Positions 1 through 59,281 of a DNA stretch of 59,281 nt are shown here, piece by piece (within the stretch, counting starts at the first letter, position 1; every line of letters starts with the position of its first letter). The translations under genes were made by a program, and so were the position numbers. The notes under the pieces were generated by a model. It was not told the origin of the DNA. It did no database searches and saw only the letters and a list, made by a program, of their open reading frames with translations. The stretch is from Limnohabitans sp. (GTDB lineage Bacteria > Pseudomonadota > Gammaproteobacteria > Burkholderiales > Burkholderiaceae_C): positions 1-59,281 of the forward strand of contig SHXD01000012.1 in NCBI GenBank assembly GCA_009693505.1, written 5' to 3'.

Positions 1-116
1 AATTTCTTCGTGCTCAGTACAGCCATCAGGCGCACGTCGAGATCAACAAATCGTCATTACGGAGTTTTTACTTCCGGTTTGTTGGGCATATAACTGATTC
101 ATTACAAGCAAAGCAA

Positions 117-196
117 GACCTTCGATCTCTCGTGTCACGCGTGTCATTCCGACACCCGTGGCTTGTTCGGATCGGGATCGTTATTGAAGGTCTTTC
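117..196 (+). promoter_or_regulatory. Structured 5' leader of the terC-family gene, able to hide its ribosome binding site
   Basis: The ribosome binding site GAAGG (186-190) lies 6 nt before the ATG at 197. The segment GAAGGTC (186-192) is perfectly complementary to GACCTTC (117-123). The helix can be continued by GATC (124-127) pairing with GATC (176-179), with 180-185 bulged. Inside is a second hairpin: GTGTC (141-145) and GACAC (151-155) around ATTCC, extended by CACG (136-139) and CGTG (157-160). This is the shape of a switchable leader. TerC-family genes elsewhere are often controlled by manganese- or pH-responsive leaders, but I do not find the conserved yybP-ykoY sequences here, so a ligand cannot be named. 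Positions 1-116 hold one more small hairpin (about 60-76) and no gene that I can support. Confidence 0.45.
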
Positions 197-904
197 ATGG
201 AATTGTTCTCAATGCCATGGTGGTCGGCGTTGCTGGCCATCATTCTCATCGATTTAGTTTTAGCTGGCGACAACGCCATTGTCATTGCACTGGCCGCTCG
301 CGGCCTCCCTCCTGAATATCAAAACAAAGCCATCATGTGGGGCACTGTGGGCGCTATTGTGGTTCGCTCTGCCATGACCGTGGGCGTTGTATGGCTCCTT
401 AAAATTCCTGGCCTCATGTTGGTGGGTGGTCTTGGCCTTTTGTGGATTGCCTTTAAGCTCATCTCAGATACTTTTGAGGACGAGCACCAAGGTGTGGGTG
501 CCACCACATTCTGGGGTGCCATGAAAACCATCATTGTGGCTGACGCCCTCATGGGCGTAGACAACGTGCTGGGGGTAGCAGGGGCTGCCAATGGCTCCTT
601 TGATCTGGTGGTCCTTGGCTTGCTCATTAGCATTCCCATAGTTGTGCTTGGCAGCAAATTGGTTTTGCGCTTGGTCGAAAAATGGCCATTGATCATTCAT
701 TTGGGTGCTGGCGTTTTGGCTTTTACCGCAGCCCAAATGATCATCAATGAAAAACTCTTAGATCCCATTTTTGATGGCGGCGAAACCATCAATCTTTTAG
801 CCCGTGGTGCAACCTATGTCATGGCCGTTGCGGGTGTTTTGGGATTGGGCTGGTGGGCCACTAGAAGACAGGAGAACTCTGGAACTGAAACTCAATCGAT
901 TTGA
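197..904 (+). CDS. TerC family integral membrane protein
   Basis: This 235-residue protein has about seven hydrophobic membrane segments and belongs to the TerC/YjbE group. The first segment is followed by the signature LAGDNAIVIALAARGLP near residues 22-38. A second copy of the acidic motif, MGVDNVLGVAGA, lies near residues 118-129. These paired Asp-Asn motifs inside membrane helices are the hallmark of the family. Several members export manganese or help load metal onto exported enzymes; the name comes from tellurite resistance, which most members do not confer. The ATG at 197 has a good GAAGG ribosome binding site that can be sequestered by the leader. The gene is followed after 24 nt by an unknown gene and then a strong terminator, suggesting a two-gene unit. 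The substrate is not shown by the sequence. Confidence 0.9.
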   Translation: MELFSMPWWSALLAIILIDLVLAGDNAIVIALAARGLPPEYQNKAIMWGTVGAIVVRSAMTVGVVWLLKIPGLMLVGGLGLLWIAFKLISDTFEDEHQGVGATTFWGAMKTIIVADALMGVDNVLGVAGAANGSFDLVVLGLLISIPIVVLGSKLVLRLVEKWPLIIHLGAGVLAFTAAQMIINEKLLDPIFDGGETINLLARGATYVMAVAGVLGLGWWATRRQENSGTETQSI

Positions 905-928
905 CAATTTTTTTAATAGGAGAAAAAA

Positions 929-1387
929 ATGGAAACATTCATTGTTTACCTAGACGACAAGCAATATGCACTCCAACAAATTGTCCCCATCTTGCCTGCC
1001 AAGGGTTCTAAAAATGGCGCAGCAAATTGGATTTTGATTGGGTGTCCGCCAAGACTCAACCGCCATACAGGCCGTTGGTTGACACATGCAGCTCAAAAGA
1101 AATGGCGTCAAGAATGGACGCTAGAAGCAACTGACGAACTGCTCAACATGCTCCGAGACTTAGGCAACACAGTTTCAGTGCAAACCGTGCAAGGACCCCT
1201 TTTGGAGTTCACCAAGCAAGTCAAAGCTGAGGTGGGTATTGCCAGAGTGGTAGATGCACGCAGGCCAAAGTTGTCGGTGAATCTGCCGCCAGTGACCTCA
1301 GATCAGCCACAAGAGAAGCCCAACAACTGGACTTTGCCGGGCGTTGTCTTGGCCATGAGTGCTGTCATCGTGATGGCCAGCGAATAA
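929..1387 (+). CDS. Conserved hypothetical protein downstream of terC
   Basis: I do not recognise a family for this 152-residue protein. It starts at an ATG preceded by a strong AGGAGA ribosome binding site. The N-terminal 110 residues look like a small alternating alpha/beta domain: a strand (ETFIVYLD), a helix, a second strand (NWILIGCPP), then a basic helix and further strand-like stretches. That pattern is loosely reminiscent of universal-stress-type folds, but I see no ATP-binding motif. The C-terminus carries a proline-rich linker and a short hydrophobic tail of about 17 residues (from WTLPGVV onward) that could anchor it in the membrane. Its position 24 nt after the terC gene and before a shared terminator suggests co-transcription with it. 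Confidence 0.7.
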   Translation: METFIVYLDDKQYALQQIVPILPAKGSKNGAANWILIGCPPRLNRHTGRWLTHAAQKKWRQEWTLEATDELLNMLRDLGNTVSVQTVQGPLLEFTKQVKAEVGIARVVDARRPKLSVNLPPVTSDQPQEKPNNWTLPGVVLAMSAVIVMASE

Positions 1388-1403
1388 AAACTGTTGCTAC
1401 GAC

Positions 1404-1443
1404 AAAAAGGCCTTCCAGTGATGAGCTGGAAGGCCTTTTTTTT
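1404..1443. terminator. Bidirectional intrinsic terminator between the terC unit and rpoD
   Basis: A perfect stem is formed by GGCCTTCCAG (1409-1418) and CTGGAAGGCC (1426-1435), with a 7-nt loop. It is flanked by five A on the left and eight T on the right, so it can work in both directions. It sits between the convergent ends of the plus-strand unit (stop at 1387) and rpoD (minus-strand stop at 1479). Confidence 0.92.
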
Positions 1444-1478
1444 GCGCTGTATGTTAGCAGCGCATGGCGAATATCGAA

Positions 1479-4160
1479 TTACATCGTATCGATGAAGCTG
1501 CGCAGTTTGTCGCTTCGGCTTGGGTGCTTTAGTTTGCGCAGTGCTTTGGCTTCGATTTGACGAATGCGCTCGCGCGTGACGTCAAATTGTTTGCCCACTT
1601 CTTCTAGGGTGTGATCAGTTGACATTTCAATGCCAAAACGCATTCGCAGCACCTTGGCTTCGCGGGGTGTCAGGCTGTCTAAGATGTCTTTGACCACATC
1701 GCGCAAACCGGCTTGCATGGCTGCATCGATAGGCGCTGTGTTGGCGCTGTCTTCGATGAAGTCGCCCAAATGGCTGTCGTCGTCGTCACCGATCGGCGTT
1801 TCCATGGAGATAGGCTCTTTGGCAATCTTCATGATCTTGCGAATCTTGTCTTCCGGAATTTCCATCTTCTCGGCCAAGATGCTGGCATCGGGCTCAAAGC
1901 CAAACTCCTGCAAGTGCTGACGTGAAATACGGTTCATCTTGTTGATCGTCTCGATCATGTGAACGGGAATGCGGATGGTGCGAGCCTGATCGGCAATAGA
2001 GCGCGTAATGGCCTGGCGAATCCACCAAGTGGCATAAGTGGAAAACTTATACCCACGGCGGTATTCGAACTTGTCCACGGCCTTCATTAAACCGATATTG
2101 CCTTCTTGAATCAAATCGAGGAACTGCAAACCACGGTTGGTGTATTTCTTTGCAATCGAAATGACCAAACGCAAGTTGGCTTCGATCATCTCTTTCTTGG
2201 CATGACGCGAAGAGCGCTCGCCCGAATTCATGCGTTTGTTGATATCTTTCAATTCATCCAAAGGCACCACCACGCGCGACTGCAAGTCAGTTAACTTTTG
2301 CTGCAAGTCTTGAATGGGCGGAATGTTGCGGCCCATGACTGTGCTCCATGGCTTGCCAGCCGCGGCTTGTTTTTCGATCCATTTCAAATCGAGTAAGTGT
2401 GACTTGATTCGCTGGTTGGCTTTGTCACGACCACTGAAGTCGGCAATGAACAAATCTTGTGGGTAGCCACATTTGTCCACAATGATGCGGCGCATTTCGC
2501 GTTCTTTCTTGCGCACATCGTCCACATGACCGCGCACCATGTCGCACAGCTTTTCAATGGTTTTGGCCGTGAATCGAATGGTCATCAATTCTTCAGACAA
2601 CGCAAATTGCGCCTTTTGATAGGCGGGTGTGCCCCAGCCTTCTTTTTCATAGATCTTGTGAACTTGTTCGAACAGCTCGGTGATGCGATCGAATCGCTCT
2701 AAGGCTTGGTTCTTCAACTCTTCCAATTTTTTGGTCAGAGCTTTGGAGCCACCTTTGCCATCGTCGTCATCTGACTCATCGAATTCATCGAAGTCTTCTT
2801 CAGCCACATAGTCATCGGCTTCATTGATGTTGGAAAAACCATCCACCACCGTGGAGATGACGATTTTGCCTGAGCGAATCTCACCCGCTAGGCGAAGAAT
2901 CTCAGCGATGGTGGCCGGCGATGCGCTGATCGCTGTCATCATGTTCATCAAGCCGCCTTCAATGCGCTTGGCAATTTCAATTTCGCCTTCGCGTGTGAGC
3001 AACTCAACGGTGCCCATTTCGCGCATGTACATGCGAACGGGATCTGTGGTTCGGCCGAACTCGCTGTCTACAGTGGAGAGTGCAGCCTCTGCAGCTTCCT
3101 CAGCTTCTTCTTCGGTTGAGCCTGTTGGGGCGTTGTCAGTGATGATCAAAGACTCGGCATCGGGTGTTTGCTCGTAAACAGCAACGCCTAAGTCATTCAA
3201 TGTGGCAATGACCACTTCCATTGTTTCAGCATCGACCAACTTGTCTGGCAAGTGGTCGGAAATCTCACCGTGTGTGAGATAGCCACGCGTTTTGCCCAAC
3301 TTAATCAAAGCCTTGAGGCGTTGACGGCGTTTGGCCATGTCTTCTTCCGACAAGACTGTTTCGTCTAAGCCAAACTCTTTCATTAAGGCGCGTTCTTTGG
3401 CCTTGCTGATCTTCATGCGAAGGGGTTTGACTTTTTCCGTCGATTCCGGAACAGGTTCGCCGACCAAGTCTTCTTCGATGTCACGCATGTCTTCAGGAAT
3501 GGGTGCTGCACCTGCTTTGGACTTTCGGCCGCGCTTGGCGCCTGCTGCCTGAACTGCGGGCACGGGTGGCGTTGTTTTGCTGGGCTTGACCGCAGGTACT
3601 TTGACCGCAGGTGTGACGGCCTTTTTGTCGGCAACTTTGGCTACTGGCTTGGTAGCAGGCTTAACAGCTGATTTAGGGGCCGGTTTAATGGCCGGCTTAG
3701 CAGCAGTTTTAACAATCGGCTTCGCGGAAGGCTTGACTAGAGGTTTGGCTGCAATTTTGGAGCTAACTTTGTTGACTACTGGCTTGACAGCCTTGACCGG
3801 CGCTTTCGATGGCGTTTTTGCAGGTGCTTTAGTGGGTACTTTAGCGGCGATTGTTTTTTTGGATGCAGGCACTGAACTGACTTTCTTGACCGGTGCGGCA
3901 GCTTTGGCAACTGGTTTTGCAACTGTTTTAGCAACTGCTTTCACCACTGCTTTGACAGTTGGCTTGGCAGACTTTTTAGCAGGTGCTTTCACGGGTACTT
4001 TGGCTTTGACCGGACTTGTTTTGGCCGTTGCTTTCAGGGCAGGTTTTGCCACTGGTTTGCCAGCCGATTTGACGGCTGGCTTGGCAACGGGTTTGGCAAC
4101 TTTGATTGCGCCAGACTTGGCTTGTGCTTTAACGGGCTTCTTCGGTTTTTGAGCGGGCAT
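1479..4160 (-). CDS. rpoD: RNA polymerase primary sigma factor RpoD with long Lys/Ala/Pro-rich N-terminus
   Basis: The protein has 893 residues, against 613 in E. coli. The extra length is mostly residues 1-205, a low-complexity run of KPAVKP/AKPVAK-like repeats with almost no acidic residues, resembling histone H1-like tails. It is followed by region 1.1 (about 280-350), an acidic non-conserved region with [10 protein letters not shown], and the classic core. Region 2.4 carries [17 protein letters not shown], and region 4.2 ends in [19 protein letters not shown]. These recognise the -10 and -35 elements of housekeeping promoters. I place the start at the ATG at 4158-4160 (MPAQKPKK), which has a GAGGT ribosome binding site; an upstream in-frame start would add 25 unlike residues. 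It lies downstream of dnaG, as in many proteobacteria, but without rpsU. Confidence 0.96.
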
Positions 4161-4405
4161 GATGGACCTCAATACTTCAAACTGACTTGGAAACAAACGC
4201 TGCGCCACAAACTTCTGGCGCGAGAGGAAATGCAAATAAACACCTGAGGGCAGGTGGCTTCATTTGCAAGGGCAATTGGGCAAGATGTATGGGCGAACAT
4301 TTGGAATGCAGTCCTTGCGGTGATGTGGCCGTTCCCATGGAGGGAGGTGCGCTGAGGCGGTGGCCGGGTCCGGAGGTGCTGCTGTCGCTCTTGCCTAAAA
4401 AATGG

Positions 4406-4434
4406 ATTATACCCAAACAAGGGTGAAAAGTCTA
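4406..4434 (-). promoter_or_regulatory. Candidate rpoD promoter overlapping the end of dnaG
   Basis: On the minus strand a perfect TATAAT (4406-4411) is preceded, 17 nt upstream, by TAGACT (4429-4434), which matches TTGACA at four of six positions. The -35 element overlaps the dnaG stop codon (4432-4434). Transcription would start about 240 nt before the rpoD ATG, leaving a long untranslated leader in 4161-4398, where I see no gene. Confidence 0.5.
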
Positions 4435-6387
4435 AATAATTTCAGTGCTCATGAGGGTTCGCCTGCGTTGATGCAGATCGCGCCATTTTTGAAAGGCTTC
4501 GGGGCTTTGAATACTTTCGGCCTCTTTGAGCGCTTGCGTTTCAAGCCCTTTCAGGCGGTCGATGAGCATCAGGTTGAGCAGTAGTCTGAGCTCTTTGCGG
4601 GCTTCTCCAGGCTCCCCTTCCGTGCTGACTTCGGGTGCATTCGGCTTGTGCGACTCCATCAATTTTTCAGCCAAATTCGCGAATGCAAGTTGACTTAATT
4701 CCGACTGCAGGGCACCCCAAGCCAAAGGGCCATGGTCATGAAATTGGCTTTCAATCCAACGCATGAGCTCACCATGTTGTTCGGGTAAGTCGCACAACAA
4801 GGCATGGTCTTCGGCAGACAAGCCGTCCCATAAGGCCATGTTGGTAAGTAAAAGCCTGACAGCATGGTCAGATCGGCTTGCAGGTTGAACCCGCGGCCCA
4901 AGTGAAGCCATTTGCATGGCACCCATCCCGCCCACCAAGCGCCATTTGCCTTGAGGATTTTGTTGCCATGTTTTGCCATCGGGTCTGGTCCGCGCTTTTT
5001 TCGGTTCTGCGAGTAGGCCAGGGGCAGAAGAAACTGCGTTGCGCGGATTGCTTCGAGCCAATGCAGCTTCGGCTTGTTGGAGCCATAGACCGGCCAACTC
5101 CGAAGCTTCAAGCTGAATCAACTGGGCTAATTCAGAAAGCAATTGACGTTTCAAGGCGCCGTCGGGGAGGGCGCGCCACAGTGGGCTGGCATTGCTTGAA
5201 AGATGTGCTCGGCCTTCTGCCGATTGCAAATCACAAGCTTCTGAGGCAATCTCGATTAAAAACTTTGACAGTGGCGTGGCCATAGCGACACAGGCAGAAA
5301 AAGCCTCAGAGCCTTTTTCGCGAATGAAACTGTCGGGGTCGTGCTCTTCGGGCAAAAACAAGAATTTAATATTTCTAATGTCGGTTGCATAAATCAGAGC
5401 GCCATCAAGGGCTTTGCGAGCGGCTCGGCGACCTGCGGCATCACCGTCAAAACTGAACACCACAGAATCTGTAAATCTGAAAAGTTTTTGAACGTGGTCT
5501 GGCGTGCAGGCTGTCCCTAAAGTTGCCACGGCATTGGGAAATCCCCATTGGGCCAAGGCCACCACATCCATGTAGCCCTCAGTGACCAAGACATAGCCTG
5601 CATCGTGAATGCTGTCGCGCGCCTCAAACAAGCCATAAAGCTCGCGCCCTTTGTGAAACACCGGCGTTTCTGGCGAATTCAAATATTTGGGTGTGCCATC
5701 TCCCATGACGCGTCCGCCAAAACCGATGCATTCACCTTTGATGCTTCGAATCGGAAACATCACACGGTCTCTGAATCGATCGTATCGCTTGTCATCTTCC
5801 TCATTCACGATGACCAAGCCGCTCTCGGCCAAAAGTGGATCGTCGTATTCAGGAAAAATACTTGCCAAGCTGCGCCAACCTTCAGGTGAGTAGCCCAAAC
5901 CAAATCGTTTTGCAATTTGCCCAGATAAGCCGCGTCCTTTCAAGTAAGCGACAGCCTTCGGTGCATTTTTCAAATGTTGCTGATAAGCGCTGGCCGCTTT
6001 TTCTAACATATCGCTTAGGCTGGCTTGTTTTTGTTTTTGAGCGGCGGCGATGGCCCTGTCTTGAGGCGAAAGGTCCTCCTCAGGCACAGTCATGCCAGTC
6101 TGCTGTGCCAAATCTTTCACCGCTTCTATGAAGCTCATGCCTGCATGGTCCATGAGAAAGCCAATGGCATTGCCATTTTTTCCGCAGCCGAAGCAATGAA
6201 AAAATTGTTTGGTGGGGCTGACTGTGAAGCTGGGCGATTTTTCTCCGTGAAAGGGGCAAAGGCCCATGAAATTTGCGCCGCCTTTTTTCAGCTGCACGAA
6301 GCGGCCAACGACCTCCACCACATCTACGCGGGATATAAGTTCTTGAATAAAAGACTGAGGAATGGCCACGCTTGTATTTTCGCCCAA
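4432..6387 (-). CDS. dnaG: DNA primase
   Basis: This 651-residue enzyme makes the RNA primers for chromosome replication. The N-terminal zinc-binding domain shows the CHC2 pattern (CPFHGEKSPSF, then FHCFGCGKNG), beginning near residue 44. The catalytic TOPRIM core has EGYMDVVALAQWG and, further on, the metal-binding SFDGDAAGRRAA. The C-terminal domain, which docks on DnaB helicase, is less conserved but of normal size. The start is uncertain. I use the TTG at 6385-6387, which has a GAGG ribosome binding site 7 nt upstream. A GTG at 6367-6369 would give a start closer to known primases (residues VAIPQSFIQ) but has no clear binding site. A terminator lies just upstream. Confidence 0.95.
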   Translation of the reverse strand: MGENTSVAIPQSFIQELISRVDVVEVVGRFVQLKKGGANFMGLCPFHGEKSPSFTVSPTKQFFHCFGCGKNGNAIGFLMDHAGMSFIEAVKDLAQQTGMTVPEEDLSPQDRAIAAAQKQKQASLSDMLEKAASAYQQHLKNAPKAVAYLKGRGLSGQIAKRFGLGYSPEGWRSLASIFPEYDDPLLAESGLVIVNEEDDKRYDRFRDRVMFPIRSIKGECIGFGGRVMGDGTPKYLNSPETPVFHKGRELYGLFEARDSIHDAGYVLVTEGYMDVVALAQWGFPNAVATLGTACTPDHVQKLFRFTDSVVFSFDGDAAGRRAARKALDGALIYATDIRNIKFLFLPEEHDPDSFIREKGSEAFSACVAMATPLSKFLIEIASEACDLQSAEGRAHLSSNASPLWRALPDGALKRQLLSELAQLIQLEASELAGLWLQQAEAALARSNPRNAVSSAPGLLAEPKKARTRPDGKTWQQNPQGKWRLVGGMGAMQMASLGPRVQPASRSDHAVRLLLTNMALWDGLSAEDHALLCDLPEQHGELMRWIESQFHDHGPLAWGALQSELSQLAFANLAEKLMESHKPNAPEVSTEGEPGEARKELRLLLNLMLIDRLKGLETQALKEAESIQSPEAFQKWRDLHQRRRTLMSTEII

Positions 6388-6405
6388 GTTAGAGCCTCAT
6401 TGGAC

Positions 6406-6428
6406 AAAAAAAAACCTCGCGATGCAGG
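6406..6428 (-). terminator. Intrinsic terminator/attenuator just upstream of dnaG
   Basis: On the minus strand a short stem (GCAGG-type arm 6424-6428 pairing with the CCTCGC arm 6415-6420, loop GAT, one bulge) is followed by nine T (6406-6414). It ends only about 19 nt before the dnaG start, so transcripts from upstream must read through it to express primase. The stem is short, so efficiency is probably partial. Confidence 0.6.
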
Positions 6429-6452
6429 GCTTTTTGTTGCGGGCTAAAAAAA

Positions 6453-6650
6453 TCAGGCTGTCTTCTTTTTCGCTTTGGTCTTTTTCTTTTTAGCGACCTT
6501 TTTGGCCGCTTTGGGCGCTTCGGCAGCGGGGGCCGCAGCGGGAGCCGCCGCGGGGGCCGCGGGAACGACAGGGGCTGTTGGTGCTGCAGTTTGAGCCACA
6601 GAGGCTAAAGCAGAAATACCCAACACGCCAGCAAGGATGATTTTGTACAT
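6453..6650 (-). CDS. Small secreted Ala/Pro- and Lys-rich protein of unknown function
   Basis: A 65-residue protein. Residues 1-19 form a typical cleavable signal peptide (MYKIILAGVLGISALASVAQ), so it should be exported. The mature part is only low complexity: an Ala/Pro stretch (about 22-45) followed by a very basic tail made almost entirely of Lys and Ala. The ATG at 6650 has an AGGAA ribosome binding site. I know of no defined function; such a tail could bind nucleic acid, polyphosphate or the anionic cell surface. It lies 63 nt after the NUDIX gene and directly before the dnaG attenuator. Confidence 0.75.
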   Translation of the reverse strand: MYKIILAGVLGISALASVAQTAAPTAPVVPAAPAAAPAAAPAAEAPKAAKKVAKKKKTKAKKKTA

Positions 6651-6712
6651 GTAGTTTCCTTTTTTGAAGACAGCTTAAGGATACAGCGAATGTGTCGGCC
6701 AACACGCTGACT

Positions 6713-7264
6713 TCAATCAATATTCAGGGTGTGCACCCCAAAGCTACCTGATTTTTTGTCAGCAAAATAATGCTTTAAAGTTTCTTGTACGGTTCTAAAG
6801 GCCAGGTCGTCCCAAGGAATCTCTGTTTCAGAAAACATTTTGGCCTCTTGAGTTTCAAAACCAGGTTCGAATTGCTCATTCTCCAACTCGGCCAAGAAGT
6901 AGAGATGGACCTGACCCACACGGGGCACGCTCATGACTGTAAAAAGAGAGCCCATTTTGAACTGTGCGCCAGCTTCTTCGGAAGTTTCACGCGCGGCGCC
7001 TTCAGAAGTAGATTCACCCAGCTCCATGAAGCCAGCTGGAAGTGTCCATTTGCCTTTGCGGGGCTCGATATTTCGCTTGCAAAGCAACACACGTTCGCCA
7101 AAGTGAGGAACTGTGCCGACGACATTGAGGGGATTTTCGTAATGCACCAAATGACATTCAGTGCAGATGGCGCGTTGCTTGGTGTCGCCATCGTCGGGAA
7201 GCCGATACAAAACCGCCGAGCCACAAGCTCGGCAGTGTTTGATCAGTTGTCTTTGATAGCTCAA
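6713..7264 (-). CDS. NUDIX hydrolase with N-terminal zinc ribbon
   Basis: A 183-residue protein with two parts. Residues 10-42 hold a zinc ribbon with paired cysteines (CRACG and CTECH). Residues 45-160 form a NUDIX domain whose box matches GX5EX7REUXEEXGU, starting at GFMELGES and including the catalytic RETSEEAG. This NudC-like layout suggests hydrolysis of a nucleoside diphosphate derivative such as NADH or a sugar nucleotide; the exact substrate is unknown. The first in-frame start is a TTG at 7262-7264 overlapping the dctP stop codon as TTGA, suggesting translational coupling to the TRAP operon. No ATG lies near this N-terminus, so the start is probable rather than certain. Confidence 0.85.
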   Translation of the reverse strand: MSYQRQLIKHCRACGSAVLYRLPDDGDTKQRAICTECHLVHYENPLNVVGTVPHFGERVLLCKRNIEPRKGKWTLPAGFMELGESTSEGAARETSEEAGAQFKMGSLFTVMSVPRVGQVHLYFLAELENEQFEPGFETQEAKMFSETEIPWDDLAFRTVQETLKHYFADKKSGSFGVHTLNID

Positions 7265-8334
7265 GCCTTTTTCGCAGGTGCTTTAGCGGCTGGCGCTTTG
7301 GCATGTTTTTCGATCAATGCGCGGGCTGTGTCGATCAACGTGCGTCCGTCGTAGCCGCGCTTGTTCATGTCCTCAATCCATTCCACTTCGAGCGCACGAG
7401 ATTTACGGCGGAATTCTTGGGCTTCTGCAGGGCCAACCGTGAAGATGGCATTGTTTCGATCGCTGGCTGATTTGCGGCCAGACACATCGCCTTCTTGTTG
7501 AACTTTGCCCAACCAACCTGAAGTTTCCAGGCCGCTGTTGTTGTCAATGATCTTCTTCAGATCTGGCGGCAATGAGTTGTATTTGGCCTTGTTCATGGCC
7601 ATCACAAATGTGGTGGTGTACAAGCAACCGCCAGCAGGATCAAACTCGGCGTGGAACTTGGTGAGTTCGTTTACCTTCACGGCAGGCACGACTTCCCAAG
7701 GAATGACGGCGCCGTTGATGGTGCCTTTAGACAGCGCATCAGGAATGCCAGGCAAGGGCATGCCAACAGGAATAGCACCCAGAGCCCCCATCAATTTGGT
7801 CACTTGACGGGTTGGGGCGCGCATTTTCAAGCCCTTCAGATCGGCCACACTTTTCACGGGTTTGTCGACCGTGTGAATGGCGCCAGGGCCGTGAACTTGC
7901 AAGGCAATTAGCTGAATGTCCTTGAATTCATCGGGTGCCATGGTTTGGACATATTCCCAATAGGCTTTGGATGTGGCCTCTGCATTGTTCATCATGAATG
8001 GCAACTCAAACACCTCCACTCTTGGAAAGCGACCCGCGTTATTGCCAGGCAAAGTCCAAACGACGTCGACCACGCCGTCGCGTGCTTGGTCGTACAACTG
8101 AACAGGCGTGCCGCCCAATTGCATGGCGGGATAAGCTTCAAACTTGATGCGGCCACCAGACTCTTGTTCGACCTTGTTCATCCATGCTTTGTGCATGTTA
8201 AGCCACACATTGGACTGGGGAGCCATGAAGGTGTGAAACTTCAGGGTGACAGTTTGCTGGGCAAAAGCTGTGATGGCTGGCGCTGCAATGGCGGCTGCAG
8301 CACCTGACTTTAAGAGGGATCGACGTTTGATCAT
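7261..8334 (-). CDS. dctP: TRAP transporter periplasmic substrate-binding protein (DctP family)
   Basis: This 357-residue protein begins with an export signal that includes a twin-arginine-like motif (IKRRSLLKSGAAAAIAAPA), followed by a DctP-type fold. Typical features are the FHTFMAPQS strand after the signal and the KGLKMRAP segment, whose arginine normally grips the substrate carboxylate. The start is the ATG at 8332-8334, with GGAG 7 nt upstream. It works with the DctQ and DctM genes directly upstream to import a carboxylate using an ion gradient. The C-terminus ends in a short Lys/Ala-rich tail. The substrate is not visible; the linked hydrolase suggests an aromatic-derived or keto acid. 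Confidence 0.93.
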   Translation of the reverse strand: MIKRRSLLKSGAAAAIAAPAITAFAQQTVTLKFHTFMAPQSNVWLNMHKAWMNKVEQESGGRIKFEAYPAMQLGGTPVQLYDQARDGVVDVVWTLPGNNAGRFPRVEVFELPFMMNNAEATSKAYWEYVQTMAPDEFKDIQLIALQVHGPGAIHTVDKPVKSVADLKGLKMRAPTRQVTKLMGALGAIPVGMPLPGIPDALSKGTINGAVIPWEVVPAVKVNELTKFHAEFDPAGGCLYTTTFVMAMNKAKYNSLPPDLKKIIDNNSGLETSGWLGKVQQEGDVSGRKSASDRNNAIFTVGPAEAQEFRRKSRALEVEWIEDMNKRGYDGRTLIDTARALIEKHAKAPAAKAPAKKA

Positions 8335-8374
8335 GGATGTCTCCAAATAATGATGTCTGAATGTTAACGGATCA

Positions 8375-8393
8375 AAGCCTCTAAAAGAGGCTT
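8375..8393 (-). terminator. Intercistronic hairpin between dctM and dctP
   Basis: A perfect inverted repeat, AAGCCTCT (8375-8382) and AGAGGCTT (8386-8393), is separated by 3 nt. On the minus strand it is followed only by a short T stretch (TTTGATCC), so it is more likely a pause, partial terminator or mRNA-stabilising hairpin than a full terminator. It could set the ratio of binding protein to permease. Confidence 0.45.
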
Positions 8394-8397
8394 CTCA

Positions 8398-9717
8398 TCA
8401 AGCAACGTATTGAATCAACCACAGGGAAATCCCGGGGAAGAACAAGAGGAGGGTTGTTCTGATGGTGTCGCTGATGAGGAAGGGCACCACGCCCTTGTAA
8501 CTCTCAGAAATGGGCACATCCTTGGCCATGCTGTTCACGACGTAAACGTTCAAGCCGACCGGCGGTGCCAACATGCCAAACCCTACAGTCATGAGCACCA
8601 TGATTCCGAACCAAATGGCGGTGGGCTCCTTGGCCATGCCAAAGTCTAGCCCCATGATCATGGGGAAGAAAATGGGGATGGTGAGCAAAATCATGCTGAG
8701 CTCATCCATGACGGCACCCAGCACCACATAAAACAGCAAGATGGCCGTCACAACCATCAAAGGCGCGAGGCCCCATCCGCCAACCACTTCGGCCAACTGA
8801 TTGGGTACTTGCGTGAGGGCCAGTGAAGAGTTCATGACATCGGCGCCAATGAAAATCATGAAGATCATGGCCGAGCTTTCAGCCGTTGCATAAAAGCACA
8901 GCTTGAACTTGGCCCACGTGATTTCTCGCTTCAGCAAGGCCGCCACAAAGGTTGAAGCGGCCCCCACACCGGCGCCTTCAGTGGGTGTGAAATAACCACC
9001 GTATATGCCGCCAAACACAATGACAAAAATGGTTGCAATAGGCAAAATACCCGCGAGGGCGGCCAAGGAGAATTTCTCAATGTCGTCATCTACTTCGGGC
9101 GCTTGTTCGGGAACCACACGCACATAGATGGCGATGGCAATCATGTAGCCAAACATGGCAATGAGGCCTGGCACCATGGCGGCTGCAAACAGCTTGGCAA
9201 TATTCTGTTCAGTCAAGATGGCGTAAATCACCAAGGGAACTGATGGCGGAATCAAAATGCCCAAGGTGCCGCCTGCTGCCAAAGTGCCTGTCGACAAACG
9301 ACCTGAGTAGCCATGGCGTTTCATCTCTGGCAGTGCAACACCCGTGATGGTGGCTGCCGTGGCCACCGAGGAGCCGCAGATGGAGCCAAAGGCTGCACTG
9401 GCCAAAACGGCGGCCATGGCCAGACCGCCTTTAAAACGCCCCATGACGCTGGCAGCAAATTGAAACAAGGCCTTGCTAATGCCGCCTTGGGTTGCAAAGT
9501 GGCCCATCAAAATAAACAAGGGAATGACCGACAGGTCATAACTTGCAAATCGCGCGAAGGCCAAGTTGTTGAGAAAGCTCGAGTAAGGGCCCCAACCCGT
9601 TTGAATCAGATAGCCAAAGGTTCCTGCTGAAAACATAGAGACAGCGATGGGAACTCTGACGGCCATGAGAACCAGCATGGCACCAAAAATAATTAAACAA
9701 AGTGTGAGTGCGCTCAT
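8398..9717 (-). CDS. dctM: TRAP transporter large permease subunit
   Basis: This 439-residue, very hydrophobic protein with about 12 membrane segments is the transport subunit of a tripartite ATP-independent periplasmic (TRAP) system. Characteristic motifs include FGSICGSSVATAATI near residue 110 and GGTLGILIPPSVPLV near 148, both typical of DctM. The ATG at 9715-9717 overlaps the dctQ stop codon by 4 nt (ATGA), implying coupled translation. It couples substrate import to sodium or proton entry, with DctP as the periplasmic donor. Confidence 0.95.
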   Translation of the reverse strand: MSALTLCLIIFGAMLVLMAVRVPIAVSMFSAGTFGYLIQTGWGPYSSFLNNLAFARFASYDLSVIPLFILMGHFATQGGISKALFQFAASVMGRFKGGLAMAAVLASAAFGSICGSSVATAATITGVALPEMKRHGYSGRLSTGTLAAGGTLGILIPPSVPLVIYAILTEQNIAKLFAAAMVPGLIAMFGYMIAIAIYVRVVPEQAPEVDDDIEKFSLAALAGILPIATIFVIVFGGIYGGYFTPTEGAGVGAASTFVAALLKREITWAKFKLCFYATAESSAMIFMIFIGADVMNSSLALTQVPNQLAEVVGGWGLAPLMVVTAILLFYVVLGAVMDELSMILLTIPIFFPMIMGLDFGMAKEPTAIWFGIMVLMTVGFGMLAPPVGLNVYVVNSMAKDVPISESYKGVVPFLISDTIRTTLLLFFPGISLWLIQYVA

Positions 9718-10202
9718 GCTGATGGGACTTCGGAGTTCGTGAACTTCTCACCCATCAAGGCTTGAGCCAAAGCAATGGCGGCACTCAGTGCCAATGGGGG
9801 CGTCATGGCGGCATACACAATCCATTCGGGAAAACCCAACATCATGGAGCCCGATTGTGAGGCCCATGCGTTCATGCCGCCCAAGTAGGTTCGCCAAGCG
9901 AGCAATGCAAATGCAGCGGCCATGAACAAAGCGCCCAGTCTGTCGAGTTGGGCGGTGGTGGCCTTACTGGCCTTGGCTGTGAAAAAGTCAACAATGATAT
10001 TGGCCTTCTTGAACTGGCACATGGGCATGAACAAGGCAATGGCTGCCCCTGTGGCAACACCGGTCAACTCAAAGTCACCCACGATGGTCTGACCCGTTGT
10101 GTTTCGACCGATCAGGCTATAGCAAGTCATCAAGGTGATGAACGTTAGCAATGCCCCCGATAAGATGCTGCAAAACTTGGCCAGCAATTCGAGTATTTTC
10201 AA
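9714..10202 (-). CDS. dctQ: TRAP transporter small permease subunit
   Basis: About 162 residues with four membrane segments, the usual size and topology of DctQ, which forms the membrane complex with DctM. A typical DctQ stretch reads GDFELTGVATGAAIAL, after which comes a helix with MPMCQFKKANI. The start is uncertain. I choose the TTG at 10200-10202, which has GGAG 7 nt upstream. A TTG 12 nt earlier (10212-10214) is also in frame but poorly placed relative to a binding site. It lies 44 nt after the FAH-family hydrolase gene in the same direction. Confidence 0.88.
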   Translation of the reverse strand: MKILELLAKFCSILSGALLTFITLMTCYSLIGRNTTGQTIVGDFELTGVATGAAIALFMPMCQFKKANIIVDFFTAKASKATTAQLDRLGALFMAAAFALLAWRTYLGGMNAWASQSGSMMLGFPEWIVYAAMTPPLALSAAIALAQALMGEKFTNSEVPSA

Positions 10203-10246
10203 TGTCGGCTCCAAAAAAGGGGATTGCTCCCCTTTGTATCTTCTGT

Positions 10247-10951
10247 TTACTTGGCAGGATCGACTTTGACGGTCAAAGTGCCAATGCCAGCAACGCGGCC
10301 GACCAATGTATCACCTGCCACCACTGCTGCTACGCCTTCAGGGGTGCCTGTGTAAATCAAATCGCCTGGTTGCAACTCCCATGCAGCTGACAAATGTTCG
10401 ATGGTTTCAGCCACATTCCAAATGAGCTTGGCAACATTGCTGGTTTGACGAACGGCACCATTGACCAAGAGATCTATCTCAGCATGGTTCACATCGCCAG
10501 CCTTCTCGATGGGTGTGATGGGACCAATCGGTGCTGAGTGGTCAAATGCTTTGCCGATACACCATGGGCGACCTTGCTTTTTCATCTCGTTTTGCAAATC
10601 ACGACGCGTCATGTCAAGGCCCACGGCATAACCGAAGATATGTTTTTCTGCATCTGCTGCTTTGATGTTTCGTCCACCCGTTCCGATGGCTACAACCAGT
10701 TCAATTTCGTGGTGAAAATTTTGTGTCAAGCTGGGGTAGGGCATATGGCCTGTCTCGCCCTCGTTCACAACCACCAACGCGTCTGTCGGCTTTAAAAAGA
10801 AGAAGGGTGGCTCGCGGCCAGTGAAGCCCATTTCTTTGGCATGTTCCTCGTAATTGCGACCCACGCAATAGATGCGGCGTGCGGGAAAGCGTTCAGCTCG
10901 GCCCAAGACCGGTACGGAAACCACGGGGGCGGGTGAAAAAACAAAGCTCAT
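10247..10951 (-). CDS. Fumarylacetoacetate hydrolase family protein (acylpyruvase/fumarylpyruvate hydrolase type)
   Basis: A 234-residue single-domain member of the FAH family. The metal-binding acidic residues appear in HHEIELVVAIG and GLDMTRRDLQ, and the family signature TGTPEGVAAV sits near the C-terminus. Short members of this size cleave C-C bonds in acylpyruvates such as fumarylpyruvate, or act as oxaloacetate tautomerase/decarboxylase. I start at the ATG at 10949-10951 (MSFVFSPAP); an in-frame start further upstream would place the N-terminus inside the operator. It is the first gene of the unit that continues with the TRAP transporter, and it is divergent from a MarR regulator. This suggests a small inducible pathway importing and cleaving an aromatic-derived acid. 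Confidence 0.88.
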   Translation of the reverse strand: MSFVFSPAPVVSVPVLGRAERFPARRIYCVGRNYEEHAKEMGFTGREPPFFFLKPTDALVVVNEGETGHMPYPSLTQNFHHEIELVVAIGTGGRNIKAADAEKHIFGYAVGLDMTRRDLQNEMKKQGRPWCIGKAFDHSAPIGPITPIEKAGDVNHAEIDLLVNGAVRQTSNVAKLIWNVAETIEHLSAAWELQPGDLIYTGTPEGVAAVVAGDTLVGRVAGIGTLTVKVDPAK

Positions 10952-10973
10952 AAAAATCTTTCTTTTAAAACAA

Positions 10974-11030
10974 TTGACACACTCAAATTCAATTTTCATA
11001 AGTATACTTATTAATTGATTAATCTGTCAC
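10974..11030. promoter_or_regulatory. Divergent promoters and palindromic operator of the FAH/TRAP operon and marR
   Basis: A perfect 14-bp palindrome, ATAAGTATACTTAT (10998-11011), covers the -10 region of promoters pointing both ways. A second inverted repeat, ATTAAT-TG-ATTAAT, overlaps its right side (11010-11023). Minus strand (FAH/TRAP): -35 GTGACA (11025-11030) and -10 TATACT (11001-11006), spacer 18. Plus strand (marR): -35 TTGACA (10974-10979) and -10 CATAAG (10997-11002), spacer 17. This is the expected position for autoregulated repression by a MarR dimer. Confidence 0.75.
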
Positions 11031-11050
11031 AAACCCTCGATGATAATCCT

Positions 11051-11494
11051 ATGACCAAAAGCTTCGATTTTGCAAAGGCGCCAGGCCATTTGGTGCGCCG
11101 TGCACATCAAATTGCGGTGGCCTTGTTCATGGCTGAATTGGCAGCAGAAGATGTGACACCTGTTCAATTTGCTATTTTGAATGCTGTGATGGACACCCCT
11201 GGTATTGATCAAATCACTTTGGCAGGCCGTGTTGCCTTTGATGCGGCGACATCTGGCTCGGTGATAGGTCGCTTGGAAAGCAAAGGATGGATCAAGCGAG
11301 AACCTCATGAAATCGATCGTCGAAGGAAGCTTTTGTGGTTGACCCCGGCGGGCCATTTGGCCACGCTCCAAATGAAAACAGCGGTGGAGCGTGTTCAAGA
11401 AAACTTACTCAAACCCTTAAGCCAGGAAGAATCTGAACATCTGGCAGCATTGCTGTCCAAGCTGGTGGCAGGTCACGAGCTGAAGGCCCCTTGA
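11051..11494 (+). CDS. MarR family transcriptional regulator
   Basis: A 147-residue winged-helix regulator of MarR type. The recognition helix region is LAGRVAFDAATSGSVIGRLESKG, followed by the wing with a DRRRKLLWLTPAG motif, which is diagnostic of the family. The N-terminal and C-terminal helices form the dimer interface. The start is the ATG at 11051 (MTKSFDF); an in-frame start at 11015 lies inside the operator and promoter. MarR proteins usually repress a neighbouring divergent operon until an aromatic or phenolic ligand binds. The palindrome between this gene and the FAH hydrolase fits that role, and it probably represses itself too. Confidence 0.92.
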   Translation: MTKSFDFAKAPGHLVRRAHQIAVALFMAELAAEDVTPVQFAILNAVMDTPGIDQITLAGRVAFDAATSGSVIGRLESKGWIKREPHEIDRRRKLLWLTPAGHLATLQMKTAVERVQENLLKPLSQEESEHLAALLSKLVAGHELKAP

Positions 11495-11551
11495 ATTTGG
11501 ACGGCTTGCTTTTTCACGCAGATTCAAGTGCGGATGAAAGCCAGATGCCTG

Positions 11552-11851
11552 TTAACTTTTATAGGTCAGCACAAAATGTTCAACCACTGGCGGCGCAGCA
11601 AAGAACGGTCCAACGATGGCGCGCCACTCAGTGAACAAAGGTGACTCTCTGAAGCCAATGGTGTGATCTTCCAAGGTGTCCCAGAAAATTTGCAAAACAA
11701 ATCGTTCGGGGCTTTCAATGCCTTTATTGACCTTGGCGCCCTGAAAGCCCTTGGCCCCAGAGATGACTGTTTGAAGACCGCGCGCAATGGCCTCTTCAAA
11801 CTTAGCTTGCTGGCCGGGCTTGATGCGAATGTCTGCAAGTTCAAGAATCAT
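11552..11851 (-). CDS. Antibiotic biosynthesis monooxygenase (ABM) domain protein
   Basis: A 99-residue ferredoxin-like alpha/beta protein of the ABM/YgiN type. It opens with the strand ILELADIRIKPGQ, then a helix (FEEAIARGL), then LQIFWDTLEDHTIGFRES, the usual motif with a His pointing into the pocket. Such proteins are small quinol or substrate monooxygenases, or haem-degrading relatives acting as dimers; no specific substrate is evident. The start is the ATG at 11849-11851 with AGGA upstream. It follows the MATE gene by 34 nt in the same direction. Confidence 0.85.
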   Translation of the reverse strand: MILELADIRIKPGQQAKFEEAIARGLQTVISGAKGFQGAKVNKGIESPERFVLQIFWDTLEDHTIGFRESPLFTEWRAIVGPFFAAPPVVEHFVLTYKS

Positions 11852-11885
11852 GGTGGTCCTAGTATGAAAAAATGAAATTTTGAAA

Positions 11886-13226
11886 TTAAGTTTTGTGCTG
11901 TTTGGCAACCCACAACACAAGTGCCACAAAAGCCAAGCTCACAATGCTCAAGGCAAAACTGCTGGCGGCCCAAAAAGTACTCACCTCTGGGCGACTGCTA
12001 AAAGGGCCCAAACCATGATACGCCCAAACATAAGCACCCCAGAGTCCAACGCCCCACAACATGATGCTGTAAATGATCAAAGGCAAAAGTGTCATTTTGT
12101 AACACCGCAAAATAAATGCGCACACAGCTTGAAGCGAATCGACCAAATGGTAAAGCGCAACCCAGCCCAGGACAGAAGCCGCAGCCAGAATGACCGCAGC
12201 ATCTGTTGAGAATAAGCTTGCCAAAGTAGCCTTGCCAAAAGCCAAAGCGCTGCTCAATACCAAGGCTAAAACCAAAGTTAACTTCAGCCCTGTTTTGGCT
12301 GCATTTTCTGCATGGCGCAGTTCGTTGGCCCCAATCCAAAAGCCAACCCGAGCACTGCATGCAATGCCAAGCGCCAATGGCACCATGTACAGCAAAGTGG
12401 CAATGCTAGATGCAATTTGGTGACTGGCCGACGCCACCACGCCTTGTCTAGAAATGAACAGCGCCATCATGGTGAAGGCAGTGACCTCCACCATCAATGA
12501 CAATGCAGCAGGAATTCCCAAGCGCAAAAATGCTTGAATTATTTTCCAGTTCGGGGCTTCCAATGGCTCCCATATTTTGAATTCTTGGTAGACCTTTTGG
12601 TAGCGCAGAAAATAAATGCCCATGAACATAAGCCATGTGTTCACCACCAAAGTTGCCCAGGCGCAGCCCACAAGGCCTTGCGCCTCCATCCCCCAGCCAC
12701 CTAAAGTGAACCAAATTGAAAGAGGAATTTTGATGCCCAAAGATGCAATTTGAAGTGCCGTGACCCAGAACGGCATACCCAGGCTCTGGTTAAGTGTTGA
12801 ATACAATCGAAACAGCAGGGAAGGACCTACCGCAATGGCCAGAACCCGCAGGTAATCTCGAACATCATTCTGTAAAACTTCAGGCACGCCAGTGGCATTC
12901 AGCCATGGATCAGGAAAGAGCAGGGCCAGGGTACCCAAGACGATGACAAATAGGCACAAGTACAAGGCCTGCCGCACCGATTGACCCAGCGCCACATGAG
13001 ACCCAGCGCCGCGAAGCTCTGCCCAGACCGGAAGCAGCGCGGTGATCAAGCCATTCAAGGCCACATAGATGCTGATGTAAATGGCGGAACCCACCGATAA
13101 AGCAGCGAGTGCAGAAGCGTCGTAGCGACCCGCAATGAGAGTGTCTGCAACACCAAAAGCCATCACAGCCAGTTGCCCCACTAAAACCGTACCGGCGTGA
13201 CGAAGGATGGTGCGCGCTTCAAACAT
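11886..13226 (-). CDS. MATE family multidrug/toxin efflux transporter
   Basis: A 446-residue inner-membrane protein with twelve predicted helices in two similar halves. The first helix reads VLVGQLAVMAFGVADTLIAGRY, a typical MatE start, and is followed by the segment with SALAALSVGSAIYISIYVAL. The family exports cationic drugs or metabolites in exchange for sodium or protons. I start at the ATG at 13224-13226 (MFEARTILRHAG), just downstream of the preceding gene's stop codon; earlier in-frame starts would lie inside that gene. It may be co-transcribed with the large membrane protein upstream. Confidence 0.92.
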   Translation of the reverse strand: MFEARTILRHAGTVLVGQLAVMAFGVADTLIAGRYDASALAALSVGSAIYISIYVALNGLITALLPVWAELRGAGSHVALGQSVRQALYLCLFVIVLGTLALLFPDPWLNATGVPEVLQNDVRDYLRVLAIAVGPSLLFRLYSTLNQSLGMPFWVTALQIASLGIKIPLSIWFTLGGWGMEAQGLVGCAWATLVVNTWLMFMGIYFLRYQKVYQEFKIWEPLEAPNWKIIQAFLRLGIPAALSLMVEVTAFTMMALFISRQGVVASASHQIASSIATLLYMVPLALGIACSARVGFWIGANELRHAENAAKTGLKLTLVLALVLSSALAFGKATLASLFSTDAAVILAAASVLGWVALYHLVDSLQAVCAFILRCYKMTLLPLIIYSIMLWGVGLWGAYVWAYHGLGPFSSRPEVSTFWAASSFALSIVSLAFVALVLWVAKQHKT

Positions 13227-13240
13227 GCCGCAACTCGCGC

Positions 13241-15004
13241 TCAGGGTTTGGCGGTGATAGAGATCGACAGGGCTCTGAACAAGACGATGTCTTCGTTGTT
13301 GTCTGAGGGACGGCGCACTGTGGCGTGTTGAGTCCACGCGCTGGCATCAACCTCTTGAGTGAATGCCGCAAGGGCTTGAGTGTCAACAATCAGCCAAGCA
13401 CATTGGCTTGTATTTGAAACTGTGCTCTGAGCGCGCGTTGTAACAGGGAGCAGTTTGAGATTGCCATGAAATTGAAAAGCTGCGCCTTGCGCCTTGGTCA
13501 AGCCATAGTAATGAACACAGTCTGTTGCACCCATCATGCTGCGAACTTTGTTAACAAGGGGGGCATAGCTTCTGCCGAAATCTAGCAAAGATAACCAAAG
13601 CGTCATGACCAAAAGCCAACACAAGATGGCACCACTGGCAGGCAGCACCATGCTCTTCCACAGTGCCGAGCGATGTCTACCGGCGCGCCATCTCACAAGG
13701 CCAGCCCAGGCCAGTGTTGCCAAGCTTGCCAAGATGAATGCTGTGAGGGAGAACTGAAGCACAAAACCTGGCGCAAGTCGGGCCACATTGATGGCAGGCT
13801 GAGCAGGAAAACCTGTTTGCATTGACAGCCAAACAGTCCAAATGATGAGTGCACCCACGCTGAAAAAGAGCAAGGTAAACCAATCAATGAAAGCACTGAC
13901 GCTGCGTTTCAAAGTGGGCAATGCAAAGGCGGCCAGCGTGGCCAATGCAGGCAAACTGATGAGCAGAGCACGATCACTTAAGCCGGACATCCATGTGGTG
14001 GCAATGCCCACACCCATGAACCAAAGAGGCAGCGACAAATGGGGATTGGCTGAAATACTTTTGAGTTGATTGCGCCAACGCCAAAGCGTCCAAAGAGCCA
14101 AGGGCCAAGCAGGCCAAGTGAACCACAAAAGCAAACGGGCCATGGCCTGGATTTCAAACAAATGAGACGAGGCAACTCGCCATCGCCACAAGTCCAAGCC
14201 ACTGGTGATAGCGGCGCTAGCAAGGCAGAAAATCAAGACCCAGGCAACATCGACTTTTCTCACGCGCAGAGATTGCGGCTGGCCTGTATCCAAAGCGATG
14301 ACAATGGCGCCGCCTGCCCCCAAAATCATCGCCAAAGCAGGTGCGCCTGAAAGTGCCAGGCCAATGATGGCGAGGGCAGCGCAAAACAGCGATGTCATTC
14401 TTTTGCGAGCCAAGTTGGCCAACGCAAAAAAGAGAAGTGCAGAAAAAGAAAGTTGTGCGAGTGCGGGGGTGGCTTCATGAGAAAGTCTGGCCAAGCCCAA
14501 GCAGGCAAGCAAGGCAAGCAAACCGCCATCGGCAATGGCCCGCGCATAGTCTGCAGGTTTGGCTTCGCCGCCAAATGCAAAGCTTACGGGTTGAGCCGCC
14601 GGTGTTCGCGCAAGGGCGTAAACCGCGTACCAAGTGGCTGCCAGTGTGAGGCCCAACAAGGCAATAAAGGGCAATTGAGCGGCTGTGTCGATAGGCAGGC
14701 CCTTGGGTGCCAATTGAATAGCCCATGCACCTAGCCAATAAGGCAAAAGGGCCGCACCGCTGTCTGTTTGCCCAAGCAGCGTTGGCTTTAACCACGATAC
14801 ATTGTCGGAGCCAAACGGTTGCGCCAAATTGAACATGAAGCCAAAGGCTTCCATGTCAGCGGCTTTCCAAGGCGTGCGGCCCATAAAGCCAGGTAAAACA
14901 TAAGCCAAGCAAAGCGTCCACACAATCCAGCGCGGCAAACGCCTGACGGCACTTTGCGCCACGATGGCCGGGTTGGCAGAGGTATCTGATGGGTAGGTAT
15001 TCAC
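13241..15004 (-). CDS. Large multi-pass membrane protein, possibly GT-C type glycosyltransferase
   Basis: A 587-residue protein with roughly 11-13 membrane helices. Near the start is LPGFMGRTPWKAADMEAFGF, which resembles the first periplasmic loop of ArnT/PMT-type (GT-C) glycosyltransferases, where an acidic residue follows a GR-PW motif. The C-terminal 100 residues look like a soluble periplasmic domain. This points to transfer of a sugar from a lipid carrier, but overall similarity cannot be judged here. The start is a GTG (15002-15004) with no strong ribosome binding site. It lies 14 nt upstream of the MATE gene start, so the two are probably expressed together. Confidence 0.6.
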   Translation of the reverse strand: MNTYPSDTSANPAIVAQSAVRRLPRWIVWTLCLAYVLPGFMGRTPWKAADMEAFGFMFNLAQPFGSDNVSWLKPTLLGQTDSGAALLPYWLGAWAIQLAPKGLPIDTAAQLPFIALLGLTLAATWYAVYALARTPAAQPVSFAFGGEAKPADYARAIADGGLLALLACLGLARLSHEATPALAQLSFSALLFFALANLARKRMTSLFCAALAIIGLALSGAPALAMILGAGGAIVIALDTGQPQSLRVRKVDVAWVLIFCLASAAITSGLDLWRWRVASSHLFEIQAMARLLLWFTWPAWPLALWTLWRWRNQLKSISANPHLSLPLWFMGVGIATTWMSGLSDRALLISLPALATLAAFALPTLKRSVSAFIDWFTLLFFSVGALIIWTVWLSMQTGFPAQPAINVARLAPGFVLQFSLTAFILASLATLAWAGLVRWRAGRHRSALWKSMVLPASGAILCWLLVMTLWLSLLDFGRSYAPLVNKVRSMMGATDCVHYYGLTKAQGAAFQFHGNLKLLPVTTRAQSTVSNTSQCAWLIVDTQALAAFTQEVDASAWTQHATVRRPSDNNEDIVLFRALSISITAKP

Positions 15005-15052
15005 AATTCAGACAATAGCAGACTCAAGTTCAAATTCACAAGCGTGAGCTGA

Positions 15053-15091
15053 GGCAAAAAACAAGGGCAGGCCGGTTGCCCGGACTGCCCT
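15053..15091 (-). terminator. Intrinsic terminator after rpmE2
   Basis: A strong stem is formed by AGGGCAG (15064-15070) and CTGCCCT (15085-15091), with a further inner CCGG/CCGG pairing. On the minus strand it is followed by TGTTTTTT. It ends the rpmE2 transcript. A smaller hairpin, GTCAC-GTA-GTGAC, lies at about 15099-15111. Confidence 0.85.
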
Positions 15092-15122
15092 GCGATGGTC
15101 ACGTAGTGACGCGATGCGAAGG

Positions 15123-15383
15123 TTACTTGGTAACGGACGTTTTGCCAAAACGGTTGCGGAACCTCTCAACGCGACCACCCATGTTGTCCACAGATTTTTG
15201 GGTACCTGTGTAGAAGGGGTGTGATTCGCTGGATGTATCGAGTTTGAACAAAGGCAGCTCGCGGCCGTCGTCCATTTTCACCATCTCTTTGGCATTGACG
15301 CAAGAACGTGTGACGAACTTGAAGCCGTTAGACAAGTCCAAGAAGCAAACTTCTCGGTAGTTGGGGTGAATGCCTTCTTTCAT
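15123..15383 (-). CDS. rpmE2: 50S ribosomal protein L31, type B (zinc-independent)
   Basis: An 86-residue L31. It starts MKEGIHPNYREVCF and includes SCVNAKEMVKMDDG and ESHPFYTGTQK, all typical of the family. It lacks the CxxC zinc-binding pair of the classical form, so it is the type B protein that does not need zinc. In organisms with both forms, type B replaces the zinc form under zinc starvation; in many betaproteobacteria it is the only copy. The ATG has an AAGGA ribosome binding site. It lies downstream of rho in the same direction and is followed by its own terminator. Confidence 0.95.
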   Translation of the reverse strand: MKEGIHPNYREVCFLDLSNGFKFVTRSCVNAKEMVKMDDGRELPLFKLDTSSESHPFYTGTQKSVDNMGGRVERFRNRFGKTSVTK

Positions 15384-15510
15384 GATCTATTCCTTGGGTT
15401 CAGATGCGACAGCCGCCCTCGGACCATCCGGGGTACTTTTCGCTAAGCACGAGATTATGGCATGAAATCAATGACTTGCACGCCAAGTTGGGGTTGAGAA
15501 AAGCGACTTT

Positions 15511-16773
<1,263 letters not shown>

Positions 16774-17070
16774 GGATTTACCTGCGTAAAGCAACCCTTG
16801 TGGGTTGATGTCAAAAAAATCAGGGGGAGGAAGGAGACCGAAATTTCAAACGTCTAGAAACCAAAGCTGGGAAGATGCGTCAAAGGGGGCAAGTAGACGC
16901 TATGGGCTTTCGCAATTTTCTATCTTGAAACTGTGCTGAAACCCTTTGGGGACTCAACGTTGCGGATTATGACAGGATTTTTTGAAGTGTCGCAACTGGG
17001 CTTGCCAACCCCCCAAATGACTTAAAACTGGGGGGCGGGCCTCAAAGCGCCTTGGATGGGCGCTTTGGAT
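16774..17070 (-). promoter_or_regulatory. rho promoter and long leader
   Basis: This 297-nt stretch between trxA and rho holds no gene that I can support. On the minus strand, TTGCGA (16990-16995) and CATAAT (16966-16971), with an 18-nt spacer, make a credible promoter. The transcript would have a leader of about 185 nt. It includes a pyrimidine-rich stretch (about 16815-16840) and a small AACCC-ACAA-GGGTT hairpin near the start. Rho is known to limit its own synthesis through premature termination in its leader; a C/U-rich leader fits that. Two hairpins lie next to trxA: CAAAGCGCC/GGCGCTTTG (17043-17067) and CCCCCCA/TGGGGGG (17009-17035). Confidence 0.5.
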
Positions 17071-17403
17071 TCAAGCCAACTGTTGGTCAATGAATGCGGT
17101 TAACTGAGATTTGCTCATGGCACCCACTTTGGTGGCGGCCAATTGACCATCTTTGAAAACCATCAAGGTTGGAATGCCCCGAATGCCAAATTTGGCGGGG
17201 ATGTCGCGGTTTTCATCGACATTCATTTTGGTAATTTGCAGTTTGCCTTCGTAGCCCGTTGCAACTTCGTCCAAAATGGGGGCAATCATCTTGCAAGGAC
17301 CGCACCATTCAGCCCAAAAATCAACGATGACTGGCTTGTCGGCTTTGAGCACGTCGGTTTCAAAAGTGGCGTCGGTTGTGTGTTTGATCAAATCGCTGGC
17401 CAT
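17071..17403 (-). CDS. trxA: Thioredoxin
   Basis: A 110-residue thioredoxin with the active-site motif [10 protein letters not shown] near residue 30 and the cis-proline segment [11 protein letters not shown]. It reduces protein disulfides in the cytoplasm, fed by NADPH through thioredoxin reductase. The start is the ATG at 17401-17403 (MASDLIKH), with an AAGGA ribosome binding site 8 nt upstream. The next gene on this strand is rho, a conserved arrangement. The gene upstream is divergent, so the trxA promoter lies in 17404-17520. Confidence 0.97.
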
Positions 17404-17520
17404 GGCCTGTTCCTTGTTGTGATTGAAATTACAGCTAAATCGTCTTTGTAAACTTCCTGTATTTTGACAGAAACAAAAAAAGTTGCGCATTCATCACTTG
17501 ATCCAAATCATTTTCACCGC

Positions 17521-18867
17521 ATGGACGTCCCTTCATATCACGCTTCAAAGCCCTTGGAACTGTCAACGGCGGTCATTGGGGGCGGGCCTGCAGGCCTGAT
17601 GGCCGCTCAGGTTTTGTCGAGTTTGGGCCATTCTGTGCATCTGTTTGATGCCATGCCTTCAGTGGGCCGAAAGTTTTTGTTGGCAGGGCGAGGGGGTCTG
17701 AACCTCACGCACTCAGAGACTTTCCATCATTTTGTGAATCGCTATGACGCCCATGCCCCGCAGGTTGAACCCATCTTGAGTGAATGGGGCTCAGATCAAT
17801 TGAGGGCTTGGGCTCAGGATTTGGGGATTGAAACTTTCATTGGGAGTTCAGGACGTGTTTTCCCCAAAGAAATGAAAGCAGCCCCCTTGCTGCGAGCGTG
17901 GTTACATCGTTTGCGCCATCCTGAAACAGGCGCGCCCGTTGAATTTCACATGCGCCATCGATTAACGGGTTTGCTAGCAATGCCCGCTGACAAAGGCAAA
18001 GGCAAAGGCAATTGGACTGAATTAAGTTTCGAAGTGCGCCATCTCTCGTCGCCTGAGCTTGAGTTGCGCAAAGTCAAAGCCCAAGCTGTGGTCTTGGCCC
18101 TTGGCGGTGGAAGTTGGGCTCGGCTTGGCTCTGACGGTGCTTGGGCGCCTTGGTTAACTGAACTGGGTGTGCCCGTGAACGCCCTGATGCCCTCCAATTG
18201 CGGTTTTCATGTGGCCGGCAGAGAAGGGCAGGGTTGGACGCCGTTTTTCTTGGCGCGTTTTGCGGGTCAGCCGCTCAAGTCAGTCGCCATGGAGTGGGTT
18301 CATGCCAAAGGGCACGTCATCAGGCGCCAGGGAGAGTTTGTGGCCAGCACCTACGGGGTGGAAGGCAGTTTAATTTATGCCGCTTCAGCAGATTTGCGCA
18401 GTGCCATTCAAGCTCAAGGGCTGGCTGAATTTAAATTGGATTTATTGCCCGATTGGACCCTGGAAAAAGTCATCCAAGAGGTGACACATCCGCGGGGTTC
18501 GCGCAGTTTGTCTTCGCACCTCAAGGGCCGACTTGGCCTGGAGGGCGTCAAGATGGCCTTGTTGAACGAATTGCTGTCGCCGCAGTTCTTGCAAGATCCC
18601 GCTCAGCTGGCCTTGGCCATCAAAAGTTTGACAGTGAAGCTCACAAAACCAAGACCTATCGATGAAGCCATCAGCACCGCAGGAGGCGTGACGTGGGAGG
18701 GGCTAGATGCAGGGCTACAAACCAAAGCCTTACCGGGGGTGTTTTGTGCAGGGGAAATGTTGGATTGGGAAGCGCCGACGGGTGGCTATTTGCTCACTGC
18801 CTGCATGGCCACAGGGGTGAAAGCTGCTAGAGCATTGAACGCACACATGAAAGGTGACGAGCCTTGA
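17521..18867 (+). CDS. FAD-dependent oxidoreductase, HI0933/TIGR03862-like flavoprotein
   Basis: A 448-residue protein. The N-terminal dinucleotide-binding motif is AVIGGGPAGLMAAQVLSSLG, followed by a run typical of the HI0933/BaiN group: VGRKFLLAGRGGLNLTHSE. A second conserved block is ALGGGSWARLGSDGAW, and the FAD-closing segment near the C-terminus is FCAGEMLDWEAPTGGYLLTAC. The subgroup's reaction is not established; relatives are flavin-dependent reductases. I use the ATG at 17521; a TTG at 17464 is in frame but would run into the trxA promoter region. Neither has a strong ribosome binding site. Its last 8 nt overlap the end of the ffs gene on the other strand. Confidence 0.87.
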   Translation: MDVPSYHASKPLELSTAVIGGGPAGLMAAQVLSSLGHSVHLFDAMPSVGRKFLLAGRGGLNLTHSETFHHFVNRYDAHAPQVEPILSEWGSDQLRAWAQDLGIETFIGSSGRVFPKEMKAAPLLRAWLHRLRHPETGAPVEFHMRHRLTGLLAMPADKGKGKGNWTELSFEVRHLSSPELELRKVKAQAVVLALGGGSWARLGSDGAWAPWLTELGVPVNALMPSNCGFHVAGREGQGWTPFFLARFAGQPLKSVAMEWVHAKGHVIRRQGEFVASTYGVEGSLIYAASADLRSAIQAQGLAEFKLDLLPDWTLEKVIQEVTHPRGSRSLSSHLKGRLGLEGVKMALLNELLSPQFLQDPAQLALAIKSLTVKLTKPRPIDEAISTAGGVTWEGLDAGLQTKALPGVFCAGEMLDWEAPTGGYLLTACMATGVKAARALNAHMKGDEP

Positions 18868-18956
18868 CCCCGGCACTGGCTCTGCAGTTAGAGCTGCTTG
18901 GTTCCCCACCTGACTCGGTTGGCCGCTTTACCATGCGGGAAGGCCCGTCGAGGGCT
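18860..18956 (-). ncRNA. ffs: 4.5S RNA, signal recognition particle RNA
   Basis: The minus strand carries the universally conserved SRP RNA core, GTCAGG-TGG-GGAA-CCA-AGCAG (around 18892-18914). In E. coli the same place reads GTCAGG-TCC-GGAA-GGA-AGCAG. The tetraloop-closing stem TCC/GGA is changed to TGG/CCA with pairing kept, which is strong evidence for a real RNA. The 5' arm has TTCCCGCA, matching the conserved TCTCCCGCA of E. coli, and the outer ends can pair (AGCC near 18956 with GGCT at 18860-18863). The RNA binds Ffh and guides membrane proteins to the translocon. Location next to dnaX is common in proteobacteria. The ends are approximate. The promoter must overlap the dnaX start region. 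Confidence 0.88.
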
Positions 18957-18983
18957 ATTGTAAGACACCGATAGAATCAACAG

Positions 18984-20618
18984 ATGTCTTATCTCGTTCT
19001 GGCACGCAAATACCGTCCTCGCAACTTCACTGAAATGGTGGGGCAAGAGCACGTTGTGCAAGCCCTGACCAATGCCCTTGTGCAACAAAGGTTGCACCAT
19101 GCCTATTTGTTCACCGGCACCAGGGGCGTGGGCAAGACAACGGTGTCTCGCATTTTGGCCAAATCACTCAATTGCCAGGGCACTGACGGGCAGGGCGGCA
19201 TCACAGCTGAGCCTTGTGGTGTTTGTCAGGCCTGTCGGGACATTGATTCAGGTCGCTTTGTCGATTACACGGAGCTTGATGCCGCCTCCAATCGGGGTGT
19301 CGATGAAGTTCAAAGCTTGCTTGAACAGGCGGTTTACAAACCGGTTCAGGGGCGCTTCAAAGTGTTCATGATTGACGAGGTTCACATGTTGACCAACACG
19401 GCCTTCAATGCCATGTTGAAAACGCTTGAAGAGCCGCCTGAGTATTTGAAGTTTGTTTTGGCCACCACCGACCCCCAAAAAGTACCCGTCACTGTTTTGT
19501 CTAGGTGCTTGCAATTTAACTTGCGTCCCATGGCGCCAGAAACTGTCTTTGAACACCTCACGAAAGTTTTGGCACAAGAGAACTTGCCCGCTGAGCCTCT
19601 GGCACTGAAGTTGTTGGCCCGAGCCGCCAGAGGGTCCATGCGCGATGCACTGAGCCTGGCCGATCAAGCCATTGCATTTGGCAGCGGACAATTGCAAGAA
19701 GCCACGGTTCGTTTGATGTTGGGCAGCGTCGATCGCAGCCATGTCATGGGCCTCATTGATGCCCTTGCTCGGGGCGATGGCGCCGCGGTCGTTGCAATTT
19801 CTGAAGGCCTGCGACTGAATGGTTTGTCTGCGGCCTCGGCTTTGGAAGACATGTCCATGGTGTTGCAGCGCATGGCCGTGTTGCAAGCAGTCCCTAGCGC
19901 TGCCGCTGAATCGGATGACCCGGATCACCAAGAGATGTTGCGTTTGTCAGAGGCCATGCCCGCCGATGAAACGCAGTTGCTCTATAGCTTGTGTTTGCAC
20001 GGCCGCACAGAATTGGGCTTGGCGCCCGATGAGTATGCGGCGCTCACCATGGTCTTGCTGAGGCTACTGGCTTTCAAGCCCAAAGCTCATCAAGCTCAAG
20101 AAGCTCAACAGGTGCAGGCGCCTGCGGCTCAAAAAAAAACTTTAACGACAGCGCCTATTCAAGTTAAGAATTTGCCTGTCCGTCAAGCCAGTGAACCTTC
20201 TGAAAGAACAGCGCCTAAAGTGTTGGTCGCCACAGAGGAGGGCCATTTTTGGACTCAAACAGTTCGTCAATTGGTTGCTTCTGAAGCTGTGACGGCCTTG
20301 GTGCGTGAGTTGGCCTTGCAATCGCAATTGATAGCGCGCGATACCGATCAATGGCATTTGAGAATTGACAGCGAATCCTTAAACCAAGGCACTGCGCGCG
20401 AGCGTTTACAAGCCGCATTGAACGCCGCAGGGTTTGCCGTCAAGCTGGTGGTTGAAATTGGCAAAGTGACCGATTCACCTGCACAGCGGAATGCCGCTGA
20501 TTTGGCTGAAAAGCAAAAAGCGGCTGAAGATTTAATTCATTCAGATCCCATGGTGCAAGACATGGTTGAAAATTTTGGCGCCAAAATAGTGCCCGGCACA
20601 ATCAAGCTTATTTCTTAA
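18984..20618 (+). CDS. dnaX: DNA polymerase III tau subunit (with candidate gamma frameshift site)
   Basis: This 544-residue clamp-loader ATPase opens and closes the beta clamp at the replication fork. It has the P-loop [16 protein letters not shown], a zinc-binding cysteine cluster ending CGVCQAC, the Walker B segment [10 protein letters not shown], and sensor 1 [18 protein letters not shown]. Residues from about 370 on are a Pro/Gln/Ala-rich linker and the C-terminal domain that in tau contacts the polymerase and DnaB. Near codons 383-386 a run of nine A (20131-20139) could allow slippage; the -1 frame stops after nine codons and the +1 frame stops almost at once, giving a product of about 386-394 residues like gamma. 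The ATG lacks a clear ribosome binding site. Confidence 0.96.
20114..20140 (+). promoter_or_regulatory. Candidate slippage/frameshift site in dnaX
   Basis: In frame, the mRNA reads CAA-AAA-AAA-ACT across nine A (20131-20139). Five nt upstream is a perfect 12-bp palindrome, GCAGGCGCCTGC (20114-20125), and there is an AGG-containing segment that could act as an internal ribosome pairing site. A -1 shift reads AAC TTT AAC GAC AGC GCC TAT TCA AGT and stops at 20165-20167. A +1 shift reads CTT and stops at TAA (20143-20145). Homopolymer slippage makes gamma from dnaX in Thermus, and ribosomal -1 shifting at A AAA AAG does so in E. coli. Confidence 0.55.
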
Positions 20619-20637
20619 ATTTCACGAAAGGAAAAAC

Positions 20638-20961
20638 ATGTTCAACAAAGGTCAACTCGCTGGCTTGATGAAGCAAGCGCAAGCCATGCAAGACAATATG
20701 AAGAAAGCCCAAGACGAATTGGCTTTTGTCGAAGTGGAAGGCGCATCTGGCAGTGGCATGGTCAAAGTTTTGATGACCTGTAAACATGCTGTCAAGCGTG
20801 TCACGATCGCCCCCTCCTTGCTGACAGACGACAAGGACCTGTTGGAAGACTTGGTGGCCGCAGCCTTCAACGATGCCGTCCGACAAGCAGAGGAAGTGTC
20901 TCAACAGAAAATGGGCAAGTTGACGGCAGGTTTACCTCCCGGCATGAAGTTGCCTTTCTAA
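20638..20961 (+). CDS. ybaB: Nucleoid-associated protein, YbaB/EbfC family
   Basis: A 107-residue protein starting [21 protein letters not shown], the long N-terminal helix typical of the family. It is followed by a small beta domain with [18 protein letters not shown] and a C-terminal helix ending in [16 protein letters not shown]. It forms a tweezer-like dimer that binds DNA with little sequence preference. It sits between dnaX and recR, the standard proteobacterial order, 19 nt after dnaX, with GGAAA as ribosome binding site. Confidence 0.96.
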
Positions 20962-20975
20962 TTTTTTCAGAAGCC

Positions 20976-21572
20976 ATGCAAAAACCCAATTCCCATGCAC
21001 TGGATGCGCTCATTCAAGCGCTGCGGGTTTTGCCGGGAGTCGGTGCCAAGTCTGCCTCTCGCATGGCATTTCATTTGATGCAGCACGAGCGCAGTGCTGC
21101 ACTGCATTTGGCAAAAGCTTTAGAGCACGCTTGTGACAACGTCAAACATTGCACCACCTGTCACACACTCACTGAAACAGATGTTTGCAGCATGTGTGCT
21201 GACCCTGAGCGCGATCGAACTCAGCTGTGTGTGGTGGAAACGCCCGCAGATCAAGCAGCCATTGAGAGAACTTCTACTTTCAAAGGCTTGTACTTTGTTC
21301 TCATGGGCAAGCTCAGCCCCCTTGACGGCATTGGACCGAACGAACTCGGCTTTGCCAAACTGTCAGAGCGTTGCAATGACGGTCTGGTGCAAGAAGTTAT
21401 TCTGGCTACCAATTTCACGGGCGAGGGCGAGGCCACAGCGCACGTCATTGCTGAAATGTTGAAGAAGCGAGGCTTGCGCGTCACGCGTCTGGCCAGGGGG
21501 GTACCTGCTGGAAGCGAACTTGAATATGTCGATTTGGGCACCATCGCCCACGCATTGGTCGATCGTCGCTAA
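20976..21572 (+). CDS. recR: Recombination mediator RecR
   Basis: A 198-residue protein for RecFOR-dependent repair of DNA gaps. It has the helix-hairpin-helix motif [21 protein letters not shown], a four-cysteine zinc site ([13 protein letters not shown] with CSMC), and a TOPRIM domain with [14 protein letters not shown] and the later [17 protein letters not shown]. It follows ybaB by 14 nt, forming the conserved dnaX-ybaB-recR operon. The ATG is preceded by AGAAGCC, a weak binding site, so translation may be coupled. Confidence 0.97.
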
Positions 21573-21712
21573 GCGCGTTGCGACTTTGCACACTGAGTTC
21601 TAAGTGTTCTTCATTACGTAATTACCCGCTTGGGATGTTTCCCAATGCGCCTAGATCGGTACCTTTGTATGCTGAACTCAGCATCGATGGGAACTCTTCA
21701 AGGGGTATTAGC

Positions 21713-22750
21713 GTGTTACATAAGCTTCGGCGGCGTGAATTTTCAGCAATGGCAATGGCCGGTGTTGTGCTGGCGCCTGGCTTGACTCAAGCTACTGTCT
21801 CACCTCAAAAAGTCAGCATTGCACTGGCCGCCAAAATCAGTCTGTTCCATTTGCCTTTGGTCTTGGCTGAGCAATTGGGCGTGTTCAAAAATGAGGGCCT
21901 TCAAATTGATTGGCTTGAATGTGAATCGGGCCTTCAAGCGGTTCAACTGGCCTTGAATGGGCAAGCAGATGTGGTGTCAGGCGCTTTCGAGCACACCCTC
22001 GATTTGCAAGCGCGTGGCTTAAATTACCGTGCCTTTGTGTTGCAGGGCAGAGCGCCCCAAATCAGTGTGGGCTTGGCCACACGAAAAGCGCTTGCGATGA
22101 AATCATTGGACGATCTCAAATCTTTCAAGATGGGTATTTCATCTTTAGGCTCTGGCACGCATTGGTTAGCGCAACAGTGGCTATTGAAAGCCAAGCTTGC
22201 GGCCGAGAATGTTCAGTTCATTGAACTAGGCTCTGCCACAGGCCATTTGGTGGAAGCCGTTAGAACGGGTTCAGTTGACGCTTTGTGCCACATCGATCCT
22301 GTCATGCACTACCTAGAACAAAAAAATGAATTGCGTCTCTTGGCTGATACGCGATCTTTGCTCAGTTCGCAGCGCATGTTTGGCGGTCCCATGCTCTCGG
22401 CTTGTTTGTTTGGCAAGGGCGAGTTTTTGCAAAAACGCGCTCATGTTGCACTGACCTTGACCAGGGGAGTGGTCAGAGCATTGCAGTGGCTCAAAACCGC
22501 AGGGCCTTCCGATATTCTCAAAATGGTGCCCTCTCACAACTGGATGGGCGACCGTGCGATTTACTTGGGCGCTTTGGAAAATGTGCGCAACAGCTACAGC
22601 TTGGATGGCATGTTTTCGACAGAGTCCTTGCAAACGGCTTGGCGCGCCAGAGCCAGTCGCGTCAGCACCGATCGGGCCAATTGGACCACACTGGCTAAAA
22701 CCTATACCAATGAATTTGCGCTGATTGCGCAACGTAAAGTCAATTCCTGA
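21713..22750 (+). CDS. Periplasmic substrate-binding protein, SsuA/NMT1-like
   Basis: About 345 residues. The N-terminus has an arginine-rich export signal (LHKLRRREFSAMAMAGVV), then an NMT1/SsuA-like fold: FHLPLVLAEQLGVFKNEGLQ, a segment GQADVVSGAFEHT that lines the binding cleft, and MGISSLGSGTHWLAQQWL. Relatives bind aliphatic sulfonates, taurine, nitrate or thiamine precursors for ABC import. I choose the GTG at 21713 because AAGGGG lies 7 nt upstream; upstream in-frame starts at 21578 (TTG) and 21635 (ATG) would bury the signal peptide. No permease or ATPase gene is adjacent, so it is an orphan here. Its last 11 nt overlap the mltD end. Confidence 0.8.
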   Translation: MLHKLRRREFSAMAMAGVVLAPGLTQATVSPQKVSIALAAKISLFHLPLVLAEQLGVFKNEGLQIDWLECESGLQAVQLALNGQADVVSGAFEHTLDLQARGLNYRAFVLQGRAPQISVGLATRKALAMKSLDDLKSFKMGISSLGSGTHWLAQQWLLKAKLAAENVQFIELGSATGHLVEAVRTGSVDALCHIDPVMHYLEQKNELRLLADTRSLLSSQRMFGGPMLSACLFGKGEFLQKRAHVALTLTRGVVRALQWLKTAGPSDILKMVPSHNWMGDRAIYLGALENVRNSYSLDGMFSTESLQTAWRARASRVSTDRANWTTLAKTYTNEFALIAQRKVNS

Positions 22751-24365
22751 CGGAAGAATTGGAGGAGTTTTGCTTGCCAGTTTTTGGAGCAGGCGGCTTT
22801 GATTTGACTTCGGGTTTCTTAGCGTTTGATCCGCCCGTTGAAGCTTTTACACCTTGGTTGATGCTCGACTTCTTGCCTGTATTTTTACTTCCGCGGGAAC
22901 TGGCCGTGGTTGGCACCAAGATGGCAATGGATTGACCTGGTTTGAGTGCCACAGGCATCTTCAATTTATTCCAAGCGGCAATGTTCATGGGTGTGACGTC
23001 ATGCCGGCTTGCCAGCGTGGCCAAGGTGTCGCCTTGTTGAACTTTCACCATAATGCGGCGCAAAACAATTTCTGGTGCAAAAGAAATTTTGGCGTTGTCG
23101 GCCAGATGTTCAGTGACGTCAGCGTCGAGAGCGCCTTGTCTTGCAACCAACAAGGTGGAGCCTTGTTTGACTTGCACACCACTTGGAATTTGATTCACTG
23201 AGCGAAGTTCAGCATCGGTCATTTTGACCAGTTTGCTGGCCTCCGAAACCTTCATGGTCTTGGGCACAGACCAAGCCGTCCAACTGGCCAATGGTTTTTG
23301 TGCATGCTCTTCGAGGCGGCGCTGGAACCGTGCCGCGTTGTCCCAAGGCAGCAAAATTTCAGGTGTGCCTGCAGCCAAAATAACGGGTCGACTCATAGAA
23401 GGATTTAAAGCTTTGAAATCTTCCAGGCTGACACCTGAAAAATTGGCCGCCAATTTGACATCGATGTCACGTGTGATGCTGACAGATTTGAAATACGGGT
23501 GGTTCTGAATGAGTGGCAAGCGTGCGTTGAAATTTTGGGGCTGCGAAATGATGTTTTTAACGGCCTGCAACTTGGGCACGTAATAGCGTGTTTCGTTGGG
23601 CATGCTTAATTCGGAATAGCTCAGCCCTAAACCGGCTGCTTTGTTTTTGGCCAATGCGCGACCCACACTGCCTTCCCCCCAGTTGTAGGCTGCCAAAGCC
23701 AAGTGCCAATCGCCAAACATGCCATGAAGTTTTTGTAAATAGTCAAGGGCAGCGCGGGTCGACTCAATGACGCCGCGTCGCTCATCCCTGAAAATGTTCT
23801 GCTTCAAATCAAAGTATTTGCCAGTGGCGGGCATGAATTGCCACATGCCTGCTGCTTTGGCAGAGGAGACCGCTTCAGGGTTAAAGGCCGATTCAATGAA
23901 GGGCAACAAGGCCAACTCTGTGGGCATGTTTCTGCGTTCAAGTTCCTCAACAATGTGAAACAAATATTTCCTTGAACGCTCTGTCATTCTCACCATGTAG
24001 TCTGGACGCGCTGCATACCAAGCTTCGCGGTCTTTCACCAGATCATTTTCAAGATCGGGCATGGCAAAGCCTTGGCGAATGCGCACCCAAATGTCAGCAG
24101 GGGGTTCGGCAACATCGTCGATTTTGGCCTTGACGATAGGCGCTTGAAAAGGCGCAAGCACTTGAGGTGGCGACGGTGCAGTTGGTGGTGTCGCTGACGT
24201 TGTCGTTGCCGTTGTCGCTGCAGATGTCGTGGCTTCAGATGTTGGAATGACGTCAACGGGACTTGTTTCGGCTTGTTTCTGAACATTGGCGCAGCCTGTC
24301 AAAAACAGGGCAAGACAAAGTCCTAGCTTTATCTTCAGGCTCAGGCCCGTGGTGTGGTGGTTCAT
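22740..24365 (-). CDS. mltD: Membrane-bound lytic murein transglycosylase, MltD-like with LysM domains
   Basis: A 541-residue lipoprotein. The signal ends in the lipobox LFLTGC, so Cys25 should be lipidated and the enzyme anchored in the outer membrane. Residues 28-75 are a low-complexity Ala/Thr/Pro linker. The catalytic SLT domain has ALLPFIESAFNPEAVSS, with the catalytic Glu in ES, then AGMWQFMPATGKYF and YNWGEGSVGRAL. At least one clear LysM peptidoglycan-binding domain follows (VQQGDTLATLASRHDV), and a degenerate one lies before it. The C-terminus is Ser/Lys-rich. It cleaves glycan strands to form 1,6-anhydromuramyl ends. Its start overlaps the gloB stop codon (ATGA). Confidence 0.93.
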   Translation of the reverse strand: MNHHTTGLSLKIKLGLCLALFLTGCANVQKQAETSPVDVIPTSEATTSAATTATTTSATPPTAPSPPQVLAPFQAPIVKAKIDDVAEPPADIWVRIRQGFAMPDLENDLVKDREAWYAARPDYMVRMTERSRKYLFHIVEELERRNMPTELALLPFIESAFNPEAVSSAKAAGMWQFMPATGKYFDLKQNIFRDERRGVIESTRAALDYLQKLHGMFGDWHLALAAYNWGEGSVGRALAKNKAAGLGLSYSELSMPNETRYYVPKLQAVKNIISQPQNFNARLPLIQNHPYFKSVSITRDIDVKLAANFSGVSLEDFKALNPSMSRPVILAAGTPEILLPWDNAARFQRRLEEHAQKPLASWTAWSVPKTMKVSEASKLVKMTDAELRSVNQIPSGVQVKQGSTLLVARQGALDADVTEHLADNAKISFAPEIVLRRIMVKVQQGDTLATLASRHDVTPMNIAAWNKLKMPVALKPGQSIAILVPTTASSRGSKNTGKKSSINQGVKASTGGSNAKKPEVKSKPPAPKTGKQNSSNSSVRN

Positions 24366-25135
24366 TTGTAGTCGTTTTTCCAGAGTCGCAGATGAGCAAA
24401 AATATCTGCTTCATTGTCTTTAACTTGCGGTGCAAATTTTTTGACCGCACCGATCACTGTTGGCGAACGGGTTCTCAAGAAAGGGTTGATTTGCAATTCG
24501 TTCGCCAGATTGGCGGGCAAGGTTGGTAAGTTCTGAGCCCTTAGGTCTTTGCAATGTTTGGCATAGGTTTGCAAATTTAAATTCTGTGGCTCTACCGCGC
24601 TGGCAAATTTCAAATTGCTCAGGGTGTACTCGTGTGCGCAACAAACCCGCGAAGCGCCTGGCAGTGCGGCCAACCGATCCAAAGAATGGAGCATCTGTTC
24701 TGCAGTGCCCTCAAACAAGCGACCACAGCCACCAGAGAAAAGCGTATCACCACAAAAAAGCAGAGGTTCTTGGCCTTTGGGTTCTGCAAAATAAGCGATG
24801 TGCCCCGAAGTATGACCCGGCACATCCAATGTTTGAAAATTCAAGCCAAGCCAGCTGATCTGGTGCCCTTGCTCTAAGGCTTGGTATTCGAAGGGCAATT
24901 TTTCGTGAGCCGGCCCATAAACCTTGGCGCCCCAATTGTGCTGAAGCTTTGCCACGCCCCCCGTATGATCACCATGGTGATGCGTGACTAAAATGCAATC
25001 CAGCTTGTGATTTTTTGCAGCCAACCAGTTGTCAACTGGCGTTGAATCACCCGGGTCAACAACCAATGCAAGGCCTTGGTGTTGCAACAGCCAAATGTAA
25101 TTATCGGAGAATGCGGGCAGCGGTATTAAGTTCAT
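24362..25135 (-). CDS. gloB: Hydroxyacylglutathione hydrolase (glyoxalase II)
   Basis: A 257-residue metallo-beta-lactamase-fold enzyme that hydrolyses S-lactoylglutathione, the second step of methylglyoxal detoxification. It shows the dinuclear metal motif VTHHHGDHTGG near residue 52, the second His in VPGHTSGHIAYF, and the Asp in FCGDTLFSGGCGRLFEG. The C-terminal alpha-helical domain with CCAHEYTLSNLKFA is characteristic of GloB. The start codon at 25133-25135 overlaps, on the other strand, the ATG of the following methyltransferase gene. Confidence 0.96.
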   Translation of the reverse strand: MNLIPLPAFSDNYIWLLQHQGLALVVDPGDSTPVDNWLAAKNHKLDCILVTHHHGDHTGGVAKLQHNWGAKVYGPAHEKLPFEYQALEQGHQISWLGLNFQTLDVPGHTSGHIAYFAEPKGQEPLLFCGDTLFSGGCGRLFEGTAEQMLHSLDRLAALPGASRVCCAHEYTLSNLKFASAVEPQNLNLQTYAKHCKDLRAQNLPTLPANLANELQINPFLRTRSPTVIGAVKKFAPQVKDNEADIFAHLRLWKNDYK

Positions 25136-25964
25136 GAATCATCCCATTATAGAAACCACCTCGATGGCGCAAGATTGGCGTCAATGGCTGGCCACGCCAG
25201 CAGGGTCTTTTTTGTTGAGCTGGGAGCAATCTCAGATGGATGCTTTGGTGTCAGATATCTTTGGCTACCACGCACTTCAATTGGGCATGCCCGAGCTAGA
25301 GGGCTTGCGAGCCAATCGCATGCCCCATCAGTGGCTGGCCCTGTCAGAAACCAATGCATTGCCTGAGGGACAAGATTTTCAGTTTGCCGCCCACAGCATA
25401 GCGCTGCCATTTCAAGCCGACAGTTTGGATTTGTTGGTCATGCCGCATAGCTTGGAGTTAAGTTTGGATGCGCATGCCAGTTTACGGGAGGCCGAGCGGG
25501 TCTTGGTGCCTGAGGGCCATTTGCTAATTACCGGCCTCAACCCGACCAGCCTCTGGGGTTGGCGCCACAAGCGCGCTCAATGGTATCGGCGCTGGGGTTT
25601 TGAGGGCCTTAGCTCACCTGCTTGCGATGAGTTGATAGGCTATTGGCGACTCAGGGACTGGCTTCGACTGCTGGGCTTTGAGGTCAAAGTGAGTCAATTT
25701 GGATGTTGGCGGCCTGCGCTGGACAAGCCGAAATGGTTCGACCGATGGGCTTTTATTGACAAATTGGGCGCCAACTGGTGGCCTATTTTGGGCGGGGCCT
25801 ACGTCATTGTGGCTGTGAAAAAGGTCCAGGGCGGGCGTATTTTGGGTGCGACTTGGAAGCAACGCAGGCCTCAAACCAAAGCTGCCGTCACCTTGGCGCG
25901 GCGACAAAACCAAACTGAAAGCGACGCTGGCGCCCAAAGAAAGAGTGAATGTGAATCACGTTGA
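25134..25964 (+). CDS. SAM-dependent methyltransferase, type 11 (glyoxalase-linked)
   Basis: A 276-residue protein with a reduced methyltransferase type 11 domain. Strand/helix elements include [27 protein letters not shown], whose pattern matches motifs post I/II of class I enzymes, then [19 protein letters not shown] classical GxGxG motif I is not evident, so SAM binding is uncertain. Such proteins commonly sit beside gloB and rnhA in betaproteobacteria. The first ATG (25134) shares two bases with the gloB ATG on the other strand; an ATG at 25164 ([10 protein letters not shown]) is a good alternative. The 3' end overlaps rnhA by 14 nt. Confidence 0.78.
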
Positions 25965-26400
25965 AATTCATACGGATGGCGCTTGCAAGGGCAATCCTGG
26001 GCCAGGGGGCTGGGGTGCACTGATGCGGTCCGCCGAGCATGTACGAGAAATATTTGGGGGTGAGCTAGGCACCACCAACAACCGAATGGAGTTGACGGCG
26101 GTGATCGAAGCCTTGATCGCTTTAAAGCGTCCCTGCAAGGTCACGCTGTTTCTGGACAGCGAGTATGTTCGAAAGGGCATTACGGAGTGGATTCACGGCT
26201 GGAAAGCGAGGGGGTGGCGAACCGCTGCCAAGCAACCCGTTAAAAATGCTGATTTATGGCAAAAGTTAGACCTTTTGGTCGCAAATTCGGGGCATCAAAT
26301 TGATTGGCGATGGGTCAAGGGGCACGCCGGCGACCCTGGCAATGAAAGGGCGGATGCCCTGGCCAACTTAGGTGTCGACAAAGCCCTGGGCAGGATCTAG
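25951..26400 (+). CDS. rnhA: Ribonuclease HI
   Basis: A 149-residue enzyme that cuts RNA in RNA-DNA hybrids. It has all four catalytic acidic residues: Asp in [19 protein letters not shown], Glu in [12 protein letters not shown], Asp in [12 protein letters not shown], and Asp in [10 protein letters not shown]. The basic handle region is present ([12 protein letters not shown]). I use the GTG at 25951 (giving [10 protein letters not shown]), which matches the length of known enzymes; a GTG two codons upstream (25945) is equally possible. The start lies inside the end of the methyltransferase gene, so the two are probably translationally coupled. Confidence 0.94.
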
Positions 26401-26460
26401 TTAGAGAAACCCAACAACTGTTACATTTCCAACTGTTTTGGGTACTCTTCGGAATCATTG

Positions 26461-27777
26461 ATGTTTTTCAAAAAACCTTATCTTCTTTTTGCGCTCGTTG
26501 GGCTGGCCCTTGCTTTGGGTGCAGCATGGTGGCTTCAAAATAAACCTGCAGCACCTAAGGCAGAGCTTGCTGCTTCTGGCAGCGCTCCAAATAGCGCTGC
26601 TCAGCCCGCGCCCGCTTCGGGAGCGCCTCAAAGACCACCTGCCGTAGAGGTTGCCAAGGTTGAAAAAGCCATGCTGGTGGACGAGACCCAATCGGTCGGC
26701 AGTTTGCGTTCATTCCAAGGTGTGGTTTTGCGACCCGAGGTGGGCGGCCGAGTCAGTCAGGTGCTGTTCCAAGACGGACAAAAAGTTAAAAAGGGACAGA
26801 TCTTGGTCCAGTTTGACGATCAATTGCCTGCTGCACAACTGGCTCAGTCCAAAGCTGAGTTGTCAATTGCACAAGCTAACCACACGCGCAATCAAGAGCT
26901 TGTCGCGCAAAACTTCATCAGCAAACGTTCTTTGGATGAATCCGATGCAGTTCTTCAAGTCGCACAAGCCAAATTGGCATTGGCCCAAGCCACCTTGCAA
27001 CGCTTGAAAGTGCTTGCCCCATTCGATGGCACCGCAGGCTTTCGTCAAATTAACGTGGGTGATTATTTGAAAGATGGCGCCGACATGGTCAACGTCGAGG
27101 ACATTGAAGCTGTTTTGCTGGATTTCCGTTTGCCAGAGCGTTTCCAAGCCAAAGTTAAACCTGGGCAAAAAGCTCAAGTGACCATGGATGCTTTGCCCGG
27201 CCGTAAATTTACGGCTTTCATTCAAGCCATTGATCCTTTGATTGATGCCAATGGCCGCTCTGTGGGTGTGCGTGGTTGTATCGACAACCGACAAATGCAA
27301 TTGCGCCCTGGTATGTTTGCACGTGTCAATGCGGTGTTTGGTGAGCGAGATGACGCTATGGTCATACCCGAAGAAGCCATCGTGCCGCAAGGCGGTCGTT
27401 CAACTGTGGTGCGTGTCATTCCTGGACCCAATAAAGATGAACTGATTTCTGAAAGAGTCACCGTCAAGATTGGCATTCGCCAACCTGGACGTGTAGAGAT
27501 TTTAGAAGGCTTGTCGATGGGCGATTCTGTGGTGGTCGCAGGGCAGCAGCGCTTGCAAAAAGAAGGCACCGTTCTGCGCATTGTGGATACTTCAAAAGCA
27601 CAAGGTGGTGGCGCCAACACGGCTGCAGGTGCGAAGCCTGAGGCTGCAGGCAATGCAAAAAAACCCTCAGAAAAATCCGGCCCCAAGGGCGGCAATGCAG
27701 GACCAGCAAAGGACGGTAAAGGTCAAGCGGTCGCTGGCGAGAATCCATGCACACGAGGTCTGAATGCAACTCGCTGA
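26461..27777 (+). CDS. RND efflux periplasmic adaptor (membrane fusion protein)
   Basis: A 438-residue adaptor. An N-terminal membrane anchor (FALVGLALALGAAWWL) is followed by the lipoyl half-motifs, with GRVSQVLFQDGQKVKKGQILVQFDDQ as the first, a coiled-coil hairpin (about residues 120-175), and beta-barrel domains with LRPGMFARVNAVF. The C-terminus carries an unusual 60-residue Gly/Ala/Lys-rich tail. The ATG at 26461 has GGAA 8 nt upstream. It bridges the inner-membrane RND pump, encoded next with a 14-nt overlap, to an outer-membrane channel. No TolC-like gene is present in the window, so the channel must come from elsewhere. Confidence 0.94.
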   Translation: MFFKKPYLLFALVGLALALGAAWWLQNKPAAPKAELAASGSAPNSAAQPAPASGAPQRPPAVEVAKVEKAMLVDETQSVGSLRSFQGVVLRPEVGGRVSQVLFQDGQKVKKGQILVQFDDQLPAAQLAQSKAELSIAQANHTRNQELVAQNFISKRSLDESDAVLQVAQAKLALAQATLQRLKVLAPFDGTAGFRQINVGDYLKDGADMVNVEDIEAVLLDFRLPERFQAKVKPGQKAQVTMDALPGRKFTAFIQAIDPLIDANGRSVGVRGCIDNRQMQLRPGMFARVNAVFGERDDAMVIPEEAIVPQGGRSTVVRVIPGPNKDELISERVTVKIGIRQPGRVEILEGLSMGDSVVVAGQQRLQKEGTVLRIVDTSKAQGGGANTAAGAKPEAAGNAKKPSEKSGPKGGNAGPAKDGKGQAVAGENPCTRGLNATR

Positions 27778-30700
27778 AACATCCATTCGAAGGCCGGTCT
27801 TTGCGACCGTTTTATCGCTGCTCATTCTCCTGATTGGCGCTGTCAGCTTCAACCGCCTTTCCTTGCGTGAGTATCCCAAGATTGACGAGCCCACTGTCAC
27901 GGTCAGTGTGAAATACCCCGGCGCATCGGCCGAAGTGATTGAGTCGCAAGTGACCAAACCTTTGGAAGATTCCATTGCTGGCATTGATGCCGTCGACGTC
28001 ATCACTTCCATCAGCCGTGCTGATCAGTCTCAGATCACAGTTCGTTTTCGCTTAGAAAAAGACGCCGACACGGCCGCAGCAGAAGTTCGCGACAGAACCT
28101 CTCGAATTCGCGGACGTTTGCCTCAAGCCATTGAAGAACCCGTCATTGCCAAAGTGGAAGCGGATGCCTTTCCCGTCATTTGGTTGGCCTTCGCCAGCGA
28201 AACCTTGTCGCCTCTTGAAATCAATGATTTGATCAACCGAGTTGTAAAGCCGCGCCTGCAAACTGTGACGGGCGTCGCTGATGTCCGTATTTACGGAGAA
28301 CGCAAATACGCCATGCGTGTTTGGTTGGACGCTGAGCGCATGGCGGCTTACCGCCTGACATCTCAGGACGTTGAAGATGCCATACGGCGCAGCAATTTGG
28401 AGTTGCCAGCAGGACGCATTGAGTCGCAACTGCGCGAGTTCAGTGTCACATCCCAAACTGACCTGATCAAAGCGGGGCAGTTTGGTGACATCACGATTCG
28501 CAATGTCAATGGCTTTCCCATCAAGATCCGTGACGTGGCCAGAGTTGAGGAGGGGGCTGCTGATGACCGAAGCCGAGTCCGTCTGAATGGCATGCCCTCT
28601 ATCTCCGCTGGCGTCATTCGGCAAGCTACAGCCAACCCTCTGGAATTGTCCAAAGGCGTTCGCGAAATGATTCCAAAACTGCAGCAAGATTTGCCGGGTG
28701 ACATTGTGATCAATGTGGCTAACGACAACTCTGTGTTCATTGACAAATCCATTAAGAGTGTTTTTAAAACCATTGTTGAAGCTGTCATTTTGGTGGCGGT
28801 TGTGATTTTTGTTTTCCTGCGAACCGTTCGCGCGTCCATCATTCCCATCATCACCATTCCAGTCAGTTTGGTGGGCACATTCGCCATGATGGCGCTGGCT
28901 GGATTCACCATCAATACCTTGACCTTGCTGGCCTTGGTGTTGGCCATCGGCCTGGTGGTGGACGATGCCATTGTGATGCTAGAGAACATTTACCGTCACA
29001 TTGAAGAGGGGCTAGATCCTTTTTCTGCGGCCATCAAGGGTGCCAAAGAAATTAGCTTTGCCATTTTGGCCATGTCACTCACTTTGACGGCTGTGTTTGC
29101 ACCTTTGGCGTTCACGCCAGGACGAACCGGTAAATTGTTCAGTGAATTTGCGCTGGCCTTGGCCGGCGCTGTGCTGGTCTCTTGCTTGGTGGCGCTCACC
29201 CTGTCGCCCATGATGAGTTCTTTGCTGCTGCGACACAACCCGAACCCGAATTTCTTTGACAGGTTCATGGAAAAAATCCTAACCGGTTTGTCAAATGGCT
29301 ATGCAAAGTTGCTCACCCTGGTCTTGAAAAAAGCGCGCTGGCTGGTGGTCTTGATCATGACCTCTTGTGGCGTTGGCATTGTGTTGGTTTATCCCACCAT
29401 GAAGCAAGAACTCTCGCCATTGGAAGATCGTGGCACCATTTTGGCAACGGTCACTGCACCCGATGGTTCCACATTGGACTACACCGATAAATACGCCAAG
29501 GCCCTTGAAAAAATTGGCAGTACTTATCCAGAATTTGATCGAATTTTTGCCAACTTAGGCAATCCAACCGTTGCACAGGGCAGTGTGATCTACCGAGCGG
29601 TGGACTGGGATAAGCGCAAGCGAACAACGCTTGAAATTGCCCGCGAGATGCAGGGTAAATTCAACGGCATTGCTGGCGTCAACGCTTTTCCCATCACCCC
29701 CCCCTCCCTTGGCCAAGGTTTCCGAGAGCGTCCCGTTAATTTCGTCATTCAAACCTCTGACAGCTATCAGAATTTGAACGCAGTCACGCGTCAAATGTTG
29801 GATGAGATTGCCAAGAATCCTGGCTTCATTGCAACTGACGTCGATTTGCGCTTGAACAAGCCTGAGCTGCGAATTGATGTCGATCGAATCAAAGCCACTG
29901 AGTTGGGCGTGAGCGTCGATGTGGTTGCGCGGGCCATTGAAACCATGTTGGGTGGCCGCGTCGTGACGCGATACAAACGCGATGCAGAGCAATACGATGT
30001 AATTGTGCAAACGCAAATGAGTGGCCGTAACACGCCGGATGACATTGACAACATTTACGTCCGTGGCCGAAATGACACGGTGATTCCGCTGAATGCCTTG
30101 GTCAAAGTTAGAGAGAGTGTGTCACCCCGCGAATTGAATCACTTTGGGCAGCGTCGATCGGTCTCGATCACAGCCAACTTAGCGCCCGACTATGCACTTG
30201 GTGACGCGCTGAAATTCTTAGACAAAACAGCCGCAGGCATTTTAAAGACCGGCTACACCACAGAACTGAATGGCACGTCGCGTGAATTTAGAAATTCACA
30301 AGGCGCTCTGGTCATTGTGTTTGTGTTGGCTTTGTTCTTTATCTTTTTGGTCTTGGCTGCTCAATTTGAAAGCTTCATTGATCCCTTGGTCATCATGTTG
30401 TCGGTGCCCTTGTCCATGTTTGGGGCCCTTATGACGCTGAAGTTGACAGGGGGCACACTCAATGTTTATTCTCAAATTGGCTTGATCACATTGGTTGGCT
30501 TGATCACCAAGCACGGCATTTTGATTGTGGAGTTTACAAATCAGTTGCGAGCGCAGGGCGTCGAAACCTTCGATGCCATTGTGAAAGCTTCAGGCCAACG
30601 TTTGCGCCCCATTTTGATGACCACTGGCGCCATGGTGTTGGGTGCGCTGCCATTGGCCCTTGCCACTGGCGCAGGCTCTGAGAGCCGTATTCAAATTGGT

Positions 30701-30850
30701 TGGGTCATTGTGGGCGGCATGAGCTTCGGAACCCTGCTAACGGTCTTTGTGGTGCCCACCATGTACTCGCTGTTTGCGCGCAAAAAGATTCCTGGACCCA
30801 ACAAAGCCGATGCGGTCGAGCAGCCTGCAGATTCAGTGCATGCGCACTGA
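27764..30850 (+). CDS. RND multidrug efflux transporter permease (AcrB/HAE1 family)
   Basis: A 1028-residue proton-driven inner-membrane pump with twelve helices and two large periplasmic loops. It starts with SIRRPVFATVLSLLILLIG, typical of the family. Helix 4 contains the proton-relay pair in AIGLVVDDAIVMLENIYRHIEEG, and a GxxGGxxNVY-like region lies in the second half. The protein exports drugs or other amphiphiles with the adaptor encoded just upstream; the 14-nt overlap implies coupled translation. Whether its substrates are antibiotics, solvents or signal molecules cannot be told from sequence. It ends tail to tail with moeA, 9 nt apart, with no visible terminator. Confidence 0.96.
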   Translation: MQLAETSIRRPVFATVLSLLILLIGAVSFNRLSLREYPKIDEPTVTVSVKYPGASAEVIESQVTKPLEDSIAGIDAVDVITSISRADQSQITVRFRLEKDADTAAAEVRDRTSRIRGRLPQAIEEPVIAKVEADAFPVIWLAFASETLSPLEINDLINRVVKPRLQTVTGVADVRIYGERKYAMRVWLDAERMAAYRLTSQDVEDAIRRSNLELPAGRIESQLREFSVTSQTDLIKAGQFGDITIRNVNGFPIKIRDVARVEEGAADDRSRVRLNGMPSISAGVIRQATANPLELSKGVREMIPKLQQDLPGDIVINVANDNSVFIDKSIKSVFKTIVEAVILVAVVIFVFLRTVRASIIPIITIPVSLVGTFAMMALAGFTINTLTLLALVLAIGLVVDDAIVMLENIYRHIEEGLDPFSAAIKGAKEISFAILAMSLTLTAVFAPLAFTPGRTGKLFSEFALALAGAVLVSCLVALTLSPMMSSLLLRHNPNPNFFDRFMEKILTGLSNGYAKLLTLVLKKARWLVVLIMTSCGVGIVLVYPTMKQELSPLEDRGTILATVTAPDGSTLDYTDKYAKALEKIGSTYPEFDRIFANLGNPTVAQGSVIYRAVDWDKRKRTTLEIAREMQGKFNGIAGVNAFPITPPSLGQGFRERPVNFVIQTSDSYQNLNAVTRQMLDEIAKNPGFIATDVDLRLNKPELRIDVDRIKATELGVSVDVVARAIETMLGGRVVTRYKRDAEQYDVIVQTQMSGRNTPDDIDNIYVRGRNDTVIPLNALVKVRESVSPRELNHFGQRRSVSITANLAPDYALGDALKFLDKTAAGILKTGYTTELNGTSREFRNSQGALVIVFVLALFFIFLVLAAQFESFIDPLVIMLSVPLSMFGALMTLKLTGGTLNVYSQIGLITLVGLITKHGILIVEFTNQLRAQGVETFDAIVKASGQRLRPILMTTGAMVLGALPLALATGAGSESRIQIGWVIVGGMSFGTLLTVFVVPTMYSLFARKKIPGPNKADAVEQPADSVHAH

Positions 30851-30859
30851 ATCTGCCGT

Positions 30860-32137
30860 TTAAAGCACCAACACGTCCACCCAGTCACCCAACTGGGCTG
30901 TGTCTTGTTGGTGTGACAAAACAATCAAACCATTGGCTTGCACCATGGAACTCAAGACACCGGAGCCTTGATTACCGGTGGTGATCACTTGAAGTTCTCC
31001 TTGCGCATTGCGAGAAAAAATGCCGCGTTGGTATTCTGTTCGGCCCGGTTTTTTGCGCAATACTTCCTGCGTTCTGGCCCTTAGCATCGGCAGGGGCGTG
31101 GCCGTGCTGCCCATCATTTTCAGCAAGGCTGGTTTTACAAAAGCCAAAAATGTGACCATGACGGCAACAGGATTGCCTGGCAGTCCAAATAAAACAGCAG
31201 AACGCTGGCCTTTTTGAATTCGGCCGACGGCCATCGGCCGACCTGGGCGCATGGCGATTTTCCAAAACACCACATCACCCAACTTCTTCATCATGGCCTT
31301 GGTGAAATCGGCTTCGCCCACACTTACACCGCCGCTGGTGATGATGGCATCAGCTTGCTCTGTGGCCTTGTTAAAAGCTTGCTCTAACAATTCAGGATTG
31401 TCTTTGACAACGCCCATGTCAATCATCTCGCAGCCTAATGCTTGAAGCATGCCATGCACCGTGTAGCGGTTGCTGTCATAGACAGCGCCTTCGCGAGGCG
31501 CTTGACCCAAACTCAAAATTTCATCGCCCGTTGAGAAATAAGCCACCCGCAAGCGCCGCACCACCGAGACATTGGGGACACCCAAGCTGGCAAGCAGTCC
31601 TGCTGCTGCAGGCGTGATCCAGGCACCCTTGAGAAGGGCAGCTTGCCCCTGCATGATGTCTTCGCCGCACAAGCGAAGGTTGTCACCTGCCTTGAGCAGG
31701 CCGGCAGGAATTTCAACGACGTCGCTTGCCGTCATGGAGCAAAGTTCTTGCGGCACCACCGTGTTCAGGCCTTTGGGCATGATGGCACCGGTCATGATCT
31801 TCACGCATTCGCCAGCGTTCACAGATCCTTCCCATCCTTTGCCCGCGAGTGCGGTGCCAACCACCTTGAGTGACAAGGCCTGTGATGCACTCAAAGGGGC
31901 GCCATCGAAGGCAAAGCCATCCATGGCGGAGTTATCGTGTGGTGGCACATTGATGGGGCTGATCACGTCTTGCGCAGTGACTCTGCCCAGTGCTGCGAAG
32001 ATGTCGACTAATTCTGAGTCTTGTACTGGCGTCACCAAGTGATCTAGAAAATTCAAGACCTCATTGGCCGGAAGTGCCTGCGGGTCATAAGCTTCAAGTT
32101 GTGCGGCAATGTCAGCCAGTGACGGTGGGTGTGTCAT
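30860..32137 (-). CDS. moeA: Molybdopterin molybdenumtransferase MoeA
   Basis: A 425-residue enzyme that inserts molybdate into adenylated molybdopterin. Domain III shows PHDNSAMDGFAF, with the conserved Asp, then GDEILSLGQAPREGAVYDSN, DAIITSGGVSVGEADFTK, and FGLPGNPVAVMVTF, all diagnostic. The start codon overlaps the mobA stop (ATGA, 32134-32137), which places it last in the minus-strand unit ALDH-SDR-moaA-mobA-moeA. Confidence 0.97.
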   Translation of the reverse strand: MTHPPSLADIAAQLEAYDPQALPANEVLNFLDHLVTPVQDSELVDIFAALGRVTAQDVISPINVPPHDNSAMDGFAFDGAPLSASQALSLKVVGTALAGKGWEGSVNAGECVKIMTGAIMPKGLNTVVPQELCSMTASDVVEIPAGLLKAGDNLRLCGEDIMQGQAALLKGAWITPAAAGLLASLGVPNVSVVRRLRVAYFSTGDEILSLGQAPREGAVYDSNRYTVHGMLQALGCEMIDMGVVKDNPELLEQAFNKATEQADAIITSGGVSVGEADFTKAMMKKLGDVVFWKIAMRPGRPMAVGRIQKGQRSAVLFGLPGNPVAVMVTFLAFVKPALLKMMGSTATPLPMLRARTQEVLRKKPGRTEYQRGIFSRNAQGELQVITTGNQGSGVLSSMVQANGLIVLSHQQDTAQLGDWVDVLVL

Positions 32138-32757
32138 GTGGTTTGTTCGAGGCGGTGCAGTTCTTCGAGCGTGTTGGCATTGAAGAAGGCACGGGGGTCG
32201 ACATCGGCTGTGTCAAACGGCACCAACACGGTTTTGTGAAGGGCTGTCCAAGCATCAATTTTGCGCCCACCCGATTGCATGAACTTGACCAAACTTTCTA
32301 ACAAGTTCACCCGCATCAAACAAAACACGGGTTGCGCGCGCACAGTGCCGTCTTCTTCTTTGGCGGCGGCCACTGCGATGTCGGCTTCTTCAAAAATTAA
32401 GGTGTCCAACAAGCGCTGCGCCAGATTGAAAGGAAACAAGGGGCTGTCGCAAGGTACGGTGAGCAGCAAGTCTGTTTCACAGCGTTCAAGGCCTGTTAAA
32501 AATCCGGCAAGTGGGCCCGCAAAACCATCGGTGCTGTCGGGCCATACTTGCACCCCAAATGATTCATAGGCCGACAAGTTTCGGTTGGCCACCACCATGA
32601 TTTGGGACAAGGGCTCAGACGCTTGCATTTGCAGCCGCATGAGTGTGTGAAGGGTGAGTGGGGTGCCATTGAAATTTTGCAAACCTTTGTCAACGCCGCC
32701 CATGCGCGCACCTCGACCTCCAGCCAAAATTAAGCCTGTCATGCTCAGATCGTTCAT
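32134..32757 (-). CDS. mobA: Molybdenum cofactor guanylyltransferase MobA
   Basis: A 207-residue nucleotidyltransferase that links GMP to molybdopterin to make the MGD form of the cofactor. It has the signature LILAGGRGARMGGVDKGL, the metal-binding segment TVPCDSPLFPFNLAQRL, and a C-terminal FDTADVDPRAFFNANT. The ATG at 32755-32757 is used; a second ATG five codons later (MTGLILAGG) is also plausible. Its presence means the organism uses guanylated cofactor, as in DMSO-reductase-family enzymes such as nitrate reductase or formate dehydrogenase. Confidence 0.95.
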   Translation of the reverse strand: MNDLSMTGLILAGGRGARMGGVDKGLQNFNGTPLTLHTLMRLQMQASEPLSQIMVVANRNLSAYESFGVQVWPDSTDGFAGPLAGFLTGLERCETDLLLTVPCDSPLFPFNLAQRLLDTLIFEEADIAVAAAKEEDGTVRAQPVFCLMRVNLLESLVKFMQSGGRKIDAWTALHKTVLVPFDTADVDPRAFFNANTLEELHRLEQTT

Positions 32758-32793
32758 GTAGAAAATTGTTCCATGGATGTCGATTGAATGAGA

Positions 32794-33951
32794 TTAGCCA
32801 CCGATGTAGCTCATCTCAACCTTGCGTTTGGCGCCGCTTGGCGTTGAACCGTTTTCCAATGCAGGCTCTGAGACTCGAAGTTCAGAGTACCGGTCATCTC
32901 GTTGGGACCAAATGGCGGCAATGGCCTGCGTGAGGGCGCTTTGATCCAACTCGCTTCGCACCAAAGGTTTGAGGTCATAGCCTTGCGAGGCAAACAAACA
33001 CAGATAGAGTTGACCTTCGGTGGTCAAGCGCGCGCGGTTGCAATCGCTGCAAAATGCTTTTGTCACGCTGCTGATGAAACCAATTTCGCCCAAGCTCGCA
33101 TCGTGAATGCCTTGTTCGTTCAGATAACCCCAACGCTCTGCTGTTTCGCCGGCCTGGCTGGCTTGAAGCGGTGTCAATGACATCTCGGTTTGCAGCAAAT
33201 GCAAAATGTCAGCGCTGGGCATCACTTCATTCATGCGCCAGCCATTGGTGGCGCCCACATCCATGTACTCAATGAATCTAAGTGCAATGCCTTTGCCTTT
33301 GAAATACCGCGCCATGGGCAATATTTCTTGTTCGTTGGTGCCACGCTTGACCACCATGTTGACCTTGATGGGCCCTAAGCCGGCAGCTTGTGCGGCTTGA
33401 ATGCCCTCAAGCACGTCGCTGACCGGAAAGTCAACGTCGTTCATTTGCTTGAAGACCTCGTCGTCAAGTCCATCTAGGCTGACCGTCACTCGTTTTAAGC
33501 CGGCACTTTTGAGGGCCTGGGCTTTTCTTGCCAAAAGAGAACCATTGGTTGTGAGGGTGATGTCCAAGTCTTGACCGGCCAAAGTTTTCAAGGCTGCCAA
33601 TTGAGCAATAAGAATTTCTAGATTTTTTCGCAGCAGGGGCTCGCCGCCTGTTAGTCGAAGTTTTTCAACACCCAAGGCAATGAAGCTCTGGGCCGTGCGC
33701 GTAATTTCCTCGAAGCTGAGCAACGCACTGTGAGGCAAATAGACGTAGTCGTTGTTGAAGATCTCTTTGGGCATGCAGTAACTGCACCGAAAATTACAAC
33801 GGTCTGTGACACTGATTCGCAAATCGCGCAAAGGCCGCTTTCTTTGATCAAGCAGTTGCTGTCCTGGCGCCCAAGCCTGAGCTTGTGAATGCTCAGGAAT
33901 GGGCAGATTCCCCAGGGGCTGACTGAGGATGGGAATCACGCGTTCAGACAC
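32794..33951 (-). CDS. moaA: GTP 3',8-cyclase MoaA
   Basis: A 385-residue radical-SAM enzyme for the first step of molybdopterin synthesis, converting GTP to a cyclic intermediate. The N-terminal iron-sulfur site is [15 protein letters not shown], and the second cluster site appears as [19 protein letters not shown]. The protein ends in YIGG; the terminal Gly-Gly is required for activity in known MoaA. The best start is a GTG (33949-33951), 8 nt inside the end of the SDR gene. The next in-frame GTG at 33939 is an alternative. The N-terminal 40 residues before the core are longer than average. Confidence 0.96.
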
Positions 33952-34705
33952 AACGTGCGCCGTCTACTTCAATGCAAACACCACTGATGAATGAGCCTTC
34001 GTCGCTGGCCAAATACAAGGCAGCATTGGCAACATCCAGGGCCGTCGAAAAACGACCCAGCGGAATGGAGGCCATGAACTTGGCGCGTTTTTCATCGTCC
34101 ACCGGGCCGCCTGCAAATTCTGCCGACAAACCGGTGTCGGGGTTGAACACAGGATTGATGCAATTGACACGGATATTTTCGGGGCCGAGTTCGGCCGCCA
34201 AAGATTTGCTGGTGGTAATGACAGCGCCTTTAGAGCCGTTGTACCAAGTCAGGCCTGGGCGTGGCCGAATGCCAGCAGTAGACGCAATGTTAATAAAGGC
34301 GCCGCCACCATTTTTTCGAAACTCTGGCACCGCGTGAATGGTGGCTAAATAAATGCTTTTCATATTCACCGCATAGCACCGGTCAAACTCATCTTCGCTG
34401 ACTTCTAGCGCAGGGCGATTGCGGTGAGTCCATCCCGCGTTATTGATCATCACATCCAAATGACCCCACAATTTCACAGCTTCGTGCACCAAAGCTTTGA
34501 CATCGTCTGAGCGTGTCACGTCTGCGGCAAAGAAGGCCGCAGTGCCGCCTGCTGCTTGAATGTCTTGGACCACTTTTTGACCCGCAGCGGCTTGAATGTC
34601 GTTCACCAAAACCTTGGCGCCATGAGTCGCAAAATGTTTGGCAATGCCTTCGCCAATACCACCACCGGAACCCGTCACGATGACCACTTTTTGATTGATG
34701 TTCAT
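33944..34705 (-). CDS. Short-chain dehydrogenase/reductase (SDR)
   Basis: A 253-residue classical SDR. It has the cofactor motif [18 protein letters not shown], an acidic residue after the second strand (VNDIQAA) that favours NAD(H), the NNAGWTHRN motif, and the catalytic triad with Ser in NIASTAG and YNGSK. It likely oxidises an alcohol or reduces a ketone. The ALDH gene upstream suggests an alcohol-to-acid sequence: this enzyme forms a carbonyl compound and the aldehyde dehydrogenase oxidises it. Substrate unknown. Confidence 0.93.
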
Positions 34706-34757
34706 TTGAAATCCTAAAAATGAAATGGCTGCAAAGACAATTCAGCGCACAAGAAAA

Positions 34758-36191
34758 TTAACCATGGTGAATGGCCACAGTCTTCAAGGTGGTGAAACCA
34801 TACAGGGCTTCGAAACCTTTTTCACGGCCATGCCCAGAAGACTTTACGCCGCCAAAGGGCAATTCAACCCCACCGCCTGCGCCGTAGTTGTTGACAAACA
34901 CTTGGCCGCTTCTAAGGCGTTTGGCAATTCTAAATTGACGCCCGCCATCGCGAGTCCACACACCTGCCACCAGCCCAAAAGAGGTGGCGTTGGCAAGTTG
35001 CATGGCCTGATCTTCGCCATCAAAACTCATGGCTGACAGCACGGGGCCAAACACCTCTTCTTGTGCCACACGGTGATTAACCGGCACATCTCTTAATAAA
35101 ACAGGCGCTTGGTAAAAACCAGACTCTGGCGCATCAGAAACCACCACGCCTTGCGCCACAGTGGCAATGCCGTCAGCTTGCGCGTCTGCCAAGAAACCCT
35201 GAACGCGTTGCTTTTGGCTGGCGCGAATCAGGGGGCCTAAATTCAAATCTGCCTTGGCAGGGCCAACACGCAACTTAGAAAAGGCCTCGCCCAAACGCGC
35301 CAGCAAGGGCTCGTAAATGCTTGTCTCAATCAAGACGCGAGAACCTGCACTGCAAGTCTGTCCGGCGTTTTGAACGATGGCGTTGATGACCACCGGAATG
35401 GCTGCGTCGAAGTCGGCATCAGCAAAAATAATTTGCGGACTTTTGCCGCCCAACTCAAGGGTGACGGGGCAATGCCTAACAGCTGCTGCTTGCTGTATCA
35501 AGGTGCCTACCGTAGGGCTGCCAGTGAAGCTGATGTGATCAATGCCAGGATGTTTGGCCAGGGCATCGCCCACCTCATGACCATAGCCAGTCACGATGTT
35601 GATGGCGCCTGCAGGAAAGCCAACTTCAGCCGCCAATTGGGCCACGCGAATTAAACTCAAGCAGGCATCTTCAGCCGGTTTGACAACGCAGACATTGCCT
35701 GCCGCCAAAGCGCCACCAACGCAGCGGCCAAAAATTTGCATGGGGTAGTTCCACGGCACGATGTGACCCGTGACGCCGTGGGGCTCGCGCCATGTGAGAA
35801 CGCTGTAGCCATTTTGGTAGGGAATGGTTTCGCCATGAAACTTATCGCAAGCGCCGGCGTAGTATTCAAAGTAACGAACCAAGGCGCGGGCGTCTGCCAT
35901 GGCTTGTTGTGTGGGCTTGCCGCAGTCACGTTGCTCAAGCTGCATCAACTCGTCTGTGTGCTCAGCCACTTTGCGAGAAAGGGCCATGAGCAAACGACCG
36001 CGCTCAGCGGCATTGATCTTGGCCCAAGGGCCCTCAAAGCATTGCCTAGACGACTGCACAGCTTGGTCAATGTCAGCGGCCGTACTGCGCTGAATGTGAT
36101 CAAAAATTTGGCCATCGGAAGGGTCAAGCATGGGGATGGTTTGCCCCGCCTGACTGGCCGCCGATTGGTTGTGAATGAAGTTGAGTTGCAT
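34758..36191 (-). CDS. Aldehyde dehydrogenase family protein
   Basis: A 477-residue NAD(P)-dependent dehydrogenase. The catalytic Glu lies in VTLELGGKSPQIIF and the catalytic Cys in NAGQTCSAGSRVLI, with the cofactor segment SFTGSPTVGTLIQ. It oxidises an aldehyde to an acid; the nearest classes are betaine- or benzaldehyde-type enzymes, but the substrate cannot be fixed. I start at the ATG at 36189-36191 (MQLNFIHNQ) because a longer in-frame start at 36222-36224 lies inside the hppA terminator. It is the first gene of a minus-strand unit with the SDR and moaA-mobA-moeA. Confidence 0.95.
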   Translation of the reverse strand: MQLNFIHNQSAASQAGQTIPMLDPSDGQIFDHIQRSTAADIDQAVQSSRQCFEGPWAKINAAERGRLLMALSRKVAEHTDELMQLEQRDCGKPTQQAMADARALVRYFEYYAGACDKFHGETIPYQNGYSVLTWREPHGVTGHIVPWNYPMQIFGRCVGGALAAGNVCVVKPAEDACLSLIRVAQLAAEVGFPAGAINIVTGYGHEVGDALAKHPGIDHISFTGSPTVGTLIQQAAAVRHCPVTLELGGKSPQIIFADADFDAAIPVVINAIVQNAGQTCSAGSRVLIETSIYEPLLARLGEAFSKLRVGPAKADLNLGPLIRASQKQRVQGFLADAQADGIATVAQGVVVSDAPESGFYQAPVLLRDVPVNHRVAQEEVFGPVLSAMSFDGEDQAMQLANATSFGLVAGVWTRDGGRQFRIAKRLRSGQVFVNNYGAGGGVELPFGGVKSSGHGREKGFEALYGFTTLKTVAIHHG

Positions 36192-36208
36192 GCCTGTATT
36201 TTGCGCGT

Positions 36209-36243
36209 AAAAAAGCCCGATCATGTTGCCATGAGCGGGCTTT
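36209..36243 (-). terminator. Intrinsic terminator after hppA
   Basis: On the minus strand, GCCCG pairs with CGGGC and an inner TCATG pairs with CATGA (36221-36225 with 36230-36234). The arms lie at 36215-36219 and 36236-36240. The hairpin is followed by six T. It separates hppA from the downstream aldehyde dehydrogenase unit. Confidence 0.9.
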
Positions 36244-36260
36244 GTTTTGAAGGGCTTTAG

Positions 36261-38327
36261 TTAACCGTGGAATTGCATCATCAAAGGCACAATGAGCAGG
36301 GCCACAATGTTGATGATCTTGATCAACGGGTTGATGGCAGGGCCGGCTGTGTCTTTGTAGGGGTCGCCCACGGTGTCACCGGTGACAGCGGCTTTGTGCG
36401 CCTCTGAGCCTTTGCCGCCATGATGGCCGTCTTCGATGTACTTCTTGGCGTTGTCCCATGCACCGCCGCCGGTACACATGGAAATGGCCAAAAACAAGCC
36501 AGTCACAATGGTGCCCATAAGCAGGCCGCCCAGAGCTTTGGGGCCAAGAATCAAGCCCACCACAACGGGCACCACCACAGGCAGCAAGCTAGGAATGATC
36601 ATCTCCTTTATGGCCGCAGTGGTCAGCATGTCAACAGCGCGGCCATATTCTGGCTTGGCAGTCCCTTCCATGATGCCCTTGATTTCCTTGAATTGACGGC
36701 GAACCTCAACCACCACAGCACCCGCAGCGCGGCCAACAGCCTCCATGGCCATGGCGCCGAACAAGTAGGGAATTAAGCCGCCGATGAACAAGCCCACAAT
36801 GACCATGGGGTCGGACAAGTCAAAGGAAATGGCTTTGCCATAGGTTTCGAGTTTGTGGGTGTAGTCGGCAAACAAAACCAAGGAAGCCAAGCCAGCAGAA
36901 CCAATGGCATAGCCTTTGGTCACTGCTTTGGTGGTGTTGCCCACAGCGTCCAATGGGTCTGTCACATCGCGCACGCTGCTAGGCAGTTCTGCCATTTCGG
37001 CAATACCGCCAGCGTTGTCGGTAATGGGGCCGTAGGCGTCCAAAGCCACCACAATGCCGGCCATGGAAAGCATGGACATGGCCGCCACGGCAATGCCGTA
37101 CAAGCCAGCCAATTTGTAGGACGCCAAAATGGCAATGCACACAAAAATCACGGGCCAAGCTGTGGAGCGCATTGAAACGCCTAAGCCAGCAATGATGTTG
37201 GTGCCGTGGCCAGTTGTAGAAGCTTGCGCGATGTGTTGCACGGGGCTGTATTGGGTGCCGGTGTAAAACTCAGTAATCCAAACCAGTGCAGCCGTTAAGG
37301 CCAAACCTACAGCGCAAGCGCCAAACAGCTTCATTTGACTACCGCTGGCCGAAATGGCGTTGTCGGGCATGATCCATATCGTGACGAAATAGAAGGCAAC
37401 CAAGGACAGGCCACCTGCAATCGCCAAACCTTTGTACAAGGCGGGCATGACATTGACCATGCCGGGTGTCGCTTTGACAAAGAAGCAACCAACGATGGAA
37501 GCCAAAATGGACACGGCGCCTAATGCGAGGGGGTACATGACCGCATTGCCCGGCGCGCCCGCAATGAGGAGTGAGCCCAAGACCATGGTGGCAATCAAGG
37601 TGACCGCATAGGTTTCAAACAAATCGGCGGCCATACCCGCGCAGTCGCCCACGTTGTCGCCCACATTGTCGGCAATCACGGCGGGGTTGCGAGGGTCGTC
37701 CTCTGGAATGCCGGCTTCAACCTTACCGACCAAGTCGGCACCCACGTCGGCACCTTTGGTAAAGATGCCACCGCCCAAACGGGCGAAGATGGAAATCAGG
37801 GAAGAGCCAAAGGCAAAGCCAATGAGGGGGTTCAAGATGACAGACAACTTGACGTCGGGGGTGAGGTTGCCATTGCCAGCCAAGAACCAGTAAAAACCTG
37901 TGACACCCAAAAGACCTAAGCCCACCACCAGCATGCCGGTAATGGCACCGCCGCGGAAGGCAACGTCAAGGGCAGGGCCAATGCCCTTGGTAGCCGCTTG
38001 CGCAGTGCGCACATTGGCTCGAACAGAGATGTTCATGCCAATGAAGCCGCAGGCGCCAGATAAAACGGCGCCAATGACGAAGCCGATGGCTGTTAAGCCG
38101 TCTAAGAAGACGCCCATGAGGATGGCCAAAACGACGCCGACGATGGCAATGGTTTTGTATTGTCTGGCCAAATAAGCCGCTGCACCTGCTTGAATAGCGG
38201 CTGCAATTTCTTGCATCCGATCATTGCCAGGGTCTTGGGCCAAAATCCACCCGCGTGCCCAAACGCCGTAAAACACGGCGATCAGACCGCACACGAGCGC
38301 CAAAACTAACGCTGAATTGCCTGTCAT
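36261..38327 (-). CDS. hppA: Membrane-bound proton-pumping pyrophosphatase, K+-independent type
   Basis: A 688-residue protein with about 16 helices that pumps protons using pyrophosphate. The active-site loop is [20 protein letters not shown] followed by the metal-binding [12 protein letters not shown]. The segment [16 protein letters not shown] has Lys where potassium-dependent enzymes have Ala, which marks it as K+-independent. Energy is conserved from pyrophosphate made by biosynthesis, useful under low energy supply. The start is an ATG at 38327 with AGGAGA 7 nt upstream. It is divergent from the soluble pyrophosphatase gene across a 210-nt region with interlocked inverted repeats. Confidence 0.97.
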
Positions 38328-38358
38328 AAATCAATCTCCTAAATGGTTACTGCAGAAA

Positions 38359-38401
38359 GGAGGTGCAACGCTTGAGGAACACCTCCCGACGTTGCTTCCT
38401 C
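38359..38401. promoter_or_regulatory. Three interlocked inverted repeats between hppA and ppa (candidate cis-regulatory RNA)
   Basis: Three short inverted repeats are interleaved rather than nested. GGAGGTG (38359-38365) pairs with CACCTCC (38380-38386). GCAACG (38365-38370) pairs with CGTTGC (38390-38395). GAGGAA (38374-38379) pairs with TTCCTC (38396-38401). Only some can form at once, or they form a pseudoknot. On the minus strand the element sits in the hppA leader, 18 nt before the AGGAGA ribosome binding site. Its last segment (ACCTCC) could also pair with that site. A possible hppA promoter further upstream is TTGAAT/TAGGAT (about 38490-38520). Confidence 0.45.
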
Positions 38402-38537
38402 GCTCCCTTCAGGAGTCGATTGGCCAACTTGAGCATTAAATGGGCAATATTCCGAAGAAGCAAGCCCTGTGAAAGTAAAATCGGGGTTAATCCTAAGGTT
38501 CTTAGTTTTTTTATTCAACTTTTTATATTTTTTGAAA

Positions 38538-39074
38538 ATGTCCCTAGACAACGTCACCCCCGGTAGCAAAGTTCCTGAAGAATTCAACGTCATCATCGAA
38601 ATCCCGATGAATGCCGACCCCGTGAAATACGAAGTCGACAAAGCTACAGGCGCCATTTTTGTCGACCGCTTCATGAGCACGTCGATGCATTACCCCACCA
38701 ACTACGGCTATGTGCCTAAAACCATCAGCGGTGATGGTGATCCTGTCGACGTGCTGGTGATTACCCCAGTGCCGCTTATTCCTGGCGTTGTCGTTCCCTG
38801 CCGTGCCATTGGAATTTTGAAAATGGAAGACGAAGCGGGCGAAGACGGCAAAGTGCTGGCCGTGCCCACAGATAAAATTTTGTCGATTTACACGCAATGG
38901 CAAAAGCCTGAAGACTTAAACCCAATGCGTTTGAAAACCATTGCACACTTCTTTGAGCACTACAAAGATTTGGAAGTGGGCAAGTGGGTCAAAATTTTGG
39001 GTTGGGAAGGCCCAGAATCCGCCAAGAAAGAAATCTTGGACGGTATTGCCAACTACCAAAAAGAAAACGCCTAA
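38538..39074 (+). CDS. ppa: Soluble inorganic pyrophosphatase
   Basis: A 178-residue family I pyrophosphatase. The catalytic region has [38 protein letters not shown] with the Asp triad, and [10 protein letters not shown]. It hydrolyses the pyrophosphate released in biosynthesis. The ATG at 38538 begins MSLDNVTPG, matching relatives; a longer in-frame start at 38469 does not. No ribosome binding site is seen, and a TATATT (38524-38529) only 8 nt upstream suggests a very short leader or leaderless message. Having soluble and membrane pyrophosphatases back to back allows coordinated control of the pyrophosphate pool. Confidence 0.97.
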
Positions 39075-39086
39075 ACAAACCAAAAA

Positions 39087-39117
39087 GCCGATCACTTCGC
39101 TTTGAGGGGCGATCGGC
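39087..39117. terminator. Hairpin terminator between ppa and the FemAB-like gene
   Basis: The stem GCCGATC (39087-39093) and GATCGGC (39111-39117) has a 17-nt spacer. On the minus strand it is followed by five T, and it overlaps the last codons of the FemAB-like gene (stop codon at 39092-39094). On the plus strand the T stretch after it is short, so termination of ppa is probably weaker. Confidence 0.7.
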
Positions 39118-40261
39118 CTTCCAAGTTTTCCAAATAGGCCGCGACGCCGTGGCCTTCTTTTTCCAAATACTTTTCGACCGCATCGGCAAAGCCAGGATGG
39201 GCCAGCCAATGCGCGCTGTTGGCCTTGACAGGCAGCAGTGCGCGAGCCATTTTGTGCTCGCCTTGCGCACCGCCTTCAAACCGCGCTACACCCTTGGCAA
39301 TGCACCACGCAATGGGTTGGTAGTAGCAGGCCTCAAAGTGCAAACAATCGACGCGTTCTAACGCGCCCCAATATCGACCATAGGCCACGTTGTTGCCCAG
39401 GCCAATCAGGCTGCAGGCCATGCGCTGGCCATTTTTTTCTGCAATGAAAAGCACCCAGTTAGCGGGCATGGTGTCTTGCATTCGCTGAAAAAAATCACGG
39501 TTTAAATAGGGTGCGTTGCCATGCTCGAAATAGGTTTGGGCATAACATTGGTAAAAGAAATCCCAGTCGGCGCTTTGAATTTGAACGCCCTCAAAGGCTT
39601 TGAAAACCACACCCGCCTCAGCCACTTTGCGTCGCTCTTGTTTTATTTTTTTGCGTTTTTCCTGATTCAAAGCCCTTAGAAAATCCTCAAAGTCGTCGTA
39701 AGTCGCGTTGTGCCAATGAAATTGAACGGTGTGACGGTTTAGCCAGCCTGCCGTTTCAGTCACTTGAAGGTCATCGTTCGACAAAAACAACAAGTGCAAA
39801 GAGGACCAATCTTCATTTTGGGCCAGCTCAACCATGGCCGACAGAAGTGCAGATTGGCTTTGGCTTGAGTCGGCCAACAAGCGGGAGCCAGGAACTGGCG
39901 TGAACGGCACAGCAGACACAGCTTTGGGGAAGTAGTTCAAACCATGCCTTTGGTAGGCATCCGCCCAAGCCCAATCGAACACATATTCCCCATAAGAATG
40001 GGGCTTAATGTACAAAACAGCAGCACCAGCCAATTGGTCTGCCTTCATTGGCAAGGCATGGCGAAGGGTGACAAGCTGCAATTTCCAACCCGTTTCAGCT
40101 GAGGCTGAGCCACTTTCTTCCATGGCGCTCAGATAGGCGTGGCGCATGAAGGGAGTGGGCTCGGTTTGGGCATCTAGCAACGCATCCCAGTCCTGCGCCG
40201 AAACATCGCGCATCGAACTCTTCACCTCAATGACATAATTGTTGGAATTGAATTCCTTCAC
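39092..40261 (-). CDS. FemAB-like / GNAT-fold acyltransferase (PF04339-type)
   Basis: A 389-residue protein of the FemAB-like peptidogalycan biosynthesis group. The N-terminal block reads TPFMRHAYLSAMEESGSA followed by a TGW motif. Later signatures are LNQEKRKKIKQERRKV and the segment GNAPYLNRDFFQRM. The C-terminal half has FEACYYQPIAWCI and FEGGAQGEHKMARAL. These proteins have two GNAT-like domains and are thought to transfer an acyl or aminoacyl group; the acceptor is unknown. A GTG at 40259-40261 with AAGGG upstream is used because the first beta strand of the domain lies before the ATG at 40213. The start is 4 nt from nadE on the other strand. Confidence 0.85.
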   Translation of the reverse strand: MKEFNSNNYVIEVKSSMRDVSAQDWDALLDAQTEPTPFMRHAYLSAMEESGSASAETGWKLQLVTLRHALPMKADQLAGAAVLYIKPHSYGEYVFDWAWADAYQRHGLNYFPKAVSAVPFTPVPGSRLLADSSQSQSALLSAMVELAQNEDWSSLHLLFLSNDDLQVTETAGWLNRHTVQFHWHNATYDDFEDFLRALNQEKRKKIKQERRKVAEAGVVFKAFEGVQIQSADWDFFYQCYAQTYFEHGNAPYLNRDFFQRMQDTMPANWVLFIAEKNGQRMACSLIGLGNNVAYGRYWGALERVDCLHFEACYYQPIAWCIAKGVARFEGGAQGEHKMARALLPVKANSAHWLAHPGFADAVEKYLEKEGHGVAAYLENLEGRSPLKAK

Positions 40262-40265
40262 CTGT

Positions 40266-41939
40266 ATGACCCTTCAACTTTGTATAGCCCAACTGAACTT
40301 CGTCGTCGGCGATATGCCTGGCAACGCCCGCAGAATAATCGAAGCTGCTCGCACAGCTTATGACCAAGGCGCAAAGGTCTTGATCACCCCTGAGCTGGCC
40401 ATTTGTGGCTATGCCGCAGAAGACCTTCTGCTTCGACCTGCTTTCATGGATGCCTGCGATGATGCCCTGAAAACAGTGGCCCGCGAGTTGGCTGGGTTAA
40501 AAGGTTTGCACGTGGTGGTGGGGCATCCTGAAGGCGGCGGCATTCAAAGCCGCAGCGTCTCCGTCACAAAGCGCTTCAACCAGGCCAGTGTCTTGTGCGA
40601 GGGGCAGGTCATTGCTTCTTACGCCAAACAAGAATTGCCCAATTACCAAGTGTTTGACGAGCGTCGATATTTCACATCGGGACACGAGCCCTGTGTGTTT
40701 GAAGTCGACGGCGTGAAAATGGGCTTGTTGATCTGTGAGGATGCATGGTTTGAAGCGCCTGCTCAAAGTGCACGCAATGCAGGGGCACAGTTGTTGTTGG
40801 TGTTAAATGCGTCCCCCTTCCATGTGGGCAAGGGGCTCGAGCGTGAGGTTCAAATGGGCCAACGTGTGCAAGAGTGCGGATTGCCATTGGTCTATGCGCA
40901 TTTGGTGGGTGGGCAAGATGAAGTCATTTTTGAAGGTCGGTCCTTTGCGCTCAATGCCAAGGCAGAAGTTGTCGCCAGAGCGCCCGCATTTCAAGAGTGC
41001 TTGCAAACCATCAGCGTTCAAAATAATCAAGGTCCTGAGGGCCTGCAAATTTCAGGCACCGAGGTGTCTGCAAGCAACTCTTGGGAAGAAGACCTTTGGC
41101 ACGCATTGGTCTTGGGCATTCGCGACTATTTAGGCAAGAACGGTTTTCCTGGCGCCATCTTGGGACTTTCTGGTGGCATCGATTCCGCCTTGGTGCTGGC
41201 GCTGGCCGTTGACGCCTTGGGCGCAGACAACATTCATGCGGTCATGATGCCGTCTCCCTATACCGCTGACATCAGTTGGATAGATTCGCGAGAGATGGTT
41301 AAACGCCTTGGTGTGCGTTACGACGAAATCGCGATTGCGCCATTGTTTGAGAGCTTCAAATTGGCTTTGGCAGACCAATTCAAAGGTTTGGCAGAAGACA
41401 CCACCGAAGAAAATATTCAGGCGCGTGTTCGCGGTACGCTGCTCATGGCCATGTCCAATAAAACGGGCGCCATTGTGCTGACAACGGGTAATAAGAGTGA
41501 AATGGCCACAGGGTATTGCACCTTGTATGGCGACATGGCTGGAGGTTTTGCGGCCATCAAGGATGTTGTCAAAACACAAGTCTTCAAGTTGGCCGAGTGG
41601 CGCAATCAAAATGATCCTTATGGCACTGGCTGCAATCCCATACCCGAGAGAATCATCAGCCGCCCGCCCAGCGCTGAATTGAGGGCGGACCAAAAAGACC
41701 AAGACAGTTTGCCGCCTTATGAAGTCTTAGATGCCATTGTTCAAAGGTACATGGAGAACGACGAAGGCATTCAAGCGCTGGTGGCAGATGGTTTTGATCG
41801 CTCAGACGTTGAAAAAGTTACCCGGCTGATTAAACTCAACGAGTACAAGCGCCGACAATCTCCTGTGGGAATTCGTGTCACACACCGCAGTTTTGGCAAA
41901 GATTGGCGTTATCCTATTACCAATCGATTTCGAGCTTAA
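40266..41939 (+). CDS. nadE: Glutamine-dependent NAD+ synthetase
   Basis: A 557-residue two-domain enzyme that makes NAD+ from deamido-NAD. The N-terminal nitrilase-like glutaminase domain has Glu in ITPELAICGYAAEDLLL, Lys in YAKQELPNYQVFDE, and Cys in GLLICEDAWFE. The C-terminal synthetase has the P-loop ILGLSGGIDSALVLALAVDA and TTGNKSEMATGYCTLYGD. This architecture uses glutamine rather than ammonia. The ATG at 40266 is used (MTLQLCIAQLNF); no ribosome binding site is visible. glnB follows 23 nt downstream. In Azospirillum, PII proteins bind and activate glutamine-dependent NadE, so the neighbour may be a functional partner. Confidence 0.97.
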   Translation: MTLQLCIAQLNFVVGDMPGNARRIIEAARTAYDQGAKVLITPELAICGYAAEDLLLRPAFMDACDDALKTVARELAGLKGLHVVVGHPEGGGIQSRSVSVTKRFNQASVLCEGQVIASYAKQELPNYQVFDERRYFTSGHEPCVFEVDGVKMGLLICEDAWFEAPAQSARNAGAQLLLVLNASPFHVGKGLEREVQMGQRVQECGLPLVYAHLVGGQDEVIFEGRSFALNAKAEVVARAPAFQECLQTISVQNNQGPEGLQISGTEVSASNSWEEDLWHALVLGIRDYLGKNGFPGAILGLSGGIDSALVLALAVDALGADNIHAVMMPSPYTADISWIDSREMVKRLGVRYDEIAIAPLFESFKLALADQFKGLAEDTTEENIQARVRGTLLMAMSNKTGAIVLTTGNKSEMATGYCTLYGDMAGGFAAIKDVVKTQVFKLAEWRNQNDPYGTGCNPIPERIISRPPSAELRADQKDQDSLPPYEVLDAIVQRYMENDEGIQALVADGFDRSDVEKVTRLIKLNEYKRRQSPVGIRVTHRSFGKDWRYPITNRFRA

Positions 41940-41959
41940 TTTTTTCAGACTGGACCTGA

Positions 41960-42301
<342 letters not shown>

Positions 42302-42312
42302 GCGCTGATGTT

Positions 42313-42900
42313 CTAAATGGCCTGGCTCAAGAACGGTGTAGGCATACCCGCAGCTTGAATCAAACTGGGCAACAATTTAAGAGCGTCGCTGTCTGTTTGG
42401 ATTAAATCCATTTGCCATGGCCCTATGAATTGGTGCTGCACCACGCTGCTTAAAAAAGCCAGCATAGGGTTGTAGAAGCCATTCAGGTTAAGCAGGCCAA
42501 TGGGCTTGTTGTGGTAGCCCAACTGGCGCCAGGTCCAAACTTCATAAAACTCTTCAAAGGTGCCGATGCCACCAGGCAATGCAATGAATGCATCGGCGCG
42601 TTCTGCCATCATTCTTTTGCGATCGTGCATGGTTTCCACCACATGCAATTCGGTGCAGCCCGTGTGGGCCCATTCATTTTCAACCAGGGCGCGCGGTATG
42701 ACGCCTACAACGCGGCCACCTGCAGCAAGGGTGGCATCGGCAACGATGCCCATCAGCCCATTTCTGCCACCACCATACACAAGCTGCCCGCCGTGTTGCG
42801 CAATCCATTGCCCCACTTGTTGGGCAGATTCAGCAAAGGCGGGTTTATCGCCAGGCTTGGAGCCGCAGTAAACACAAATTGAAAAAAGAGGATCAGCCAT
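42313..42900 (-). CDS. LOG family protein (nucleoside 5'-monophosphate phosphoribohydrolase, TIGR00730)
   Basis: A 195-residue Rossmann-fold enzyme of the LOG family. It shows FSICVYCGSKPGDKPAF at the start, the segment MHDRKRMMAERADAFIA, and the signature PGGIGTFEEFYEVW (PGGxGTxxE). Family members release free base from AMP-type nucleotides, including cytokinin precursors in plants and some bacteria; here a housekeeping nucleotide salvage role is more likely. The start codon overlaps the end of dgkA by 8 nt, so it belongs to the long minus-strand operon beginning with the ECF sigma gene. Confidence 0.92.
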   Translation of the reverse strand: MADPLFSICVYCGSKPGDKPAFAESAQQVGQWIAQHGGQLVYGGGRNGLMGIVADATLAAGGRVVGVIPRALVENEWAHTGCTELHVVETMHDRKRMMAERADAFIALPGGIGTFEEFYEVWTWRQLGYHNKPIGLLNLNGFYNPMLAFLSSVVQHQFIGPWQMDLIQTDSDALKLLPSLIQAAGMPTPFLSQAI

Positions 42901-43282
42901 GGATGTATCTCCAAATGGCGGCAGACCAAATGCCTAAGCAGAGAAAAAGGCTGAGCAGCACAGCAGCACTGCCCATGTCCTTGGCTCGCTTGGACAGCGC
43001 ATGCCATTCAGTGCCGATTCGGTCGATGGCCGTTTCAATGCCGGTGTTTAACAGCTCGACCACCATGACAAAAATAACGGAGCCACACAACAAGGAAACT
43101 TCAACCCAAGTCTGACCTAGCCAAAAGGCGGTAGGAATGAGAAAGATGGCGAGCAAGGCCTCTTGGCGAAATGCGGTTTCGCCCCATCCCGCTTTGAGCC
43201 CAGCAATGGAATAGCCACCAGCATGGAAAATGCGCGACAGGCCCTTTCGAGCCTTTTGGGGATTCACATGGTCAATGGTCAT
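42893..43282 (-). CDS. dgkA: Diacylglycerol kinase
   Basis: A 129-residue trimeric inner-membrane kinase with three hydrophobic helices. It has the conserved FRQEALLAIFLI and the catalytic segment VELLNTGIETAIDRIG, matching the family ExxNTxxExxxD pattern, plus AKDMGSAAVLLSL. It phosphorylates diacylglycerol released during membrane-derived oligosaccharide or LPS modification, recycling it to phosphatidic acid. I start at the ATG at 43280-43282 (MTIDHVNPQK); longer in-frame starts lie inside the preceding RDD gene. Confidence 0.94.
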   Translation of the reverse strand: MTIDHVNPQKARKGLSRIFHAGGYSIAGLKAGWGETAFRQEALLAIFLIPTAFWLGQTWVEVSLLCGSVIFVMVVELLNTGIETAIDRIGTEWHALSKRAKDMGSAAVLLSLFLCLGIWSAAIWRYIHG

Positions 43283-43304
43283 GAAACTAGGATGGCGATG
43301 AATT

Positions 43305-43829
43305 TCAGGGTTTCTTTTGAACATCCACCAGCTGCGTTCCAGCCCAGACGTCATGCCAATATTGTCCACGCAATTGGAATCGGCTTGAGATGGCCCAAAC
43401 AAAAACCCAAACAAGGACCAGCAGCCCAACGACTGGCGCAGGCAATTGAAAGGGCATGGCCGCAACAATGGGCGGTAAAAACCAAACCCAACTCAGCAAG
43501 TATCTGAGCAATGCCCGAGGCTGAGTGAGTGGTTGACCAGAAGCATCTAACACTTTGATATGCCAAGTCTTCATGGCAAGTGTTTGACCCTTGGACCATA
43601 GCCAAGTGAAGTAAATGGCAAAAACAAGAAATAAGAAAGCTTGTAGGCCATGGCGGTTGTCTAAGGCGTGCTTTGTTTGGCTGAGTGTGCCAAACAAATA
43701 GCCAGCAAGAAAAACGACGCCAAACAGCAACATGCCCTCATAAAACCAGCAGGCCATGCGGCGTGCCAGGGATGGCGTGGTGAAAATGAGCTTGGTATCA
43801 GTGCTTGAATCGACAGAATCTTCAGGCAT
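43305..43829 (-). CDS. RDD family membrane protein
   Basis: About 174 residues with three to four membrane helices. The family signature starts with SLARRMACWFYEGMLLFGVVF (Arg early, then an acidic residue where the Asp of RDD usually lies), and a second helix contains YFTWLWSKGQTLAMKTWHIKV. Function is unknown in most members; some help in ion homeostasis or transport. The start is uncertain. I use the ATG at 43827-43829. A TTG at 43845-43847 with AAGG 8 nt upstream is also good and would place the gene just after the DUF3106 stop. Confidence 0.85.
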   Translation of the reverse strand: MPEDSVDSSTDTKLIFTTPSLARRMACWFYEGMLLFGVVFLAGYLFGTLSQTKHALDNRHGLQAFLFLVFAIYFTWLWSKGQTLAMKTWHIKVLDASGQPLTQPRALLRYLLSWVWFLPPIVAAMPFQLPAPVVGLLVLVWVFVWAISSRFQLRGQYWHDVWAGTQLVDVQKKP

Positions 43830-43848
43830 TAAAGGTGAATCACTCAAC

Positions 43849-44478
43849 TCAAGTACCTTCAGGGATGGCCACAATGGTGGGCAATAAGGTTTTCTTGTCG
43901 ATCACAATGCCGGTGGTGGATTTGTTCGCCGCTTCAGCCGGTATGGATTTGCCTGGCAAAGGAATGATTTTGCGGGGTGATGTGGCCTGAGACGCTGTGG
44001 CTGCGCCTTGAATGCCCGTGGTTTGCTGGGCCGCCAGTTTTTTCTTATCTTCAGGGCTGAGAGCTTGATAGGCCTCCCAATGCGTCTTTTTGGCGTCGGC
44101 GTCTAGGGTTTTGGTCTGATTGAAATTTAGCCTGGCTTGTGCCCTTTGCTGGGGGCTGAGAGATGCCCACTCTGCCATTCTTTCGTGCAGGATGGCTTGT
44201 TCTTTGTTGGACAAATTGTCAAAGTTGTTTGACATGGCCAGCCATTTGTTTCTTTGGGCAGGGCTCAGTTGCGCCCAATGAGGAGCCAAAGGTGCCAAGG
44301 CTTTTTTTTGCGAGCCCTTTAAACTTTGCCACGATGAATTTGAAGCGGAAGCGGGTGCCGCCGAGGGTCCGGCTGTAGGATGAATGGCGTTAGCCTGAGG
44401 AGTTTGCGCAAACGCGCCTGTGACTGCCGTGCATAAAACGACAGCGATAAAGCTGGCCATCAAACTCGAATAAATCAA
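43849..44478 (-). CDS. DUF3106 domain protein, probably periplasmic
   Basis: A 209-residue protein with an N-terminal signal peptide (FIAVVLCTAVTGAFAQ). The central domain consists of helical repeats around the phrases LSPAQRNKWLAM, LSNKEQAILHERMAEW, LSPQQRAQARLNF and LSPEDKKKLAAQ. That is the DUF3106 pattern, and it is loosely like periplasmic stress sensors of the CpxP/Spy type. It should therefore act in the periplasm. The start is a TTG at 44476-44478 overlapping the DUF3619 stop (TTGA), with AAGG upstream; an ATG at 44460 is the alternative. Its place in an ECF sigma operon suggests a role in sensing envelope conditions, which is an inference. Confidence 0.85.
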   Translation of the reverse strand: MIYSSLMASFIAVVLCTAVTGAFAQTPQANAIHPTAGPSAAPASASNSSWQSLKGSQKKALAPLAPHWAQLSPAQRNKWLAMSNNFDNLSNKEQAILHERMAEWASLSPQQRAQARLNFNQTKTLDADAKKTHWEAYQALSPEDKKKLAAQQTTGIQGAATASQATSPRKIIPLPGKSIPAEAANKSTTGIVIDKKTLLPTIVAIPEGT

Positions 44479-44918
44479 TCGGGCGCCTTTGATTCGAGGG
44501 GGTTGGACTTCAAAAAGATCAAGAACCCGGGGTCGGTATAAGCTGCTGGGGGCAGGTCGTCAATGAGAAGTTCGGCATCTAGCTGTGCCATCTCATTGAC
44601 GCGGTGCTCGTTTTGAAAAATATGAATGGTGGCCAAGCCAAACAGCAAAACAATCAAGGGCAGGGCAGACGCCAAACGGCTCCAGAGGTTTAAACTTTCG
44701 TCGGAATTGCCCATGCCAAGTCCGCCGGCTGTGCCCAACTGCGGCAAAAAAATGCGAATGGGCTCGGGTTTGCGCTGAGCAAGGGCCTGCATTCGGGCCA
44801 CACGCAAGCGCTCTGTAATGTCGTGGGGCAGGTCTGTGGCATGCTCATTTAAGCGGCGCGAGATAACCCGGCCCACTTGGTCAATTCTGTGCATGTCTGG
44901 TTTGGCGTTCGTTTTCAT
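44475..44918 (-). CDS. DUF3619 membrane protein, candidate anti-sigma factor
   Basis: A 147-residue protein with a soluble, mostly helical N-terminal half (about residues 1-75, Arg-rich), a single membrane segment near residues 85-102 (LASALPLIVLLFGLATIHI), and a short outer C-terminal part containing acidic residues. This matches the DUF3619 family found in Burkholderiales directly after an ECF sigma gene. The topology, inside domain then one helix then periplasmic tail, is that of many anti-sigma factors. The gene overlaps the sigma gene by 4 nt (ATGA). No experimental function is known to me. Confidence 0.85.
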   Translation of the reverse strand: MKTNAKPDMHRIDQVGRVISRRLNEHATDLPHDITERLRVARMQALAQRKPEPIRIFLPQLGTAGGLGMGNSDESLNLWSRLASALPLIVLLFGLATIHIFQNEHRVNEMAQLDAELLIDDLPPAAYTDPGFLIFLKSNPLESKAPD

Positions 44919-45481
44919 GTGTTAAATCCTTTGGCGCGAAGTGCTTTACTCAGCGCCTGAACAGCCCGAGAACAGTGAGTTTTGACGCTGCCTTCCGTGC
45001 AGCCCATGGCAACTGCCGTCTCAGAAAGGTTCATCTCCTCCCAATAACGCAGCAGGAAGGCTTCGCGTTGACGAGGCGGCAATTCTTGTATTTCTGCCTC
45101 AATTTGGTGAAATATTTGTTTACGTTGGGTTAAATCTTCTGCACTTTCACCCAAACCGGGTTCGCTCAGCCCCCCTAAGTTTTCCAAAAAGTCCAAATCT
45201 TCACCGTCAGCATCGGTGCCAAAGTCGCTCATGTTGGAAAAAAGGGCGTTGCGGGTTTTTTGTCTTCTGAACCAATCTAGGGTGGTGTTGGACAAAATAC
45301 GCTGGAACAGCAAAGGCAGTTCGGCTTGGGGTTTGTCGCCGTAGTGGGTGGACAGCTTGATCATGCTGTCTTGCACAATGTCCAAGGCAGAGTCCTCGTT
45401 GCGCACGTGGTACAGCGTGCGTTTGAAGGCACGCTTCTCCGTGTTTTTAAGGAAATCTGAGAGTTCTTGTTCTGTGGCCAA
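44915..45481 (-). CDS. ECF RNA polymerase sigma factor
   Basis: A 188-residue extracytoplasmic-function sigma factor. Region 2 has ALDIVQDSMIKLSTHYGD and the LDWFRRQKTRNALF stretch of the -10-recognising part. Region 4 has LPPRQREAFLLRYWEEMN and the helix-turn-helix GCTEGSVKTHCSRAVQALSKAL. The acidic linker between them is long. The only reasonable start is a TTG at 45479-45481 with a weak binding site, which may keep its level low. It is the first gene of a tight operon with DUF3619, DUF3106, RDD, dgkA and the LOG gene. Its target promoters are unknown. Confidence 0.93.
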   Translation of the reverse strand: MATEQELSDFLKNTEKRAFKRTLYHVRNEDSALDIVQDSMIKLSTHYGDKPQAELPLLFQRILSNTTLDWFRRQKTRNALFSNMSDFGTDADGEDLDFLENLGGLSEPGLGESAEDLTQRKQIFHQIEAEIQELPPRQREAFLLRYWEEMNLSETAVAMGCTEGSVKTHCSRAVQALSKALRAKGFNT

Positions 45482-45517
45482 AGTAAGGAACCAAATACGG
45501 CACTCAATTTTGTTCGT

Positions 45518-45546
45518 TTGGATTATGGCATTCTGGCCTCTATAAT
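45518..45546 (+). promoter_or_regulatory. Candidate promoter of the ilvB operon
   Basis: A perfect TATAAT (45541-45546) is preceded, with a 17-nt spacer, by TTGGAT (45518-45523). Transcription would start near 45553, giving a leader of about 155 nt before ilvB. That leader includes a CGGAT/ATCCG hairpin (45574-45587) and a short Leu/Val-rich reading frame. Confidence 0.55.
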
Positions 45547-45601
45547 GCTGGGTTGCAATTGAAAAAACGCAAACGGATCACCATCCGGTCAAAGTGCTCA
45601 C

Positions 45602-45685
45602 ATGCACAGACTTATGTTGGTGGTCTTAAGTTCTGATGCGACTTCAAAAGAGTCCCGCAAAAGAGCACCCAAGGTTTTTCGTTAG
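45602..45685 (+). CDS. Candidate ilv leader peptide (27 residues, Leu/Val-rich)
   Basis: A 27-codon reading frame in the ilvB leader starts ATG at 45602 and ends TAG at 45683-45685. Residues 4-9 are Leu-Met-Leu-Val-Val-Leu (codons CTT ATG TTG GTG GTC TTA). A cluster of branched-chain codons just upstream of branched-chain biosynthesis genes is typical of transcription-attenuation leaders. I do not see a strong intrinsic terminator between it and ilvB (only weak pairing and GGTTTTTC near 45673-45680), so the mechanism is uncertain. The ribosome binding site is weak. Confidence 0.4.
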   Translation: MHRLMLVVLSSDATSKESRKRAPKVFR

Positions 45686-45706
45686 AGAAATTCACAAAGG
45701 TTGAAT

Positions 45707-47497
45707 ATGGAAATCTCCAAAGCTGAAATGGCCAGTGCCGCCACAGCTGCCAACAGTGCAGCTTCCTATTCGTCGTCCGTCGATTTGCGCGGTGGCGAAA
45801 TTCTTGTTAAAGCCCTTCAAGCCGAGAACGTCAAGTACATCTGGGGTTACCCAGGTGGTGCTGTATTGCATATCTATGACGCTTTCTTCAAGCAAGACAC
45901 CATTCAGCACGTCTTGGTTCGTCACGAGCAGGCTGCTGTGCATGCGGCCGACGGCTATGCCCGCGCCACGGGCGATGTTGGTGTTGCTTTGGTCACATCA
46001 GGCCCAGGCCTCACCAATGCAGTTACCGGCATTGCAACGGCCTACATGGACAGCATTCCCATGGTGATCATCAGTGGGCAAGTGCCCACTGCCGCCATCG
46101 GTCTCGATGCCTTTCAAGAGTGCGACACCGTGGGCATTACGCGCCCTATCGTGAAGCACAACTTCCTTGTCAAAGATGCCCGCGACATGGCCTTGATCAT
46201 GAAAAAAGCATTCCACATTGCACGCAGTGGCCGGCCTGGCCCGGTGGTGGTCGATGTTCCCAAAGATGTTTCATTCAACAAAGTGCCCTACCATGGGTAC
46301 CCCGAAACAGTTGAAATGCGCTCCTACAACCCTGTGCGCAAAGGCCACAGTGGACAAATTCGCAAGGCGCTTCAATTGTTGATGGCAGCCAAGCGTCCCT
46401 ACATTTACACAGGCGGCGGCGTGCTTTTAAGCAATGCCTCAGCAGAGTTGCGCCAGTTGGTCGACATGTTGGGTTACCCCGTGACCAACACCCTCATGGG
46501 CTTGGGCGCCTATCCCGCTACCGATCCAAAGTTCCTAGGCATGCTCGGCATGCACGGCACATGGGAAGCCAACAACGCCATGCAGCACTCTGATGTGTTG
46601 CTGGCTGTGGGCGCGCGCTTTGACGACCGCGTCATTGGCAATCCCAAACATTTTGCACAAAACGAGCGCAAGATCATTCACATTGACATTGACCCTTCCA
46701 GCATTTCCAAGCGTGTGAAGGTCGATGTACCTATTGTGGGCGATGTCAAAGATGTTCTGACCGAACTCATTGCCATGATCAAAGAGTCGGGCCTCAAACC
46801 CGATAGCAATGCACTGGGTGCTTGGTGGTCCACCATTGACGGTTGGCGCAAACGCGATTGCATGAAGTACGACAGCGAAAACACCGAGGTCATCAAGCCG
46901 CAAAAGGTCATTCAGACTTTGTACAACATGACCAAAGATGCTGATACTTACATCACATCTGATGTGGGCCAGCACCAAATGTGGGCCGCTCAGTATTACA
47001 AATTTAACGAACCTCGCCGTTGGATCAATTCAGGTGGCTTGGGCACCATGGGTGTTGGCATTCCCTATGCCATGGGCATTAAATTGGCCAAGCCCGACTC
47101 AGAAGTGTTTTGCGTCACTGGTGAAGGCTCGGTGCAAATGTGCATACAAGAGCTTTCCACATGTTTGCAATACAACACACCCATCAAAATTGTATCTTTG
47201 AACAACCGCTACTTGGGCATGGTTCGTCAGTGGCAAGAAATTGAATATTCAGGCCGTTACAGCCACAGCTACATGGATGCCTTGCCCGATTTTGTGAAGT
47301 TGGCCGAAGCCTATGGTCACGTGGGCATGCTCATCGAGCGCCCCGAAGATGTCGAGCCCGCATTGCGCGAGGCCCGCAAACTGAAAGATCGCACGGTGTT
47401 CATGGACTTCCGCACCGACCCCACCGAAAACGTGTTCCCCATGGTTCAAGCAGGCAAGGGCATTACAGAAATGCTTCTAAGCCCTGAAGACCTCTAA
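45707..47497 (+). CDS. ilvB: Acetolactate synthase large subunit
   Basis: A 596-residue ThDP-dependent enzyme catalysing the first common step of valine, leucine and isoleucine synthesis. The ThDP-activating Glu lies in LVRHEQAAVHAADGYARA. The central FAD-binding region includes MLGMHGTWEANNAM, and the C-terminal cofactor site reads VTGEGSVQMCIQELST, with SLNNRYLGMVRQWQ after it; note Glu in GEG where GDG is usual. The ATG at 45707 has AAAGG 6 nt upstream. The first 25 residues are an extra Ala/Ser-rich stretch before the conserved start. It is the head of ilvB-ilvH-ilvC. Confidence 0.96.
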   Translation: MEISKAEMASAATAANSAASYSSSVDLRGGEILVKALQAENVKYIWGYPGGAVLHIYDAFFKQDTIQHVLVRHEQAAVHAADGYARATGDVGVALVTSGPGLTNAVTGIATAYMDSIPMVIISGQVPTAAIGLDAFQECDTVGITRPIVKHNFLVKDARDMALIMKKAFHIARSGRPGPVVVDVPKDVSFNKVPYHGYPETVEMRSYNPVRKGHSGQIRKALQLLMAAKRPYIYTGGGVLLSNASAELRQLVDMLGYPVTNTLMGLGAYPATDPKFLGMLGMHGTWEANNAMQHSDVLLAVGARFDDRVIGNPKHFAQNERKIIHIDIDPSSISKRVKVDVPIVGDVKDVLTELIAMIKESGLKPDSNALGAWWSTIDGWRKRDCMKYDSENTEVIKPQKVIQTLYNMTKDADTYITSDVGQHQMWAAQYYKFNEPRRWINSGGLGTMGVGIPYAMGIKLAKPDSEVFCVTGEGSVQMCIQELSTCLQYNTPIKIVSLNNRYLGMVRQWQEIEYSGRYSHSYMDALPDFVKLAEAYGHVGMLIERPEDVEPALREARKLKDRTVFMDFRTDPTENVFPMVQAGKGITEMLLSPEDL

Positions 47498-47550
47498 GAA
47501 CATTTTTGAAATCAATTTGAACCTTTAAGAAGAATCTATTGACAGCCAAG

Positions 47551-47572
47551 CTTGCACATTACCGTGTGCAGG
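47551..47572 (+). promoter_or_regulatory. Hairpin between ilvB and ilvH (ilvH-leader-like)
   Basis: The 102-nt gap between ilvB and ilvH holds a hairpin, CTTGCACA (47551-47558) and TGTGCAGG (47565-47572), with a 6-nt loop. It is followed by GGGGAGGGC and then the ilvH ribosome binding site GAGGA. A conserved RNA element called ilvH RNA has been described upstream of ilvH in betaproteobacteria; whether this is an example needs a covariance-model search. Confidence 0.4.
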
Positions 47573-47599
47573 GGAGGGCGTCAAAAAGAGGAATCGCAC

Positions 47600-48091
47600 A
47601 TGAAACACATCATCGCAGTCTTACTTGAAAACGAACCCGGCGCCTTGTCGCGCGTGGTGGGTTTGTTCTCTGCCCGTGGTTACAACATTGAGTCACTCAG
47701 TGTGGCGCCCACCGAAGACCCCAGTTTGTCGCGCATGACCATCCAAACGGCTGGCTCTGATGACGTCATTGAACAAATTACCAAGCACCTGAACCGCCTC
47801 ATTGAGGTGGTCAAAGTGGTTGACCTCACAGAAGGCGCCTACACCGAGCGTGAACTCATGCTGGTCAAGGTGCGCGCTGTGGGCAAAGAACGTGAAGAGA
47901 TGAAGCGCATGGCCGACATCTTCCGTGGTCGCGTGATTGATGTCACCGACAAAAGCTACACCGTGGAACTGACGGGCGACCAATCCAAAAACGATGCGTT
48001 TTTGGAAGCCCTTGACCGCAGCGCCATTCTTGAAACAGTCCGTACTGGTGCCTGCGGCATTGGACGGGGTGAGCGCATTTTGCGCGCCTAA
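47600..48091 (+). CDS. ilvH: Acetolactate synthase small (regulatory) subunit
   Basis: A 163-residue regulatory partner of the large subunit. The N-terminal ACT domain, beginning MKHIIAVLLENEPGALSRVVGLFSARGYN, binds valine for feedback inhibition; the C-terminal domain includes ELMLVKVRAVGKEREE and the ending GACGIGRGER. The ATG at 47600 has GAGGA upstream; an earlier in-frame TTG at 47552 lies in the hairpin of the intergenic region. Follows ilvB by 102 nt. Confidence 0.97.
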   Translation: MKHIIAVLLENEPGALSRVVGLFSARGYNIESLSVAPTEDPSLSRMTIQTAGSDDVIEQITKHLNRLIEVVKVVDLTEGAYTERELMLVKVRAVGKEREEMKRMADIFRGRVIDVTDKSYTVELTGDQSKNDAFLEALDRSAILETVRTGACGIGRGERILRA

Positions 48092-48118
48092 ACCCAAAAT
48101 TTTTTGAACGATTTTTGA

Positions 48119-49147
<1,029 letters not shown>

Positions 49148-49181
49148 TTTCGGCATCTGCTTCAACTGAAAGAAATCCCGC

Positions 49182-49997
49182 ATGCACGATGGTTCAGAAA
49201 ATTCCGACGACGTCGGGTTGAGCACTCAACCGCGTAAGCCCCGAAAGGGTATTTACGTGTTGCCTAATCTCTTCACGTTGGCGGCCTTGTTCGGTGGCTT
49301 TTACGCCATCGTGATGGCCATGAACGGCCGTTTTGACATGGCCGCCATTGGCGTGTTCTGTGCCATGGTGCTCGACAGCTTAGACGGCCGTGTGGCGCGC
49401 ATGACCAACACCCAAAGTGCCTTCGGAGAACAGATGGACTCTTTGTCCGACATGGTCTCCTTTGGTGCAGCGCCCGCCCTTATTGCCTACGAATGGTCGC
49501 TCAAAGGCCTGGGTCGTTGGGGTTGGATAGCCGCTTTTGTTTACTGTGCTTGCGCAGCTTTGCGCTTGGCTCGTTTCAATGTCAACACCGCGGTGGTTGA
49601 CAAGCGGTTTTTCCAAGGTTTGCCTTCCCCTGCGGCGGCGGCCTTGGTCATGGGCTTCATTTCCATCATGACCGATGCTGAAATTTCGCCAACCTCCATG
49701 GCTTGGCCCATGTTTGTGGTCGCTCTGTTTTCCGGCCTGACCATGGTCACCAATGCGCCTTTCTACAGCTTCAAAGACATCAGCATGAAGAAAAGTGTGC
49801 CGTTTGTGGTCATTGTGCTGATTGCCTTGGGCATTGCCGTGGTCAACATACACCCGCCTATCGTCTTGTTCAGTTTGTTTGTGATCTATGGCATGAGTGG
49901 TTATGCCATGTACATTTGGCGCCGATTCAAGGGTGAGCCCACCAGCGTCATTAGCACCTCTACCGAAGACCCTGATGAGCGTGGGCTTCACCGGTAA
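49182..49997 (+). CDS. pssA: CDP-diacylglycerol-serine O-phosphatidyltransferase
   Basis: A 271-residue membrane enzyme making phosphatidylserine, the precursor of phosphatidylethanolamine. The CDP-alcohol phosphotransferase motif DGRVARMTNTQSAFGEQMD fits DGxxARxxxxxxxxGxxxD. About eight helices follow. This is the integral-membrane subclass II type, not the E. coli peripheral type. It follows ilvC by 34 nt; placement between ilvC and leuA is common in related genomes, although the frequently linked psd gene is absent here. Confidence 0.95.
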   Translation: MHDGSENSDDVGLSTQPRKPRKGIYVLPNLFTLAALFGGFYAIVMAMNGRFDMAAIGVFCAMVLDSLDGRVARMTNTQSAFGEQMDSLSDMVSFGAAPALIAYEWSLKGLGRWGWIAAFVYCACAALRLARFNVNTAVVDKRFFQGLPSPAAAALVMGFISIMTDAEISPTSMAWPMFVVALFSGLTMVTNAPFYSFKDISMKKSVPFVVIVLIALGIAVVNIHPPIVLFSLFVIYGMSGYAMYIWRRFKGEPTSVISTSTEDPDERGLHR

Positions 49998-50031
49998 TGA
50001 CCTTTTCTAAAAGTTGTGATACAGTATTTCT

Positions 50032-50085
50032 ATGAAAACGAATTTGCTAGCCCTACTACTGACGCCCCACGGGCGGGATGTATAG
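50032..50085 (+). CDS. leuL: leuA leader peptide (17 residues, Leu-rich)
   Basis: The frame ATG (50032) to TAG (50083-50085) encodes MKTNLLALLLTPHGRDV, with five Leu in six residues, three of them CTA or CTG codons, and two rare CTA codons adjacent. Stalling here during leucine shortage would affect the attenuator downstream. A TGATACAGT element (50017-50025) just upstream looks like an extended -10, which would make the message start at or near the ATG, that is, leaderless; no ribosome binding site is seen. Confidence 0.68.
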   Translation: MKTNLLALLLTPHGRDV

Positions 50086-50142
50086 CGCACGCTGTTCAGT
50101 TTCCCAACAAGCCCGTATGCCAAACGCAGCGGGCTTTTTTTT
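50070..50142 (+). terminator. leuA attenuator with competing antiterminator
   Basis: The terminator stem is AAGCCCG (50109-50115) with CGGGCTT (50130-50136), followed by eight T (50135-50142). A CGGGC at 50070-50074, inside the end of the leader-peptide frame, can pair instead with GCCCG (50111-50115) and would prevent the terminator. Leu-codon stalling upstream would leave that segment free, the classical attenuation layout, ending 44 nt before the leuA start. Confidence 0.8.
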
Positions 50143-50186
50143 ATTTCAGAGCCGCTTTTTTGAAGATTTAAAACCAGGAGTGAAAC

Positions 50187-51725
50187 ATGGCCGATAAATT
50201 GATTATTTTTGACACGACATTGCGTGATGGTGAGCAGTCGCCCGGCGCCTCCATGAACCGTGACGAAAAGCTGCGCATTGCGCGTCAATTAGAGCGATTG
50301 CGCGTTGACGTGATCGAAGCTGGTTTTGCAGCCAGCTCCAATGGTGACTTTGAAGCTGTGCAGGCCATTGCCAATGCCATCAAAGATTCCACCATCTGCT
50401 CATTGTCGCGCGCCAACGACCGCGATATTTCACGTGCGGCAGAAGCCTTGAAGGGTGCCAACAATGGCCGCATCCACACCTTCATTGCAACCTCTGAATT
50501 GCACATGGAAAAGAAACTCCGCATGACGCCCGATCAGGTTTTCGAGCAGGCCAAACAATCCGTCAGGTTTGCACGCAATTTGGTCGCAGACGTCGAGTTC
50601 AGCCCTGAAGATGGCTACCGAAGTGACATGGATTTCTTGTGCAAAATTTTGGAAGCTGTCATTGCTGAAGGCGCAACTACCATCAACGTGCCCGACACCG
50701 TTGGATACGCTGTGCCAGAGTTGTATGGTCAGTTCATCAAAACACTTCGCGAAAGAATTCCAAACTCCGACAAAGCCATTTGGTCTGTCCATTGCCACAA
50801 CGACTTGGGCATGGCGGTGGCCAACAGTTTGGCTGGTGTGAAGTTGGGCGGTGCACGTCAGGTTGAATGCACCATCAATGGCTTGGGTGAGCGGGCAGGC
50901 AATTGTTCTTTGGAAGAAATTGTCATGGCCGTCAGAACGCGCAAAGACTACTTTGGTTTAGAGATGAACATCGACCCCATCCACATCTTGGCGGCGAGTC
51001 GCATGGTGAGCCAGACCACAGGCTTTGTCGTTCAGCCTAACAAGGCAGTGGTGGGTGCCAATGCCTTCGCGCATGCCTCAGGTATTCACCAAGATGGCGT
51101 GCTTAAAGCGCGCGACACTTACGAAATCATGCGTGCAGAAGATGTGGGTTGGTCAGCCAACAAAATTGTGCTGGGTAAATTAAGTGGCCGCAACGCCTTC
51201 AAACAACGCATGCAAGAGCTGGGTGTGGTGCTCGAAAGTGAAACAGAGTTGAACTCGGCCTTTACGCGCTTCAAAGAATTGGCAGACCGCAAAAGCGAAA
51301 TTTTTGACGAAGACATCTTGGCCTTGGTCAGCGAAGAAAGTGTCACCCAAGACAAAGAGCAATACGCATTTGTATCTTTGGCGCAACACAGTGAAACAGG
51401 CGAGCGACCCAGCGCCGCCATTGTTTTTACGGTCAGTGGCAAGGAGGTTCATGGCAAATCGGAGGGCAATGGTCCCGTAGATGCATCACTCAAAGCCATT
51501 GAATCGATCGTGGAAAGCGGTGCTGAAATGGTGCTTTATTCTGTGAACGCCATCAGCGGATCGACCGAAAGCCAAGGCGAAGTCACGGTTCGCTTGCAAA
51601 ACAGCGGCCGCGTGGTCAATGGCGTAGGCTCTGACCCTGACATCATTGTGGCCTCGGCCAAGGCCTACTTGAGCGCTTTGAATAAACTTCAAAGCAAGGC
51701 AGACAGGGTGGCTGCTCAAGGCTAA
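50187..51725 (+). CDS. leuA: 2-isopropylmalate synthase
   Basis: A 512-residue enzyme for the committed step of leucine synthesis, condensing acetyl-CoA with ketoisovalerate. It has the DRE-TIM motif [17 protein letters not shown], the metal-binding [16 protein letters not shown], and [18 protein letters not shown]. The C-terminal domain (from about residue 390) is the leucine-binding regulatory domain with [20 protein letters not shown]. The ATG has an AGGAG ribosome binding site. It is controlled by the leader peptide and attenuator upstream. Confidence 0.97.
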
Positions 51726-51823
51726 GTGCTTCAGAGCTAAGACTGAGCAAGGTCTTCAAGAAGCTTGCGCAAGGTGTTGATCTTGCGAAACTTTTTTATT
51801 TAGGTACACTGTCTGAAGTTTGT

Positions 51824-52927
51824 ATGACATCCGCCAAATTCCGAATGACTTTGAGCCTCGAAAGTATTGCTTTGAATCCACTAAATCGCCTGTTTTCCTG
51901 CCGTGTTTTCAAGCCTTGTTTGCCTTTGTGCATCATGGCCTTGATGTCACTTTCAACCAACGCGGCAGACAACGAGAACACGCGAAAACCTGTTGCAGAT
52001 AAAAAACCGGCGGTTTCTGCACAAAACACAACCAAAGCTTCACCCAAAGCTTTAGCCAAAAATACTCAAAAACCCCGTAAATCCGTCAAGAAAAAGGCCA
52101 CAGACACAAGACCTTCTTTTGGCCGCATTGCCGGTTTACACCAAGGCGCCGACATTCTCGATTTGCGCTCAAGCGTGGCACTTGTCATTGATCAAGATAC
52201 ACATGAAGTTTTAATTCGCAAGAACGACATGGCCGTCTTGCCCATCGCATCACTTACCAAACTCATGACAGGTTTGGTCATCAGCGATGCCAACTTGGTT
52301 CAAAGCGAAATGATCACCATCACGCAGGATGATGTGGACACCGAAAAGGGCAGCACCTCGCGTTTGGCTGTTGGTTCGGTACTTAGCCGCGGTGACTTGT
52401 TGCACCTGGCCTTGATGGCCAGTGAAAATCGCGCCGCACACGCACTGGGTAGAACTTATCCAGGAGGCATGCCCTTGTTTGTCAAAGCCATGAACGACCG
52501 CGCTAAAGGCCTTGGCATGGCGTCCACACATTACGTCGAACCTACTGGGCTTTCCAGCCGCAACCAATCCAGCGCCACAGATTTGGCCGTGCTGGTCGGT
52601 GCTGCTTACGATGTCCCCTTGCTGCGCGAACTCTCGACATCACCTGGTCGAGAGGTGGCCGTGGGTCGCAGAACTCTGCAATACAACACAACCAACAGAC
52701 TGGTTAAAAGTCCCAACTGGGACATCGGTTTGCAAAAGACGGGCTACATCTCTGAAGCTGGCCAATGCTTGGTCATGCAGACCAAGGTGGCGGGTCGCAA
52801 AATCATCATGGTGTTTTTAGACTCTGCTGGCAAAGTAAGCCGAATTGCAGATGCTGAGCGAGTTCGACGCTGGGTCGAAAATCAAAATGCGCGCAGTCAT
52901 GTTGCTTCAGCCGATACGGCTGGCTAA
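51824..52927 (+). CDS. D-alanyl-D-alanine carboxypeptidase/endopeptidase (PBP7-like)
   Basis: A 367-residue low-molecular-weight penicillin-binding protein. The export signal spans the first 48 residues (FKPCLPLCIMALMSLSTNA) and is followed by a Lys/Pro/Ala-rich linker to about residue 100. Active-site motifs are SxxK in IASLTKLMTGLV, SxN in ASENRAAHAL, and KTG in GLQKTGYISEAG. It trims or cuts peptidoglycan peptides in the periplasm. Start: the ATG at 51824 with GAAG just upstream; an ATG at 51845 would still keep the signal peptide. The first part of the signal is longer than usual. Confidence 0.9.
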   Translation: MTSAKFRMTLSLESIALNPLNRLFSCRVFKPCLPLCIMALMSLSTNAADNENTRKPVADKKPAVSAQNTTKASPKALAKNTQKPRKSVKKKATDTRPSFGRIAGLHQGADILDLRSSVALVIDQDTHEVLIRKNDMAVLPIASLTKLMTGLVISDANLVQSEMITITQDDVDTEKGSTSRLAVGSVLSRGDLLHLALMASENRAAHALGRTYPGGMPLFVKAMNDRAKGLGMASTHYVEPTGLSSRNQSSATDLAVLVGAAYDVPLLRELSTSPGREVAVGRRTLQYNTTNRLVKSPNWDIGLQKTGYISEAGQCLVMQTKVAGRKIIMVFLDSAGKVSRIADAERVRRWVENQNARSHVASADTAG

Positions 52928-52931
52928 AGCC

Positions 52932-53708
52932 TCAATCTTTGTAGCCTAGGGCTTGAGAAATTCCCTCGGCAGTTGCTTGCAATTTGGCTGACCAAGCTTC
53001 GTCAATTCGATCAGCGGGCGCTGATATGGAGAGGCCCGCAAGCAACTTGCCCTGGTCATCGTAAATGCCTGCTGCAATACAGCGCACGCCCAATTCCAAT
53101 TCCTCGTTGTCGCGAGCAATGCCATATTGGCGAACCTTTGACAGTTCACGTTCTAGCACTTGCAGCTGCGTAATGCTATTTTTGGTCTGACCGTTTAAGC
53201 CTGTGCGCGTGGCGTAGCTTCGGACTTTCATGGGCTCATCCACAGACAAAAACAACTTGCCGACGGACGTCAGGTGCAAAGGCGCTCGGCCGCCAATGGC
53301 TCTGACAACTTGCATGCCCGAACGCTCGCTGAAGGCGCGTTCGATGTAAACAATTTCATCGCCCTGTCGCATGCTCAAGTTGACAGGTTGTTGAATCAGT
53401 TTGTGCAAATCTCGCATGGGCGCAAGCGCTGCATCGCGCACATTGAGGCGCGCCTTGACCAGGTTGCCCAGCTCTAACATGCGCATGCCCAATCTATAGC
53501 TGCCTGGTTCAGGACGATCCACAAAACGACCAATGGTCAAGTCGTTCAAGATTCGGTGTGCGGTGGACGGATGCAGGCCTGTTTTTTCACTGATCTCTTT
53601 CAGCGAAATGGCATCTTCTCTAGAAGCCAATACATCCATGAGTGAAAACAAGCGCTCGATGACTTGAATGGTCGGTGCTACTGGCGGGTGTGCTTCAGCT
53701 TTTCTCAT
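52932..53708 (-). CDS. IclR family transcriptional regulator
   Basis: A 258-residue regulator. The N-terminal winged helix-turn-helix includes SLKEISEKTGLHPSTAHRILNDL. The C-terminal ligand domain has the stretch GRAPLHLTSVGKLFLS and CIAAGIYDDQGKLLAGLSISAP, both standard for IclR proteins. IclR proteins sense small acids and control catabolic genes, mostly aromatics or glyoxylate. No catabolic operon is adjacent, so its target is not evident. It ends close to the PBP7-like gene tail to tail. Confidence 0.93.
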   Translation of the reverse strand: MRKAEAHPPVAPTIQVIERLFSLMDVLASREDAISLKEISEKTGLHPSTAHRILNDLTIGRFVDRPEPGSYRLGMRMLELGNLVKARLNVRDAALAPMRDLHKLIQQPVNLSMRQGDEIVYIERAFSERSGMQVVRAIGGRAPLHLTSVGKLFLSVDEPMKVRSYATRTGLNGQTKNSITQLQVLERELSKVRQYGIARDNEELELGVRCIAAGIYDDQGKLLAGLSISAPADRIDEAWSAKLQATAEGISQALGYKD

Positions 53709-53780
53709 GGGACTGAACCTGTGGCTGTTTGTGAAATCTTATTTTACAAGATGAAATTGGCTTTGTGTCATGCCAATTTG

Positions 53781-54527
53781 TCAGCGCGGAGAAGGGTGGG
53801 GCTTCCATAGGTCGTTTTGAAGACTCTCGCAGGGCGCAAAGCGTTCTTTGTATTGCATTTTGGGGCTGGCACCAATCCAGTAGCCCATGTAAACGAAAGG
53901 CAGCCCTAAGTCTTTGGCCTGTTGAATTTGCCAAAGCACGCCATAAGTGCCGTAGCTGGCATGCTCCTCTGGGGCATAAAAGGTGTACACCGCAGAAAGT
54001 CCTTGATTCAAGACATCGACAATGCAGACCATTTTGAGTTCACCCACCTCGCCAGTGGCACAGGCTTCCCTGAATTCAACCAACCTCGAATTGACTCGAC
54101 TTTGAAGCAAAAACTGCTTGTACTGCTCAATGCTGTCTTGGTCCATACCGCCGCCCGAATGGCGGCTGTTTTGATAGCGCAAATACAAGTCGTAATGCTC
54201 ACTTTCAAAACCCAATCTAGACACGCGCGCTACCAAATTTTGATGTTTTCTCAGTGCACGCTTTTGACTTTTGTTGGGCTTGAATTCATTGCACAGCACG
54301 CGCATTGGCACACATGCTTGGCAGCCATCGCAATAGGGCCGGTAGGTAAAGAGGCCGCTTCTGCGAAAGCCGCGCTCGACCAAGTCCGAATACACATCGG
54401 TTTGAATCAAATGGCTGGGTGTCGCCACCTGCGAGCGTGCTTCACGGCCATCTAGATAACTGCAAGGGTAGGCCGCAGTGGCATAAAACTGCAGCGTGCT
54501 GAAGGGCAGGTCCTTGAGGTGTGTCAT
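53781..54527 (-). CDS. bpt: Aspartate/glutamate leucyl-tRNA-protein transferase
   Basis: A 248-residue member of the Bpt/ATE family, adding leucine to proteins with N-terminal Asp or Glu so that ClpS-ClpAP degrades them. It shows the N-terminal cysteine cluster [20 protein letters not shown] before it, and [13 protein letters not shown]. The C-terminal acetyltransferase-like part includes [19 protein letters not shown]. The start overlaps the aat stop codon by 4 nt (ATGA), so the two tRNA-dependent N-degron enzymes are coupled. Longer in-frame starts lie inside aat. Confidence 0.95.
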
Positions 54528-55285
54528 GGTGCGCCCGTTCGCCAAACATCCCAATCTATTTGGGCGTTTTTCCAGTCGGGACTTGTGAACTGCAAGGCTG
54601 GCACACTTTGAGCTAAAAAGGCGGTGCGCGTCATTTCGCTGGCGCCCATCGAGGCCAAATGCGCCGTATTTTGCTGGCAATCGATGGCTTGAATACTGTG
54701 TTGATCGCAGACATGAACCAGTGCTGCAAGCGCCATTTTGGAGCCGTCACTGAGCGTGCTAAACATGGATTCGCCAAACACAGTTTTGCCAATGCAAACA
54801 AAGTAAAGGCCTGCCACCAAGTGGCCATCGAGCCATGTTTCGGCGCTGTGGGCATAGCCTGCGCGGTGCAAGGCTTTGTAGGCCTCCACCATGGGCGGCA
54901 CGATCCAGGTTCCTTTTTGTCCCTGTCTGGGGCTTTGCGCGCACGCTTCTATCACGTCGTCAAAAGCGCGGTCAAAACACAATTCAAATTGAGGATGTAC
55001 CGAATACCGAGCCAGCGTTTTTCGCAAAGATCGGTGAAGCTTGAAGTGTTTGATTTGCAGCACCATGCGGGGATCGGGGCTCCACCACAGCACAGGCTGG
55101 TCCGAATTGAACCAAGGAAACACGCCTTTGGCATAGGCTTCTAAGAGCCGCTCAACCCCTAAATCTGAGCCTGCTGCCAGCAAACCTGGCGCCTCGGTGT
55201 CTTCGCCCCATGCGTTTTCCACAGGGGGCAGCGGTAAATGGCTTTCAATCCATGGAAGATGAGGTTGGAGGGTGTGGGCGGACAT
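54524..55285 (-). CDS. aat: Leucyl/phenylalanyl-tRNA-protein transferase
   Basis: A 253-residue enzyme that adds Leu or Phe to N-terminal Lys or Arg, marking proteins for the ClpS N-degron pathway. It has [27 protein letters not shown], the family signature, with [21 protein letters not shown] and [15 protein letters not shown]. The ATG at 55283-55285 leads the aat-bpt pair. It is divergent from maiA with 23 nt between the starts, so the promoters must overlap. Confidence 0.97.
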
Positions 55286-55308
55286 GTTTCCAGTTTATGC
55301 TAATGCCT

Positions 55309-55944
55309 ATGAAACTTTACAACTACTTCCGTTCCTCAGCGTCGTTTCGAGTTCGAATTGCACTGCACTTGAAGGGCTTGCCCTATGAATATATCGCAGT
55401 TCACATTGGCAAGGGCGAACACAAGGAAGCAGCCTACAGCTTGGTGGCTGCTGACAATCTGGTGCCTAACTTGGTTGTGGATGGAGAGCACCTGAGCCAG
55501 TCCATGGCCATCATTGAATACCTGGATGAAACCCACCCAGAGCCTGCATTGTTGCCAAAGGATGCATTGGGCCGAGCGCGTGTTCGCGCTTTGGCGCAAT
55601 CGATTGCTTGTGAAATTCACCCGATCAACAACCTTCGTGTTCTCAAGTACCTGAGCGTCACACTGGGTTTGAACGAAGACCAGAAAAACACGTGGTACCG
55701 CCATTGGGTGAGAGATGGACTGGAGGCGTTTGAACGCCAGTTGGCCCAAGGCCCTCAATCGACCTATTGTTTTGGCAACACGCCCACCTTGGCCGATTGC
55801 TGCTTGGTCCCCCAAATTTTCAATGGCAAAAGGTTTGAGGTCAGCTTTGATGGCTTGCCTCTGACCATGGCGGCCTTCGATGCTTGCATGAAATTGGAGG
55901 CCTTCCAAAAAGCCCAACCCTCTGACTGCCCCGACGCAGCCTAA
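55309..55944 (+). CDS. maiA: Maleylacetoacetate isomerase (zeta-class glutathione transferase)
   Basis: A 211-residue GST-fold enzyme. The glutathione site is the zeta-class motif YFRSSASFRVRIALHLKG, and the second glutathione contact lies in LSQSMAIIEYLDE. It isomerises maleylacetoacetate (tyrosine degradation) or maleylpyruvate (gentisate pathway). The ATG at 55309 is used; another ATG lies two codons earlier. The fumarylacetoacetase-family gene at 10247 could act on its product, but it lies 45 kb away. pgeF follows 4 nt after the stop codon. Confidence 0.93.
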   Translation: MKLYNYFRSSASFRVRIALHLKGLPYEYIAVHIGKGEHKEAAYSLVAADNLVPNLVVDGEHLSQSMAIIEYLDETHPEPALLPKDALGRARVRALAQSIACEIHPINNLRVLKYLSVTLGLNEDQKNTWYRHWVRDGLEAFERQLAQGPQSTYCFGNTPTLADCCLVPQIFNGKRFEVSFDGLPLTMAAFDACMKLEAFQKAQPSDCPDAA

Positions 55945-55948
55945 AGGC

Positions 55949-56740
55949 TTGATCGGATTTCAACCCGAATGGCCCGCGCCGCACTTTGTGCGGGCCCTCA
56001 TGACCACCCGAGAAGGCGGTGTTTCAAGCGAGCCATGGTCATCTCTTAACCTTGGCCTTATGTCGGGTGATGAGCCTGGCCAAGTCCTAGTCAACCGCGG
56101 CTTGGTTGAAAGTGCCATGGGTGTGCCGGCGGTTTATCTCAAACAAGTGCATGGTGTCAAGGCGGTGGCCATTGAGGCGCAGACGCCTTCAGGTCTTGAG
56201 GGCGATGTGGCTTGGACTACGCAAAGCGGTATTGCGTGCGCCATGATGGCTGCCGATTGTTTGCCCATTTTGGTGTGCCACCCCAAGGCCAAGTGGGTTG
56301 CTGCGGCACATGCTGGATGGCGCGGTCTTGCGGGTGCCAACGGTCATGGTGTAGTGGAGACGCTGACCCAAGGTGCAACAGCGCATGGGTTTTCCACACA
56401 AGACTGTATGGTTTGGTTGGGGCCCTGTATTGGGCCGACTGCTTTTGAAGTGGGGCAGGATGTGCTTGACGCCTTCATTTCACAGCAACAGCCAGCGCTT
56501 GAAACAATGCGGCCCGAAGACTTTTTTGTGGCGCAGGGTGCAGGTAAGTATTTGGCCGATTTGGCAGGGCTTGCACGATGGCGGCTAACAGCGGCAGGCT
56601 TTCAAGTCATTTGCGGTAACGACAGTTCCTTCGCTTGGTGCACCTATCGCCAAGAATCCAAATACCACTCTCACAGGCGCGATGCTGTGCGCAAAGGTGG
56701 CTCAGGGCGCATGGCTGCTTACATCTGGCTTACAAATTAG
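55949..56740 (+). CDS. pgeF: Peptidoglycan editing factor PgeF / polyphenol oxidase family (YfiH/LACC1)
   Basis: A 263-residue protein of the YfiH/DUF152 family. The zinc/catalytic residues appear in YLKQVHGVKAV, MAADCLPILVCHPK and AAHAGWRGLAGA. Relatives have purine nucleoside phosphorylase and adenosine deaminase activity, and E. coli YfiH removes wrongly incorporated L-serine from peptidoglycan precursors. The only start near the conserved N-terminus is a TTG at 55949 with AAAGG too close to be a good binding site, so translation is probably coupled to maiA. Its end overlaps a small membrane protein gene on the other strand by 11 nt. Confidence 0.92.
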   Translation: MIGFQPEWPAPHFVRALMTTREGGVSSEPWSSLNLGLMSGDEPGQVLVNRGLVESAMGVPAVYLKQVHGVKAVAIEAQTPSGLEGDVAWTTQSGIACAMMAADCLPILVCHPKAKWVAAAHAGWRGLAGANGHGVVETLTQGATAHGFSTQDCMVWLGPCIGPTAFEVGQDVLDAFISQQQPALETMRPEDFFVAQGAGKYLADLAGLARWRLTAAGFQVICGNDSSFAWCTYRQESKYHSHRRDAVRKGGSGRMAAYIWLTN

Positions 56741-57008
56741 TGTCTGATGTGGCTGAAGGCTTAGGCGTATCTGCCTGAGTTTCGTTTCCTTTTTGTGACG
56801 TGGCCAGCTCTGAAGCTTCAAGCTCACGTGCCAATCTGACCCTCTTGCGACGGGGTGCGTCCATGATGTAAATAATTATGGCAGTTGGAAGGATCCCGTA
56901 AAGAATGAAGGTGACAATGCCTCCAAGGACGGTTCCATTTGTGTTAGTGGCCTCTGCAACGCTCATCATGAGCGCGACGTAAATCCAAGCAATTGCAACG
57001 ATGTACAT
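56730..57008 (-). CDS. Small two-helix membrane protein of unknown function
   Basis: A 92-residue protein with two hydrophobic segments (about residues 2-18 and 28-48), a basic stretch after the second (APRRKRVRLAREL), and a polar, Thr/Ser-rich cytoplasmic tail. I do not recognise the family beyond this topology; similar small proteins occur beside phaC in relatives. The start at 57006-57008 is 35 nt from the phaC ATG on the opposite strand, so their promoters overlap. Its 3' end overlaps pgeF by 11 nt tail to tail. Confidence 0.7.
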   Translation of the reverse strand: MYIVAIAWIYVALMMSVAEATNTNGTVLGGIVTFILYGILPTAIIIYIMDAPRRKRVRLARELEASELATSQKGNETQADTPKPSATSDTNL

Positions 57009-57043
57009 GGGTATTTATTTGAACAATGACAGGAGATGAGCAC

Positions 57044-58762
57044 ATGACAAATTCTCAAAACGAATTTTGGTCACGCGCTGGGGAAGAGTTTCAGCAAAAC
57101 CTGGCTAAAAGCTGGGGTCAGGCCATGCAAACTTTTCAAACCATGGACCTTGGCGGTATTGTGCCCCCTGCACAAGATGCTGCGCCGCAACTTACTTTTT
57201 CTCAGGAAAAGTTAAAGGAATTGCAGGCCGCCTATTTAGAAGAAGCCACGGCGCTCTGGAATCATGGCCTTGAATCTAAGCATGAAATAAAGGACCGCCG
57301 TTTTTCAAGCGAGGCATGGACTGCCAATCCCATGGCAGCTTTCACGGCGGGCTCTTATTTGCTCAATGCCAAAACACTCATGGGTTTGGCTGATGCGGTT
57401 GAGGCCGACGAACACACCCAAAACAAAATCAAATTTGCAGTCGAGCAATGGGTTGCGGCTTCTGCACCCAGCAACTTCTTGGCCTTCAATGCAGAAGCGC
57501 AAAAGAAAGCCATTGACACTCAAGGTGAGAGTCTTGCCAAGGGTATTCAAAACTTGCTGCATGACATGCAGCAGGGTCATGTGTCCATGACCGACGAAAG
57601 CAAGTTTGTGGTGGGTGAGAACGTGGCCACCACCGAAGGCGCTGTGGTTTTTGAAAATGAATACTTTCAATTGATTGAGTACAAACCGCTTACGGCCAAG
57701 ATTTACGAAAAACCATTTTTGTTGTTGCCGCCTTGTATCAACAAGTTTTACATTCTTGACCTGCAGCCCAACAACTCCTTCATTCGTTATGCAGTGAGCC
57801 AGGGTCACCGTACCTTTGTGGTCAGCTGGCGCAATCCCGATGAAAGCATGGCGCAAAAGTCTTGGGATGACTACATTGAAAATGCCGCCATCAAAGCCAT
57901 CAGCCAAGTTCAGCACATCACGGGTGCCAAGCAAATCAATGCTTTGGGCTTCTGCGTTGGCGGTACCATTTTGAGCAATGCCTTGGCTGTCTTGGCATCC
58001 CGCGGTGAAAAACCTGTGGCCAGTGCCACATTTCTGACCACGCTCATTGACTTTACCGACACAGGCATCCTAGATGTTTTCATTGACGAAAACTTTGTCA
58101 AGTTCCGTGAAATGCAAATGGGGCAGGGTGGTTTGCTCAAAGGCCAAGATTTGGCCTCTACCTTTAGCTTCTTGCGCCCCAACGACTTGGTGTGGAACTA
58201 TGTGGTTGGTAATTATTTGAAAGGCGAATCACCACCGCCGTTTGACTTGCTTTACTGGAACAGCGACTCCACCAATTTGCCTGGTCCTTTTTACGCCTGG
58301 TACTTGCGCAATACCTATTTGGAAAATAAATTTATCAGCCCTGGTGCTGTCACGGTGTGTGGCGAACAAATTGATCTTGGCAAGCTAGACATGCCTGTGT
58401 ACATCTATGGTTCAAGAGAAGACCACATTGTGCCCATTGGTGGTGCATACGCATCGACTCAGCACCTTCCTGGGAAAAAACGATTCGTCATGGGTGCATC
58501 GGGGCACATTGCTGGTGTGATCAATCCACCCACAGCCAACAAGCGCAGCCACTGGTTGCGTGAAGATGGCAAATTCCCGGCTTCTGCCGACCAATGGGTT
58601 GCTGGCGCTAAAGAATTGCCTGGCAGTTGGTGGACCGATTGGTCCGATTGGCTGCGTAAGCATGCTGGCAAGCAAATTGCTGCACCCAAGCATTATGGAA
58701 AAGATGCCAAATTCAAAGTCATTGAAGCGGCGCCAGGTCGCTACGTCAAGGCGCGTGCCTAA
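57044..58762 (+). CDS. phaC: Polyhydroxyalkanoate synthase, class I
   Basis: A 572-residue enzyme polymerising 3-hydroxyacyl-CoA into storage polyester granules. The lipase-like box GFCVGGTILSNALAVL carries the catalytic Cys; the catalytic Asp lies in YGSREDHIVPIGGAYAS and the His in GASGHIAGVINPP. The N-terminal domain (1-200) is typical of class I enzymes. The ATG at 57044 has an AGGAG ribosome binding site; a longer in-frame start at 57026 lacks one. phaA follows 44 nt downstream, giving the usual phaC-phaA order. Confidence 0.97.
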   Translation: MTNSQNEFWSRAGEEFQQNLAKSWGQAMQTFQTMDLGGIVPPAQDAAPQLTFSQEKLKELQAAYLEEATALWNHGLESKHEIKDRRFSSEAWTANPMAAFTAGSYLLNAKTLMGLADAVEADEHTQNKIKFAVEQWVAASAPSNFLAFNAEAQKKAIDTQGESLAKGIQNLLHDMQQGHVSMTDESKFVVGENVATTEGAVVFENEYFQLIEYKPLTAKIYEKPFLLLPPCINKFYILDLQPNNSFIRYAVSQGHRTFVVSWRNPDESMAQKSWDDYIENAAIKAISQVQHITGAKQINALGFCVGGTILSNALAVLASRGEKPVASATFLTTLIDFTDTGILDVFIDENFVKFREMQMGQGGLLKGQDLASTFSFLRPNDLVWNYVVGNYLKGESPPPFDLLYWNSDSTNLPGPFYAWYLRNTYLENKFISPGAVTVCGEQIDLGKLDMPVYIYGSREDHIVPIGGAYASTQHLPGKKRFVMGASGHIAGVINPPTANKRSHWLREDGKFPASADQWVAGAKELPGSWWTDWSDWLRKHAGKQIAAPKHYGKDAKFKVIEAAPGRYVKARA

Positions 58763-58806
58763 TTCGAAATTTAAATTCAGTTCGTAAATTAAAAAAAGGA
58801 AGACTA

Positions 58807-59281
58807 ATGGAAGACATCGTCATTGTTTCAGCTGCACGCACGGCTGTTGGTAAGTTTGGGGGCTCCTTGGCCAAAATTGCAGCGCCAGAGTTGGGCAGCA
58901 TTGCCATTCGCGAAGCCATTGCTCGCGCTGGCCTTAGCATGGATCAAATTGGTGAAGTCATCATGGGCCAAGTTTTGACGGCTGGCGCAGGACAAAACCC
59001 GGCACGCCAAGCCATGATGAAAGCCGGCGTTGCCAAAGAAACACCCGCCCTCACCATCAACGCGGTGTGTGGTTCTGGTTTGAAAGCAGTTATGTTGGCA
59101 GCACAAGCTGTGGCATGGGGCGATAGCGACATTGTGGTGGCAGGCGGTCAGGAAAACATGAGCGCTTCACCACACGCATTGATGGGCTCACGTGACGGCC
59201 AGCGCATGGGCAACTGGAACATGGTTGACACCATGATTGTCGATGGCTTGTGGGATGTGTACAACCAGTACCACATGGGCA
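58807..59281 (+). CDS. phaA: Acetyl-CoA acetyltransferase (beta-ketothiolase), 5' part
   Basis: The first 158 codons of a thiolase, cut by the window edge. It starts MEDIVIVSAARTAVGKFGG, and has the acyl-accepting Cys in INAVCGSGLKAVMLAAQ and the following GGQENMSASPHALMGS, all diagnostic. It condenses two acetyl-CoA to acetoacetyl-CoA, the first step of polyhydroxybutyrate synthesis. The ATG has a GGAAG ribosome binding site. Its place right after phaC supports the biosynthetic role over fatty acid breakdown. Confidence 0.95.
   Translation, partial: MEDIVIVSAARTAVGKFGGSLAKIAAPELGSIAIREAIARAGLSMDQIGEVIMGQVLTAGAGQNPARQAMMKAGVAKETPALTINAVCGSGLKAVMLAAQAVAWGDSDIVVAGGQENMSASPHALMGSRDGQRMGNWNMVDTMIVDGLWDVYNQYHMG

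What the first reader, a model, noticed from the sequence alone, without database searches (positions are those of the whole stretch)
20114..20167. A9 slippery run in dnaX with immediate stops in both other frames: candidate gamma-subunit site
Codons 383-386 of dnaX read across nine A (20131-20139). A -1 shift stops after nine codons at 20165-20167, and a +1 shift stops at 20143-20145. Both would yield a 386-394 residue protein ending after the ATPase core, comparable in layout to E. coli gamma. A perfect 12-bp palindrome lies five nt upstream of the run. Gamma from slippage is known in Thermus (transcriptional, A9) and E. coli (ribosomal); I do not know of it being shown in this group.
Basis: partly seen in the sequence, partly recalled or inferred. 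Interest (0 to 1): 0.7.

Follow-up and report, generated by a model that had tools for sequence, protein, structure and literature searches.

The report
Conserved slippery site making DnaX gamma
A run of nine A's in a DNA-replication gene of freshwater and soil bacteria is kept unchanged, with stop codons waiting in both wrong reading frames, so the gene very probably makes a second, shorter clamp-loader protein when the copying machinery slips.

Summary
In detail: dnaX (18984-20618) holds CAA AAA AAA ACT at 20130-20141, with stops at 20143-20145 (+1) and 20165-20167 (-1). In 84 of 84 readable genes of the window's genus, and 58 of 108 read across its family (one per genus), an in-phase run of nine A (ten in one) follows the clamp-loader core, at gene GC up to 74%. 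Of these 142, the -1 stop lies within 16 codons in 142 and the +1 stop in 141; codon shuffling gives both in about 18. The family's A9 genes fall in one clade of 77 tree rows, 72 A9. Seven relatives carry E. coli's A_AAA_AAG instead, all with a strong Shine-Dalgarno-like element upstream and a -1 stop, four without a near +1 stop; others have no site. This fits RNA-polymerase slippage, as in Thermus, for A9, and ribosomal frameshifting for the seven. A second lineage has A9 further downstream. The palindrome is not conserved (4 of 142). No RNA or protein data were available: slippage and the gamma protein are inferred.

The parts
18984..20618 (+). dnaX, DNA polymerase III subunit tau (544 aa); frame-shifted reading would give gamma-like proteins of 386-394 aa
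   Evidence: NCBIfam TIGR02397 E 1.2e-121; Pfam clamp-loader domains; products computed
20131..20139 (+). A9 slippery run, phase C AA.AAA.AAA.A CT (codons 383-386)
   Evidence: in phase in 142 genes of genus and family (141 A9, one A10)
20132..20138 (+). A_AAA_AAA heptamer inside the run, a possible -1 ribosomal site
   Evidence: sequence; a review passage ranks it much less shift-prone than A_AAA_AAG in E. coli
20143..20145 (+). TAA in the +1 frame (would be used by A8 or A11 mRNA)
   Evidence: a +1 stop within 16 codons in 141 of 142 genes
20165..20167 (+). TAA in the -1 frame (would be used by A10 mRNA or a -1 ribosomal shift)
   Evidence: a -1 stop within 16 codons in 142 of 142 genes
20217..20588 (+). 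coding sequence of tau domain V (residues 412-535), absent from the truncated products
   Evidence: Pfam PF12170 E 2.1e-11

Best explanation
The A9 run is a programmed recoding site in dnaX that makes a gamma subunit beside tau. RNA polymerase slips on the run and produces mRNAs with 9 plus or minus a few A. Transcripts with 9 or 12 A give tau. Those with 8, 10 or 11 A send ribosomes into the +1 or -1 frame, where conserved early stops end translation just after the clamp-loader core, giving gamma-like proteins of 386-394 aa without the polymerase-binding domain. Shown here: the conserved run, its phase, both off-frame stops, and in some relatives an A_AAA_AAG site with a Shine-Dalgarno-like element in its place. 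Inferred: that slippage happens, that it occurs in transcription rather than translation, and that the short protein accumulates and works.
For: Run kept in phase in 84/84 readable, unselected genus genes and in 58/108 family genes, at gene GC 0.50-0.74; by tree, in 72 of a 98-supported clade of 77 rows (58 of its 63 rows from other genera). Eight other conserved Lys columns of A9 genes are 14-81% AAA, whereas both site lysines are AAA in every genus gene (for the family genes this follows from choosing A9 genes). The bases flanking the run change (C or G) while the nine A stay. Stops near in both frames in 141/142 genes; expected 17.9 (max 28) from codon shuffling and 33.1 (max 45) from synonymous resampling; the excess holds at limits of 5 to 30 codons. 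Short-run relatives (7 A_AAA_AAG, one A8) have a near +1 stop in 3/8 against 176/177 A9 genes, and 7/8 have strong anti-Shine-Dalgarno pairing upstream against 25/177. Published Thermus case: nine A with stops in both other frames (passages).
Against: No RNA or protein evidence. A9 contains A_AAA_AAA, so a -1 ribosomal shift is possible, and in the three genus genomes looked at only tRNA-Lys(UUU) was found, as in E. coli (not all matches were read). In the genus, upstream anti-Shine-Dalgarno pairing is above control (mean -3.50 against -2.01 kcal/mol; at or under -4 in 32/84 against 10% of controls), and the window has a -6.1 match at 20108-20115, about E. coli's -6.3. E. coli dnaX itself has a +1 stop 11 codons on, so one near +1 stop proves nothing in a single gene. 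Part of the +1 signal follows from the amino acids used: resampling keeps a near +1 stop in 103/142. Three of seven A_AAA_AAG genes also have a near +1 stop. Genes are related, so counts are not independent; the 16-codon limit was chosen after seeing the distances.
Confidence: 0.75

Rival explanations
1. Gamma is made here too, but by -1 ribosomal frameshifting on A_AAA_AAA inside the run, as in E. coli.
For: Heptamer in phase; -1 stop near in 142/142; Shine-Dalgarno-like match in the window and enrichment in the genus; A_AAA_AAG relatives look ribosomal.
Against: It needs neither nine A (seven suffice) nor a +1 stop, yet both are kept. A_AAA_AAG is reported to be far more shift-prone in E. 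coli (passage) but stands at the site in none of the 84 genus genes. No Shine-Dalgarno enrichment in A9 genes of the wider family (mean -2.79 against control -2.56).
Confidence: 0.18
2. The slippage serves to lower tau, or to tune expression of the genes behind it (ybaB, recR), by early termination; the short protein is a by-product.
For: dnaX is followed closely by ybaB and recR on the same strand.
Against: The run sits at a domain boundary (4-42 codons past the LAF motif in 175 of 177 A9 genes where the motif was found) and the truncated product keeps the whole clamp-loader core; damping alone would work anywhere in the gene.
Confidence: 0.04
3. The run is a phase-variable tract that switches tau on and off by DNA mutation.
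For: Long mononucleotide run in a coding gene.
Against: The reading frame runs through the site in all 84 readable genus genes, and tau is essential in E. coli (recalled), so off-alleles should not be kept. Only one genome per species was seen.
Confidence: 0.02
4. The conservation is of the Lys-Lys protein motif, or is chance or base composition.
For: KK is invariant at the protein level in the genus.
Against: AAA at both codons and GAA/CAA before them in 84/84 genus genes while other conserved Lys and Glu columns use AAG and GAG freely; both off-frame stops.
Confidence: 0.01

Closest known systems
Thermus thermophilus dnaX (programmed transcriptional slippage on A9)
   Same: Nine A in the sense strand of a single-ORF dnaX, stops close by in both other frames, truncated product without the C-terminal part
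   Different: Unrelated lineage; site at about 70% of the gene here against seven-eighths in Thermus (passage); slippage not measured here. Thermus sequence itself was not compared
Escherichia coli dnaX (programmed -1 ribosomal frameshift); Neisseria is grouped with it in PMC3711429 (passage)
   Same: Same gene, same product logic, similar place (codon 383 of 544 against 428-430 of 643)
   Different: E. coli uses A_AAA_AAG with a Shine-Dalgarno element and stem-loop; the window has A9. Polaromonas and a few other relatives do look like E. coli
Two-ORF dnaX, most with 10 A (GeneTack set, PMC3711429)
   Same: A-run in dnaX, slippage proposed (passage)
   Different: There tau, not gamma, needs the shift; here tau is the standard product
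Caulobacter dnaX (gamma by proteolysis)
   Same: Gamma-like product from dnaX
   Different: Made by cleavage of finished tau (passage)

Membership tests
dnaX with programmed transcriptional slippage (Thermus type) | Run of at least nine A in the coding strand | tested here: met
   84/84 readable genus genes
dnaX with programmed transcriptional slippage (Thermus type) | Nearby stops in both non-zero frames | tested here: met
   window +1 after 1 codon, -1 after 9; both within 16 codons in 141/142 genes
dnaX with programmed transcriptional slippage (Thermus type) | mRNA population with variable A number | not testable with these tools
   no RNA reads available
dnaX with programmed transcriptional slippage (Thermus type) | Gamma protein present beside tau | not testable with these tools
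   no proteomic data
dnaX with -1 ribosomal frameshift (E. coli type) | A_AAA_AAG heptamer | tested here: not met
   window has A_AAA_AAA within A9; A_AAA_AAG is found instead in seven relatives
dnaX with -1 ribosomal frameshift (E. coli type) | Shine-Dalgarno-like stimulator upstream | tested here: inconclusive
   -6.1 kcal/mol in the window; above control in the genus, not in A9 genes of the wider family
dnaX with -1 ribosomal frameshift (E. coli type) | Downstream stem-loop | tested here: inconclusive
   mean z -0.35 (28 of 84 genus genes) and -0.67 (58 family genes), but E. coli itself scored only -0.61, so the test lacks power
dnaX with -1 ribosomal frameshift (E. coli type) | Early -1 stop | tested here: met
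   after 9 codons in the window; within 16 in 142/142 genes

The most novel reading that the evidence does not exclude
Gamma has been kept under selection through most of the Comamonadaceae, while the way of making it has switched between RNA-polymerase slippage (A9, stops in both frames) and ribosomal frameshifting (A_AAA_AAG, Shine-Dalgarno element, -1 stop). Polaromonas switched within an A9 clade, other lineages possibly independently, and a second Burkholderiales lineage gained an A9 site at another position in the gene.
Probability: 0.6. Interest if true: 0.75.

Novelty: new member of a known kind. Interest (0 to 1): 0.62.

Why it matters
A review states that most bacteria outside the enterobacteria and Thermus keep no frameshift signature in dnaX and may not make gamma (PMC3290774, passage), and an earlier survey noted that slippage giving a truncated product is hard to predict from comparative sequence (PMC1088944, passage). 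Here a whole clade keeps such a signature, visible through the two off-frame stops and codon choice. Conservation of the site, with apparent exchange of one recoding mechanism for another, argues that gamma matters to fitness, a point on which a review notes considerable controversy in E. coli. The clade includes named isolates (Acidovorax, Variovorax, Diaphorobacter and others), so the role of gamma can be tested by silent changes to the run.

Tried and rejected
Palindrome 20114-20125 as a stimulator: the 12-mer is present upstream in 4 of 142 A9 genes, all close relatives; treated as incidental.

Downstream or upstream RNA structure: no clear excess stability over control windows (28 of 84 genus genes, 58 family genes), but the E. 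coli control also fails this test, so nothing was concluded. A hairpin stimulating polymerase slippage was therefore neither shown nor excluded.

tRNA-Lys(CUU) as the reason for A9 instead of A_AAA_AAG: not supported. Among the loci read, G006, G009, G010 and G104 (A9) and G118 (A_AAA_AAG) showed only UUU; G092 and G093 (A9), G183 (A10) and G187 (A_AAA_AAG) have both. 30 loci of a longer match list were read, and no tRNA-Lys was among the loci read (30 of 32 matches) in the window's own incomplete assembly.

Outside the family: among 28 order and 29 class loci read (L197-L224, L225-L253), A-runs of eight or more are sporadic (L197, L202, L209, L218, L222, L224, L234, L249). These were the best-scoring loci of 60 and 56 genomes, not an even sample.

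A distant search of the plasmid collection gave 22 weak records and was not used.

Not counted: 4 of 90 genus genomes (G035, G062, G067, G076) and 10 of 118 other-genus family genomes had only fragmentary matches and were not fetched; L080 (linker masked with N) and L085 (fragment) are unreadable at the site; 15 rows under 300 residues were left out of the tree, some because a motif search cut them short. The 35 named A9 genes added still include some species already counted. The lysine-codon count (141/141 AAA) is circular for the 58 family genes, which were chosen for the run; it is fair for the genus.

Literature: Larsen et al. 2000 (PNAS), the primary Thermus paper, is not held; it is known here only through passages of PMC5009743 and PMC1088944, and may itself discuss other dnaX genes. 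The lists (some capped: 25 of 41, 20 of 24, 15 of 126 shown) showed no title or abstract start on A9 dnaX in Comamonadaceae. Only passages of PMC5009743, PMC3711429, PMC1088944, PMC4066793 and PMC3290774 were read; no supplementary tables.

Full report
The thing itself. dnaX spans 18984-20618 and encodes 544 residues. NCBIfam and Pfam identify it as the gamma/tau subunit, with the AAA+ core, lid and domain III to residue 369 and tau domain V at 412-535. ybaB and recR follow on the same strand. Codons 383-386 read CAA AAA AAA ACT. The -1 frame meets TAA after nine codons and the +1 frame after one. Lengthening or shortening the run in a script gives 386 aa (A8), 394 aa (A10) and 387 aa (A11) beside tau of 544-545 aa for A9 and A12. 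Each short product ends between domain III and domain V, as E. coli gamma does.

Where it comes from. Contig lengths of genus members G034 and G070 equal those of records named Limnohabitans (L321, L325), so the window belongs to a Limnohabitans-containing genus of the Comamonadaceae; this match by length is an inference.

Conservation in the genus. All 90 genus genomes had a match. 86 genes were fetched; one is masked and one breaks off before the site. The 84 readable genes all hold an in-phase run of exactly nine A after the conserved LAF motif, with both off-frame stops within 16 codons. The base before the run is C or G and the base after it C or G; the amino acids on either side change (Gln/Glu, Thr/Ser), but the nine A do not.

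Conservation in the family. Of 118 other genera searched, 108 genes were read: 58 have the run (57 A9, one A10), 4 have shorter forms (A8 or A_AAA_AAG) and 46 have none. In a FastTree of 135 rows built from the clamp-loader core, a 98-supported clade of 77 rows holds 72 A9, one A8, two A_AAA_AAG and two without site; 14 of the 72 are genus rows. The other family rows lack it; three order rows outside (L197, L202, L222) have runs of their own. Among 80 named loci, many of them the same genomes, 42 have the A9 site (Acidovorax, Limnohabitans, Rhodoferax, Ramlibacter, Hydrogenophaga, Variovorax, Diaphorobacter, Pseudacidovorax, Hylemonella, Xenophilus, Pseudorhodoferax and others), 5 have A_AAA_AAG, 4 an A9 further downstream and 29 none, among them Roseateles, Rubrivivax, Aquabacterium, one Rhodoferax-named MAG, a Comamonas MAG and Allofranklinella. 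An IQ-TREE quick tree of 123 rows is less clear at its base: several deep branches are weak, and some rows without site (Allofranklinella, G175) fall with the outgroups. So a single origin is likely but not proven, and the site has been lost outright in places.

Selection on the nucleotides. In the 84 genus genes, none chosen for it, both site lysines are AAA and the codon before is GAA or CAA. Elsewhere in the A9 genes AAG outnumbers AAA 1190 to 962 and GAG outnumbers GAA, and eight other conserved Lys columns are 14-81% AAA. Resampling synonyms by each gene's codon usage keeps A9 in a mean of 11 of 142 genes, maximum 22. Exact A9 runs number 2 to 19 per genome in eight genomes; G161 (3.4 Mb) has 2, one in dnaX.

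Both off-frame stops. A -1 stop within 16 codons is found in 142/142 genes and a +1 stop in 141/142. Shuffling the 60 following codons gives both in 17.9 genes on average (maximum 28 in 200 shuffles); synonymous resampling gives 33.1 (maximum 45). At other positions of the same genes both are near in 14.4% (3.8% in the downstream linker), and at nearby positions of family genes without A9 in 1.8%. The 16-codon limit was set after seeing the data; at 5, 8, 10, 20 and 30 codons the observed numbers with both stops are 38, 97, 132, 141 and 141 against shuffled maxima of 6, 12, 14, 38 and 58. The +1 stop is not needed for -1 ribosomal frameshifting but is needed for slippage that adds or removes bases. 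This is the main argument for transcription. Its limits: resampling alone keeps a near +1 stop in 103/142, because the amino acids after the lysines (often Thr-Leu) already favour it, and E. coli dnaX has a +1 stop after 11 codons.

Exchange of mechanism. Seven genes (L105, L155, L189, L344, L347, L361, L362; L363 repeats L155) carry A_AAA_AAG with a -1 stop after one to three codons. Their +1 stops lie at 7, 40, 38, 139, 4, 3 and 54 codons, so three of seven are near. All seven have a G-rich Shine-Dalgarno-like stretch about 15 nt upstream, with mean anti-Shine-Dalgarno energy -9.8 kcal/mol against -2.2 for control positions; E. coli dnaX gives -6.3. A9 genes of the family average -2.8 against -2.6, those of the genus -3.5 against -2.0. 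With the A8 gene L142 included (no such element, -2.5), near +1 stops are 3/8 in short-run genes and 176/177 in A9 genes (Fisher p 2e-7), and strong pairing (-6 or lower) 7/8 against 25/177. These tests ignore kinship. The three Polaromonas-like genes form one group inside a 95-supported clade whose 65 other rows are all A9, so A9 was probably replaced there; the other A_AAA_AAG genes lie elsewhere, in all four changes on the tree, of which well-supported branches force two. The two designs match the published contrast between Thermus and E. coli.

A second lineage. In the family of G214, 15 of 30 loci read (of 40 genomes searched; at least two of the 30 end before the site) have an A9-CTGA, mostly after GCTC or GCTG, between codons 460 and 647. 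Four named genes (Herbaspirillum autotrophicum, two Collimonas, Polynucleobacter) agree; another Herbaspirillum and Cupriavidus lack it. In these 19 genes the site is 163-215 codons before the end, the -1 stop follows after one codon in 19/19, the +1 stop is near in 14/19 against a shuffled mean of 8.5 (maximum 13), and upstream Shine-Dalgarno pairing is weak (-1.8). The site is 95-282 codons past the LAF motif against 4-42 in the Comamonadaceae, so it probably arose separately. Which mechanism it uses is open.

What is known. Passages read state that E. coli makes gamma by a -1 ribosomal shift at A_AAA_AAG, Thermus by slippage on nine A with stops in both other frames, Caulobacter by proteolysis (PMC5009743; PMC1088944); that the E. 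coli-type signal is shared by nine genera including Neisseria, and that seventeen two-ORF dnaX genes need a shift for tau (PMC3711429); and that most other bacteria keep no signature (PMC3290774). None of the passages read mentions A9 in Comamonadaceae dnaX, and the lists showed no such paper. The primary Thermus paper is not held.

Verdict. A recoding site for a gamma-like product is very likely (my estimate 0.93); transcription as the main mechanism in A9 genes is likely (0.75). It is a new member of a known kind, with an unusual comparative record that lets the role of gamma and the exchange of mechanisms be tested.

Noticed in passing
6406-6414: A second A9 run in the window, about 20 nt upstream of a minus-strand ORF (4432-6387) that looks like dnaG primase (recalled, no family search run).
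   Followed up: partly
L105, L155, L189, L344, L347, L361, L362: dnaX of Polaromonas and other Comamonadaceae with A_AAA_AAG preceded by a shared G-rich, GTGCCGYCG-like stretch; the likeness across separate branches suggests convergence or exchange of the segment.
   Followed up: partly
L197, L388, L391, L394, L395, L426-L453: A9-CTGA site much further downstream in dnaX of Herbaspirillum, Collimonas, Polynucleobacter and relatives (19 genes, not all loci of the range); gamma there would keep most of the linker.
   Followed up: partly
L016: dnaX with a second copy of the A9 segment out of phase near codon 454 and an early end (457 aa), possibly a local duplication or an assembly error.
   Followed up: no
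L102: A9 gene whose reading frame ends at codon 415, 38 codons past the run; possible sequencing frameshift or loss of tau domain V.
   Followed up: no
L328, L363, L386: Public MAG records titled Akkermansia muciniphila, Cytophagales and Bordetella parapertussis whose dnaX resembles Comamonadaceae or other Burkholderiales genes; the titles may be wrong.
   Followed up: no
L149, L173, L352, L357, L358, L359: dnaX of Allofranklinella, a Comamonas MAG and others near or in the clade, with neither A9 nor A_AAA_AAG: possible losses of gamma, useful as natural negative controls.
   Followed up: partly
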